From NCBI GenBank assembly GCA_903813345.2, contig CAIIXF020000012.1:372001-436000 (forward strand): a DNA stretch of 64,000 bases, given 5' to 3'. Positions 1-64,000 of this stretch are shown here, in pieces (position 1 is the stretch's first letter; each line of letters begins with the position of its first letter). The position numbers and the translations under genes were made by a program. The notes below the pieces were generated by a model. That model did no database searches. It was not told the origin of the DNA and was given only the letters and a program-made list of their open reading frames with translations. Source of the stretch: Owenia fusiformis. Lineage: Eukaryota; Annelida; Polychaeta; Sabellida; Oweniidae.

Positions 1-3000
1 TTTGGAACACTATGCCCAATGCGTGCACAATAATTATGCGATTACATCAGAGAACATGACCATATATAGAAAGTGGTCCTTATTCTGACGACGAACTCTG
101 ATTAGCTCGGTGAGTTCAGAGATTTATTAAAAACTGAGAGTGAAGACGAAGCTCTCTTTTGAGAAGCGAAGTTGAACAAATGCAGAGTATATTGTGATAT
201 TCCATTTGAGCAAGGGATTATTTGTTTCTAAGCAAAACCAGCCCTTTAATAAATGTCACCCATCAAGCAAGCCTGATAATTGATGTAAACCAAAAGGAAA
301 TGTAAGACTTAGAATAGGACACTATGTGTACAATCCTGCATATCATCCATAAAACAAAATTATAGACAATTCTTGATTTCCAATTTAGGGATGCTGTAAC
401 TTGCATTCTTTGCTATGACTTGAGTTTGGTTTCTGCAAGGGGAATTAGAAGTAGGCAATTCAATATATGACTCAATTAGATACAGCTATTAGCAAATGGA
501 CTGATCATGTCATTTCTAGATCAAATGCTTGCACTCCGAGTCTTTGAATGCTGAACTTCTTCATTGGCCACGCTTTCCTGAATTCAGCACTTTACAAAAT
601 CTAAAGATATGTTTTATGAATTTCCCATTGTAACCCATTACAAAGAGTCAAATATTTCCAGAATTTCATGGATGGGATTTTTTGCCAAGAATGCCTTATT
701 TGCAACACCGAAACGAAGTAACAACATATTTTTACAATAATGATTTATATCAGTATTGGAGAGAATACGGTAAAGATCGATAAAATTAACAAGACAATAT
801 TGACAGTGATTGAAGAACTCCAGAGGAGAGCCCATTGAAAAAGAAACGAGAAAGTTCACGACCTTGACATGACTCTGACAATCCCTACTTGGTATAGTGT
901 TGAAACAAAACTCTTAAACTGGAGCACTTCGTCCATTCATTATGGACTATTTTGAGATGATGTGGGAGGCACCAAATAATAGATATTTATTGAGAGGATG
1001 CATCGAATTACAAAATGCAGCACGTTTTCTGCAGTATAGTCTATGTACTCTATTATCGCCCACCTTAATTTCTTTAGAAATTATCGTTTCGAAACTGAAT
1101 GTTGAAAAATGGCTGACTATCCTGTGTTTTATGCGCATATGCAAAAATGAAAGTACTTCATTCCCACGATTCAGAACGATTCGAATTACTTTTCGGAGGT
1201 TGGTTTGGTTTTACTCAGATACCAAATGAAAGATTATTGCCAAGGAATGGAAAACATATTTCGAAGATGAAAGTTATTTGTTTTATCACTAAAAAAAGTA
1301 TTACCGCAATATTAGGTGCATCATGGGAAGGGACTGCTGTGAAATAATGAACGCAAGTGACATCTATCTAAAAATATATGTAGTTATTGCGCATGCGCTC
1401 ATATAATATGAACTAATCAAATTGCTGGATTGAACGCACCTGCGCAAAGAATCGAACCAAAAAATTGAAACTCGCGCAGTGAACAATTCTAGTTTCAAAA
1501 CGATACTTTTATGCATCTTTTTGCGTAAAGCAGTCGTTATAGGCTGTCCTTCGTTAAAAATAATATACGGGAATGAACCTTAGGAAACAAAGAACTCTAG
1601 AAACTACCAATTTTTAACAGTGGATTGTGTCTAGGGGAAGAAATCGACTCTGGACCTAATAATTTTGAGGTAAAAAATGTCTGTTTTTTGCATTTTAATC
1701 ACTTCTTTACATATTCTTCAGATTTCTCAGCAAGTAGTGGTTGGATTGCGTCTATTTTGGGTAAACTTGCTCTGTAGGGTTGTTTGAATCAATCATGTCG
1801 ATTGTTGAAAGGATTCTGTATATTTTTACTAGATACATATCTAACAACCTTTTAGTACAATTTTCAGGAAGCATCAACATTGGCCTCCCTTAAACTCTTT
1901 ATAACCAGTACACACTCATCGGAGGGTTTGCCAAGCCCCTGTGCCAGCCCTGTGAAACATGTCATGAATTGTACCTGTTAATACTTATTGAATTGTTATA
2001 ATGTTTATTTTTGGGAAGTGACGCTTCCTAAAATTAACAATTTTGTGCTGAAAATTTCTTGTTTTTTCCAACAGAAGGGACATAATGATCAATATACTGA
2101 ATTCAAACATGACTGTATTCACGCCTTCTACAAACTTTAAACAAAGTCAACATTTCACCCGGGGTATATTCGCAAACAAAACCCCTGGTAATATGTGTAA
2201 TGTGTGACGTCATAACGGCGGGCTGTAGTAATGGCCTTAGGGCTAGGCACAAAAGCTTTCGAACCCCTCACTCCCTTTGGTCGTTTGGGGTACAGAAAAT
2301 GTTTGTGCCTAGCCCTGCGGGGTGTATTCGACAATATTACCCCTGCTCTTCGGTCTATATTTCTTAATTCTCAAGATGTCTATTGGATAGCTGGGTTGGA
2401 TAGCTGGCATACAAATAAGAGCTGGGATTACTGGGACTTACTGAACACAGCTGGCTCAAAAGCCAGCTGACACACCGTTCAAATATACCGTCTTGTGAAG
2501 TGGTTTAAATTAACGATATTTAAGAAGATAATTGAATGTAACTTGCCCTTTTCATGACGCGTGGAGACAATAAGTCCTACTTGTTGTGTAATTTGCAGTT
2601 AAAGTGGAGAAATTCCAGATCTGGTTCGTACCAGTTTTAACTTTTTGCGCATGCGTGCACATGCGCATTATACTTTACAGGCACATGGGCATCGCCGCTA
2701 AAGGATCACGTGACTATTCATATTTAGCTAACAAGAGTTATTTTGTGGCAAATCTTTACTTTCGAAAGTCAAGAGATCTCGCGAGACCTAAAATGGCTGC
2801 AATCCAAATTCAAAAGTTTTGTTGTCTGATAGAACATTGATTTACTAAAACAACAGACTGTTGAAGGATCAAAATAAGGTAACAACAAATAAATTATGTA
2901 TTGATTCAAATATATAGTGTGTTATAAACGCTACTCAGCACAGTGTTTATTCAATATGGGCTCGATTTTTCCTCTTCAAGAATTTTCGATCCAACTTCCC

Positions 3001-3903
3001 AGAGCTGACTCGGTAGAGTAAGCTGGGACCACGGACATCTAATACGTTCTTCGAACAGCCCTGGAACTATATCTATACCAGGACTGGCATCCAGATCCAA
3101 GTATTTTTTAGACCGCCCACTCTCGTTGGGCTATTTATCCCTATTGACTCAGTTGTTCATATAAACTTACGTACCTTAGATGCTTTGTAATCGACGTAGA
3201 TAGAAAATATTGTTTCCTAAATTGTTCTGAAAAGCGATAATTATTACTAAATGTACTTTGAACAGGTCGACTGACCAAAAAGTCGGACTTCTGGCACAAG
3301 GTCACGTGACCAAATAGAATTTGTATAGATAAAATTGATGACGTCATCGCCATCGGTGTAGGTCAGGTCAAAAGTCATCCATCTTGCCATTTGCCCAGCG
3401 TATTCTTACCAGTCGACAAAAAACGATGAAATCACGTTGAAAATAAAATATACACTTTAAAATTGAGGCTGATTGAATATGACAAGACTCCATTGAATAC
3501 AGCTGTGCAATTTACAGTCACCAAGATGAGCTAATTTCGGAGAGATTCGGTGAGATTCAGGAATTAAAAAAGGTAAGCCCTTCCGGTTTCCCAACTTCAT
3601 AAATTTAAAATCCCAGAAGCTCCTTTCGCCAGAAACATTCTCTCTGACTGTGGCTGGGACTGACTTCTATCACCTGTGGCAAAATATAGAAATACCATCG
3701 AATTGGACTTGCTTAAAATACTGATGTACAGCACATGTGGGCAATATAACTGATTTACTTAACGTTACAGTTGCAATCGCGATTCCCAAGCAATATTCAT
3801 AAAAAATTGAAAAATTGAAAAGATAAAAAATGTCTAACTTTCACTTGTATGTTGATTATACGTTAAAGGCACAAGAACAATATAAGCATAGTAATTGACT
3901 TAC
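1..3903. other. No confident gene; ERK intron 1 and flank
   Basis: I find no convincing exon here. Because the ERK first exon at 3904-4022 is on the minus strand, this stretch should be its first intron running off the left edge. I looked for further kinase motifs (HRDLKP, DFG, APE) and saw none. A small inverted repeat sits at about 2232-2325 (arms AGGGCTAGGCACAAA and its complement). NRF1-like GCGCATGCG motifs lie near 1388 and 2646. Confidence 0.45.
148..190 (-). other. Short segment resembling 60388-60433, coding-like
   Basis: Read on the minus strand this gives LCICSTSLLKREL, and 60388-60433 gives LCIRSTSLLKREL. Four of the five nucleotide differences in this core are synonymous third-position changes. 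That looks like divergence under protein constraint, but the similarity covers only about 14 residues and neither copy has a clear exon around it. It may be a fragment of a repeated coding element; I do not recognise the family. Confidence 0.25.
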
Positions 3904-4022
3904 ACGACCATTCCATATGCTCCTTCGCCAATGTATGATAAGTTGCTATATCGAGGTCCAACCTCAAATATTTGGCCTCGAACTACTTCGACTTGAGCCT
4001 TTCCTTCACTTTTCGTGGCCAT
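3904..4022 (-). CDS. MAPK1: ERK-type MAP kinase, first coding exon (partial)
   Basis: First coding exon of an extracellular signal-regulated kinase, the Ser/Thr kinase at the end of the Ras-Raf-MEK cascade. It encodes 39 codons plus 2 nt: a short variable N-terminus ([13 protein letters not shown]), then [12 protein letters not shown], and the glycine-rich ATP loop [10 protein letters not shown], which is nearly invariant in ERK1/2 and fly rolled. The ATG is set by the family's short N-terminus. The exon ends in a GTCGT|GTAAGTC donor in phase 2, so the next exon should supply the SA.D residues that follow GMVV. No later exon is visible, so the rest lies beyond position 1. The family is certain; an invertebrate normally has one MAPK1/3 orthologue, so the symbol is approximate. 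Confidence 0.9.
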
Positions 4023-4157
4023 TTTGAAATTTGCAGTGCTTCGCGGAGAGCACTAATTGGATCACGTGACAAGTGACGATGGGGAACTCCTTCTTGATAA
4101 TAAGTAGTTGTGCAATCAGTTGCTTTTGTCATTCTTTGGTCACCACACTTTACCATC

Positions 4158-4266
4158 TGCAAGTTTCTAATGGTTTACCTCAGGGAACCTGCCTCGGGCC
4201 ACTGGCATTCATCATTGAGCATGCTGAATCTACGGTAAAAAATATTTGCTGAGGACACAATAATCC
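4158..4266 (+). pseudogene. Reverse transcriptase fragment (LINE relic)
   Basis: The translation contains SNGLPQGTCLGPLAF, the conserved RT block of non-LTR retrotransposons ((S/N)G(V/L)PQG..LGP..F). After a frame change comes IFAEDTII at 4242-4265, an altered copy of the (Y/F)ADDT catalytic motif. The usual 20-25 residues between these blocks are deleted, and the second Asp position is read as Glu-Asp. It is a dead fragment on the opposite strand to the nearby LINE tail at 4598-4790. Confidence 0.6.
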
Positions 4267-4597
4267 GCAAAAGGCTAATAAGCCCATTTAAAGCAGATAT
4301 ATAGTTTAATAACAGTGATATAATTTGAATAGAATATAATTCGAACCTTAATATTTAAAAAATAGATCTATGGTTTACAACTCATTTTAAAATGTACACT
4401 GAAATAGTGAAATCATGAAACACTTCTCCACTCAAGGAGGCATCTTCCCCAAGGTCGATGCTCCCGTTCGTAGAAAAGTGGGCCATATTCAATAATCATT
4501 TGTATAGAACAGAGACATATAAAACATGTCTCTGTATAGAACAATAACAAATTTTAAGAATGTAACATAGACCTATTGCTAAAATACAACTGAGCTT

Positions 4598-4790
4598 AAT
4601 TGTTAACCTGCTTGCTGACAGAAGATTTAAAACTGGATAGGCTATCACTGTCTAAAATATCACTGGGTAGAGTGTTCCATTTTACTATTGTCCTTGGAAA
4701 GTAACTAAACTTGTATGCATCCGTTCTGGCAGCTGGTTGGATGAATTTGGATGGATGGAACTGTCTAGTGGGGGGGGGTGTATAGAGGGT
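4598..4790 (-). pseudogene. LINE ORF2 C-terminal fragment
   Basis: The minus-strand reading has PPTRQFHPSKFIQPAARTDA followed by YKFSYFPRTIVKWNTLPSDI and a stop. This is the common C-terminal segment (TRQSHP..F...T..Y..SFFPRTI..WN.LP) of CR1/jockey-type LINE proteins in invertebrates. On its upstream side (higher coordinates) it runs into an AT-rich ACCATATAC tandem repeat. The part of the protein that should precede it is found at 20590-20935 on the same strand, next to the same repeat. Confidence 0.7.
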
Positions 4791-4799
4791 CTTGGAAAT

Positions 4800-4920
4800 G
4801 CATATACAATATTTTTCAGCTCTCTTATACCATATACAATATTTTTTCACCATATACAATATTTTTCACAGCTCTTATACCATATACGATATTTTAGGTG
4901 AAATACAATATACGATAATT
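4800..4920. repeat. ACCATATACAATATTTT tandem repeat, copy A
   Basis: Imperfect units of CATATACAATATTTTTCA and CTTATACCATATAC. The same repeat recurs at 20449-20582. Here it lies immediately upstream (minus sense) of the LINE C-terminal fragment; there it lies immediately downstream of the preceding LINE part. Confidence 0.7.
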
Positions 4921-5499
4921 TTGAAACTGCTTTTGATTAAAGTTTGGATATTTATAAGGAAATAATATTATATTAGGAGAGAATCCATGTACTAAAGTAA
5001 ATGTATCATTATAAGGCAACTAGACTCCACATACATACCAAAATGATTTCATTTATTTCATTATGAATTAGACACCATTCGGGTACATCAGCATCAGAAG
5101 AGCTGTGACCACATTTTATTTTCAGGTAAACAAGTTGATTTAAAACACATTTATGATATAAGATTCATGATTTCTCTTTAGTGATTTAGCAACCTACTTT
5201 GACCAAAAAAACTAACTATGACATTGCTGCAATTTGCTAGAGCCATTAGCCCATTACCTGTAAAAGTACCATAAAGATATTCAAAATTAGCACAAAACCT
5301 GCATCATTGGAATGGGTGGAACCCAGTGCTCCTCTTTCTTATGACCTACTTTCCCATGACTTATTTAAATGTCCTTCATAGTGAGCCAGGGATAAAAATT
5401 CTTGAAACATAATTGATGCAAAATTGAGAATGTTGAATAAAAGATTCATCATGTGTTCTATGAAAATAAAGTTTGCTGAGGAAAATATTTATCAGATAG
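4921..5499. other. AT-rich spacer, nothing recognised
   Basis: No open frame of note, no clear tandem repeat and no inverted repeat pair that I could see. Confidence 0.4.
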
Positions 5500-5517
5500 C
5501 CCAGCCTTTCAGTAGGT

Positions 5518-5960
5518 GATGTAGGTTCGAACCTAAAGCGAACCTAAAAGTGAATCCCCCAATTTGATGACTACCTAAACGAACCTACTTCATGTAGGTT
5601 CGCTTTAAGTTCGAACCTAAAACTACCTAAAGCACTTTAAAAAAATCAGAAACTTGTAGGTAGTTTTAGGTTCGAACCTAAGGCGAACCTAAAAATGTTA
5701 TACTTTTTCAGGATTTACCTAAACCGAACCAAAAAATCTTAGAAATTATCTAGAGTTACCTATAACTACCTAAAACACTTAAAAAAATCGAAACGTTGTA
5801 GGTAGTTTTAGGTTCGAACCCAAAGCGAACATAAAAAACATAGTCATTCTTCAAGAGTTACCTAAAGCGAACCTAAAAATCTTAAATCTACCTAAAACAC
5901 TTCAAACTTGTAGGTAGTTTTAGGTTCGAACCTAAAGCTACCTAAAGCAAACCTACAAAA
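5518..5960. repeat. AGGTTCGAACCT palindrome cluster, left
   Basis: Repeated short motifs TAGGTTCGAACCTAAAGCG, GCGAACCTAAA and GTAGGTAGTTTTAGGT in both orientations, spaced by tens of bases. TTCGAA palindromes sit at several centres. The clusters should form hairpins. They are subterminal in the 5500-17506 element. Confidence 0.75.
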
Positions 5961-6880
5961 CAGAAGTTCTGTCACAGCCACTAGGGGCGCTGATAGCAGG
6001 AAGTATCAATGCATTGTGGGTATAATATTCAAACTAAAATCAGTTAGACAGGAAATTTGGAAATAGCCAGGAAAATGGGGAAATATTGTGGGAAAATTTC
6101 ATTTTTTGTGTTTATCCTTTTTAATTTTCCCACTGGTGCAGATTATTGTTTAATTCAGTGTTTAATGGTCCATTTATGCAAGGGATGGGGAAACCCCTGC
6201 TCACAAGTGGGTATTCCAAGACAGGAAGGGGAATCCCCTCAATTGCTGCAATGCAGTGCCCCTGATTTCAAAATGTGTTCACCTGTGCCTATGACTCATG
6301 CCATCACATGACAGAGAAAACGAAGGTCGCCATCTTGAAGGAAGCAGCGTGAATCAAAGGTTGGAAGAAAATCCACATTTATCACACTTTAGAGTAGCCA
6401 TCTGCCAAGTATTCGGGATTAATAACGAATGATAAAGCGGGAAGACGCACCAGGAGGTTCTTGAAGGAGAAACAACAGAGAAAACCTGAATTTTTGGCAA
6501 CTTAGAGAAAGAAGCATTTATTCGGGTGAGATTTTTCCTTTTTGTAATTTGATTTTATGGCCAGCATGCTACTAGGTGCCTCTGACTGACTATAGTTTTT
6601 AATTTCATGTGTACCAGAATTTGTAACTTTATGGCCAGCATGCTACTGGGATGCCTCTGACTGACTGTAGTTATAATTCAACGGGTATTGAGATTTATCG
6701 TGCGTCGCCATTTTGTGTCCCAGATTTGCTAAAGTGAGATATTTGTCAGATTTAATGTAAAACAACACTGTGTCATTAATTGCCTAAAGTGTTGTCAAGA
6801 ATTCTTCACAGTTCAGTGCTGTCCTAGGGGAAGCAGCAAGGAACAACCTGGAAGCAGCCTTGCATTATCGTTAGGTGAAA
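5961..6880. other. Unique-looking stretch, no gene called
   Basis: A short open frame at 6057-6311 has no recognisable domain or splice context. A duplicated phrase (TTATGGCCAGCATGCTACT at about 6555 and 6631, about 76 bp apart) indicates a local direct duplication. Nothing else is supported. Confidence 0.35.
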
Positions 6881-8168
6881 TTGGGAAACTTCCCAAAACG
6901 GCGAACTAATTTTGTCAGTTGGTTTCACCGCTGACAGAAATAGTTCCAGGAAGACTTCCATCGCATCGGGCAGTGAGGAGCCTTCCCAGAAAACTCAAGA
7001 GCCATAGAGGCAGAGCAAGGCTAAAGAGCCAGAAGAGTCAAGTCAAGAGTCACAGTGAACTATTTTGTCAGTTGGTTTCACCGCTGACATAAATAGTTCC
7101 AGGAAGACTTCTAGAGCAACGAGCAGCTAGGAGCCTTCCCAGTAAGAAGAGGAACTAAGCTCAAGGGCCAGAGGAGCCAGGCTAAAGAGCCGAACGAGGA
7201 GCCAGAGGAGCCACGTTCAGGAGCCAGAGGAGCCAAGCTCAAGAGCCAGAGGAGCCAGGCTAAGGAGCCAAAGAGCTGGACGAGGAGCCAGAGGAGCCAA
7301 GTCCAGGAGCTCAAGGAGCCAAGCTTAAGAGCCAGAGGAGCCAAGCTAAGGAGCTAGAGGAGCCAGGCTAAAGAGCCAAAGAGCTGGACGAGGAGCCAGG
7401 CTAAGAGCCAGAAGAGTCAAGTCAAGAGTCACAGTGAACTATTTTGTCAGTTGGTTTCACCGCTGACATAAATAGTTCCAGGAAGACTTCTAGAGCAACG
7501 AGCAGCTAGGAGCCTTCCCAGTAAGAATAGGAACTAAGCTCAAGGGCCAGAGGAGCCAGGCTAAAGAGCCGAACGAGGAGCCAGAGGAGCCAAGTTCAGG
7601 AGCTCAAGGAGCCAAGCTTAAGAGCCAGAGGAGCCAAGCTAAGGAGCTAGAGGAGCCAGGCTAAAGAGCCAAAGAGCTGGACGAGGAGCCAGAGGAGCCA
7701 GGCTAAGAGCCGAAGAGGAGCCAAGGAGCCAAGTCCAGGAGCTAAAGGAGCCAAGCTTAAGAGCCAGAGGAGCCAAGCTAAGGAGCTAGAGGAGCCAGGC
7801 TAAAGAGCCAAAGAGCTGGACGAGGAGCCAGAGGAGCCAGGCTAAGAGCCGAAGAGGAGCCAAAGAGCCAAGTCCAGGAGCTAAAGGAGCCAAGCTCAAG
7901 AGCCAGAGGAGCCAGGCTAAAGAGCCAAAGAGCTGAACGAGGAGCCAGAGGAGCCAAGTTCAGGAGCTCAAGGAGCCAAGCTTAAGAGCCAGAGGAGCCA
8001 GGCTAAGGAGCTAGAGGAGCCAGGCTAAAGAGCCAAAGAGCTGGACGAGGAGCCAGAGGAGCCAGGCTAAGAGCCGAAGAGGGGCCAGAGGAGCCAGGCT
8101 AGGAGCCGAAGAGCTAAGTCCAGGAGCTAAAGGAGCCAAGCTCAAGAGCCAGAGGAGCCAGGCTAGAC
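6881..8168. repeat. GAGCCA-rich minisatellite with higher-order repeat
   Basis: Purine-rich array made of GAGGAGCCA, AAGAGCCA and AGGAGCTA units, strongest from about 7150 to 8165. Superimposed is a long repeat that includes TTTTGTCAGTTGGTTTCACC, starting near 7060 and again 376 bp later near 7440, with a diverged first copy near 6914. Strand asymmetry is marked (plus strand rich in A and G). Open frames across it are by-products of the short period; stops interrupt all long readings. Confidence 0.8.
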
Positions 8169-8858
8169 ATCCATCCAGACATCCATCCTACAAAGAGAAT
8201 TATAGTGACATTTTAGTTTATGAACATTAAAGTGTTATTTTCATGTATTAAAGGGGCAATAAGGACTGTAGAGAGAAAATTCGAAATTTTTTATTTTTTC
8301 TGAGCTATCAGGTCAATATTTGGCTTAGTACCTTCTTTGACATACCTATTTTCATAAAATGTATGTATAAACTATCAATTTCAGCATTAAGAAGTGTAAA
8401 TTCAATTCAAAGCTTCTATAAAGGGAGTCCCACTTATAGATTTTTAAGATCCACCATGTTTCAAGAGGAATATCAGCTGAAATAATGTTCATCCAGAGGG
8501 TTTCTTTGTAGATAATGAAAATATATGTTAGTCTTGATGAAATATCCAAACCTAAATATATTTTGACACTTGTCGATGATCGTTGAACGGCCCCCCTGCA
8601 CTATTTGTAGCACCTTTAATAGTTGTGTTAAAATATATGTAGTAAATTGGAAGCCATTTGTGACTGTCGTTTTATCCAGTCCACCAAACCAGGACTGGGC
8701 CCACAGAGAAGTGTAAGGTGAAAAAGTTACTCATCGCTTCCAGACTATCAGCAAAAGTCTGGAACGCGACAATATGCTGAAATGACCATCACATCAGTGC
8801 TCATTTACAAAGTACATGTAAGTAAATGTACAAATGATCAATCAATATATTATTTTAA
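8169..8858. other. AT-rich spacer, nothing recognised
   Basis: No coding or repeat signal that I can support. It lies between the GAGCCA array and the TTAA-flanked MITE. Confidence 0.35.
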
Positions 8859-9108
8859 CCTCTTGAATACCCAGAATGACGGATATATCTGTCACAGAAT
8901 TTTTCACTAAAACTGCTCTAACTTTGGCAATTTTTATCCAATCTTCACAAATGATGTTTTAAAATGAATGTAATGGGTCTATGTTTACTATTCTTATGAA
9001 ATCAAACATCAACTGTTGTGTTTTTAGATGTAAATATCAAAAAAACTGGCAAAAAATAAACAATACTCTGGTTTCAAACCCTTTTTAGAGGAGCTGGTAT
9101 TCAAGAGG
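8859..9108. mobile_element. piggyBac-like MITE with TTAA target duplication
   Basis: The ends are CCTCTTGAATACC and the complement GGTATTCAAGAGG, flanked on both sides by TTAA (8855-8858 and 9109-9112). A TTAA duplication with ends starting CC is the hallmark of piggyBac-type insertion. At 250 bp it has no coding capacity and must be non-autonomous. Confidence 0.75.
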
Positions 9109-9144
9109 TTAAGTGTTATAAAAGCATGCAATTATAAAATAGGA

Positions 9145-9605
9145 GGAATTTTAAATAAATGTACCTGAGTGAGAAACTAAGCATCAAAATGTGTGAGAAA
9201 TAAATAAACAGTTGACATATAGCCTATACACAGGCCTGTCAACTGTCCCGCAATTTGCGTATTTGTCACGCATTTGCTGAAGAATTTGAAGTCACGCCAG
9301 TTTTTTTTGCGTGACACAAAATGTCACGCAAATACGCATTTTACCTGGTAATTGTCACGCAAATATGTTTCTGTAAAAATTTTTTCAAAATATGTTTATG
9401 ATACGGTAAAAATACGAACGTCGGAAAAAAACGAACGCAATTTGTTCGGATTTGTCACGCGAATCCCGTATATGTCACGCATGTTCATTGGGGTCCAGAC
9501 ACCCGGCTACCTCCATAGGCCAGCTTAGGACCATCATTGTAAATAAATGTACTTGCGTGAGAATATATGCATCAAAATGTGTGAGAAATATATAAACAGT
9601 TCAAA
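9145..9605. repeat. Direct duplication flanking a hAT-like fragment
   Basis: About 65 bp around AAATAAATGTACYTGMGTGAG and GCATCAAAATGTGTGAGAAA occurs at about 9154-9213 and again at about 9540-9602, on both sides of the fragment 9231-9495. This is far too long to be a target site duplication. It may reflect a segmental duplication or unequal exchange around the insertion. Confidence 0.55.
9231..9495. mobile_element. hAT-like fragment, CAGGCCTGTCAAC end
   Basis: This starts with CAGGCCTGTCAACTGTCCCG and contains repeated GTCACGC motifs. It matches the reverse complement of 18180-18449, the right part of the complete element 17952-18449. Only one terminus is recognisable here; the other end fades out near 9495, so it is a one-ended fragment. 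Confidence 0.6.
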
Positions 9606-9654
9606 TCAACAAATCAAGTCACCCAGCTGCTGGGTGGTCTAAAGCCAACCCAGC

Positions 9655-9971
9655 CCTTGGAAGTATTTACCTAATGCGAACCTACGTAGGTTCGCTTTAG
9701 GTAGTTTTAGATTCACTTTAGGCGATGTTCAAATATGCTAATTAGATTCAGGTTCGCTTTAGGTGACCACCTAAAGTGAACCTATAATTACCTAGAGCGA
9801 ACCTATAATTACCTAAAGCGAACCTACCTAGGTTCGCTTTAGGTAGTTTTAGGTAGTTATAGGTTCGCTTTAGGTGATCACCTAAAGTAAACCTAGACCT
9901 AATTAGCATATTTGAACATCGCCTAAAGCGAACCTACCAATGGAGTTTTTATATGGGGAACTACCTAAAGC
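9655..9971. repeat. AGGTTCGCTTTAGGT palindrome cluster, right part 1
   Basis: Dense alternating ACCTAAAGCGAACCT and AGGTTCGCTTTAGGT motifs. The cluster stops abruptly at 9971 within CTACCTAAAGC and continues at 17444 as TAAAGCGAACCT, showing that 9972-17443 was inserted into it. Confidence 0.75.
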
Positions 9972-10385
9972 CAGAGCTGTCAAGTGTCCCGCGAATGGCG
10001 GGATTATCCCGCGAATTCGATCAAAATTAGGCTAATTCGCGTGTCCCGCAATGTCCCGCGAAGTCCCGCAAATGTGGCTTTCGACCTCCGCGAATTTCCG
10101 AAATTGTTGCAATCCCCTATATGGTGATTATCTTATCTTATAAAAGAAGCTAAGTTTTTGCACTTTTGAGGAGTAAAGTTTACCTAATTTTAAGTACCTA
10201 GCATGCTGTTGTTTGGTATCAAAATAAAGAGGAAGGGTTCAACTTTCATTTTAATTACGACAATAGGGATGTAGGTCACAAATAGTTCCAACGTTGGCCT
10301 TTTTACTATCCGTGTGGCCTTCATCTCAGAACTGAGCAAATGTTAGCAAACGCGAGTTACAATAAATGGACGCTGATATCTAGAA

Positions 10386-11149
10386 AGGGTTTGTAGAAAA
10401 AAACCGGGTACCGGGTAGTAAATCCTCCATGCTGGGTTCAAACTTGGTACCCGGTACCCGGTCAAAAGACGGGTACCCAACAAATAAAAAATACGAATAT
10501 ACGAGTATAACATAATTAGATTATCAGAAAACGTGTATGATTTGTTTTGAATTTACAAAAATTTATGTAACATCCTTCAAAATTGAGCTAGAAGCTTCAA
10601 ATAAAAAGCATATTTTAAGGCTCTTTTCTTCCTCTATCGTCATGACCATATTTTCATTGGTTATGTTCACGTACCAACATACGAACTCATTGAAAATAGA
10701 GTAAAATTGATTTGTCTTGTTATTCAAATCGTCTTACAATGTCATTGGCGTAGCCAGGAGAGGGTGTGATGGTGTGATCGCACCCCCTCCCCCTTCATTA
10801 CCAATGGAAATATGACCATGATGATAGAGGAAGAAAAGAGGCTTAAAATGCTTTTTATTTGAAGCTTCTAGCTCAATTTTGAAGGAAGTTACATTTTTGT
10901 AAATTAAAAACAAATCTTACACGTTTTCTAATGATCTAATTATGTTGTATATTCGTATATTTCGTTTTTTGGGTACCCGGTTTTTCGACCGGGTACCAAG
11001 TTTGTCTACGTAAATTTTATTTATATTATTAATTGCATTACATTTACATGTACAAAAATAAGAATGAAGGAATAAAAAAAAAAAAAAAAAAAGTTTGAAC
11101 CCAGCATGGAGGATTTACTACCCGGTACCCGGTTTTTTCTACAAACCCT
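10386..11149. mobile_element. Foldback element with 8-bp target duplication
   Basis: Two arms of roughly 300 bp are near-perfect inverted copies. They begin AGGGTTTGTAGAAAAAACCG and contain GGTACCCGGTACCCGG. The element is flanked by ATCTAGAA on both sides (10378-10385 and 11150-11157), an exact 8-bp target duplication of hAT length. The centre (about 10690-10795) holds a C-rich tract next to GGCGTAGCCAGG, a motif seen at the ends of some hAT elements. The right arm is interrupted by a small retroposon at 11005-11090. No coding region. Confidence 0.85.
11005..11090 (+). mobile_element. Short poly(A) retroposon inside the foldback arm
   Basis: This 86-bp insert is absent from the matching left arm. 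It ends in an AATAAA-like signal followed by a poly(A) run and is bracketed by a 7-bp duplication AAGTTTG (10998-11004 and 11091-11097). That is the signature of target-primed reverse transcription. It is probably the 3' end of a LINE or SINE; it is too short to assign. Confidence 0.8.
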
Positions 11150-11479
11150 ATCTAGAAAAGTAACCTCATTCCCTATAATTTGATGTAGATTAATCGAACC
11201 CCTATATCATGGGCTTTCAATTGAGTATGGTAGTAGTTGGTCACGACGCAAAGTATTGTTCCAAATTTTTGAATTTCGTGTTAGATTACGATACTCACAC
11301 CTCAAGCATGGTTTTTGTTTTTGATAAATTACAATAAAGTTTAATAATATTTCTATGCGTATTTTGTGAAATTATGTTGACGTTTATTTAAGTTACAATG
11401 TAACGGTGCATTATATTTGATTAATCAGTATCTGAAAGTTTGATTCAAGTACTTTTACACGCTTTTACATTAGTCCAAA

Positions 11480-12520
11480 TCACGCAAATCCCTTGATAGT
11501 GGGGGGAATTTAGTGGAAAATATTTCAAATGGTGATACAAGCAAATTTATTGGCTTAATCTGTTATTTAAACTATTTGGAAAAATTCTGTCCCTGTGATC
11601 GATCAAACTGAACACTTTTTCAGGAAAAAATTCAAGATGGCTGCCGTATATGTGTAATTCGATACAAATGACACTCTAGATTCATATATAGAGATAAATA
11701 TGGTTTAAAATTATATTGATTCAGTAGTAAAGCATATACATTATATCTAGAAATACAGTTACATTCATTAATGAGCTGAATTTGGGCAAAATGACTTTAT
11801 ATAGGGATTTTACAAGGTCCTATTTTGGGAGCACTCTTATTTTGCAACAACTTTAGTCATTAAACTTGTTTTCTTGAATAATGTTGATATTTCACACATA
11901 ATTCAATCTAATATTTCAAGTTTACATGAAAACACTGTCCTACAAGTACCAAGTCGACTTCGAAGGAGTCTCGCAAGGTTCTACTACACTCCATTATTAT
12001 CACAATCTCTTGGAATTCGGTGGAAAATATTCAAAATTGCGATACATGCAAATTTATGGGCTAGTCAGTTATTTATGCAAATAAGAAAAATTCAAACCCT
12101 CAAATCAGCCAAACCTAATACTATTTCAGTAAAAAATTTAAGGTTGTCGAAATATGTACATAATTCGGTAAAAATGACACCTTAGATTCATACATGGAGA
12201 TAATATGGTTAAAAAATAGGTTCACTCAGTACTAAGACATGCAAATATATTTAGAAATGCTATGATCTTCTTTGATTTGAATTTTAGCAAAAAGAGTTTT
12301 ATAGGAGTTCTTCAAGGTTCTATTTTGGCCCTCTCTCTTAGAACTTGAATTACTTTATAACATTCTCTAATACATTTAATATCTAAGACATAATTCAAGA
12401 ATATATTTCAAGTTTGAATGAGAATATTGTCAACCAAGTATTAATGCCAACATTGAAGTAGTCTTCCAAGGTTCTACCTTAGTCAATTATTATCACAATC
12501 TCTTAATAGTATGATGAAAT
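11480..12520. repeat. Diverged tandem duplication, unit about 500 bp
   Basis: Related blocks recur, with phrases such as GTGGAAAATATTYAAAATKG, AATTCGRTAMAAATGACAC and TAGATTCATAYATRGAGATAA near 11515/12020, 11655/12160 and 11675/12185. The open frame 11874-12185 overlaps this repeat and has no recognisable domain, so I do not call it a gene. Confidence 0.5.
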
Positions 12521-12789
12521 AAGGGCAGGTAGACAAGAACTTATTAATTATACAAAATTACATGTGGAATTGCACAATACTGTACATTTAAGTACAGATT
12601 TTTTACAAAAGCAAACTTAACACATCTAGAGACTTGCTGGGTTTAGAGCCCTGTGTCGAGTTGTCTACAGTGAGGTCAACAGTAAAGGCCATGTGATGTT
12701 GCAGCTATAACACAGCTAATAGCAGAAACAAAGCAACACTAAACCAACTTGCCAATTGTATGGCTTGATATAACTAAGGCAGCAGTGTA

Positions 12790-13138
12790 CCACACAAATG
12801 AACTCAACAGCTTTGAAGCATTATAATGTTCCTCAACATGTGATTGGCTTTGAGATAGAGCACCTTGAAGCTATTCAGTTGAGATTCTCTACTGAAACAA
12901 TCACCACTGGTTGGCAGCGTTTAGAGAAGGGAATCATGGCAGGCTGCATATTACTATTCATGGCAGCTATGAACATCCTTCTGAAAGGAGCCACAAGGAG
13001 TGCAATGAATTTAAAATGAGAAATGGTAACCCACATCCAACATACTATAGTATCACATTTTCATGGATTGATGGGGTCACTCTAGCAAATGACACTGAAA
13101 TAACCATTCTGTGTATCTCCACCCAACTAAAAAACCTA
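12790..13138 (+). pseudogene. Reverse transcriptase fragment, TTGWQRLEKGI family
   Basis: The frames give ITTGWQRLEKGIMAGC, LFMAAMNILLKGATR and, further on, FSWIDGVTLANDTE. Together these match an RT family common in aquatic invertebrates, in which TTAWQRLEVGI.MGCTISP.LF is followed by YMDDVT. Here the SPI segment is lost, the reading switches between two frames near 12950, and YMDD reads as a degenerate WIDG. It is a decayed copy, cut off at 13143 by a foldback. Confidence 0.65.
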
Positions 13139-13142
13139 GTAA

Positions 13143-13758
13143 CCAGGGGGTCATTAACAGAACTTTCGCAAAGTTACGAATTCGCAAGTCAATTGTTAAT
13201 TTTACAAATTTGGTAAATGTGCATTAACAGAACTTTCGTAAAGTTACGAACGATTCGCAAAGTTACGAAAAAATGACGTCACATGTGCTTTCGTTCGTAA
13301 CTTTAATAGCACCTCAGACCCTTTCATAACTTTGCGAATGGCATATTTCTCATCCAGTTCTTATGTAAGGGATACAGGTTGGCAGCAATAAATTGTTCTT
13401 TATACGCATGCTAAGTTTCAAGCTAAAATATCCACCTATTCTCACATGATAAGCAAATATGTTCCTGAGCGGGGAATCTTTGAAATTGCGGAGACAGGTT
13501 TAATCACAGCGCGCAATGATATCAAATGACATCATATTTTTATTTGTGCTAAATAATGATATAAGATGACGTCACAATTTGAAATTCGTTTACGAACGAT
13601 AAAACTTATGAATGATTTACGAAAGTGTTCTGTTAATGGCCGATTCGTAACTTTACGAATTCGTAAGTCATTCGTAACTTTTTAAATATTTACGAATTTC
13701 ATAAAGTTGCGAATTACGAATTTGTAACTTTGCGAAAGTTCTGTTAATGACCCCCTGG
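13143..13758. mobile_element. Foldback element, CCAGGGGGTCATTAACAG ends
   Basis: The termini CCAGGGGGTCATTAACAGAA and the complement at 13739-13758 are followed inward by matching arms with TTCGCAAAGTTACGAA motifs in both orientations throughout. Total length is 616 bp with no coding potential. I could not define a target duplication. It interrupts the RT fragment to its left. Confidence 0.75.
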
Positions 13759-13925
13759 GAATCATATCAAATGTTGCAGTCTCCTGGAAGCTCTCTGTCA
13801 TTTCCTTATAGAACACTAAATGACACAAAACTTACCCAACCAACTAGGCAAGGCAGGACGGCCTAATAGAACATCAAAATATTGACCCAGTTGTCACAAG
13901 TACTTCAAACTGCCTAAAGAGACCT

Positions 13926-15415
13926 TTTTTTAATATATATTAACGATTTACCTGACAACTTAAACTCCAAAGCTTTTATTTTTGCTGATGATACGTCACT
14001 TTATGATGCCTATGACAGAAACTCTGACATGCTATTGAATTTAAATCAACCCCTTCAACAAGATCTGAACAATCTTAACCAATGGGCAACCACTTGGCGC
14101 ATGCAATTTAAAGCCCAAAAAAGTGCTGATCTAACCTTTTATGGCCAAAGAACCCAATTAGCAGCTCAACCATCATTAACTTTGGGAAATGAGCAAATAC
14201 CAATGACAGATACCCATAAGCACTTAGGAATAGTGTTAGATAAACACTTAAACTTTAATGCCCACATTGACCAACTGATTAACAAATTGACAATTTTAAT
14301 GAGGCCACTGAAGGCTCTTAGTAAAAAGTTATCAAGCAAACATCTTGAAACAATTTACAATGCTTACTTCATACCCCACTTAGATTACTGTGACATAATT
14401 TACAATAAAGCATCAGCTCTTAAGCTCCAACCTCTCGAAAGTCTGCACTATAGAGCAGCCTGCCTAGTTTCAGGTGCTATTCATGGGTCAAATACTGATA
14501 AGGTACTTTCTTCTCTAAATTGGAAAAAGCTGGCATCGAGAAGAGATGAGCACTTAAAAATCTTTATTTTTAAGGCACGCTTTAATGCTTTACCTCCCTT
14601 CATCTGTGATGTGGTGAGAACTTATGAAATTGTTCACACTAGAAGGCTGAGAGATCAGCCAGATTATCAGATTCCATTACATACTAGCGTCTCAACTAAA
14701 AAATCTACAATCTTTAGTGCCATCTCAGCTTGGAATGGGCTTCCACCAACTATCCGAGTTGGGCAGCCAATCTCTAGATTTAAAAGATCAGTCAGGAAGC
14801 AAAGGAGCCATGCATCCTTACCCACATCCAAAATGGAGTATACTATGCCAAGACAAACTGAAATTACTTTCAACAGACTTAGAGCTGGACTCTTGCTTAA
14901 TAGCCATTTATATGCCCACAATTTTACCACAATTAATGATCCCAAATGTCCATGTGGTGCAGCTCATCAAACCACTTCTCATTTTCTAATCAAATGTCCA
15001 CTGCTCATAAATGAAAGGGAATTGCTTCTTGCAGGACTCGACGAACTGGAATGTCTGCCAGATTTCAGAAATTTAACAATCTCTAAGAAATCAGATACAC
15101 TTTTGTATGGGGATACCAACCTTAGTGATGTGATGAATAGCAAAATTATTGAAATCGTGGCTCACTATGTCTCAACAGCAATCACAGTTTTAAACAGCCA
15201 GTGAAACATTCTAAATTCCTTTGGGAACCTTATGGGTGGGATGGGGAGCAAGCATACATATAGACTGAACATACTACGTGGTTTTTGTATTTTGTATTTC
15301 CTGTATTATATTTTTAATATTTACTATGCCGATAATGTTATTAAGTTAACAAAGGCATACTTTTGTATATCAATATCAAGGAAATTGAAATAAATAAACT
15401 GAAAAAAAAAAAAAA
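13926..15415 (+). mobile_element. 5'-truncated LINE with poly(A) and target duplication
   Basis: The insertion begins inside the RT domain and ends with AATAAACTG followed by a poly(A) tail of about 16 bases. It is flanked by AAAGAGACCT (13916-13925 and 15416-15425; the leading A residues are ambiguous with the tail). It is therefore a genuine single LINE insertion, 5'-truncated as is usual for target-primed reverse transcription. The ORF is intact, which suggests a fairly recent insertion. Confidence 0.85.
13927..15204 (+). CDS. LINE ORF2 C-terminal half (RT thumb to zinc motif)
   Basis: An uninterrupted reading frame starts at the truncation point, without a natural start codon. It opens with LIYINDLPDNL and IFADDTSLYD, where FADD is the RT catalytic motif. 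It continues with the thumb region HLGIVLDKHLNFNAHI and IYNAYFIPHLDYCDIIYN, then the FSAISAWNGLP segment. It ends with a CPCG-x(4)-TTSH-x(4)-CP zinc-type motif typical of CR1/jockey-group LINEs. The endonuclease, the 5' RT and ORF1 are missing, so it cannot move by itself. The absence of stops over 425 codons means little decay since insertion. Confidence 0.85.
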   Translation, partial: FLIYINDLPDNLNSKAFIFADDTSLYDAYDRNSDMLLNLNQPLQQDLNNLNQWATTWRMQFKAQKSADLTFYGQRTQLAAQPSLTLGNEQIPMTDTHKHLGIVLDKHLNFNAHIDQLINKLTILMRPLKALSKKLSSKHLETIYNAYFIPHLDYCDIIYNKASALKLQPLESLHYRAACLVSGAIHGSNTDKVLSSLNWKKLASRRDEHLKIFIFKARFNALPPFICDVVRTYEIVHTRRLRDQPDYQIPLHTSVSTKKSTIFSAISAWNGLPPTIRVGQPISRFKRSVRKQRSHASLPTSKMEYTMPRQTEITFNRLRAGLLLNSHLYAHNFTTINDPKCPCGAAHQTTSHFLIKCPLLINERELLLAGLDELECLPDFRNLTISKKSDTLLYGDTNLSDVMNSKIIEIVAHYVSTAITVLNSQ

Positions 15416-15425
15416 AAAGAGACCT

Positions 15426-17100
15426 AAAGCAACATATGTGATTCAGGCAACAGATTGGAAGGTGACTAATTGTAATGACTATTACAATGAGACTCCTTTA
15501 TTGCCCAAAATGACTTGATTGTCATCACATCAGAACAATATGATAGTCCCTTTCCTGGCTGTTAAATTCTGCTGGAGTTACACCAACAGAGTGGAACAAG
15601 GCTCTCTTAGAAATAGGCCAAATAGAAAAATTGTGACTATGGCTGCATTGTGCAGAGCTGGCTGAATAACTGGGCGAGGTTTGATCAACCTGTTTTCCAA
15701 CCTCTCTGAGTTTGTATGCAGCTTTAGGGGTAGAAGCAGAAAAAATGGAAATTAAACTGAAAAAAGACTAAAGCTGCTAATCACAACAAAACCTGAAGGA
15801 CAATAGCCGCCACAAGCAATGATACTCCATTGTTTAAACGTCAAAATCCTGCAATTATTTTCTTGCTGGTGTCAAAGTAATGGTATGGTGTTGTAGTTGT
15901 AAAACATGGTAAATACATTGATAAATCTGCAAAATCTGCAAAACAATATTCAGTTGTTTTGGCAACTTCAGTTGTTTTGGAAATTTACACAAATTGATTT
16001 TGTTGTAAATTAGTGCATTTGTAAGTGTAAAGAATAAGAAGGGTGTCACAAGTGAACCTTAAACGGCTCCTATGTAATAATGACTTTTAAAAACTGATTT
16101 TGTTGTAAATTAGTGAATGTATTTTCCTAATTATACAACAGTAGTACCAATGATGTTAAATTTATTAAATTAAATAGAGTATCCATTGTACCAATTTGTG
16201 AGAATACAAAATAAGAAGGGTGTCAGGAATGAACCTTGCTTAACTCCTAATTATTTATTTTGACTTGAGTTCATAACAGTATTATGTTTTATGTGTGTAT
16301 GTTGTATACCACAGCTCTAAACATAGAGATAAACATGTCTAATCATACTCTGATGAAATCATAGCAACCTCTCTATTTTATGATCATATTACATTACATT
16401 ACATAGTGATACATGTACTACATAAACATGTAATCATACAAATATATAAAATATGTTGTGACCTATACAGTTATAATAATCATATTATAATATCCAGTTA
16501 CCTTTGAAGATGGTCTGAATGTACTTATTTGTTTTCTGTTGATACACGTTTCTAACTTAATCCTACAGAATGATAAAATTGACCACAACTTCCTTTTTCC
16601 AATTTTATGGGGTAGGGCACTTTCAACGCTTTTTAAAAAATTTTAATTTTTCAATAATTAAAATCTTCATATTGTATTATCAGGCAAAGTTATTAGATGT
16701 TTTTTAAATAATAATTAATGTTATTTGTCCTTGCATTCTTTATTTGAACCTAGAAAATGAACATTATTTCCCATTTTGCGCCAAATCGTCACACTTTGGG
16801 GCCATTGGAGAGGGCTAAAATTTAGTTTAAAAATTTGAAAAAAATTCACATGACTATTTTCACCTTAAAGAACAACATTTCACCATGAGAGCATGAATTT
16901 TCCCCAAAATTTTTTTTTGCCCACCCTACATGTTATTTAAGTCATACTTTGTCGGCCATCTTGAATTTTGGGGGGAAAAAGTGAAATATTCCGTCGATCA
17001 CAGGGACAGATTTTTTGAAAAAGGTTTTAAGAAGCAGAAAAGCCAAAGTTTATACTTGTATCACCATCTGAAATATTCTGCCTAATATAGGGGTAAATTC
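15426..17100. other. Interior of the hAT-like insertion, no gene
   Basis: AT-rich. It contains a diverged direct duplication (TGATTTTGTTGTAAATTAGTG near 15993 and 16095, each followed by AATAAGAAGGGTGTCA). From about 16990 on it matches 11490-11615 in inverted orientation. No exon or domain seen. Confidence 0.4.
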
Positions 17101-17443
17101 CCCCCACTATGAATGTCCCGGGACATCCTGCAAATTTAGGTGGATGTCCCGCGAAATCCCGCAAATTTAGGGCACTTTTTCTAGAAAATCTGTCCCTCTA
17201 TGAAGTTTTTGCTGGTAAACCTGTTAACTGTCCCGCAATTAGGGTGTTTGTCCCTCGAATGGTCCCGCGAAATCCCGCGAATTTGATAAAAAAAATTGGC
17301 CTATAAGCGCAATCACGCAAATCCCTTAAATGTCCCGCGAAATCCCGCGAATTTAGTAGATGTCCCGCAAAATCCCGCGAATTTTGGGCACTGGGTCTAA
17401 AAAATCTGTCCCGCGAGAAAATCTTTGGGGGTTGACAGTACTG
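17101..17443. repeat. CCCGCGAAATCCCGCGAA subterminal repeats
   Basis: Repeated GTCCCGCGAAATCCCGC and GAATTT units form the right subterminal region of the hAT-like insertion. They match the left subterminal motifs at 9985-10075 (GTCCCGCGAATGGCGGG). Such repeats are usual transposase-binding sites in hAT-type elements. Confidence 0.6.
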
Positions 17444-17951
17444 TAAAGCGAACCTAGAAATCCTAGTTAAATATATCACCTAAAGCGAACCTACTGAAAG
17501 GCTGGGAGATAATGAAGATTCACAATGCACAATAATTTTGTAAAGCAGTTACCTGGAAATTTAAAACAGTTTCAGAAATAAAGGACTTCACAAACTTCCA
17601 TGTAGATAATTCATTTTTGATTGGACTCGAGTCTGGAAACTAGAGTTTGAAATAAAGGTAAGATGAGACTTGATTGTTTAAACATTTGAAACATGAGACA
17701 CTTCGGGGTTTCAGATAAGGCAGCCTCAAAGACAGTATAAGTTAAACAAAGGTGTGTCAAAATTAAGCAAATTTCCATGAAGGTCAAACCACATGTTTCA
17801 CAAATGATTTCAAGGCAAAGATGTATTGATGAGAATGAAAACTACTCTATGTAACTAGAAATAACTTTCTTTTAAAGGACCACGGACGGTATCGCAACAG
17901 ATTTCAGTCATATATTGGATTTTGGCTATTTTCTGAGGATTTGAACAGGTG

Positions 17952-18449
17952 CAGGGCTGTCAACTTGGGACCACCTAATATGAGTGACTTCAAAATGTTG
18001 GACACCTAAGTCCAAATCTGAACACTTTTGTCCAAATTTTGAACACCTTTGGCCAACTTTTAAACACCTTTGGCCAAAGTTTGTGCACCTTTGCCAAACT
18101 TTGAACACCTCAAATTTTTCGCGCTCGCTTCGCTCGCGATATCGTCAACGGGGGGGGGGGGGGGGGGGGGGTAGGTACGAAAAATTTCCAATGAACATGC
18201 GTGACACATACGGGATTCGCGTGACAAATCCGAACAAATTGCGTTCGGTTTTTTCCGGCGTGCGTATTTTTACCGTATCGTAAACATATTTCGAAAAAAT
18301 TTCTACAGAAATATTTTTGCTTGACAATTACCAGGTAAAATGCGTATTTTGCGTGACATTTTCTGTCACGCAAAAAAAACTGGCGTGACTTCAAATTCTT
18401 CAGCAAATGCGTGACAAATACGCAAATTGCGGGACAGTTGACAGGCCTG
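17952..18449. mobile_element. hAT-like element with 6-bp target duplication
   Basis: The ends are CAGGGCTGTCAAC and the complement GTTGACAGGCCTG, with CAGGTG on both sides (17946-17951 and 18450-18455). The empty site, ACAGGTGCATATGTTAGG, survives in the second family member near 31868 and in the opposite arm near 19000, which proves the insertion. Inside are TTTGGCCAAAG-type repeats (18030-18110), a CGCTCGCTTCGCTCGCG palindrome and an uninterrupted run of 22 G at 18150-18171. At 498 bp it is non-autonomous. Confidence 0.85.
18150..18171 (+). repeat. G22 homopolymer
   Basis: Twenty-two consecutive G on the plus strand, next to a GC-rich palindrome (GCTCGCTTCGCTCGCGA) within the hAT-like element. 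The tract can form a G-quadruplex, and its length is also likely to be unreliable in assembly. Confidence 0.9.
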
Positions 18450-19233
18450 CAGGTGCATATGTTAGGCCAATGCATTAACTCCAGGACAAGCAGTCATAGA
18501 GATTATAAAATAATTTGGACTTTAAGACAGGGAAGGTGCAAACACCCCATTAACATGTTTTTCTGTAATGTTGTCCTGATTTCCAGCCCTTTCCACACCT
18601 GTTTTTCAATGTTTGTTGCATCGATCACTCTTTTGCGTTTTGAGACATGGTTAAGATCTTTAAATGAAAATATGATTCATGCAGGGGTTTTAAAGATATA
18701 AATTTTGGATGATCAAAATTAAGCTGAAAACAATGGATCACATGAGTTTTCCCTATGGGAAAATAACATGGGAAATACATGTACTGTTTTTCACTTTATC
18801 CCAAATAACTCATATTTTAGAGGTTAACTGTGTCTCAAAGTGCAACATATTGGTGCATCAAACATTGAAAAAACATATGTGGAAAGGGCTGAAAATAAGG
18901 ACAACATTTCAGAAAAACCTTCCCTGTCTCAAAGTTCAAATTATTTTATTACCTCTATGAGTGCTTGATCTGGAGTTAATGCATTGGCCTAACATATGCA
19001 CCTGTTCAAATCCCCAATAAATAGCCGAAATCCAACACATGACGGTTTGAAGACCAAATAAACACCTTTTGCTATATTATGCTATATAAGCATTGTGATG
19101 CTTGTATTTAAACATGCGCTGTATGAACACTTTATACTCAAATATTTTCATGATTTATCCCACATACCCCGAAACACGAGTAGCCATAGTGACCATATTT
19201 TTCATCAAAGTTAAGATGGTCAATAACATTTGG

Positions 19234-20228
19234 CAGTCTCACGCCCGGTGATCTGATTAAATGAACGGAGGGGGAGTAGCTGATTTTCGGTAAATTCAAC
19301 AAATGTTGAAGATTTATTTTTCAAGCAAAAGTTTACAATTGAATGGCTACATGAATAGGTGCAGTGCACAGGGAAATATGTTAGGTCTTCTTGGATTTTT
19401 TTTGAACTGATGGAGTTCTAAGATAAAAGGTCTATTAAAAAAGGCGCAGCGTCGCCAACGTGCAAATGCCAATGTTTTTGCTATAAATCAAGCAACAATG
19501 GTCTGCACGACATGTAATAAATATATAAGCGACATTTTTATATCACAAAATTCATTGCCGGTTTTTTTAAATAATTTTCCAAATGATAGATAAAAAATAA
19601 TCGAAAATAATTAAAATTGAACGGAGGGGGAGGGGGAGTGAACGGAGGGGGGGGAGTAAAATGTCTTTAAGGTGGAAGAAATTTCCACAAATTCGTGTAC
19701 TTGAAAAATGAACTCACTTACTCAGTTACTTGATGTTACAACTCTGAAAAGTGAAAAATGGGGACATATGGATTTATTGGAAGTTTTCATATGTCTTATA
19801 GAGAAATTACTCCCCCCCCCTCCATTCAATTTTAATAATTTTCGATTACTTTTTATATAACGTATGGTAACATGTTTTACAAAACCCAATAGTTTTGTGA
19901 TAATTACTTCACCTACAAGTATTTATTACAGGTCGTGGAGACCCCTGTTGGTTGATTTACAGCAAAAACATTGGCATTTGCATGTTGGCAACGCTGCACT
20001 TTTTTAATAGATCTTTTATTTTAGAACTCCACAGTTAAAAAAAATCCAAAAAGACCTAACATATTCCCCCGTCCACTGCGTCTATTCATTTAGCCATTCA
20101 ATTGTAAACTTTCTCTTGAAAAAATAAATCTTCAAGATTTGTTGAATTTTCTACCGAAAATCAGCTAGATCTACTCCCCCCTCCGTTCATTTCTTCTGAT
20201 CACCGGGCGTGATTCTTATTTGAGACTG
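19234..20228. mobile_element. Foldback element, CAGTCTCA / CACGCCCGGTGATC ends
   Basis: Both ends have CAGTCTCA and CACGCCCGGTGATC in inverted orientation; the right end has 10 extra bases between the two. The arms continue inward for about 270 bp (AATGAACGGAGGGGG, ATGTTAGGTCTTYTTGGATT, GCCAATGTTTTTGCT). The middle holds a second inverted pair of AATGTTTTCGATT-like AT-rich sequence and G/C runs. No coding region and no clear target duplication. Confidence 0.75.
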
Positions 20229-20448
20229 TATTTAACACCTCCTGTGAAAATTTGAATGAAAAGGGCACAAAACTCTTAGTTTGAGAGGGATTTTCTCTAA
20301 ACTAACAGTATCGATTGACCTGGAATTTGAAAACAATTATAGAGACTACTTTTCCATGTTTTTCCAACACGGTTACAGTAAGAGAGTTGGCACAATGGGG
20401 GAACTTTAGGGTACGATTTCTTCATAATTAGCCTTCTTTAATTCTAGA

Positions 20449-20582
20449 TACCATATACCATATTTTCTAAAATACCATATACCATATTTTTTACACCTCT
20501 TATACCATATACGATAAATTTTGCCCCCTCTTATACAATATACAATAAATTTTCAGCCTCTTATACGATATACAATATCTCT
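20449..20582. repeat. ACCATATAC tandem repeat, copy B
   Basis: Units of CCATATACCATATTTT and CTCTTATACNATATACAATA. It matches 4800-4920 and directly follows the LINE part 20590-20935 in minus sense, so the two repeat blocks look like the two edges of one disrupted LINE. Confidence 0.7.
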
Positions 20583-20589
20583 ATACACC

Positions 20590-20935
20590 CCCCCCTCTAG
20601 TGTTAGTGTTTATTTGAGGGCTGAAGTATGTAGGTATAGAGTGTATAGTGATGGCTGCTAAGTTGTGAGTTCCTTTGCCTGAGAAAAGGGAAAGTCTAGA
20701 AGTCTCCCGACGGGATTGTAGTGATTCCCACTGCAGGTGTTGGAGAGCTTGGGTGACACAGCCTGGTTCCCTAGAGTGACATTGGTAACAAATCTGGCTG
20801 CCTCCTTTGTACCTGTTCCAGCATGTTGATATCCTGCTGGCGGTAAGGATCGATCCCATGTATATTCTAGGTTTGGCCGTACTAGTGACTTGTATACCCT
20901 GGTATTTCTCCCCTCTGCGTGTATCAGTATCATAT
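20590..20935 (-). pseudogene. LINE ORF2 fragment, upstream of the 4.6-kb piece
   Basis: The minus-strand reading gives VYKSLVRPNLEYTWD, then after a frame change AARFVTNVTLGNQ and later LSLFSGKGTHNLAAI. This is the stretch YK.LVRP.LEYAS.VWDP......L..VQRRAARFV of CR1/jockey-type LINEs, which in an intact protein comes directly before the TRQFHP...WNTLP segment found at 4598-4790. At least two frameshifts make it a relic. Confidence 0.7.
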
Positions 20936-22067
20936 GATTTTATAAAAGGTACACATTTGCGAATAAATAGTTCAGAAGACAGTGGAATCGTCGATTTAAT
21001 TCCTCACTTAGTTACGAAAACGGTAAAATCGTACCCTCGACGTTCCGACATTTTGTTACCGAAACGAGGAGGGGTGTGATATGTGGCAAATACCCCCATG
21101 GTCAAAATGAAATGTATAAGATGTAAAATGAAGAGTGACAATGTTAATAATACTTTGGAAAATATTTAAGTGGACACGATAGACTGGGGTCATTAAGTTC
21201 AGCAAGGGTGCATTGACTTAACATCGTTGACTTAACATGCTTAACATTACATGCCAGGCATATCATCATATCCTAATACGGCCCATTAACGGTTTCTAAT
21301 CCATTGATTATCACAAAATACTGAAAATACACCTATGACCCGAAATAGACCATCCTTGCTGCAATGGTATTTTACAAGTATATATAGTATTACTTTTAAG
21401 CATAAATGAAGTCCTTTGAAGAAGGATGCGAAATGACCTCAAACTAAATAATTTCACAATTTGACACAACTATATTTTCATATCTTTTCCCTACAAAATG
21501 GCTACAATACTGTGTCAGTGCATAGAAAAATGTTTCAAACTTTTATGTTGTCATACGTTTACACAAATGTCATACAAACCAAGTAAATCCAAAGATTATA
21601 CTATTATTGATTGATACTGACATATTTGGATAGGACGGAGTGATGCTTGAGCCATGCAAATTGATATTGACCTAATGAAGTGCCCCCGGCACTTCAGTGC
21701 TGATTTTGAATGTTACTAGGTCAAAAAGATACTAGTGTACACATACAAGTAATGATTAAACCAGTACATTCTGAGTTGAAATATTTAATATTTTTTTCAT
21801 GGGGTATTTGGATCTGCAATGGGGCCTTCAGGTGAAAATATACTAAACAAAGTTTTCTCCAAAACTCATTAGAGTCTCGAGATAGACGTCCTTGGTCCCA
21901 TATATGGTATGGGGACCTTGAAACATGCCAGTTGTAAATATATGGGGCAGAATATCGATTTTGCATTCTGGGAGCCCAATCCTCCTTGATCGGTGAAATT
22001 CACTTCAGAAAATTACGAACGTTTATTCATTCAATCGTTCGTATATTATGCGTGAAGAGTAAATGTA

Positions 22068-22079
22068 TGCGCATGCGTG
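22068..22079 (+). promoter_or_regulatory. NRF1-like site upstream of RNF185
   Basis: TGCGCATGCGTG, one mismatch from the NRF1 consensus YGCGCAYGCGCR, lies about 290 bp before the RNF185 start codon. NRF1 sites are typical of housekeeping promoters in animals. Assignment is by motif and position only; similar motifs occur at 1388 and 2646 without an attached gene. Confidence 0.35.
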
Positions 22080-22366
22080 TGCAACATCATATATCCGGTT
22101 TGAAAAAAAAACATTTTGTTTATCTATATTTAGTTGTATAAGGATATATTTAGGCGTTTTAGTGACAATTATACCAGCTAATTTATAATGAGCCATATCT
22201 TTAAACATTGGAACAGAATTTATTCGAAGAAATAGAGTGGAATTCCGCTGAAAAACTTTCGCTTGAAATATTGACTTTCTTGTTTTTCTAAACACTGATT
22301 CGGATTCGGAAGCAGCAGACTAAGAAAACCCAGATTTTAGTCCACACTCTGATGTAAAAACAAACA

Positions 22367-22521
22367 ATGAGTGCCACGGCATCTAATCAATCAACAGGGG
22401 CAGAGGGTGGAGCTTCAGGTTCCAGTGAAGATGCCCACCAAGACTCAGGGGAATACGAGTGCAATATATGTCTAGATACAGCAAAAGATGCAGTTGTCAG
22501 TATGTGTGGACATTTATTCTG
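22367..22521 (+). CDS. RNF185: RNF185 exon 1: N-terminus and first half of RING
   Basis: This exon starts at ATGAGTGCC, the first in-frame ATG after the 5' UTR. It encodes a low-complexity leader and the RING up to CGHLF, and ends TTCTG|GTAAGA in phase 2. The split Cys codon (TG|C) restores the invariant CGHLFCWPCLHQW when joined to exon 2. Confidence 0.93.
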
Positions 22522-25500
22522 GTAAGATTTTATCTCGAACCATAGAATACCCGTCTTTGGAATATCAGCTCACATCCGTTTCACTCTTTCTCTCCACCAA
22601 TCTATGTTTTCAATAATGCGGTCCTTACATTACATACATGCAAAATATATCCCTTTGACCCGGAAATAAAAATGAATTGCGTTTTTTGGACGCAGTGCAA
22701 GCCACACTGGCGGATTAGGGGGGGGGCCTGGGGGCCCGGGCCCACCCCCCCCTTGGGTGGGCCCAGAAAAAAAAATTGGGCCCAAAAAAATTTTTGGGCC
22801 AAAAAAGGCCTTAAGGCCCCAAAAAGTCGGCAATTACTCATTACTGGGCCTTTTGAGGCCTTATTTTTTAAATTCAGGCCAAATTTTGAAGAAAATGGGC
22901 CTCAAAATTTCAAAATTTGGGCCCACTTTTGCGTTTCAGGGGCCCAAAATTTTTTCCCACGCAAGCGCTGACGTTTTTTCTCTGACCTGAAATTTGGGCC
23001 CCCCCCTTGTTGGTTCCCAGATCCCCCCCTGAGCCATATGCATACAATCAACTTTGGATGAATGATTTGATAAAGATCTTACCTTCAGTCTCTATTTGGT
23101 CAGAATCCACTGAATTATTGAAGGAAATTCTATTTCTAAAAGAAATAAAATTTTCTTTCGAAGTTTCCTTCCCTAAAGTTGATTTCTGATCGAAATAGTA
23201 CGAGGCATGTGATAAGGACAAAAAGTTATCCAATTCTCGATTTCCAAGCAGTAATCAGTACGAGTCCTACGATTGGCCGGTAGCTGAAGACCTGATTCAA
23301 ACCATTTTCAATTGGTCAAGTGCGATTTGCAAAGAAAATGTGTTTTTAATGGGTGAATATAAGTTATACATCACAAGTGATGGTATCTGTATCATTCAAT
23401 GACACACTAGACTCTGGTTTAGACCGATAAGTAGCAAAAGCGATACAAAATTTTATCAATTTAATTCGTCCAGTGTAAAAACTTGACTTTGAATTCCCGG
23501 GAACATTTTTTCAAGGGACACAGTTTTTTGAGGGGAGACGCATTTTTTGAAAATCATTACGTCTCAGGGACACAATCTTGGACAAGCCTACTGAAAACAC
23601 TGCCGCCAATCAAATCTAAAAAATATGATTTTGATAATGTGTATGACTCTCACTTTCCAGTATTTTGTTAGCCAGTATCCGGCAGACTGACTAAAAAAGG
23701 GAATGCTCTAAAAACCCTTTGACCTTCAACATTCTACCTCCATTCGTGAGCTAGACTCCTTGACCTCTAGTCTGAAATTTTTGGGAAATTTGAAATGTTT
23801 CAAGTTTTTTTAAACATGGGAGTCAATGGGAGGAAAGAGTGGGACCAAAAAAGTGTTCAGATTGGGAGCTGTTCGGATTAGCCAGGTGTTCAGATATACA
23901 GGTTCTACTGTAATCCAGGGCTTGCATTAACGGCGTCCCTTACATGTTAAGGACTCAAAAATAATTTGGAGGACGCAAAAATTGAAAATATTTCCGTTTT
24001 TTGGACGCAAATTTTTTTTAGGTCAAAATCGCTTCAAACCCCAGTTACGCCGGTTCAAATATTGAAAAAAAAAAATTGAGAAAAAAATTGCCGGTCCAAA
24101 TGATGAGAGATTTTGCTGACACATGAGACAAATCAATTAAGTTTGACATATCAAATGAAAGAATATAAATTGGCCTACCTTGTGAAGGCAAAATCTAAGT
24201 ACAGTAGGGGACATAAATAAATGACAGGTGGATTTGCTGAAGTGAGGATTTCCCATGTTAAAAATAAGAGAATTTACAAGAGGCCATAAATCAGTGGATG
24301 AGATTATACAAAATGTAAAATATACAAATTTTAAGGGATATGTATCTAGACAATATTGGAAATTATGGGCTTTCAGACCACCATAATTAGGAAATGGTGA
24401 ATGAAAATCGACCTGTCATTTATTTTTGTCCCCAACTGTATAATAGGCAGATAATCAGCAGTGTTTTACAGAAACACTGAGATAATTATCTTACAATACG
24501 GCCACCATTTTTATTGACCTACTCTCAAAACCAAAACATCATTGCTTTGAGACTAATGGGTCAGTAGCAAAAAACCTTTATCACTGTCCTGCCAACTTTC
24601 AATGGATAAAACAAACACTATAATCAATACAATTGATCCTCTTGGCATTATCTCACATCATAGTAAGGAAGCACAAAGGGCAACATTTGAAAACAAATGA
24701 AATATTACAAGTCAAAAATGCATATCAAACTATTGAATGTTGATCTTTATATTTCATTGAAATTAATAATGTGTCCGAAAGGAATATTGAGTTATTATTT
24801 ACATCAGAGTGAGGAGGAACAAGGGGCAACATTGAAAAACACCAAGTAATTAAGAAGTCAAAAATGAATTAACAATCAATTATGTATTGATCTGCTTTAT
24901 TGAGATCAATTGCTCATATACAATGTGCATTAAGTGACAGGAAAATACTGATTTTATCATTTAACATCACAGTGAGAAAGCACATGAGGCGAATGGTCGA
25001 AAAAAATTCAGCCTGTTGAAATTGCCAAAAGGCCTGTTGAAAAAATATTTATTGAAACCCCTGCGGTCAATACTACAATGTGTTTACAACGATACCTAAC
25101 AAAAACAAATAATTATGATCTCTCACCTTTATTTGAATCGTAAATAAGGCTCAACATGTTGAATATTTACAAATGATCATGATTCTCGAATTTTTTCGAC
25201 TTTGTTTATTTTTAGATATGAAACCATGACACGCAACAGTTTTTCCTATTCAGAAACAAATATTAGGTTATTCATGAAATAAAATGTATTCATTGTCGAA
25301 TGAAGGAACATGCATTTATTCAGTCGTACTTAACGTTTACTTCCGTTTTAAATTCGCGGCAAGAAAAAAAACCCTGAAAAATAAGGGACACACTTTTTTT
25401 TCAAAGGACACACTTTTTAAAAAGAAATGTATCCTTGGGACTCACAAATTTTCTAACCTAATGCAAGCGCTGGTAATCATTTACCTTAATGTCGATACAT

Positions 25501-28500
25501 TACATAATAGGCATTGTATTTAAAAGCAGATATTAGCACCAGCTCAGGTACACAAGTTTAATGACCCCAATTAGAGGAAATATGAGCTGGGATGAAAGAA
25601 CTCAAAAATCCTCAATTTTGGGCTGTCCTGGATTACCAAACCTAGCTTATTATATCATGGCATCTCAGGGCAGAGAAGGATTGAGATGTCATGGTTTATC
25701 ATGATGTGTCCGGTGGGAATTGTAGAGAATTTCTTTTGCACAAAATTATCAATTTTAGGAAGCTTGACTTAAAAAAAACAACATTATAACAATTCAATTA
25801 AGTAGTAAGCACACTTAAATGCTAGGAAATAAAGCCAGGGTAAGTAACAAATATGCAAATTAATTTACTCCAAGGGCCATTTTGAATGGCACTTCCTATA
25901 TAAACAAATATTTTTCAATCCCCAATTTTAATATATGTAGACTATAGTCTGAATATTTTCATTCCAAATTTCCCCAAAATTTCAGACTAGAGGATAGTTT
26001 AGTATTTAGTATACTGTTATACATTACAGCTTTGTTTTGCCAAACCCAAGTGGTTAATACTTCTAGCTGGTGGTTGTCCCTTATATAGGATTTTATCCGC
26101 TTCATGATATAGACAGTATACCAGAACCATGAGCTACATGACTATTATTTAGCCCTTTCCACTTGATTACATTCCAGTATTTTATGTACAAGAAAGCTTA
26201 ATGTCAAATTATAAGTATTATATGTAAAAGATTTAATATTTAAATGTCAGAATTAATATGTTAATATAATATTCCTAGCTGGCCGTGCCTTCATCAGTGG
26301 CTTGAAACGCGTCCAAACAGGCAGACATGCCCAGTATGCAAAGCGGGTATTAGCCGAGACAAAGTTATTCCACTATATGGCCGCAATAATACATCTAGGG
26401 AAGACCCTCGGGACAAGGCTCCTCCAAGGCCTCAGGGTCAAAGGTCAGAGCCAGAAAACAATGGGGTGAGTGGCAGTTCACATTACAGCACATTGTTATA
26501 GTTTCTATCATACTTTTTCAAAGTGCTATATTGCCTGGGTTGGTAAGGCCACCCAAATCTTGACACCATTATTCCAGGAAATCTCACCCGATCAACTTTT
26601 AAATAACAGGTACAAAAGCAGACTAGTGCCATTTTGAATTTTTGATAAAATAAGAGTGGTATGTCTCGTTTATGATTCTAGAATTTTCATGTGTTGTTTT
26701 CATATTATATAAACCATTACCGAGGGTCTTTTCCAAAGCTATTGCAAATAATTTATCAATTTGTTAACAAACCTAATACAAAAACAAGCTTTATATTACA
26801 AATGTAACAATTTTCATTTGTTTTAGGCATTCCCTGGATTCAACTTTGGAGATGGTGGCTTTCAAATGTAACAATTTACTTTTGTTTTAGGCATTCCCTG
26901 GGTTCAACTTTGGAGATGGTGGCTTTCAAATGTAACAATTTACATTTGTTTTAGGCATTCCCTGGGTTCAACTTTGGAGATGGTGGCTTTCTGTAACAAT
27001 TTACATTTGTTTTAGGCATTCCCTGGGTTCAACTTTGGAGATGGTGGCTTTCAAATGTAACAATTTACATTTGTTTTAGGCATTCCCTGGGTTCAACTTT
27101 GGAGATGGTGGCTTTCAAATGTAACAATTTACATTTGTTTTAGGCATTCCCTGGGTTCAACTTTGGAGATGGTGGCTTTCAAATGTAACAATTTACATTT
27201 GTTTTAGGCATTCCCTGGGTTCAACTTTGGAGATGGTGGCTTTCAAATGTAACAATTTACATTTGTTTTAGGCATTCCCTGGGTTCAACTTTGGAGATGG
27301 TGGCTTTCAAATGTAACAATTTTCATTTGTTTTAGGCATTCCCTTGGTTCAACTTTTGAGATGGTGGCTTTCAAATGTAACAATTTACATTTGTTTTAGG
27401 CATTCCCTGGGTTCAACTTTGGAGATGGTGACTTTCAAATGTAACAATTTATATTTGTTTTAGGCGTTCCCTGGGTTCAACTTTGGAGATGGTGGCTTTC
27501 AAATGTAACAATTAATATTTGTTTTAGGCATTCCCTGGGTTCAACTTTGGAGATGGTGGCTTTCAGATGTCTTTCGGAATTGGTGCTTTTCCATTTGGAT
27601 TCTTTGCTTCAAACTTTAACATGGGGGACACCCGACCACCAGCTCGTAAGTCACGTTTCCAAATACATCATCTCTGACTGTTTAAAATAAAAAAATCAAT
27701 TCTTGTCCACAACAAAATTGACCTACTCGCCATGTGAAAACAATCAGGTCATTTGTCAGATGTTGATTCCTTGTTTCAACCTAGCATTACATTCATTTAT
27801 ATTGTTTCTTAGTTATGATCCAGACAATATATTACTGTGGTTAACCAACTTTTTCACATCAGACCTTAGTACAGGATTACATTCTGTGTTTTCATTAATA
27901 TCCCTCCAGAACCATTGATAATTCTCAAAATCATAATACACAATATAGTACTAGTGTGTTAGATATACAGGGTGTTCCAAAAGTAACAGGACTGATGCTG
28001 GCATTTTGTCAATACTGCACCGAGTTTGTTCAAATTTTTACAAATTGTACTTTGAAGTAGTGCAACTAGAATTGTAAAGTTTCAGAAGAAATGATAAAAT
28101 GCGGGTGGAGTTATGGCTACTATGGTAACATGACATCACAATACCCGGGGCAACGTTTTCATGAAAATGTTATATCTAACATTTTTGTATTACTGAAGAA
28201 AGTATCTAATTCACCTATTACAATACAACATTTCTTGGTTGTTTTATTAGTTGCTTTGTAGTAATGGTATTGCTATACAACTCAGATTCAAATATGATTT
28301 CATAATAATAATATTTATTCAATTTCCTTAAGACATAACAGTCTGCACAATTCACGGTTGAGTATTGAAAATACCCAATTTGAAGCCAGTCTTCCAACTT
28401 GGTAACGCGCCTGACCACAATTCAGCATTAATAAGACCAATGCAGCTATAGAGGAGCTAGGTCTAGAGGCTTAAGACCATGCACCATGTTCTTCTGATCA

Positions 28501-29140
28501 TGCAATTTATACTTTTTACTTATATGGAGAATGAAATACTAATCAGCGTGGTAAGACCTTTAAAGATGAGAATGGCCGTCTCCAAGTTGTCCTATCGACC
28601 CTGCGTGACATGTCCTCAAATGGGTTCACTCATGTGTTTGAGTCATGGATACAGAGTGCTACTCTTGGGCTGACAAAAAAGGAGCCTACTTTTCAAAGTA
28701 GAGGATACATAGAAATATCAAATGATGTATTTAGCAAATATAATTCCCACCGGTTTTTGGATTTTAACTTTGATATGGGAAGTACAAAATGCTTTAAGTC
28801 TCATAAACTTTTTGCGTGGAATGTTGCCCCGGGTATTGTGATGTCATGTTACCATAGCAACCATAACTCTACCCGAGTTTCATCATTTTTGTCGAACCTT
28901 TTCAGTTTTAGTTACAATATATGAAAGTACATTATGTAAAATTTTGAAGATGATTGGGGCATATTTAACAAAATACCAGCACCAGTCCTGTTACTTTTGG
29001 AACACCCTGTATTAATTGTGCATTTGATTGTTTTGCTTTCAGCTGGACCCGAGACTCCCCAAGCAGCAGAAGAACAGTTCCTCTCTAAAGTATTTCTCTA
29101 TGTAGCCATGCTGTTCATCTTTTGGTTACTAATAGCATAA
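22367..29140 (+). CDS. RNF185: RNF185-type ER membrane E3 ubiquitin ligase (4 exons)
   Basis: A RING-finger E3 ligase anchored in the ER membrane. Its vertebrate relatives RNF185 and RNF5 act in ER-associated degradation. Exons: 22367-22521, 26279-26466, 27528-27645 and 29043-29140, all with GT-AG introns. The N-terminus is Ser/Gly/Glu-rich. The C3HC4 RING uses C32, C35, C47, H49, C52, C55, C69 and C72. It is followed by the family signatures [14 protein letters not shown] and PPRPQGQR, the hydrophobic [15 protein letters not shown] segment, and a C-terminal membrane helix ending FWLLIA-stop. At about 186 residues it is close to the human length (192). Exon 2 has one base too many (see that entry). 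Intron 2 contains 12 tandem copies of the exon 3 acceptor, and introns 1 and 3 carry transposons. Confidence 0.93.
22690..23030. mobile_element. Transposon remnant with long G and C runs
   Basis: This begins with CTGGCGGATTAGGGGGGGG and ends near CCCCCCCTGAGCC, with many GGGCCC and GGCCTTA palindromic words between. Such GGCGGATTTAGGGGG termini are common on hAT-type elements in invertebrates. I could not fix exact ends or a target duplication. Confidence 0.4.
23845..23910. mobile_element. pogo/Tigger-like terminus
   Basis: In reverse orientation the segment begins CAGTAGAACCTGTATATCTG next to TA (23911-23912), the known style of pogo/Tigger ends. Repeated TGTTCAGAT motifs lie inside. Only this end is recognisable, and the hAT-like element at 23916 abuts it. 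A similar CAGTAGAACCTGG start occurs at 46431. Confidence 0.5.
23916..25472. mobile_element. hAT-like element with 6-bp target duplication GTAATC
   Basis: The termini are CAGGGCTTGCATTA and the complement of CAGCGCTTGCATTA. GTAATC is on both flanks (23910-23915 and 25473-25478). Subterminal GGGACACA/GGACGCAAA motifs are present at both ends, and related motifs are scattered at 23500-23570 outside it. The length is 1557 bp and no transposase is visible, so it is non-autonomous. It shares the CAG...CTG ends and the 6-bp target length of the elements at 9972 and 17952 but has a different inner terminus. Confidence 0.8.
26279..26466 (+). CDS. RNF185: RNF185 exon 2: rest of RING, with +1 frameshift
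   Basis: This exon enters in phase 2 (C completes the split Cys) and encodes [20 protein letters not shown] then [19 protein letters not shown]. After the run GGGG at 26398-26401 the family sequence continues ([20 protein letters not shown]) only in the next frame. The exon ends GGG|GTGAGT. Its length of 188 nt is one more than the phases of its neighbours allow. Both sides are otherwise perfect, so a sequencing or assembly error in the G run is the simplest reading; a real disabling allele is the alternative. Confidence 0.85.
26807..27563 (+). repeat. 64-bp tandem array of the exon 3 splice acceptor, 12 copies
   Basis: Each unit carries the acceptor TTTGTTTTAG|GCATTCCCTGG and the following exon-like sequence up to GGTGGCTTTCAAATGTAA. 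Exon-like starts fall at 26827, 26891, 26955, 27016, 27080, 27144, 27208, 27272, 27336, 27400, 27464 and 27528. Spacing is 64 bp except one 61-bp unit. Only the copy at 27528 runs into the rest of exon 3. Splicing to any of the eleven others would end the protein within 16 codons at an in-frame TAA, before both membrane segments. Confidence 0.95.
27528..27645 (+). CDS. RNF185: RNF185 exon 3: first hydrophobic segment
   Basis: This encodes [19 protein letters not shown], then [20 protein letters not shown], matching the [20 protein letters not shown] core of RNF185. It enters in phase 0 from the acceptor TTTTAG and ends GCTC|GTAAGT in phase 1. The true exon departs from the repeat unit at CAGATGTCTTTC, where the repeats read CAAATGTAAC. 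Confidence 0.93.
27968..29009. mobile_element. mariner-type foldback in RNF185 intron 3
   Basis: The ends are CAGGGTGTTCCAAAAGTAAC and its complement, flanked by TA (27966-27967 and 29010-29011). The arms match inward for some 220 bp, far longer than normal mariner ends. Between them is a decayed transposase tail. Its right end lies 33 bp before the exon 4 acceptor, so the polypyrimidine tract and probable branch site fit entirely into the 33 bp left. Confidence 0.85.
28530..28705 (+). pseudogene. mariner transposase C-terminal remnant
   Basis: The readings [20 protein letters not shown] and, one base shifted, [14 protein letters not shown]-stop fit the C-terminus of mariner/Tc1-type transposases (a Trp/Arg/Cys-rich tail ending G.YFE or similar). 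One frameshift lies near 28640. The catalytic DDD/E part is missing. Confidence 0.5.
29043..29140 (+). CDS. RNF185: RNF185 exon 4: C-terminal membrane anchor
   Basis: This follows the acceptor TTTGCTTTCAG. It encodes [18 protein letters not shown], then [14 protein letters not shown] and stop TAA. The Glu-Gln-Phe-Leu-Ser motif followed by a hydrophobic helix and a short C-tail is the family's second membrane segment. Confidence 0.92.
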
Positions 29141-29405
29141 ACTCTTGTTACCATGGTAACTCTGAATGTGAACATGTCACCATGGTAACTCTGAATGTGA
29201 ACATGTCACCATGTGTACACTGTGAATGCGATCTTGTCACCATGGTAATTCTGAATGTGAACATGTCACCATGGTAACTCTGAATGTGAACATGTCACCA
29301 TGTGTACACTGTGAATGCGATCTTGTCACCATGGTAATTCTGAATGTGAACATGTCACCAAGGTAACTCTGTATTTGAACATGTCACTATATACTGTGAA
29401 AGTAA
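29141..29405 (+). repeat. 29-bp minisatellite in the RNF185 3' region
   Basis: Units of GTCACCATGGTAACTCTGAA plus TGTGAACAT, with a variant GTCACCATGTGTACACTG. About nine copies start directly after the stop codon, so the array is probably transcribed in the 3' UTR. Confidence 0.8.
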
Positions 29406-30215
29406 AAATGTCACCATATTTATACAGTAATTGGGAAAATGTTAGTAAGGATTGGACATCCTATGAAATTATTGTATCATCATCAGGCTCTTTATTTTAT
29501 TTGGTTCATATTATAACATGCATTCTATACAGTTTCTATGAAAATGGAAAATTAAGTTTGAAGACTTTAGTCCATGGTATGACTTCCGAATATGAAGGAT
29601 CCGTAGCACACTCTAGCGCAGCAACATTTGAAGCAATATTTATGAAAGTGTACATGTCTTGATTCTTTTAAAATACCATTTGCTGAAAAAACTTCCGGCT
29701 TTCGGGTCGAACAATGTCTTTCATCACAAGGGGTCAAAAAACGTAAATATTTCAATTCGAACTTTTATACATTTTATAAGACACAGACCGTTATTCTTAG
29801 CATACGAACAAAAATAAATTATCATAATTTAGAAATATTCTATTTAATTTAACCGTAGTTAACTTCAAATATGAGCCAAGCCGATCCAACAAAATTATGT
29901 GGAATATTTAGGTAATTTATGATTGGGAACATATTAGTTTTCTTACCATTTAAAACATTTTATTACCAGAATTTTTCCATATAATCGCAAGGGGTTTAAC
30001 AACAAATTATTGTTCATGTTTTACAAAACATAATACAATAACAAATAGGTAAGATTTATATCTAATTAAATGTTACAGAGGTATTGGAATGTTCATATAT
30101 TCCAAGGGCATGTCTAATTAAATCAATTAGAGTCATATGCAATCGAACGCCCTGAAATTCTTCCTCGACGTTACTTGTGGCTATCATCAAGTTTTCTGAT
30201 GGCTATTTGTTTTTA
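29406..30215. other. AT-rich region downstream of RNF185
   Basis: Likely 3' UTR and flank. I could not fix a poly(A) site. The open frame 29315-29662 partly covers the minisatellite and has no recognisable domain. Confidence 0.35.
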
Positions 30216-32640
30216 TGTCACCACCAAAAGTGGTGACATATTGTTATGGTCTCCGTTTTTTTGCGACGGCGGTTGGAGGTTGGTGGTTGGAGGTTGGCGT
30301 CCGGCGTCTGTAACAATTTCTTACAACTTCCTATAACTTAACAAATACTGTTTAGACTGACTTCAATTTTTTTCTAAATCATCTACATGTTCTCAGAAGT
30401 TCAAATCTGACTTTAGATTTGACATTTGACCTTCAATGATCTTCTCAAGGTCAAAAAGGTCTTTTTTCAACTTGCTTCACATTGACTAAATTTTTTTTCA
30501 AAATCATTACATGTTCTCAGAAATTCAAATCTGACTTTAGATTTGACTTTAGATTTGACATTTCATCTACATGTTCTCAGAAGTTCAAATCTGACTTTAG
30601 ATTTGACATTTGACCTTCAATGATCTTCTCAAGGTCAAAAAGGTCTTTTTTCAACTTGCTTCACATTGACTAAATTTTTTTCAAAATCATCTACATGTTC
30701 TCAGAAATTCAAATCTGACTTTAGATTTGACTTAAGATTTGACATTTGACCTTCAAATCTGACTTTAGATTTGACATTTGACCTTCTCAAGGTCAAAAAA
30801 GGTCAAAAAGGTCAAAAAGGTCTGTTTTCAACTTGCTTCAAATTGACTAAATTTTTTTTTCAAAATCATCTACGTGTTCTCAGAAATTGAAATCTGACTT
30901 AAGATCTGACTTAAGATTTGACATTTGACCTTCTCAAGGTCAAAAAAGGTCAAAAAGGTCTGTTTTCAACTTGCTTCAAATTGACTAAAAAAAAATTCAA
31001 AATCATCTACGTGTTCTCAGAAATTCAAATCTGACTTTATTAGATTTGACTTAAGATTTGACATTTGACCTTCAATGACCTTCTCAAAGTCAAAAAAGGT
31101 CAAAAAGGTATTTTTTCAACTTGCTTCAAATTGACTAATTTTTTTTTTCAAAATCATCTACATGTTCTCAGAAATTCAAATCTGACTTTAGATTTGACAT
31201 TTGACCTTCAATGACCTTCTCAATGTCAAAAAAGGTCAAAAATGTATTTTTTCATCTTGCTTCAAATTGACTAAATTTTTTTTCAAAATCATCTACATGT
31301 TCTCAGAAATTCAAATATGACTTTAGATTTGACATTTGACATTCAATGACCTTCTCAAGGTCAAAAAAGGTCAAAAAGGTCTTTTTTCAACTTGCTTCAA
31401 ATTGACTAATTTTTTTCAAAATCATCTACATGTTCTCAGAAATTCAAATCTGACTTTAGATTTGACATTTGACCTTTAATGACCTTCTCAAGGTCAAAAA
31501 AGGTCAAAAAGGTCTGTTTTCAACTTGCTTCAAATTTTTTTTTCAAAATCATCTACATCTTTTCAGAAGTTCAAATTTGACTTTACAAGTTCTCAGAAGT
31601 TCAAATCTTGATTTTAGATTTGACCTTTGACCTTCAATGACCTTCTCAAGGTCAAAAAGGTCTTTTTTCAACTTGCTTCAAATTGACTAATTTTTTTTCA
31701 TGTTCTCAGAAGTTCAAATCTGACTTTAGATTTGACATTTGAACTTCAATGACCTTTTCAAGGTCAAAAAGGTCTTTTTTCAACTTGCTTCAAAGGAGGA
31801 GGGAAGTTAGCGCAACAGATTTTGGACAATCATATGTTGGATTTCGGCCATTTCCTGGGGATTTAAACAGGTGCATATGTTAGGCGAATGTTTTACCTCC
31901 AGGAAAATCACTTCTAGAGATGATAAAATAATTTTGACTTTGAGACAGGGTAGATGCAAACAACCCACCCACATGTTTTTTCTGAAATGTTTTCCTGATT
32001 TTCAACCCCTTCCATCCTTTCTTTTTTAATTTTTCTTGCATCAATATGTTGCGTTTTGACACACAGTTGATCCCTTAAAAGGAATAAATGATTCCATTTA
32101 GATAAAGTGGAAAACAATATTTCCCATGTTATTTTCCCATAGGAAAAATCATTGCTTTCAGCTAAGTTTGGTCACCCATAATGGGTATCTTTAAAACCCC
32201 TGAAGGAATCACTTATTCCTTTGAAGTGGTTAACTATGTGTCAAAATGCAACATATTGATGCAAGAAAAATTAAAAAAGGGATGGAAGGGGTCCAAAAAT
32301 AGGAAAACATTTCAGAAAAATCATGTGGGTGGGTTGTTTGCATCTAACCTGTCTCAAAGTCGAAATTATTTTATCATCTCTAGAAGTGATTTTCCTGGAG
32401 GTAATGCATTGGCCTAACATATGCAATTGTTTAAATCCTCAGAAAATGGCCAAAATCCAACATATGACTGTACAAAATCTGTTGCGCTAATTTCCCTCCT
32501 CCTTTACTTAATTTTTTTTTCAAAATCATCTACAAGATCCCAGAAGCTCAAATCTTCAAAAACCTTCTTAAGGTCAAAAGGTATTTTCCAACTTGCTTTA
32601 AATTGACCAAATTGTTTTAGGTGGTGACATTTTGTCATGT
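30216..32640. mobile_element. Tandem-repeat element with GTCACCACC hairpin end
   Basis: This opens with TGTCACCACC-AAAA-GTGGTGACA, a perfect hairpin, followed by a G-rich TTGGAGGTTGG tract. From about 30330 a unit of about 150 bp repeats: CTTGCTTCAAATTGACTAA, TTCAAAATCATCTACATG, GTTCTCAGAAATTCAAATCT, TTGACATTTGACCTTC, AAGGTCAAAAAGGTC. It closes with GGTGGTGACATTTTGTCATG. A conserved left block, tandem core and right block resemble bivalve pearl/Helitron-like (HINE) elements; this assignment is inference. A second left end is at 36196. It is interrupted by a foldback at 31792. Confidence 0.6.
31792..32505. mobile_element. Foldback element, family member 2, complete
   Basis: The ends are AAAGGAGGAGGGAAGTTAGC and its near-perfect complement, with arms matching through most of their 350 bp (TAGCGCAACAGATTTTG, CAGGTGCATATGTTAGG, AGACAGGGTAGATGC). 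It is a paralogue of 17877-19055 and carries the empty site for the insertion found there. It sits inside the tandem core of the 30216-32640 element. No target duplication could be fixed because the flanks are repeats. Confidence 0.8.
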
Positions 32641-34120
32641 TAATGCCTTGTTTGACCTTACCGCTGGATACAATCAGATTTTAGGAAGATAATGATAACG
32701 ATTTTTCTCAATTATTCATGAATTCGATCAAGTCTTGATGGTTGTTTTATAAGCAACTGAGCTATATCTAACTACGGGAAATAGAATTTTAGCTGTAGTC
32801 CCAATTAGTCAAGGAAGAGCAATAGGCCCGCCTGATAATTATCACTGCTGAATAAAGGTTCATATCTTAAAACGTATTGAGACCCCTTTGTAAAAAAACT
32901 AGCATCATTTAAACATTTGTCATTCCAATATAAAAGTGATTCATTTGTAGCATTTATCTTATTAATACATTAGAAACAATACAAAACGTCGATACACTGA
33001 TTACATATTTTTTGGTATTGATAAGAAAAATAACCTCAAACTTATAGCTTAGAAACATAAATCATATATTTAAAATCATTTTTTATCATTTTCTGTTGCA
33101 TTGTGTACTCCAAATTGTGAAAAATTGGGATTTTTTTTGCATAATTCAGCCTAAAAGCCGGAAGTATATTGAACGGTTATAATAAAAATTATTAGGGGAC
33201 ATATGTAGGTATGCTAATGTTAGGTCAAATATCGCTGCGCTATAGTGTGCTACCAGCTCCTTTATTAGATGTCCTAGAGATTTCATACTATGGACTACTT
33301 GAAGATATGCAAATACTTGGTAAATTGAGGACTATGCGAGACAAATAAAGTAGAGGGATATTTGACTTTTTCCATTTCATAATTACATTTTTTGTTGTTA
33401 CTTCGGCATTACTGTCATCCCCGTCATTCACTCTCCCTAATTTGTAATTTGATTGTATTTCATCTAATCTACTGGAAGTTTTTTTCAGTAATTTCCAATG
33501 TCATGTTTGTATTCTTGTATTAACCCAGTAGTTTCTATAACAGTTTGTCTTGATTGTATGGAATCTCCAGGCATCTACCCTGAACAATGATGAAGTGTTT
33601 AAATGTAATAACTAATATCTGTACCTGTAAATGGGCATTTAAAATAAGTTAAACAATTTTAGAATAAACCAATATTGTGTTCAAATTTCCTTGTAGTAGT
33701 ATATCTTTCCCAAAAGAAAAGACTCAACACATATATTGGGCTTGTCATGATTGGTATGAGGTGTGTCATGGCTGAGATGTTTACAATGAGAATTTTAGGA
33801 GAATAATAACAAAAAGTACTGCTTAGCAGGACTTTGTATTTAAATTATGATTATTTGTGCAGTAGGTTGGGAAACATTTGAAATTCAACCAGTCCGATGC
33901 ATACCTTCAAACATGGCTTGGCTCCCAAGATCTTATATCCAGATTGTCTGCTATCATGGAGCTGTGCATTAGGTTGAATTGAATGTTAATGTTTTTACAT
34001 GTTTGTAAATACTATTGATAATGTTATATGTAAATAAGAAAACAATATAAAATAAACACAAAATTATATCAGATTATAATTGTTTGTGTTGTTTTAATTT
34101 TATTGAATGTAGACAAACAC
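32641..34120. other. No gene seen
   Basis: AT-rich, without extended open frames, tandem repeats or inverted pairs that I can support. Confidence 0.35.
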
Positions 34121-34205
34121 TATCTGGTCAGGCCCGTAGCCAGGGGGAGGGGGGATCCGATGGGTTCAAGCGAATCCCCCCCCCCCCCCGGCCAAAAAAT
34201 CGTTC
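34120..34205. mobile_element. GTAGCCAGGGGG terminus-like fragment
   Basis: CAGGCCCGTAGCCAGGGGGA followed by a run of 14 C resembles the ends of hAT-type elements (CAGGGGCGTAGCCAGGGGG). Only one end is visible. Confidence 0.35.
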
Positions 34206-34259
34206 AAAATCATGAAGTTTTTCACCATTCTGAGCACTTTTTAAGTCTTAATTTTTTGT

Positions 34260-35650
34260 CTGTAAACAAGCCTATCATCAAGAGTATTAAATATATTATA
34301 TATAGACATTCCCTATCATCAACAGTATTAAAGGTATTGTATGTAGACATTCCCTATCATCAAGTTAATAGAAGATACTGTATATAGACATTTCCTATCA
34401 TCAAGAGTATTAAAGGTATTGTATTTAGCTATTCCCTATCATTAAGAGTATTAAAGATATTGTATATGGACATCCCCTATCATCAAGAGTATTAAAGGAC
34501 AATTGAAATAGGTTTTCTCAATTTGCAGCTACAAAAATACAGTTTTCTTCATTGTAAGCCCAACCAACATAGAGTTCTTGCGATAGCCATTATGAAAGAA
34601 ATGTAAGATAACTGTTAACGGTCATATTTAACGTTATAAAATTAACTGATCAATCAGATATATAGTTACAATATATAGTTTTGGTTTATTAGTTCCTTGG
34701 TAATCACAACGTCACGACAACCATAGGATTGTTGTGTAAACAAATAACAAAACATTTTGGCATTATGATGTCATGGTTTAATGGACCGAAAACGGGCCAC
34801 GTGGGGACCAGTGAGAGATCACGTGGGGGTCAATAACGTCACAACCAATTCGAATATTGCTTATTAAGCAGCTATTACGATCGTTAGAGTGAAATAATTT
34901 TCACAATACTGATAAGGAAACACGTCCAAATACATATATCAAAAAATTATATTGATTCCTTTAGGTTAAAAATACCATTTCATATCTGCTTTAAAGGTAT
35001 TGCATATAGACATTCCTTATCATCAAGAGTATTAAAGGTATGTATATAGACATTCCCTATCATCAAGAGTATTAAAGGTATTGTATGTAGACATTCCCTA
35101 TCATCAAGAGTATTGTATGTAGATATTCCCTATCGTCAATGGTATTAAAGGTATTGTATGTAGACATTCCCTATCATCAAGAGTATTAAAGATATTGTAT
35201 ATAGACATTCCTTACCATCAAGAGTATTAAAGGTATTGTATGTATACATTCCCTATCATCAATAGTATTGTATGTAGATATTCCCTATCATCATAAGTAT
35301 TAAAGGTTTTGTATGTAGACATTCCCTATCATCATAAGTATTAAAGGTATTGAATGTAGACATTCCCTATCGTCAATAGTATTAAAGGTATTGTATGTAT
35401 ACATTCCCTATCATCAAGAGTATTATATGTAGATATTCCCTATCGTCAATGGTATTAAAGGTATTGTATGCAGACATTCCTTATTATCATAAGTGTTAAA
35501 GGTTTTGTATGTAGACATTCCCTATCATCATAATTATTAAAGGTATTGTATGTAGACATTCCCTATCATCATAAGTATTAAAGGTATTGTATGTAGACAT
35601 TCCCTATCGTCAATAGTATTAAAGGTATTGTATATGGACATTCTCTATTA
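34260..35650. repeat. 41-bp minisatellite
   Basis: Unit CTATCATCAAGAGTATTAAA plus GGTATTGTATGTAGACATTCC. There are about 6 copies at 34260-34495 and about 16 at 34991-35650. The array is split by a TTAA-flanked insertion. Some units lack the middle third, giving a shorter variant. Confidence 0.9.
34496..34990. mobile_element. TTAA-flanked insertion in the 41-bp array
   Basis: The ends AGGACAATTGAAATAGG and the complement of AGCAGATATGAAATGG are imperfect inverted repeats. TTAA stands on both sides (34492-34495 and 34991-34994). The uninterrupted array unit reads GTATTAAAGGTATTG, so the empty site is visible in every neighbouring copy. TTAA targets are used by piggyBac and Kolobok elements; there is no coding region to tell which. 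Confidence 0.65.
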
Positions 35651-36195
35651 CAGAGCAATTAAACGTTTTGCTCGACATTAAACTAAAAATCATAAAAAAT
35701 AGATAACTTAGCTTTTAATAAATACTTCCAGACAAGTGGAACATAATATAAAACATCAAATAATGATATTGAAGTTAGATGAATGTCTAAGCACAATATT
35801 CAAAATATTTGTAGATACAGCTACATTATAGTGCATTCGGTCTCAAATGATGTGGGATAGACAAATCTCAAACTCAATGCCAATTTCTTAAACAATTCCT
35901 ACATCAATCAGCATCTTGAGTGATAGAACGGGAAACTTCGCAAATGAAGTGTTCCATCTATTAAAAGAACTGATATTCATTTGCACATTGTATACAGGCA
36001 AAGCATTGGCTCCCAAAATTCATTTTTGTTTACTAATTTTCTACATGGATGTTTTCAATATTTTCTCACATATTTTTGAAACAAATACTTTCACATATCA
36101 ATCCAATGTAACTAGTTATTTGCTAGAATTGTTTTATTGAAAGCAGCATGGAAAATAGCGTAGCCAACTTGAGGCAGTTATAGTCTGGTTTAGTA
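35651..36195. other. No gene seen
   Basis: AT-rich spacer. The open frame 35916-36140 has no recognisable domain or splice context. Confidence 0.3.
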
Positions 36196-36370
36196 TGTCA
36201 CCACCACAAGTGGTGCAAGTGGTGACATATTGTTAGAGTCTGCAATCTCCACTTTTATGGTCGGCATTTGGTGTTTGGCATTGGGCGCCTTCAAAACTGT
36301 TCGGCGGTCGACGTCTGTAACAATTTCTTACAACTTCCAATAAATTAGCTAGTTCTGTTTAGACTAACCT
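36196..36370. mobile_element. Second left end of the GTCACCACC element
   Basis: TGTCACCACCACAAGTGGTG and GTCTGTAACAATTTCTTACA match the first 150 bp of the element at 30216. The tandem core is absent; a two-copy repeat containing CATATATAAACATRTTAATG follows at 36395-36505. A truncated copy. Confidence 0.6.
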
Positions 36371-36652
36371 CAAACTATTACTGTCAACATATATAAACAT
36401 ATTATGAGTCCTAACACATTTCTGGCAATATATGTTACCATGGCAACATATATAAACATGTTAATGAGTCCCAACACATTTCTGCCAATATATGTTACCA
36501 TGGCAACATATTGATGGTAAAGAGGTATGTATGACTATGTATGTATATATTTATTGCCCTTTATATAAAGGAGATACATGTATACAAATTATGTTAAATT
36601 GAAAATAATCACTATTTACAAACTTTTCCGACGTTTAGGGCCATAGCACATA

Positions 36653-36910
36653 TCGCCTGCTTGGAAGCAGAAGGGGCTATATGCATTTTTTAAGAAAATG
36701 AGATTTTTACACCATCAGAAGCAGATACATCATATCTACCTTGTGTAGAAATATCTAAGTAGTTTGATGATTAATAAAAGAGTTATTTTGTTTTTTAAAA
36801 AGGCCTATGTGCTGATATGCTATTTCTCTATAAGCTATAAGGGGCTATGTGCATAATTACAATGCAAGAAGGTGTTATCTGTCATATAACACCTTCTGGT
36901 TTTCTGTTTC
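36653..36910 (+). repeat. Left TIR and subterminal repeats
   Basis: After the 33-bp TIR, AAGG-CTATGTGC-type motifs recur at about 36800 and 36840, and a hairpin with arms AGAAGGTGTTAT lies at 36869-36900. The right end has the same motif at about 40408 and in the TIR at 40598. Repeated subterminal motifs are usual transposase-binding sites. Confidence 0.55.
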
Positions 36911-37342
36911 TGGCTACTGCTAAGAAGAGGATCACTGAAGTAACCTGATGCCACTAGGTCAGTTTACAAGCCTATTTCACTGACTTCCATTCAGCTCATG
37001 TTACAACATCCAATGATATCACCTAACAAATAGCCTACAATGATTCTAATCTCCCCTTGTGAATCACATGTTTTTTGCTTGTCTGGTGTAAAATTAGATA
37101 AATAAGGTAAGTTTGACACTTTTATTTTGTACAATATATAAACAATTATTTAACTTACAAAGATAATATCCTATTGCATCTCATTATACTCATTATAAAA
37201 AAGGGCATGACGTTTATTGTACCAATACCATAGGCATAGCCCCCCCCCCAAATAAATTATATTTTGATTCTAATTTAAATTATAATTATTTTCCAGTTTA
37301 TTTGAAGCATACAATATGTTACGTTTGTTTTTTAGTTGAGAA

Positions 37343-38384
37343 ATGGATACGGTTGATATGGATATTTGGTCCGATGACGAAGCGTTTGCAAATATTGATC
37401 TAGAGCAATACAATTATGAGAATACGATCCCTGGTTGTTTGGAAAAAACAGGTCCAGATAAATTGGAACAGACATCTACTGATCATGTTGACAATGTCCA
37501 AGACCGTGTGAACCAGATAGCCCCTTATTGTATGAACCAGATAGCCCCTGATCGTGTGAACCAGACAGCCCCTGATCGTGTGAACCAGATAAACCCTGAT
37601 TGCGTGAACCAGAAAGCCCCTGATCGTGTGATCCAGATAGCCCCTGATCGTGTGAACCAGATAGCCCCTGATTGTGTGAATCAGATAAACCCTGATTGTG
37701 TGAGCCAGATAGACCCTGATTGCCTGAACCAGATAGCCCCCGATTGCGTGAACCAGATAGACCCTGATTGCCTGAACCAGATAGTCCCCGATCGTGTGAA
37801 CCAGATAAACCCTGATTGCGTGAACCAGATAGCCCCTGATAATGTGAACCAGATAGCCCCTGATCGTGTGATCCAGATAGCCCCTGATCGTGTGAACCTG
37901 ATAGCCCCTGATCGTGTGAATCAGATAAACCCTGATTGCGTGAACCAGATAGCCCCTGATTGTGTGAATCAGATAGAACCTGATTGCCTGAACCAGATAG
38001 CCCCCGATTGGGTTAACCAGATAGACCCTGATTGTATGAGCCAGATAGACCCTGATTGCCTGAACCAGATATCCCCCAATTGCGTGAACCAGACACCCCC
38101 TGTTTGTGTGAGTCAGATAGACCCTGATTGCGTCAACCATATAGACCCTGATTGCCTGAACCAGATAGCCCCCGATTGCCTGAACCAGATAGCCCCCGAT
38201 TGCCTGGACCAGATAGCCCCCGATTGTGTGAACCAGATATTCCAAGATTGTGTGAACCAGATAGCCCCTGATTGTGTGAAGAAGGCAGCTCCTGATCATG
38301 AATTAGATATAACCCCCAACGTCCTTGATACATTGTTTAATCCACCCGGCTGGGATCAGAACATAAATCTACCAACCTTCGCAG
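37343..38384 (+). CDS. Exon 1: acidic leader and 24-bp/8-residue repeats
   Basis: This exon starts at ATGGATACG, 8 nt after a good acceptor (TTTGTTTTTTAG). The first 60 residues are acidic (MDTVDMDIWSDDEAFANIDL). Then come about 33 copies of an 8-residue unit NQIAPDCV with variants NQINPDCV, SQIDPDCL and NQIAPDRV, to about residue 320. The exon ends CTTCGCAG|GTAAAC; joining to 38598 keeps the frame (A-G-N-Q-E-M). All repeats are exact multiples of 24 bp, so the frame is kept despite copy-number change. The function of the repeat is unknown to me. Confidence 0.7.
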
Positions 38385-38597
38385 GTAAACATTTGAATAC
38401 ATTTGAAACATTTGAATAAAATAGCCCTAGTAATTGCATAACATTTTATTACTTTTGAAATAGTTCTATTAGCTTATTTTGTAATAATTTGTTATACCTA
38501 TTTGGAATCTATATTGTGTAATTTGTGATTGAAAAATAACATCGATATCTTATTAATTCATATTATTGACAGTGTGTTTAAGATATTCCATTTGTAG

Positions 38598-39373
38598 GAA
38601 ACCAAGAGATGAAACCTGGATGGTCTACAGAAGATGACACACCATTGATAAATCTAAAGCTAGTGCATCTCGACGGGCCTTCAGAATGGGACACAGAGGA
38701 TGAAAGACCATTAGTCACCAATAAATACATAGGAATTGAAGAAATGAACAGTGAATCAGAGGTTATTGATGATGTGGACGCTGACTCTAGTTTTAATCCA
38801 ACTCTTGCTGATATTAACTCAGATGATTCTGAAGCAGATATGTTACTGTCTTTGTGTGTGAAAAAACGCAAAAGCACTTTAAAGTCACGAGACAAAGGGT
38901 GGAAAAAGAAACCGACCAAGGCATTCGGTAAAACATCCACAACACCTCTGAGTAGGCAGAGCAAAAGTAGGTCCTACAATCAAGTACTTGAACCAAGAAG
39001 TTGCAAAAACTACAAGGAAAGTATGAGGCGTATTAAACGCAAAAGTCTTCAAGAAAAGCTAATAGCTGACAAGGCTAAACAATACCACAGAGAACGGTTG
39101 GACAATTTGCTCAATAGCAATGAGTTGAAAAGAGTAAATGTTGCTCCTCATGGAGACTGCTTTATTGAAGCAGTTCTTCTGAATTCAGGTGAGGAAAACC
39201 TGTATCATAATATTGATGAGTTTAGGCAGGTTGTCTGCTGGCATCCCCTTCAGCATTGGAAGCGTCACACGCAAATGGAGGTGGACTCTGTTCATTCAAA
39301 CATTGAATGTACAAAGAAAAAAAACAGAAGTATTTGTTCCAAGTCAGTGAAACACTGTCATCACCCTTTCTAG
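38598..39373 (+). CDS. Exon 2: OTU cysteine-protease-like segment, truncated
   Basis: It is joined through TTTGTAG|GAAACC. It encodes an acidic linker (EWDTEDERPLV, DDVDADSSFNPTLADINSDD), a Lys/Arg-rich segment (KRKSTLKSRDKGWKKKP, RRIKRKSLQEKL) and then VAPHGDCFIEAVL followed by NIDEFRQVVCWHPLQHWKRH. GDCF..A with a following helix is the catalytic Cys loop of OTU deubiquitinases (DGNCLFRA). The frame is lost after that and ends at 39373, so the His box is missing. OTU domains are known in several transposon proteins. This copy is probably inactive as a protease. Confidence 0.6.
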
Positions 39374-39376
39374 AAA

Positions 39377-39842
39377 AAACAATCCTTATCTTGTTGTTCA
39401 TTTAAAATACAATGATGTCAATGACTGGAAACAGTTTGTCAGAAAGCAGTGTTCAAACTTAAAGTTTGACATCAATTCCAAGCGAATAAACTGGTTAAAA
39501 ATAAGATGGATTAGAGTGAAAAAGTCCTCCCCAAATAGTATATCTTTTAACAACTCCTTCAATGAAGATGAGTTTATGGAAGTAAACGTAAGAAGTGGGA
39601 CCAGAACTAAAATAGGAAATCCAGGAAAATGGATACATGGTCCAAATCAACTATACAGTCATAAATTACCAATATCATCAGCAAAAAAGAAAGATTTGTT
39701 ATCACTATGTCAAAGCCTAACCATTCCTAATGAATTTCACCCCTATTTCTCATCTCTTGAAGTTGACAGAAAGCTTTCTGACAAAATTCCTATAATGTGT
39801 CTGACTGCTCAGATGATACAGACTCTGACTTCTAAATCATAG
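39377..39842 (+). pseudogene. Downstream coding remnant of the OTU element
   Basis: A different frame from exon 2 carries NPYLVVHLKYNDVNDWKQFV, INWLKIRWIRVKKSSPNSI and LPISSAKKKDLLSLCQSLTI, then a stop at 39842. The composition (Trp, Lys, Asp pattern) looks like real protein, and the open part from about 39373 has no stop for 150 codons. It is separated from the OTU part by a stop and a frame change, so it is either a third exon or the tail of a frameshifted ORF. I do not recognise the domain. Confidence 0.5.
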
Positions 39843-40560
39843 TAATATTGAACTTAGTTAATAAAGTGTATCTCATATTAATTCATGTGATTTGAATGTA
39901 TGTATATTTATATCCTGATGTCACTTTTTGTTATTTTCATGTATACATCTCAAATTTGTGTACAATATTATCAAAATGTATTTTACGATGAAATAAAATG
40001 TATTATTCAATGTTAAAATTTAAATATCTTTCTGTTCCATAATGAAATTGTACAAGGGCAAAAATAAGAGAAACAATGCATTAAAGTGACAAAATGTCAG
40101 TATCAAGACTGCTATTGTAGTGTGACATAAATCAGTTGGTGACTATAACAAAGAATACCCTGCTTTTGTTAGAGACACAAAAATATTCTATGAATGAAAA
40201 CATCTTAAATATCTAAATAAATTATCACAAATAATAATATGAAATGGAACTTTGATTTGGTTTAATGAAATAATCAAACATCAATGCATAGCAGGATAAA
40301 ATGAGCCCACTCCAATGAATATCAAGTAAAAAATCCACAATGCTAAAAGGAGTTATCTACCAAATAGACCCTTTGCTTATGTATGACAGCATCATTTGAA
40401 AATGCAAGAAGGTCCTATGTGCAAATTAGTGAATATCTTTTTAATTAGGTAACCTTTCACAATGGACACTTAACACATGTTAGATATTATCATTCTGAAT
40501 GTTTATGTATAAAAATTATATGCAATATCCATATACTTGAATTCATATTGGGTTTCAAAG
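39843..40560. other. 3' non-coding part of the OTU element
   Basis: AT-rich, with AATAAA at about 39992 as a possible poly(A) signal for the element's gene. No further open frame. Confidence 0.4.
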
Positions 40561-40987
40561 TTTGTTTTTGCATTTTCTCAAAATCAGAAAAAGTGCACAT
40601 AGCCCCTTCTGCTTCCAAGCAGGCGATATAACGTCATAACAACTTAGTGTCATTTCAAGTATAATGGCCATAGCAACTATAACGTCATAACAACTTATTG
40701 TCCGAATCCAACTATAATGGTTATAGCAACTATAACGTCATAACAACTTAGTCTCATTTCAACTATAATAGTCGTAGCAACTATAACGTCATAACAACTT
40801 AGTCTAATTTCAACTATAATAGTCGTAGCAACTATAACGTCATAACAACTTAGTGTCCGAATCCAACTATAATAGTCGTAGCAACTATAACGTCATAACA
40901 ACTTAGGGGCATTTCAATGTAATGGTCATAGCAACTATAACGTCATAACAACTTAGGGGCATTTCAATGTAATGGTCATAGCAACTA

Positions 40988-42054
40988 CAGGGTGTTCCAT
41001 ATGTTTCAGGAATGATGCTGTATTTTATTGGTTTTCTTTTCAATCTAGCTGATTTTTTGACAAAATGTGTCCAAATATGTTGTGAATAAGTTGTCAAAGT
41101 TTCATATCATGAAACTGAGTAGACTGAATAATATGGTTGCTATAGTAACCTAGGGGTAGGGTAGGTGGAGCAGGTGTAACAACGCTCAAAACATGACATT
41201 TTTGTAAAAATAGTTTTTGTATCATGTTCAAAGTATTAATTTGTCATAGTCGCATCAAACTTGTTGGAAATTAAAAAGAATAAAGGTGGAATCCGGGAAA
41301 TTAATTATGTTATCACACCCTTTATTAGCCATCATCATTATTTCAGCATCTATCCCTTCCGCATTAGTTAGCGCTCTCACTATTCTCGGATGTCCACATT
41401 TAGGATAATCGGTCTCAGTTTCCCTTCCAGATTTGAACCACTTGTACCACTCATACATTCTAGAGGTTACCATCATTGAGTCCCTATGTGGTTTCGTTAG
41501 GAGTTTAATTGTGTCTGCTGCAGAAAACTGTTATTCACACATGTCATGTCTTGTCACAGATTGTTGTGTGTTGCCTAAGTCGAAGGTTTTCCTTTGCTTA
41601 TGACTTTTTCACTTTTTAAGATGGCCGCTCGTCTAAAATTACCTGTGTTTATTCTCCTTTGTGACTCATGACATGACAGGTGTTTAAATTGTGATGTGAT
41701 CAAGGGTGGTGACATTTTTTACTTTCTTGGAATCCACCTTCATTTTTGTTTAATTACTGACAAGTTTGATCCAACTCTGACAACCTAATACTTAGTCACA
41801 CTTCGTACAAAAAAAACTATTTTTACCAATTTTCATATATTTTGCGCGTTGTTACAACGTTGTTACACCTGCTCCACCTACCCTACCCCTAGGTTACTAT
41901 AGCAACCATATAATTAAGACTACTGAACTTCACGATATGAAACTTTCCCAACTCATTCAAAACATGTTTAGACACATTGTGTCAAAAATTCAGTTAGATT
42001 GAAAAGAAAACCAATAAACCACAGCATCATTCCTGAAACATATGGAACACCCTG
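40988..42054. mobile_element. mariner-type foldback in the 51-bp array
   Basis: The ends are CAGGGTGTTCCATATGTTTC and its complement, with TA duplicated (40986-40987 and 42055-42056). The empty site GCAACTATAACG is present in neighbouring units. The arms match inward for about 230 bp, including AACCTAGGGGTAGGGTAGG. The ends are related to those at 27968 (shared CAGGGTGTTCCA and GATGCTG) but the interior differs. Confidence 0.85.
41255..41500 (-). pseudogene. mariner transposase N-terminal remnant
   Basis: The minus-strand reading has MYEWYKWFKSGRETETDYPK followed by CGHPRI, close to the mariner helix-turn-helix segment V.EWY.RFK.GRE...DDPR.GRP. The downstream catalytic domain is missing and the reading ends at 41255. 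Decayed. Confidence 0.65.
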
Positions 42055-42140
42055 TATAACGTCATAACAACTTTGTGTCATTCCAACTGAAATAGTCGTA
42101 GCAACTATAACGTCATAACAACGTAGGGTCATAGCAAATA

Positions 42141-44225
42141 TTGGGGATCATGTGAATTTTCAAGCCAATTTAACGACGAAGGAACACTTCGATTATAAAA
42201 TCAAAAGGCAACATGAAAATAATTGTTACCAATATAAGCAGTTTGACAAATATTTATATTTGATAAAAGCCAATTATACTACATATATTCCATCCAGCTA
42301 ACAATAAAATACGATATCGTCCGTTACGGGGCTTACGTATTTCTACTATACAACATGCTCATGATATTATATTTCGTATCCAACAAAAAAATCCTGCATA
42401 CAACTTAGTTATCATACAGATATAAGTAAGTTTGAGATTTTCCATTAACAGGACTTTGTGCCAATTCTACTTCGTGCGACTTTGCGCAAGACTGCTCTGA
42501 TATTCTAGTTCTTTTTGCGACTTTGCGCTGTGCTGCTATGGCAACAACTAGTTCTTTCAACATGATTGGTGATGAAGCTGCTCTGATTCACTGAGACTAT
42601 TTCGGGAACAGGTTTATCTGTTTATTCTCAATTCCTCCACAATAATCTTCCATAAGACACTTTGGGTGTATTTCTTGCATCGATCACAGTTTATTAGTCA
42701 ATGGATGGTCACTTCGGCTGGTTAAATGTAAGTGAGGTAATCTAATGTGTACTAAAACATAAGATGAACTGCTAGCACATTTACAAAGTACATAGTTGCT
42801 AGCCTACGAATTCCGACATTTACATCATAATTTCATTGACTCCATCACCGAAGATAGTGTTAGTTGAAATAAATAGACAAGCATTTTATAAATATTTACT
42901 TACATTATTTACAATGATCCTTTCGGTGTATATCAATGTTCGCTTTATTTTTGTTAGACAAATTGTGAACCCCTTTAAGGAACTCATCTGATCACTTGGT
43001 GATGTTTTTTGTGGAGCTAGGGGTAGGGTCTTATTTTGTTACTCTCTCATTGGTCGCTTTTTAGAAAATGTGATAATCTAAAACTTGTAGTACCTACTAG
43101 TGTCACAAAAATGCCACCTAACCACATAATCGTTGCATAACTTTTTTGTCTGCACAAATTCTGACTTGTTTTTGGCACATAAAAACTAGACTCTGTTTTG
43201 CAACTCCACAAGAAGTTAGAGATCAAGGGGAATTGGCTCCCAGAGTGCAGCATCGATATTCTGTCCAATATATGGAAATGTCGTGCTCAAAATTTGAATT
43301 CTAGCAGTCGCCATTTTGTTCACTTCTACATTTGAATCGTGAATTTTTGTCTTATTCCTAAACAAAAAATTCCAAATCGAGATATTGATGCGAATCTTTT
43401 AGACTGTTTATTTGAATATATAGTCGATAATTTCAGAACGACATTTCGACGTTTTGATTGTTGGAAAATATCGATTGTCGATCCTGTGAGACAATCCTTC
43501 TTGACTAGAGATAGAATAATCAAAATAACTCCTCATTGTTGTTACGTAAACGAAACGGTTGAAAGAAAAGAAGTTACTGTTTTAACGAATTCCGTTATTT
43601 CGTAACTTCAGTGAAGAAGTATATCGATGATTCTATTGTCTCGTGAATAATTCGTTCTCAAACGTAGATTTTTCTAAAACATGATGCTGGCACACATTTC
43701 CAAGATCCTGGAGATTCGACCTACATCTCGAGAAATCATGAAAAAAGTAAAATCATACCTTCAAGGCCGTGACATTTTCTTACGAAAACGGATCCGTTTT
43801 TGTAACATTTTGAAGAGTTACTCTACATTAAGAGGAGGGAAACCCCCAGAGAGTTAGCGATGACAGACATATTACGTCTCTTGCGTACCACCTCCGTTTG
43901 CACAAATTCTCACTAGTTAGTTTTTGAATATAACAAGTCGTTGTGATGTTTTAATCGATTTAAACATATTCCTTTGATCTTTCTTTATATTGATGTGAAA
44001 TAACAAGCTATGATACTAGTATTGGTTAACACGCCAGAAATGAATATAATATTATTCGAAGCGTTATTAGAGAATTTTGAATCCGCCATTTTTGTTTGTC
44101 AATTTGGACCAATCAGCATGGTGGGTCATCTCAAGAAAGCGGATTTACATGTAGATGCACGTCATCTTTAAATCTTGGGGTTTCTCCACCTCTTTCCACA
44201 CTGGAGATAGTCTAAATAAATGATC
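42141..44225. other. No gene called
   Basis: Several short open frames (43047-43268 minus, 43339-43605 plus) show no domain I recognise and no matching splice sites. No tandem or inverted structure seen. Confidence 0.3.
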
Positions 44226-44530
44226 TTACAATGAATTACGACGGTTAAGATCTCCGATCCCATCTTTATGTATAATATAGCCAAACATGAGACTGCAATA
44301 TAAACTCATTTACCGAATTACGACGGTAAGATCTCTCATCTTTATGTACAATATAGCCAAACATGAGACTGCAATATATACTCATTTACTGAATTACGAC
44401 GGATGAAGATCTCCCGTCTTTATGTATAATATACATGTAGCCAAACATGAGACTGCAGTATATACTCATTTATTACGACGGTTAAGATCTCCCGTCTTTA
44501 TGTATAATATACACGTAGCCATACATATGA
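44226..44530. repeat. Tandem repeat, unit about 80 bp, 4 copies
   Basis: Units share TTTATGTAYAATATAGCCAA, ACATGAGACTGCARTATA, CTCATTTA and TTACGACGGTTAAGATCTC. Later copies gain TACATGTAG before CCAAACATG. Confidence 0.75.
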
Positions 44531-44712
44531 CTGGAGTTGCGATGTGTACATCATTTTCGAGCATCTCTGCACTCCTTTTTTCTATTGATAAAATAGTGAA
44601 CATTATCACCCATTAGCCTATATCATTGATAACCGACGTAACACGGTTTTTCTTGTTTATGGGCGTCCATCATCTTTTTCCCAATGAGTGTTCTATGTGC
44701 AAGGCCGACCAG

Positions 44713-44879
44713 TTAACGTCTAATACCGTTCTGCATGCTTGACTGCGCTCCCCAAGACCTGTTGCCAGAATCCTTCTTGATGGGGCTAGCTGGGAGAGAC
44801 TGCGCCGCAGAGCTGACAGATTTGATTTCCTCCGTCTTCGTAATTGAACCATGCGACCTTTGCCTCGGAAGAGTAGGGG
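44713..44879 (-). CDS. Possible terminal exon, Ser/Lys-rich tail
   Basis: The acceptor TTTTCACTTTCAG|CCCCTACTC opens a 55-codon reading (PTLPRQRSHGSITKTEEIKS, then ASPIKKDSGNRSWGAQSS) ending in TAA. Base composition is clearly richer in G and C than the neighbourhood, and the frame is the only long one after the acceptor. A consensus donor CGAG|GTAAGT at 45025 on the same strand has compatible phase, but the exon before it has at most 43 open bases, so the upstream gene structure is uncertain. No homology recognised. Confidence 0.35.
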
Positions 44880-44980
44880 CTGAAAGTGAAAATAATATAC
44901 AATAACACGATGAAGTAGGGGCTGAAAGTGAAAATAATATACAATAACACGATGAAGTAGGGGCTGAAAGTGAAAATATA
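44880..44980 (-). repeat. 42-bp tandem triplication of a splice acceptor
   Basis: Unit CCCCTACTTCATCGTGTTAT plus TGTATATTATTTTCACTTTCAG. Acceptor|exon junctions fall at 44963, 44921 and 44879. The unit is 14 codons with no stop, so use of an upstream acceptor would add 14 or 28 residues in frame. Confidence 0.8.
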
Positions 44981-45025
44981 TAATAAAAGTGATGGTGTCG
45001 AACATTGAGCATGATATAACTTACC

Positions 45026-46837
45026 TCGAATGATCAATTGCACTTCTAATGAAAGAGTCGTGTTTGATTAATGATTGGCGATATACATAAAGATATAAAA
45101 ATAGTAAATATAAAATTTCAATACAAACTAGAAAATGGCAACTCCACGGAGTAGCAAATCCCAACGAACACTATATAAATCATCAATCTGTACAGTCACA
45201 ATGTAATATTTACCATCTACTCTTTCCTTCAATAAATATTTTAGATCATTGTAGAATAATGTAACCATACTTTCAAGATAACTCTAAGTAATGGCGAATT
45301 TCTGCTCTTGTCAGCCATTTTGAATTTTCAGAGGTAAAACAATGCCATAATTGTGATCTACTCTGAAATCCCTTCAATTTGAGTATAATATAGCCATACT
45401 TTTAAGAGATCAGAAAATAATTGCGAAATCCCGCATCGTTTTGATATTTTTGAAAAACGCTACAATATTTGCAATCTACACTAAATTGCCTTTCATTTGA
45501 GTACAATAAAGCTATACTTCAAAAACATCTCAAAATTAATGCAAATTCCTGTTTTCCAAACCCCCGATTTACGGCCCCTAGGGGTCAGGGTGAAAAACCC
45601 GGGATATATGTGAAATAGATCGATGTTGTTAATATACTACCAACATTTCAAATAATAATATTTATTATTTTGGTTTAAAATGAAAAACATAAGATTTTTG
45701 CGAGAAGTTCCCGCCATTTTTAAACTGGCGGCCATCTTTTTTTGTTTGCATGACGTTATAAAACCCATATAAATTGTAAACAGAAATTCGCGAAGATGGG
45801 ATTATTTCTCTGAATGACGTAAAAGAACATCCGTAATTCGAGGTTTAGACTTTAACCGGACGCCCGTGGAATTGCACCATATTGCCTTATAAACAGAAAT
45901 TTTGATTCATTTCCAGAAGGTCGGAAAACATATCGAGATTCATTTAATAGAATTGGGCACGGTGTCTTTTACGAGTTTTACACGTGAAACTTATCGTCGT
46001 TCATTTGTTGATTGTCGAGAATAGTTGAATATTTGAAATGCAGTTGTAATTCCGTGCCAAGTTAAGATGGAAATAAGTCACCCTCCCTTTATAATGCCAT
46101 ATCACTAACGCTAATATTTAAAATGGGGGAGGGTGTGACTTACTCCACAAGGTCACTGTCACTGGTATCTCGAGAGTCTTAATCGAGCCGCAAATCGTAG
46201 CAAAATTCTTATGGAGAGAAGTTAAAAGCTTTTTTAAATCAAGAATTTTATATAAATGATGCAGGACTGTGTTACATGTTAAACGTCAAGTTAAGAACAT
46301 TCCAAATCTGAATTAATGATTAGCACACTGAGAAACAGCAAGTAGAGAATTGAGCATGTTGGAAACGTTTTAAAGCATTTCTCTCTCTGGTCGTTATTCT
46401 CTTGCTTCACTCTGATTGAAATACCGAATACAGTAGAACCTGGCAAGTGGAACGCAGCCTCTGAAGGGAGAACATCACTTTTCTGTTTTTCATAGCTTCA
46501 AGTAAAATGGACTTCTGCATATGGAGCTTTGGAGCACCTTCTAAGTGGAACCCTATTTGAGGTATCGAAGACGTTCCACTATAAAGGTATTACTGAATCT
46601 CAGTCCATTTCAGTTTACAATTTAGAGTGTTTCTTTTGTGTACAACGTGCAATTTCTCGGCAATTCACAATTTACTGTTTATCTTTAAGCATTAAAACAT
46701 ATCACAAACTCATTTTACTCCAATACAAGAGTGACGAACATGCCATTGCGGCGACATACTGATCTAGTAAAAGTGAATAACTACGACCAAAGCGAAACTT
46801 AGTTCAAAGCACTCGCATTGTTCCGTAACCACAAGGG
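45026..46837. other. No gene called; small repeats only
   Basis: It contains a 70-bp hairpin at about 46073-46142 (AAGTCACCCTCCC and near-complement) that may be a tiny MITE. A pogo/Tigger-like start CAGTAGAACCTGG next to TA lies at 46431. The open frame 46529-46762 overlaps the latter and is not supported as a gene. Confidence 0.35.
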
Positions 46838-47822
46838 CTGTACCACATTAAGCGTGAAGGTTAAACGCGCGGGGTAAGGTTGGACACGGGGGTGGTGAGA
46901 TTTGAGCAAACTGATATTTTCTTTGTTTCAGAAAGATATGGTCTAGTTTTTATATATGTTTATATGTAAATGTTTTAACAATATCATAGTCAGTGAACTT
47001 TACAGTGAATTTCATAGTTAAACCTTCACAAACTGCAAATATAGTATACGGTATAATGTGCAGGTCGATAAACTATGAAACCCTCTGTCAAGTTCACTGT
47101 CTAGGATGTTATTATCACTGGTCTGCACCAAGGAAAGTAACGGCCGTAATCTTCGCAACTAAGATGGCGGACGGTAAGTGTAGATTTCGATAGTTTTGTT
47201 TTCATTGAATTAAACCACTTTATAGTTGAGGTTATGCTTTGATATTTGAACCATATCAGGCTTATATGACATGGAAACTCTATAGTACGATCATATGTTC
47301 ATATGCCGTGCGTAGGCACCACAGTTCAACGATATCTTCCACACCTTAAGGGAAGGTGGCTGGGATTTTGGTTTAACAGATGATGAGAGTCCGGTTAAAG
47401 ATAACTGATATGCGGTGATGCGGTTATGTTATGAGAGTTTATATTGGAGATCTATGATGTCCAGTTACCGCGTATTGAAAACTAACATGACCGTTACCGT
47501 ATCATAAATTCAGTTACCTTCCCTTAAGCGGTGGGAGATATCGTTGAACTGTGGCACCCACGCACGATATATGAACAAATTATCATACTCCATAGTTCCC
47601 ATCTCATATAATCCTGACTTGGTGCTAATTCCAAAGCATAACGTTACTATAAAGTAGTTTAATTCAATGAAAATGAAAATATCGAAATCGACAATTACCG
47701 CCCGCTTATCTAGAAACTAGACCAGATCTTTCTGTAACGATGAAAACATCAGATTGCTCATCACCCTCGTGTTGTACCTTACCCAGCGCGTTTAACTGTC
47801 ACGCTTAATTTGGTACACACAC
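46838..47822. mobile_element. Foldback element with nested MITE
   Basis: The outer arms match in inverted orientation: GTACCACATTAAGCGTGAAG with TTAAACGCGC near 46840-46870 against 47786-47815, TGGTCTAGTTT near 46940 against 47715, and TGTCCAACGATATC-type sequence near 47325 against 47540. The left arm is interrupted by extra sequence of about 200 bp, within which sits the short element 46991-47099. No coding region. Confidence 0.65.
46991..47099. mobile_element. 109-bp MITE
   Basis: CAGTGAACTTTACAGTGAAT and TTCATAG at the left, and the near-complement CTATGAAACC and CTGTCAAGTTCACTG at the right. It lies in the extra part of the left arm of the foldback. I could not define a target duplication. 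Confidence 0.55.
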
Positions 47823-48330
47823 TGTGATAACGCAAAACAAATCTTTGACACTCCCGTTCTCTTCAATAGCAAATGCTAAATGCTAGAATTGGAAGCTGCT
47901 GAGTATCACGATCACGTTTTTACTTTTTTTTATCTGATGAGGTCTAATACTCTTCAGAATTTGTGAATGATCAGTTAGTTGATGAAGACTACCAATCTGC
48001 TATATTTGACCAGAGACTTCTTATCTTTTATAAAGGTACCAGAAACATTCATGATCTAAATATTGGTTCAGAGACGGTGAATTACTGGTATTAAGTATGT
48101 GTTGTGGGGAAGCGTTTGTTGAAAAGGCGTCACTTACTATTAGTGCGTTTATGGAAAATGCGTTAGTATGCGTGTGGGAAATGCGTGAATGCTTCATTAG
48201 TACATTGCATAACTAAATATGTGTCAGTGACGACTGAAGTCATGATAATGAGACATGATGATAATCGACAATGTTATGATGAATCTTATTCATCATTTTA
48301 ATTTCCTCAACCTACCATGGAAACTATTTT
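47823..48330. other. No gene seen
   Basis: AT-rich spacer without open frames, tandem repeats or inverted pairs that I can support. Confidence 0.3.
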
Positions 48331-48334
48331 CCTC

Positions 48335-48805
48335 TCCATTTGGCGCGTATGTCACTCTCCCTGCAGCTTCCGAAATAGTTCGTTAACCAATCATTTGACG
48401 CATACATCACTCTCCTTGTAGATTCCGAAATAGTTCGTTAAACAATCATTTGACGCATACATCACTCTCCTTGCAGCTTCCGAAATAGTTCGTTAACCAA
48501 TCATTTGGCGCGTATATCTCTCTCCTTGCAGCTTCCAAATAGTTCGTTAACCAATCATTTGACGCATACATCACTCTCCTTGCAGCTTCCGAAATAGTTC
48601 GTTAACCAATCATTTGGCGCATATATCACTCTCCTTGCAGCTTCCAAATCGTTAACCAATCATTTGACGCATACATCACTCTCCTTGCAGCTTCCGAAAT
48701 AGTTCGTCATCATTCTTCTTGTAGCTTCAAAATAGTTCGTTAACCAAACATTTGGCGCGTATATCATTCTTCTTGTAGCTTCAAAATAGTTCATTAACCA
48801 ATTGA
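48335..48805. repeat. 55-bp minisatellite
   Basis: Unit CATTTGACGCATACATCACT plus CTCCTTGCAGCTTCCGAAAT and AGTTCGTTAACCAAT, about 8 copies with TTTGGCGCGTATATC variants and a few shortened units. Confidence 0.85.
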
Positions 48806-50429
48806 TTAGAGGCTTGAGTGTGTCGTTGTTCAACGAGTTAAATGCGCTGTTTGAGAATGTCTCGTACTATTGTCCTCCTCCGTTACGATCGACACTCCGT
48901 TACGATCGAGGTCACCGATCGCTCAATGCCATTCTGTAATTGTTCGGTTTTGATGCGGCTACCTTGATGAGTTCATGCCATCAAATGTTATAAATGATTC
49001 AAAGTGCAAAAATGAGTGAAAAATTTATAAATTCTCCCAAATAATAAAAATGGTAACCATTCTTATAGAAAACTGATACATTATTGTAAAAATCTTTAGT
49101 TTTCCTGGAATAAAGTATGTACTTTTGTGATTTTTAGAAAATAGACATGACAAGGAATGACATGAGCCAAAAATATTCTAAAATTGAAACAATTTTTTGT
49201 TTAGCCTGCTCGCTATATCTGATTCTCTCTTTAAGACGAAAGTGACAAGTCACATTTCCATTGACCCACTAATTCGAACATGACTGTAAAATGTTTTAAC
49301 ATTAAAAAAGTAAGTCTGTTATGATGGTTTTCGCAACATACTGCGTACAACATCATACAATAACATTCGACAACACCATCATACAATAGCATCATACAAT
49401 AACATCATACAATAACATTTTCACAAATGTACATTTGTTTTATTATTTCGTTGAATTCCTAGACTCTACATATATAATTTAACTTTTCAATTGTATTTCA
49501 AGCACATTTTGAATTTGATGAACTTTGAGCTCAACTACGTACATTACTCAATCTTGAGAGTAATTTACCCCAAAAATGTTTGTCTTCAAAATTGATTATA
49601 AAATGTGATGCTCTAATAATCTATACTGCCGAAACTTTCCATATTTAATTCTAAAAATCATTTTGAAACTGCTTATATCACAGTAACACATGTAAAATAT
49701 TGCATGAATCTGTGTATCACAGTTCAGATGTCTTGCTTTAACTGTTCGTTTCTCACACTGCTCGTGACCGATTCACTTTTTACTGTAAGTTCAAAACATT
49801 TTCATATTTTTATGTTTTGGCTGCTTTTTGCTGTACATTTAGCATCACATTTAGCTCTTACCCATGTATACACTTCTGTTCGTTTTTCTAGCCTGTCATA
49901 TTACAGGTCTGATCGTATTTCTACACTGGTATGTTTCCCTAAGTTGTTATATGAACCGTTAAGTTGAATATTTGCACAATAAGGCACTTTCAGTACATTT
50001 TATAAATAACTATACATATAGACTTAAACAATATTGAACTGTTTAATGACATATTAATTCATATGCACATCATGTTCACATATGCACATCATGTACACAT
50101 ATGCACATCTTGTACACATATCACAATAATTATTGCATTGTTATACAAACATATAAAATAATATTAATGAACTGTTACGGCACGTTTGTTTTTGGTATCA
50201 TTATTTCAGCTCTTCGATAACTCTATATATATTTCATCTTCCTACTTTACATACACGTATTATATATAAATAACTACATATATCGTTCGCTATATATACA
50301 CGTATGCTGCTTTGTTATTCGGTTGCTATGGTCACCGTTGCTGTCACTCAGTTGTAGACTGTAAAGAATATTCAGTAGTGTTTAATATCCAGTAAAGCAT
50401 TCCTTTAAAGTCAATAAGCAATGTATATA
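48806..50429. other. AT-rich region, no gene called
   Basis: Minor repeats only: an ATCATACAATAACATC short tandem at about 49346-49420 and a CACATATGCACATCATGTA tandem at about 50063-50120. The open frame 49704-49967 is hydrophobic but has no start context, domain or splice support. Confidence 0.35.
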
Positions 50430-50504
50430 CAGGGTGTCCGTAAAGTCTCTATATTTACAATACAAAGTCTATGTAAAGTGGAAAGAGACTTTATGGACAC
50501 TCTG
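50430..50504. mobile_element. 75-bp mariner-end MITE
   Basis: CAGGGTGTCCGTAAAGTCTC at the left and the near-complement of CAGAGTGTCCATAAAGTCTC at the right, with TA on both sides (50428-50429 and 50505-50506). Only about 30 bp lie between the two ends. The ends belong to the same style (CAGGGTGT.C) as the mariner foldbacks at 27968 and 40988. Confidence 0.8.
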
Positions 50505-50506
50505 TA

Positions 50507-51327
50507 TTTCTGATTCTAAACAAAAATAATTCACGAAACATCCAATCAATGATTGGTTTTCTAAATTGCTAATCAAACCTCAAAGGATACTTTAGATTAC
50601 AGTTTATGTTACTATGGCAACGTTATTCATAAATATAAGCAAACTTTAATTATGTTTTAAGTCAGAGAAAATTATCTTAATATTTGAAACATGCCTTTGT
50701 TTAATCAATAACACTCGTGTTAAAAGCGTTCATAAGTAAAACATGGTTTGTGCATGATAACTATAGCAACGACTCAGTGTGTTGTCATCACAACAAGTGT
50801 TTTTTTCATAGCAACCAATGAGTTGACAAGAGAACAAGAAGCGTTTATTGCAGCCCACATATTTATAAGTACACATTTAGTGATGCGCTCTCAAATCACA
50901 TGCCAAAAATTTCCCCAAGCTTTGCATAGATCCTGCCACAAGTGTATTCAATTTGTGGCCATGTTTTCACAGGTAATTACTTGCTAATACGAAATGACTC
51001 ATTTAATCTTATCCTCCTCTTTCCAGTCCCAAGAAACGAAAACATGACCACGATTTGAATATTCCGAGGCAGTTTATGTCAACGTATGTTTGTGATATGG
51101 GGATGCCCAAATGGCGTGAACTGCAGTTATCGTTATGGGTGTGTTCTAACAGCAGTGGGGCCCGAATACAGCAGGCCAGGGTCTCAATGATTGAATAGAC
51201 AGAGTAACTAATTCGGGATGATATTTCTACGCATCAGTAATTAAAACCTAGGTCCTGTTGGGAACTCGACCCGTGGGGCACTAATGTTTCGTTTGAGACC
51301 GTGGCCCGCTATAGTAGACAGGCCTAG
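50507..51327. other. Region downstream of the TRIM gene
   Basis: This should hold the TRIM 3' UTR (minus strand). I could not fix its poly(A) site. The open frame 50748-50987 has no support. Confidence 0.35.
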
Positions 51328-53013
51328 CTATCTAGGGCTGTTGGGTTGTGGAGGGGTGCCTTCTGGACTATAAAAGTTCTCGTCCACACTACTCGTGTAT
51401 GTTAGTTCAAAGCTGCCATTACTGTTAAGGGGTCGTCTCCTGCCAGGCATAAATGTTGACTGAACGGGTGCAGTTGATGACGTATTAGTGATCTCGGATG
51501 ACGGAATTGTCCCGCCATCCATCGTTTTGCTTCTTTCTATACGCTCGCGGCGACGTCTACGGCGATTAGGGGTAGGGGAGTTACCCGTCTCACCTTCTTG
51601 ATCACCCGCCGTGTTTTCCGTTGACTTCCTCGTGCTCTGGAGGCTCCGACTCCTCGTATTGACTGCCTTGTCCTCCATATTGGGGCAATTGGTGTTCATG
51701 CCTTTCTCCATGCATGGGTAGAATGGCTTGTCAAGGGCCTTGATGCGGGGCATTATAGCGGTGAGATGGGTTTGTGTTTCAACTTCAGCTAGACTTACGT
51801 CACTCTTGTCGCTTTCGTAGCTTTCCTCATCAGAAAACGATTCATCTAGGTCCTCTTTGCATGTCTGGGTGGCCGTCTCAGATATAAGATCAGACTCACT
51901 CAGTCTCTCTGTGGACGTTATTCTCTTGGCCCTCAGTCGCGAGAGCATCGGTCTCTCTGGGTCCTGTACGTAGCCAAAGTCCAGCTTGCCTGGGAAGAAT
52001 GTCACCTTCTTACCTACCGACCCGGGTAGTGCTTCGATCTTCAATTCTTTCAGATGGCCTAGCTTCTCGGATACTTGCTTCTTAAGTAGAAGCAGTTCTA
52101 TATCTTTTCCTTTAAGGATCAATTCAGTCAAATTACATGTACTTTTCAGTCCCTCTAGATTTGTTGCCATTTCACCTTTGCGTTTTATAAACTCCATGGT
52201 ATCTCGTCCATATATGGTATGCAACTCTTCTATCAAATACTTCTCTCTGTTGCGTATATCCGAAATGAACTCGAGAGCAGTATCATGGATCAACTTTTCG
52301 GCGTTTTGTACGTGCTCTTCGCATTCAGTAAGAGATTCTAACTGTTCCTCAAATTTATTGATCTTTCCAGTACATGTACGAAGGAGGTTCTCGATGTTAT
52401 CTTTATATTTAATGACGGACTCTTGAAAATTCGAAATATCGTGGTCCTTGTGCTCGTTGAATGTACAGAGAACACAGATGCACGTCTCGCAGGGTTCACA
52501 GTAGAATCTGACCACCTCATCTTGATGCTCCTTACATTCAATGTCTTTCTCTATCTCGACATCGAATATGCTATGATCCTTCGTCACTTTAGTGGTCTTG
52601 TGAAGCTCAAGGCAAGACTTACAAAGCAACTTGGCGCAATCCAGACATTTTGAGGCAGCTTCCCGGTGTTTCCGGTTTACCATCTTACAGATGTCGCAAA
52701 AGGGGAACTTAGAGGGTCGTTGACGCTGGACAACTTCACCAAGGCTGGAGACGAGAAAATTATCGGGGAGTTTCTTGACTCCGCCGATAGGTAGCGTTGT
52801 GCGTTTTCTACACAACGGGCAGGTGAACTCCCTGTAGTCGGAATACTTCTTGTAGGAGCCTTCCGACTCTGCATGATTCTGGATACACACCTCACAGAAA
52901 GTATGGAGACAATTCAAACTTTTGGGATTCTTATAGCCTTCAAGACAGATTTTACAAACGAGAAACTCATCATGAATCTCCTGGGCTAGTTTTCCACCCG
53001 CCGTTGTCGTCAT
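51328..53013 (-). CDS. TRIM-type E3 ubiquitin ligase (RING, two B-boxes, coiled coil)
   Basis: A single-exon, 561-residue protein. RING C3HC4: C20, C23, C35, H37, C40, C43, C65, C68. B-box 1 at about 106-147 (C106, C109, C123, C126, C131, C134). B-box 2 at about 160-191 (C160, H163, C172, C175, C180, C183, H188, H191). A predicted coiled coil runs to about residue 330. After that come GKLDFGYVQDPERPMLS, then a long, probably disordered Ser/Thr/Glu tail with an Arg cluster near 495. There is no NHL, SPRY or filamin domain, unlike most invertebrate TRIMs with this head. An acceptor (TGTATTTTCAG) ends at 53052 on the minus strand, so a 5' UTR intron is likely. TRIMs ubiquitinate targets, often in innate signalling; the target here is unknown. 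Confidence 0.9.
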   Translation of the reverse strand: MTTTAGGKLAQEIHDEFLVCKICLEGYKNPKSLNCLHTFCEVCIQNHAESEGSYKKYSDYREFTCPLCRKRTTLPIGGVKKLPDNFLVSSLGEVVQRQRPSKFPFCDICKMVNRKHREAASKCLDCAKLLCKSCLELHKTTKVTKDHSIFDVEIEKDIECKEHQDEVVRFYCEPCETCICVLCTFNEHKDHDISNFQESVIKYKDNIENLLRTCTGKINKFEEQLESLTECEEHVQNAEKLIHDTALEFISDIRNREKYLIEELHTIYGRDTMEFIKRKGEMATNLEGLKSTCNLTELILKGKDIELLLLKKQVSEKLGHLKELKIEALPGSVGKKVTFFPGKLDFGYVQDPERPMLSRLRAKRITSTERLSESDLISETATQTCKEDLDESFSDEESYESDKSDVSLAEVETQTHLTAIMPRIKALDKPFYPCMEKGMNTNCPNMEDKAVNTRSRSLQSTRKSTENTAGDQEGETGNSPTPNRRRRRRERIERSKTMDGGTIPSSEITNTSSTAPVQSTFMPGRRRPLNSNGSFELTYTSSVDENFYSPEGTPPQPNSPR

Positions 53014-53051
53014 GGTAACCAGGTGTTCGTATCACGGGGCAACGGAAAAAT

Positions 53052-53060
53052 CTGAAAATA
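53052..53060 (-). promoter_or_regulatory. Splice acceptor in the TRIM 5' UTR
   Basis: On the minus strand AAAAATGTATTTTCAG precedes ATTTTTCCGTTGCCC, 38 nt before the ATG. An uninterrupted coding exon with an intron in the 5' UTR is common among invertebrate TRIM genes. Inferred from sequence only. Confidence 0.45.
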
Positions 53061-53915
53061 CATTTTTTAATGATTAAACCCCAGGAATGTAAAGAACATT
53101 TGTACCAATGCTGCCAGAGAAGATAACATTATTTTCCAAGTCATAATACGATGCTAAATTCGGAAAAACAGCTATAAATAGTCGACATAATCTTCAAACG
53201 GACCCACGAGAGTTTTCTTTACTTTTCTTGGGTTTCTCAAACCACTCAAAATCACTTCAATTAACGATAAGAACTAATTGCCAGTTTTGCCATTTGCAAT
53301 GAGGTCATAACCAATTGAATCTCATTTTAAATTATCAATTTATAGTCTATGAAATCATGATCAGTGCTAAGTATTTAAGTCGTTAAATGCTTCGAAAACC
53401 TGAGTAGTAATATACTTTTTTGACGTCGAAAAACAGTGAATTAACGTTGATCTCTAGGACTTTCTCTCAAATCTAGTAGATGTACAGTTCCCTCCAAAAG
53501 ATTGGTAATTCCAAGTCTCATTGAAGCATGTGTTAAATCCAGTTTATATCTCATCAAAGTCATACATTTCAGACCTATCGACTTGGATTACTCATTTTAG
53601 TAATAACTTGGTGATGAATCAGTCGAAGATAGAACATGTACACTTTCCATCAAAATTTAAGCAACACTAGCTCGACGAAAGGATCATGAGTAAAATAATA
53701 TTTGATTTATGTATGTGGAGATTTTCATAAATCCTTGTGGAGTCACGATTGGCAATCTTGTTGAGGGGAGTGTACATGCAAGTTCCTACTATTACAGTTG
53801 ATGATCTTGGAATTAATTGATTTATTTATAGTGTTACTTTTATTTAAAGGCGAGTTAGGATTACAGGGAAACTAATGAGGTTACTTGTTGTTGCACAAAT
53901 CATGGTCCAAGTTAC
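53061..53915. other. Probable TRIM 5' intron and flank
   Basis: AT-rich; no exon or promoter could be fixed. Confidence 0.3.
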
Positions 53916-54055
53916 TCAAGTTAATGTCATAATTGCTCAAGTTAATGTCAAAATTACACAAGTTAATATCAAAATTGCACAAGTTAATGTCAAAATTGCA
54001 TAAGTTAATGTCAAAATTACACAAGTTAATATCAAAATTACACATAATTGCACAT
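53916..54055. repeat. 21-bp minisatellite
   Basis: Unit CAAGTTAATGTCAAAATTGCA, about 6 copies. Because the unit is a multiple of three, it reads as LCNFDIN repeats on the minus strand and as KLMSKLH repeats on the plus strand; neither is supported as coding. Confidence 0.85.
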
Positions 54056-54377
54056 GTTATAGCCCATATCATACAAGGAGCAAGACACCATGAACCCGAA
54101 TATGTACCATCCACCAGTCTGGCGTTTCGGGAGTTTATTTTCAACATTCGTTTTGTGTTGAAAATGGTAGATGACCCATTTTTAATTCCCAAGATGACTG
54201 TGACGAAGTTTGGAACAATGTAATGTCTTATTTATAATGCCATAGCTTATATTGCAGTTTTAATGTCTGAATCTGTCAGGTTCAAAGACATATTTCAGTT
54301 GAAGAATATCTCATCAGTTGAATCACGATTGTTGAAGAAATACAACGTTACCATGGCAACCTAATTGATTAATACAG

Positions 54378-54466
54378 GTAACCTTTACCTGGGGGAACTC
54401 CTCCACAAAGTTCTCTATCACCTCAAACTTCCTAAGAATTCTAACATTCTGACATCCTCTGTTGAG
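54378..54466 (+). CDS. Candidate internal exon
   Basis: The acceptor ATTGATTAATACAG and the strong donor GTTGAG|GTAAGG enclose 89 nt, open in the frame NLYLGELLHKVLYHLKLPKN, then SNILTSSVE. It ends in phase 0 and joins in frame to the next candidate at 54662. The same DNA also reads as an open exon on the minus strand (54389-54458, CQNVRILRKFEVIENFVEEF) with its own AG and GT borders, so strand choice rests on the stronger donor and on the second exon. No family recognised. Confidence 0.4.
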
Positions 54467-54661
54467 GTAAGGCTTTTAAAAACACCCGCCGTATTAACAT
54501 GTTAATCATAAGATAGAATAACATCTTGAAAACCCTATAAACCGTAAAAAAATGAACAAAAGTTTTTTTTACAAAACCGAGACAAAAGAGGTTTTCTTAT
54601 TTAAGTTTACTAATAAATGGTTTCTGATTTGGATTTTTGTTTCTGATTTTGTGTTGTCAAG

Positions 54662-54754
54662 ACAGTGATCGACAATCTAGCTAGCAAAGTGAATCCCCGT
54701 TCTTTGTCTGGTAATGCGACAATAGTTCTTGACAACACCCTCCACATTTATGAG
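54662..54754 (+). CDS. Candidate internal exon
   Basis: The acceptor TTTGTGTTGTCAAG and donor TATGAG|GTTAGC enclose 93 nt (31 codons, phase 0 to 0) reading TVIDNLASKVNPRSLSGNAT, then IVLDNTLHIYE. This follows on from the candidate at 54378-54466. The reading stays open for another 30 codons beyond the weak donor, to 54847. No family recognised, and no further exon found up to the minisatellite at 56346. Confidence 0.4.
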
Positions 54755-54849
54755 GTTAGCGACACAATTACACGTTTACTAACGCAGTGTGTGGATGTGG
54801 TTTTGACCTGGAATCATCCCCGAATCCACCTATTTTTGGTCTTGTAATG

Positions 54850-56345
54850 GCATTGCGAAAAACACGATGGTGTTCAGCCAAAAAGCCCAGTATTCATCCC
54901 AAGGGGAAAATATGGCACAACATGTATTTTGAAATACAAACAAGTGCACATCAATAATAGCAGACAGATAGCTAAAATAATACACTCCCCTCCAAAATGT
55001 GGAAACCCTCATCCATTGCACCATGTATTAACGTAATGACAGAAGTCGGAAACTAGGTAAATGGGCAACTGCCACGAATGATAGGGACGGTCCAAACATC
55101 TACAATATGCGATATTTTGGGAGTTTTGTAAGGGTCGAGGCTGCTGTCATTAAGTTCACAGAATTAAATCTCAAATCAATCTTGATGTTAACTCAAACGT
55201 CAGTAATGACCGGGTTAGGATAAACATAATCTCTACCATTCCTAATAAAATACGATCAGTTGTAACATGTGTCGGAACATAACTCGTAATCTCGCTTGTT
55301 GTTGATATATGGGATTATACCGGATATTCCAATCATTATTTACACCCCACACAACATACATGTAAGCCTACTGACTGAATGCCAAATATTCATTAAAGGT
55401 CAGTTATTAACAGGCCCGCAGCCAGCTTTCATCAGTTACTGGGCCTCAGGATAGTTATATTGAATAAAATGAGTTGATCTATCAAAACAAATCCTACATG
55501 AAGATATTGGTTGATTTTATATTATAAAGACTAATGGCTAGGCATCAACGTACCCAAATCACTGATAATCATTCCACATTTTACACATGCATCGTACACT
55601 CCTGACGCCAAAATTGGATTGTGTGTTAATAAGGCCTGTTTTGGATTTCAATCAAAAAGTTTCTTTAGCTTCAGTACAAGTAGTTTGGGAATTTGATTTT
55701 GATTGTTTAAGTTCGCCGGTTGACGGTTGACTTTACGCGTGGTGTTGTCAAACTTTTTGAAGGAAGTGTGGTGTAGCTTTTCTACTTCAGGCGATTCATT
55801 ACTAAGATGATTATACTCAAGATAATAACCCTCTTCATTCTATAATTAATATCTTCTGAAATATCTAGAATTCCTAACCTACCAGTAAGATTATATCATT
55901 GTATTTGCCTATTTACTGTATTTTTGTGAAGAGTATTGTTCTTGCTACTATGCTTAGTATTTAGTCAGGCTTCATTCACATATAAGCTTATACTAAAGGA
56001 TGAACAGAACGAGCATTCCTACACTTGAAACTTGTCCAAAACGTTATCTCAGAGTTCTCCAATATTGTTAAATACACCGTTGACATTGCAATACTTTAAT
56101 AGACAATGTTTGGCATAAAGATTACACTTGTAAGTATGAGATGGAAATAGATAAATCATATTTGTCATGTTAGCTTAGAGTGCAACGTAACATGTTTAAG
56201 ACATACCCGTACGAATAAAGTCGTTCTGATTCATCAGTCTCTCTTTAAAGCTAGTGTCTCTTTCAAGACTATGGAAGGAATAACATTACTACAATTTATT
56301 ACGTTACACCGCCATTGCTCATAGACTGTTTACTCAACACAATTG
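54850..56345. other. No gene called
   Basis: AT-rich. A fragment AACAGGCCCGCAGCCAG at about 55409 recalls the hAT-like terminus at 34120. Nothing else supported. Confidence 0.3.
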
Positions 56346-58245
56346 CTAATTCGTCTTGTACATTACATCATTGGTCGTAATATGTCTTGAACATTCCACA
56401 TAATATGTCCTGTACGTTTCATCATTGGTCATAGAGTCAGCAATATAGGTAATATGTCTTGAACATTTCACATAATATGTCCTGTACGTTTCATCATTGG
56501 TCGTAGAGTCAACAATATCGGTAATATGTCTTGAACATTTCACATAATATGTCCTGTACGTTTCATCATTGGTCGTAGAGTCAACAATATCGGCAATATG
56601 TCTTGAAAATTTCACATAATATGTCCTGTACGTTTCATCATTGGTCGTAGAGTCAACAATATAGGTAATATGTCTTGAACATTTCACATAATATGTCCTG
56701 TACGTTTCATCATTGGTCGTAGAGTCAACAATATAGGTAATATGTCTTGAACATTTCACATAATATGTCCTGTACGTTTCATCATTGGTCATACTAGAGT
56801 CAACAATATCGGTAATATGTCTTGAACATTTCACATCATATTTCCTGTACGTTTCATCATTGGTCATATAGACAACAATATCGGTAATATGTCTTGAACA
56901 TTTCACATCATATTTCCTGTACGTTTCATCATTGGTCATATAGACAACAATATCGGTAATATGTCTTGAACATTTCACATCATATTTCCTGTACGTTTCA
57001 TCATTGGTCATATAGACAACAATATCGGTAATATGTCTTGAAAATTTCACATAATATGTCCTGTACGTTTCATCATTGGTCATACTAGAGTCAACAATAT
57101 CGGTAATATGTCTTGAACATTCCACATAATATGTCCTGTACGTTTCATCATTGGTCATACTAGAGTCAACAATATCGGTAATATGTCTTGAACATTCCAC
57201 ATAATATGTCCTGTACGTTTCATCATTGGTCATACTAGAGTCAACAATATCGGTAATATGTCTTGAACATTCCACATAATATGTCCTGTACGTTTCATCA
57301 TTGGTCATACTAGAGTCAACAATATCGGTAATATGTCTTGAACATTCCACATAATATGTCCTATACGTTTCATCATTGGTCATACTAGAGTCAACAATAT
57401 CAGTAATATGTCTTGAACATTCCACATAATATGTCCTATATGTTTCATCATTGGTCATAGAGTCAACAATATCAGTAATATGTCTTGAACATTCCACATA
57501 ATATGTCCTGTACGTTTCATCATTGGTCATACTAGAGTCAACAATATCGGTAATATGTCTTGAACATTCCACATAATATGTCCTGTACGTTTCATCATTG
57601 GTCATACTAGAGTCAACAATATCGGTAATATGTCTTGAACATTCCACATAATATGTCCTGTACGTTTCATCATTGGTCATACTAGAGTCAACAATATCGG
57701 TAATATGTCTTGAACATTTCACATAATATGTCCTATACGTTTCATCATTGGTCATATAGACAACAATATCAGTAATATGTCTTGAACATTTCACATAATA
57801 TGTCCTGTACGTTTCATCATTGGTCATACTAGAGTCAACAATATCGGTAATATGTCTTGAACATTTCACATAATATGTCCTATACGTTTCATCATTGGTC
57901 ATATAGACAACAATATCGGTAATATGTCTTGAAAATTTCACATAATATGTCCTGTACGTTTCATCATTGGTCATAGAGTCAACAATATCGGTAATATGTC
58001 CTGTACGTTTCATCATTGGTCATAGAGTCAACAATATCGGTAATATGTCTTGAACATTTCACATAATATGTCCTGTACGTTTCATCATTGGTCATAGAGT
58101 CAACAATATCGGTAATATGTCTTGAACATTTCACATAATATGTCCTGTACGTTTCATCATTGGTCATAGAGTCAACAATATCGGTAATATGTCTTGAACA
58201 TTTCACATCATATTTCCTGTACGTTTCATCAATTCCAGTAACCAT
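56346..58245 (-). repeat. 72/75-bp minisatellite, about 26 units, open on minus strand
   Basis: Unit GTAATATGTCTTGAACATTT plus CACATAATATGTCCTGTACG, TTTCATCATTGGTCATAGAG and TCAACAATATCG. Units are 72 bp, or 75 bp where CATACTAGAGTC replaces CATAGAGTC; both keep the frame. Minus strand, 556 codons without a stop: repeats of MTNDETYRTYYVKCSRHITD plus IVDS. A shortened unit at about 57985-58010 shifts the frame between this and the piece at 57979-58245. No promoter, start context or splice sites are evident, so I list it as a repeat. Confidence 0.85.
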
Positions 58246-58585
58246 CTTGAATGACGCTAACTGCAGTTAGAATCATCCAGCTGTGGAACAGTGAATACAC
58301 CATTGCTCATATATTGGTCATATGTAAATTATACCATTTGTCCTACATTACATTGCTTACCTTAACGTTTGTGTTTGGTATGCAGTTTATCTTTATTTTT
58401 ATCTCATAATGTACTTCCAAAGACTATGGCATTTTCTAGATAACCTCCTTTCTCCTGCTGTTTCTCTTTTCACATTAATTGCCAAATACCGAAGTTGCTT
58501 CTGAGTCAGTGTATCCAAATCCTTATATTTTGTGTTACCTCTCTGCTTAGTTAATTGTCTCTGTGATCAGCAATTATTCTGTTAC
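58246..58585. other. Spacer between two minisatellites
   Basis: No feature seen. Confidence 0.3.
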
Positions 58586-59372
58586 CCTGAGGCAACAATG
58601 CAATACCACACTCTTACTCTGAGGCTAGAAGCAATACAATACTACACTCTTACCCTGAGGCTAGAAGTAATGCAATTCCACACTCTTACCCCGAGGCTAG
58701 AAGTAATGCAATACCACACTCTTACCCCGAGGCTAGAAGTAATGCAATACCACACTCTTACCCTGAGACTAGAAGTGAAAAATACCACACTCTTACCCTG
58801 AGGCTAGAAGTAATGCAATACCACACTCTTACCCTGAGGCTAGAACAAACGTTATACCACACTCCTACCCTGAGGCTTGCAGTAATGCAATACCACACTC
58901 TTACCCTGAGGCTAGAACAAACGTTATACCACACTCCTACCCTGAGGCTTGCATTTACCATTCTCTTACCCTGAGGTTAAAACTAATGCAATACCACACT
59001 CTTACCCCGAGGCTAGAACAAACGTTATACCACACTCCTACCCTGAGGCTTGCAGTAATGCAATACCACACTCTTACTCTGAGGCTAGAACAAATGTTAT
59101 ACCACACTCTTACCCTGAGGTTAGAAGTAATGCAATACCACACTCTTACCCTGAGGTTAGAACAAATGTTATACCACACTCTTACCCTGAGGTTAGAAGT
59201 AATGCAATGCCACACTCTTACCCTGAGGCAAAAAGTAATGCAATACCACACTCTTACCCTGAGGCAAAAAGTAATGCAATACCACACTCTTACACTGAGG
59301 CTAGAAGTAATGCAATACCACACTCTTACACTGAGGCTAGAAGTAATGCAATACCATACTCTGATCACGACT
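58586..59372. repeat. 36-bp minisatellite, about 21 units
   Basis: Unit TAATGCAATACCACACTCTT plus ACCCTGAGGCTAGAAG. Alternating variants carry AACAAACGTTATACC in place of AGTAATGCAATACC. The multiple-of-three period leaves several frames open on both strands (for example SYPEARSNAIPH on plus), which is expected of such an array. Confidence 0.9.
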
Positions 59373-61110
59373 AGGATCAATGGACAAATGTACATTACTG
59401 ATAAGATGTTAATGGCCCTAAAGAAGCTATCATGACATTTGAGTTTGAAAATGAAATAAATGCCAATAAATTATGAATAGTGAAAGCTCAATGAATACAA
59501 TCCTGATTGGCTGGCCGTTGTTCATCTAGTTCATCTGAATTGGTAAAGCTCGATTATTGAAAGAGTGTCGATTAGTCTATCTTGTAACTCTTGTAAAGGG
59601 TATTGCCAATATGGCTATATTGCGAATGTGGTAATACAATTTCAATGACAAAAGCTTTCATCACATTAACCAAGCCACAAGTTTCTGATTTCTACTTTTC
59701 TTCAATTTACACAAGCTAGTCTTTGTACTTGTTGTTCCCAGTCAGCATTTTCCTGTTTTACTTCTCTTTTTTCTCTTTTCATACACTTTCCAATTTGCTT
59801 ACGAGTCTCTGACTTTCATGGGAGAGATTCATAGTTACACTGACTATAAGTGAATCATTGTATGTAGGTGTAGTACTAAATATATGATTAATGCTTAAAA
59901 TGATTAATGCTGTAACTTGCATTTATCTTAAGGTTTGGAAATAAACATACATGTAGTAGCAGTGTTTCATGCTATTGCATAACCCAACTGGGTAATTGGA
60001 TTAGAATTAGGATGATAAATTATTTTAATCAAATGGATGTCTCATTTCTCCAAAAATATCGTGATTTATTTTGTTCTAGATCTCCTCCTTTAAATGTGCT
60101 ATTTAAATATCTGACGAGACTTTGACTTGAAACGTTACGTTGCCAACATTGTCACCTTGACGGTCACATCGGACATACTTATTCCACTTCGATTCATTTA
60201 TTTCGAAATGTAAACAATGTATGAACCGCCGCCAGATATTTGGCATTTTCAGTTTCAATGGTATTTCCCGGCTTGCTTATGTATTCCTTCATAATTTCAG
60301 TCCCTATATTAATTACTGAAAAGCCGATGTCTTCAGACAAAGATAATAGTGTACCCTGCGAATGAGTCTCGTTATAAACTACCCGAAGAAGAAGCTCTCT
60401 TTTAAGAAGTGAAGTCGAACGAATGCAAAGTGTAAGGAAAATGTGTGTTAATGAAGAAAACACAAATCATCGCTGTGGCATTTGGCAGATGAACAAGACG
60501 CGTGAATCACATGAACAATGTTGGTTTTGTTACGTACTCACAAACGTGTTCTCAATGTATATTACCTACTTCTATTGTTATGATGTTAACCTCAAAAATA
60601 TTAACATACAAGAAGGGAAGAAGGGGCCCTGGGGGGGGGGGGGGGGTCTGGTTTTAACTCCTGACACATCAACGTCCAATTTCCCTGGTCCATGTTAATT
60701 TCTCTTATACTTCTTATAATTTTATATAGCATCTAAAATGGCATCACAAAAACGTCACAACCAACAACCCAACAACCAACAACCATGACAGGACCGTCCT
60801 GATATAATAGTAGTAAATGACTATGGATTAATGAGGACGAGAAGGGATTATTTTTCGAAGTCTGTGCAAATGACACGTCGAGAGAAAACTTGAAAACACA
60901 TCAAGACGATGGACACTGACCCGAGGACACGATTCAATGTTGTTAAAGTACATGCACATTCACATCGTATTAGCGTGTTTGCGATTGAAGTTAATATATT
61001 CATTAGCAGAAAACCATATTAGTCTTAGTTGGAAATGTGACTGCATCACGTAACGTGTCAAATGACCCTGACGATCAGAGGCTATTTCCAAAACAAAAGC
61101 ATGAAGTACT
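59373..61110. other. No gene called
   Basis: It includes the segment 60388-60433 that resembles 148-190 (minus reading LCIRSTSLLKREL within an open frame 60194-60463), and a run of 15 G at about 60631-60645. A CCAACAACC short repeat lies near 60760. Confidence 0.35.
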
Positions 61111-61114
61111 TACC

Positions 61115-61315
61115 AAAAGTGGTTTATTGAAGGGTCATTGGTCCCCCAATATTGTGCAGCGGTTGAAGTATCCAGCTAAATCATGAAGAATCCCAAAAGC
61201 TCGAAAGTATCCACTGATCCGGAGATCGAGAAATGAAGTTTCCTTTCTGGACTTTTTGATGATGGAGATCAGTGGGTAGGAGGTAGACCGATCGGTTTCT
61301 TGGCAGGCTGCTGAA
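61115..61315 (-). other. Splice-bounded segment, no frame open throughout
   Basis: On the minus strand the acceptor CTTATATTTTCAG and the strong donor TTTTG|GTAAGT enclose about 200 nt. All three frames have stops, the longest reading being CQETDRSTSYPLISIIKKSR, which ends at 61138. It could be a non-coding first exon or a chance pair of signals. Confidence 0.25.
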
Positions 61316-61444
61316 AATATAAGCCATTTATAAATTGTGTGTTTTTGCATTCACTTATCCACCGTATCGGCCAGATTAGTATTCGACATTGACATCACAC
61401 TGTAAGGGATACTGCCCAAATGCTGACATTGACAAAAGTGAAGT

Positions 61445-61738
61445 TCATAACATGATGCTTAATTCTCCCCCAGTCCCGGATCCCACATATTCCGAAATGT
61501 TCACTTGCCTTTCACTCAAATTCTTCAATATTGTGCTTCCATCTGAATAAAGATGCTCATATTTCACATTATTATTAATTATACCCGACTTCACAAGTTT
61601 AGGACCATCGACATATTGGGTCAGACAAAGGTCAGAAAAAATATCTGCAATTTCGTGTAAACGTTCATTTTCATTCCTTTTCAATTGTATGGCATGATAT
61701 ATTTCTTCCAATGAGTAGCTGTTTACATCTGGTAGAAC
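61445..61738 (-). CDS. Candidate exon, acidic/helical reading
   Basis: After a plausible acceptor (CTCTATTATTAG) a 97-codon frame reads STTVLPDVNSYSLEEIYHAI, QLKRNENERLHEIADIFSDL and more, to a stop at 61445. The mixed, non-repetitive composition with few rare residues looks like protein, and the first ATG (61711) is internal. No domain recognised, and no donor or partner exon certain. Confidence 0.3.
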   Translation of the reverse strand, partial: VLPDVNSYSLEEIYHAIQLKRNENERLHEIADIFSDLCLTQYVDGPKLVKSGIINNNVKYEHLYSDGSTILKNLSERQVNISEYVGSGTGGELSIML

Positions 61739-61739
61739 A

Positions 61740-63020
61740 GTGGTTGATGCTAATAATAGAGTTTTCTGTTTACAGGTTTAGATCTTTAAGATTGTCAATG
61801 ACGTCAATGGAGGTGATACGGAATAACATGTTGACTTTTTACGTTAAAATCAAAAGATTTCTTCAGAAATTTGTTCATGCATCATTTAGTTTTACGCTAC
61901 AAGTAATTATCAAGGGGGAAATGCATGAAATCCCATCATATTGCAAAATGGGACTGAAATAAGGAGAAATGCTGGACTGGGTACTAGTTGAAGTAGGAGA
62001 TAGGAGTATTGAATGCTTCAGACATGAGTTCTCATTTAGAAATGTTAGTTTATTTATTTTCCAAGTGAGGTATAGCGATAAAAATATTGCGTGCGATCTG
62101 GAAAATTTTGATTCGCTGAATTTCACATGGTAGCTTGAAGCTAGATCATGTGATATTACCACACGATTGTCCATTACTTAGTTTATTAAATCTGAATGCG
62201 AAGGTTTCATGAAAATCGGGATTATCTGTTTTAAGAGCATCTGGACGACGTTAGCTTCAGTGAATCAGTTTTCTATTAATAGCTTAAAAGTAACATCCAT
62301 TGTCGGATTTAACATATTTTCTGTGTTATCTCATCGCGGAATCATTTGTAGTATACCTGTATAAACTACCACATGGTCATATTTAAGCCTCTTTGTAAAT
62401 ATGTTTACATGTTGAACCAAATCTGTTCCAAATCCTTAGTTTAGTTTCATTTAATTTATGGAGTATATCTATTTAAGAAAAGGTACAGGACTATCAAATA
62501 TGTGCATGCAAATGTAATGTTTGAGTTAAATGTCAGGCTCTGTAGTTAAGTTGGTTATTTAGTTGTATCTTTATGGACAATAAAACTAAGATCGACTGCA
62601 AATTCAGGTTCCTAATGGAGATATTTTAAGTGAAATGATGAACCAAAAATGTAAAACGGCCAAACTCACTACATGAAAAGTACGAAAATTGTATATTTCT
62701 TTTTTCCTAATTTTCAGGAGATTTTGACCCGAATGACACTAGGAGCTATACTGTATAATATCGCGGGTTTTAGATGAATTGCTTTGCCTTTGCAATACTC
62801 TTGTCTAGTCACCTTGTTACCAACATGCTATGGTTTAAGTACAAAAACAATAGACGTCCTGTCCATTTTATGTCCACTAATTAAAGGTTTTACCTACATC
62901 TTTAAGCAAAACAATTTAAATTAACACTGCGATGACAGGTCGCATAATTATAAACTTCACCTGAGTAGGAATACACTGTGGAATAGGCCATGTGAATAGC
63001 GAGTACTAGTACCACTAATT
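61740..63020. other. No gene called
   Basis: AT-rich, no repeat or exon that I can support. Confidence 0.3.
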
Positions 63021-63107
63021 CAAGATGGTCTATACTTTTTCTTCATCCCAGGTGAGACGAACAAAAGTACACCCAAAACATAATATTTTATCATTGCATT
63101 GTAGTCT

Positions 63108-63194
63108 TGCAGCAAGCCCCTTCGACTCCTCCACTGCACTTCATATCCACAAAGAGTGTAGTGGAGATGGGCCTTGCATAGTAAAAGAGAAAGG
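63108..63194 (+). CDS. Candidate internal exon
   Basis: The acceptor TTATCATTGCATTGTAG and donor GAGAAAG|GTAATA enclose a reading LAASPFDSSTALHIHKECSG, then DGPCIVKEK. A longer version could start after CTTCATCCCAG at 63052. No homology recognised; evidence is splice sites and an open frame only. Confidence 0.25.
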
Positions 63195-64000
63195 TAATAA
63201 AAGTATATTAATATATACAGTCAGTCATTAGGAGTTGCGTCCAGTGATTCCAGAAAGGGGGGGGGGTGCGTCAGTTGAGGCAAGCATAAGGTGCATGCAA
63301 TATGATCTCCCCTTCTACAATCTGTAAGGATGCCTGATGTATAAATACACATGCACAGTTGCAATCATGTTTTGTCGGGGACGAGAACAGAACCCCTGGA
63401 TAATATAGTCCCTCCATAAATTCGTTCTCTACAATATGAACGGAAAATCTAATTTTCTGCATATTCCATATTTCGAAACATAAACTCCATCGTGTCTGAC
63501 TCTTATATACAGCCCTCTTTGTCAGACATTTAAAGTGAAGAGAAAACGAGGAACGGTTGTGTAGAATGTTTCCACGAGTAAGGCAGCTATTTTTAAAGCT
63601 GTCTGAAGCAGCTTATCACAAGTCACCCTAACAAGCAAACTGAAATTGCAGCAACCGCTGGATGCCGAAGGAGGCACTTGGCTCACTATAATATATTGTG
63701 AGGGGAACGGGAAATAGAAGCAAATGAAAACACCAGTGTGAAAAGCAAACATGGGATGAATTTCTAAATTTGATAGACTGATATCAGGTACCATTCATGT
63801 AAATCCAAAAGAAAATGAATTGTTTTGACCCGACCAGGATAATATCGTTGAAACAAGATAAGCCTAACAGGCTTTCCTTTATGTAAGACTCATCTTTCAT
63901 CTTGGGATTAGTCAGACGCCGTACACTAAATAACCTTACATTGTTAGAAACGAGATAGCGTTCGGAATTACGCAGCATTATTTTCCAAACATAGTATAAC
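63195..64000. other. Right edge, no gene called
   Basis: Short minus-strand open frames (63271-63462, 63522-63794, 63784-63978) show no domain, repeat or splice support. Confidence 0.3.

Follow-up and report, generated by a model that had tools for sequence, protein, structure and literature searches.

Does a splice acceptor that stands twelve times in a row act as a regulatory device, or is it a repeat that fell by chance on an exon border, and how would splicing find the one copy that is of use? This question is raised by a RING-ligase gene in the stretch of 64,000 bases analysed here (the window; GC 36.1%). By conceptual splicing, the gene is intact over four exons on the plus strand, and its conceptual product has 185 aa. 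The coding part of exon 1 (22367..22521), which begins at a presumed ATG and opens a frame with the RING domain, ends in TTCTG/gtaaga (slashes mark splice borders throughout). Exon 2 (26279..26465) has the donor AATGGG/gtgagt at 26466, exon 3 (27528..27645, 118 nt) has the donor CAGCTC/gtaagt, and exon 4 (29043..29140) contains the stop codon and codes for a C-terminal hydrophobic segment. Both the donor at 26466 and the start of exon 3 at 27528 are as given in the initial annotation, and the exon coordinates yield introns of 1062 and 1397 nt around exon 3. The product has an N-terminal C3HC4 RING (residues 32-72; Pfam zf-C3HC4, E 9.9e-11) and a C-terminal hydrophobic anchor (residues 166-184, mean hydropathy 2.34). 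Two RING-type matches in NCBIfam lie far under the cut-offs, and a structure search with the product yielded RING proteins but no RNF185 chain in the best 60 of 95 matches. From its likeness to the vertebrate protein we take the gene to be RNF185-like, RNF5 being another possible name. The gene has two further repeat features: a second minisatellite (29143-29417, plus strand), 3 nt past the stop codon and in the presumed 3' untranslated region, and an element in intron 3 (27965-29012) with 193-nt inverted ends that are 82% complementary and 662 nt apart, which ends about 30 nt before exon 4.

The border between intron 2 and exon 3 lies in a tandem array that TRF places at 26799..27570 on the plus strand (period 64, 12.1 copies, 96% matches, score 1439) and that, as a repeat, is far beyond chance. 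Each unit combines 28 intronic nt, the end of the intron including its AG, with 36 exonic nt, copy 4 being short by 3 nt. In all 12 units, the intronic part terminates in TTTGTTTTAG, and the 36 nt after it repeat the start of exon 3 exactly or almost exactly, so that intron end and exon start fall within one tandem unit; TTTTAG/G is present in 12/12 units, with scores of 4.1-7.7 on a rough weight matrix. The eleven upstream units (26799..27499), referred to below as decoys, have AGs ending at 26826, 26890, 26954, 27015, 27079, 27143, 27207, 27271, 27335, 27399, and 27463, and the AG of the twelfth unit (27500..27563) ends at 27527; the spacing is 64 nt with a single exception of 61. Twelve tandem copies of the exon 3 acceptor in a 64-bp unit straddling the border, as the initial annotation had it, are thus confirmed by TRF and by the AG positions. 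Its limits of 26807-27563 located the array correctly and understated its extent, the true repeat being about 8 nt longer on each side.

Only the AG at 27527 opens the full reading frame, being the sole one of the 12 whose use leads to the 185-aa protein. The conceptual products of the other 11 all stop early, after 121-128 codons, ten of them at TAA and one (copy 9) at a TGA that falls earlier, inside the exonic part of the unit. The claim that every decoy runs into an in-frame TAA as GGFQM-stop therefore stands for the early stop (11/11) and fails for the exact ending in 3/11: eight decoy products end in GGFQM-TAA, copy 10 in GDFQM-TAA, copy 3 in GGFL-TAA, and copy 9 in WFNF with TGA. By the 50-nt rule, an early stop that lies upstream of the last junction by more than about 50 nt sends an mRNA to nonsense-mediated decay, and decoy mRNAs are predicted to take this route because their stops lie 137-774 nt upstream of the exon 3/4 junction in 11/11 cases. 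The results likewise support the suggestion that decoy use would give either a RING protein of 121-128 aa without the hydrophobic segment at its C-terminus or an mRNA expected to undergo nonsense-mediated decay. Directly after the last unit is an extra AG (27565..27566, plus strand), a candidate acceptor that scores 4.55 against 4.12 at 27527; its use would keep the frame and the C-terminus and lose 13 codons.

What might single out the last AG is not apparent from its strength. By the matrix it is the lowest of the 12 (4.12 vs 5.83-7.66 for the decoys), so a stronger true site finds no support as the cause of its choice. Little weight can be put on this ranking, since the same matrix gives only 2.73 to the acceptor of exon 2 in this gene and as much as 8.38 to an unrelated AG within an intron, at 26577; the exon 4 acceptor scores 8.42. 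Splicing of the decoys as micro-exons was also considered and set aside. Donors inside the units are mostly weak (ATG/GTGGCT 4.4, AAT/GTAACA 2.1) relative to the gene's own (5.96, 9.14, and 10.79), the exception being ATG/GTGACT in copy 10, which at 6.11 slightly outscores the donor of exon 3; small decoy exons can for this reason be called unlikely and no more than that.

RNA structure could in principle gate the choice, if a 9-bp hairpin, CAAATGTAA-CAAT-TTACATTTG, hid the branch region in the decoys and two substitutions opened it in the last copy. The perfect hairpin is present in 6/12 copies and is weaker in the last one (-6.1 vs -2.4 kcal/mol), and only 4/5000 mononucleotide-shuffled units carry such a hairpin. 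However, copies 1, 2, 4, and 9 have an even weaker hairpin than copy 12 (-2.2, -2.1, -1.4, and -2.2 kcal/mol, respectively), copy 12 comes only third to fifth for openness of the branch region over three window sizes, the folding model counts its AG stretch among the least open, and 20/26 places in the window with such a hairpin lie outside the array. With four decoys weaker and a folding model that fails to separate copy 12, we reject the hairpin as the main cause of last-AG choice and regard gating by structure as extremely unlikely. None of the features tested (matrix strength, hairpin, and openness) marks out the twelfth AG among the 12. The splice-site and structure models thus give it no edge over the decoys, and use of the decoys is possible by these models.

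Published work on competing acceptors also bears on the choice. In the passages of Carranza et al. cited here (PMC9225289), the upstream one of two competing 3' sites is preferred when they are 20 nt or more apart; this preference is weaker, with no reversal stated, when both introns are long, and the authors conclude that long flanking introns favour those sites that are nearest to each other across the exon. Since 27527 scores lowest, is little open, and stands downstream of its competitors, neither proximity nor strength by itself would predict that the last AG is used faithfully.

The variation among the copies bears on how the array arose and whether the decoys are maintained. Copies 3 and 5-8 are identical (5/12 units), and the rest differ from them in one to three positions or, in one case, by a 3-nt deletion. 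Substitutions are confined to copies 1, 2, and 9-12, toward the ends of the array, a pattern typical of repeats that turn over, and the 3-nt deletion is in the interior copy 4; the array thus has a homogenised interior and divergent ends. The 12 units comprise 8 distinct sequences whose variants form an ordered pattern, with one change common to copies 11 and 12 and another to copies 1 and 9. Pairwise identity is 92-100% with a mean of 97% (55 pairs, copy 4 with its deletion being left out). In the decoys, substitutions are about equally frequent in the exonic part (5/396 nt) and in the intronic part (4/280 nt, copy 4 being omitted from the intronic count because of its deletion). The five exonic changes, judged by eye against the frame, are two synonymous, two missense, and one nonsense, so no constraint is visible, and the decoys have the appearance of neutral copies of the repeat. 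At the duplication junction, the intronic 5' edge TTACAAATGT and the exonic 3' edge TTTCAGATGT match at 8/10 bases, a level reached by 151/20,000 random pairs in the window, which suggests that the array arose via duplication at an imperfect microhomology.

The surroundings are rich in repeats as well. Tandem arrays cover 16% of the window (10,223 of 64,000 bases, counting all 73 TRF rows with a score of 50 or more), and it is therefore not surprising that one of them lies on a splice border of the gene. If arrays were placed blindly, independently, and without constraint, the chance that one touches at least one of the gene's six splice borders would be about 65%.

Several other arrays and open frames in the window deserve mention in their own right. 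On the minus strand, 44872-44982 is a candidate second acceptor array (42-bp unit, 2.7 copies, 98%) in which TTTTCACTTTCAG/CCCCTACT, a good-looking acceptor, occurs three times, with AGs at 44964, 44922, and 44880. It precedes a stretch with a GC content of 54%, which 1.8% of 160-nt windows attain; its unit length is divisible by three, and no frame meets a stop within the copies, the open runs that start at the first AG being 97, 58, and 82 codons long. Pfam and NCBIfam gave no family match above cut-off, and 25/200 shuffled units reached its score; for these reasons we treat this possible second border-spanning array, with in-frame copies, as a lead and not as a finding. The array at 48337-48707 (plus strand, 55-bp x 6.9) has a unit with CACTCTCCTTGCAG/CTTCC, whose acceptor motif scores 10.0, the top value among the arrays listed, and 4/200 shuffles reach 10.0. 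At 58597-59362, a 36-bp x 21.5 array reads on the minus strand as ACTTCTAGCCTCAG/G/GTAAGA, an acceptor motif followed immediately by a donor motif. A 359-codon open frame, counted from stop to stop (37340-38416, plus strand), is mostly a 24-bp x 32 repeat (37506-38280) and is a possible coding minisatellite; all of its Pfam matches are under cut-off. The minus strand also has a 567-codon open frame, again from stop to stop (51331-53031), with RING and B-box, which is TRIM-like.

We consider it likely that the array is a minisatellite that by chance straddles a splice acceptor, a 'mirage' structure, whose last AG is used enough and whose copy number is nearly neutral. Its history would have begun when the similarity of CAAATGT in the intron to CAGATGT in the exon led to a tandem duplication of the 64-nt border, after which slippage or unequal exchange would have multiplied and homogenised the unit. 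Exon 2 would be joined to the last AG often enough to provide functional mRNA, this AG being picked via recognition of the 118-nt exon together with its downstream donor. Mis-spliced transcripts would be cleared by nonsense-mediated decay, and use of the upstream copies would amount to low-level noise, leaving copy number variable and close to neutral. For exon recognition and the decay of mis-spliced RNA, we infer more from the lancelet precedent than from the array's own sequence.

A regulatory role would require that upstream acceptors be used to a set extent, so that the resulting mRNAs decay or yield a soluble RING fragment and copy number tunes the amount of membrane-bound ligase. Such a role would fit the complete-looking acceptor, the score above that of the true site, and the early stop found in 11/11 decoys, a truncated product that retains the RING and loses the hydrophobic segment, and the upstream preference in site competition described in the cited part of PMC9225289. 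Against it, the decoys look neutral, copy 9 even stopping within its exonic part, and the lancelet arrays are reported or suggested, in the sections cited, to leave splicing undisturbed (PMC3087553, PMC3902484). We judge it unlikely, and the proposal in the initial annotation that the array sets the ratio of membrane-bound to truncated ligase is left unsupported by the same observations. A more specific form of this role, in which twelve near-equal acceptors in the gene of an ER quality-control ligase are a fast-mutating copy-number dial and each added copy diverts some transcripts, either into decay or into making a soluble RING fragment, appears quite improbable; if true, ligase dose would differ between individuals or between cells of one animal. 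The array might also be an assembly artefact, with one or a few true copies expanded by the assembler, and an aberrantly assembled array is noted for a draft genome in the cited part of PMC3087553. However, 8 distinct sequences with ordered variants are unlike the simple duplication of one read stretch, so at least several copies are probably real, although their assembled number may be in error, and we hold a pure artefact to be highly unlikely.

The locus is a natural form of a classic splicing test, in which many near-identical acceptors stand in a row and the last alone is useful. If splicing settles cleanly on the last AG, exon recognition or decay would strongly overrule proximity and site strength; otherwise, copy number would serve as a natural dial of gene dose. 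The array adds a gene to the small published set of border-spanning arrays, and a host other than a lancelet would widen the range of mirages described in the papers cited below. A description of such an array in RNF185 was not found in a literature search that covered this gene in part, and a search of viral contigs for a relative confirmed none, five pattern matches having failed tblastn.

Among known systems, poison exons and alternative 3' splice sites coupled to nonsense-mediated decay are conserved and of demonstrated use. The decoys resemble poison exons in that use of an upstream site would lead to an early stop before the last junction, in all 11 decoys by more than about 50 nt; they differ in being putative sites, whereas conservation and use have been shown for poison exons. 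The human minisatellite of DDX3Y, as described in the cited part of PMC3039753, lies upstream at a transcription start and is not the same structure. In lancelet PGBD5, 60-bp and 108-bp repeats are tandem units that overlap exon borders, as here, and their copy number differs between two genome versions (2 vs 7 and 3 vs 6); the gene is another one, and the portion of the source cited terms these repeats imperfect and splicing across them predicted rather than measured (PMC3902484). Closest are the 'mirage' minisatellites of amphioxus Adh3, BflGb6, and BflGb9 (PMC3087553), together with a lancelet TnC mirage cited in PMC3902484. According to the sections used, these clusters evolve concertedly inside with the edges exempt, BflGb6 has 6 and 3 units in two haplotypes, and border-spanning arrays are put forward as an origin of new introns (PMC3087553); the Adh and troponin C arrays are cited as producing no aberrant mRNAs (PMC3902484), and normal splicing is reported or suggested for lancelet mirages of like anatomy (PMC3087553, PMC3902484). 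The array here has in common with the amphioxus mirages, as far as these sections describe them, a tandem intron end and exon start, AG signals, a homogenised interior, and divergent ends, and its 64-bp unit is within their range (10-72 bp in Adh3, 150-160 bp in BflGb6); it differs in its gene and in having 12 units against the 6 and 3 of BflGb6. Taken together, these comparisons indicate that the structure looks like a type already known as lancelet mirages, of which the array would be a striking example and not a new switch.
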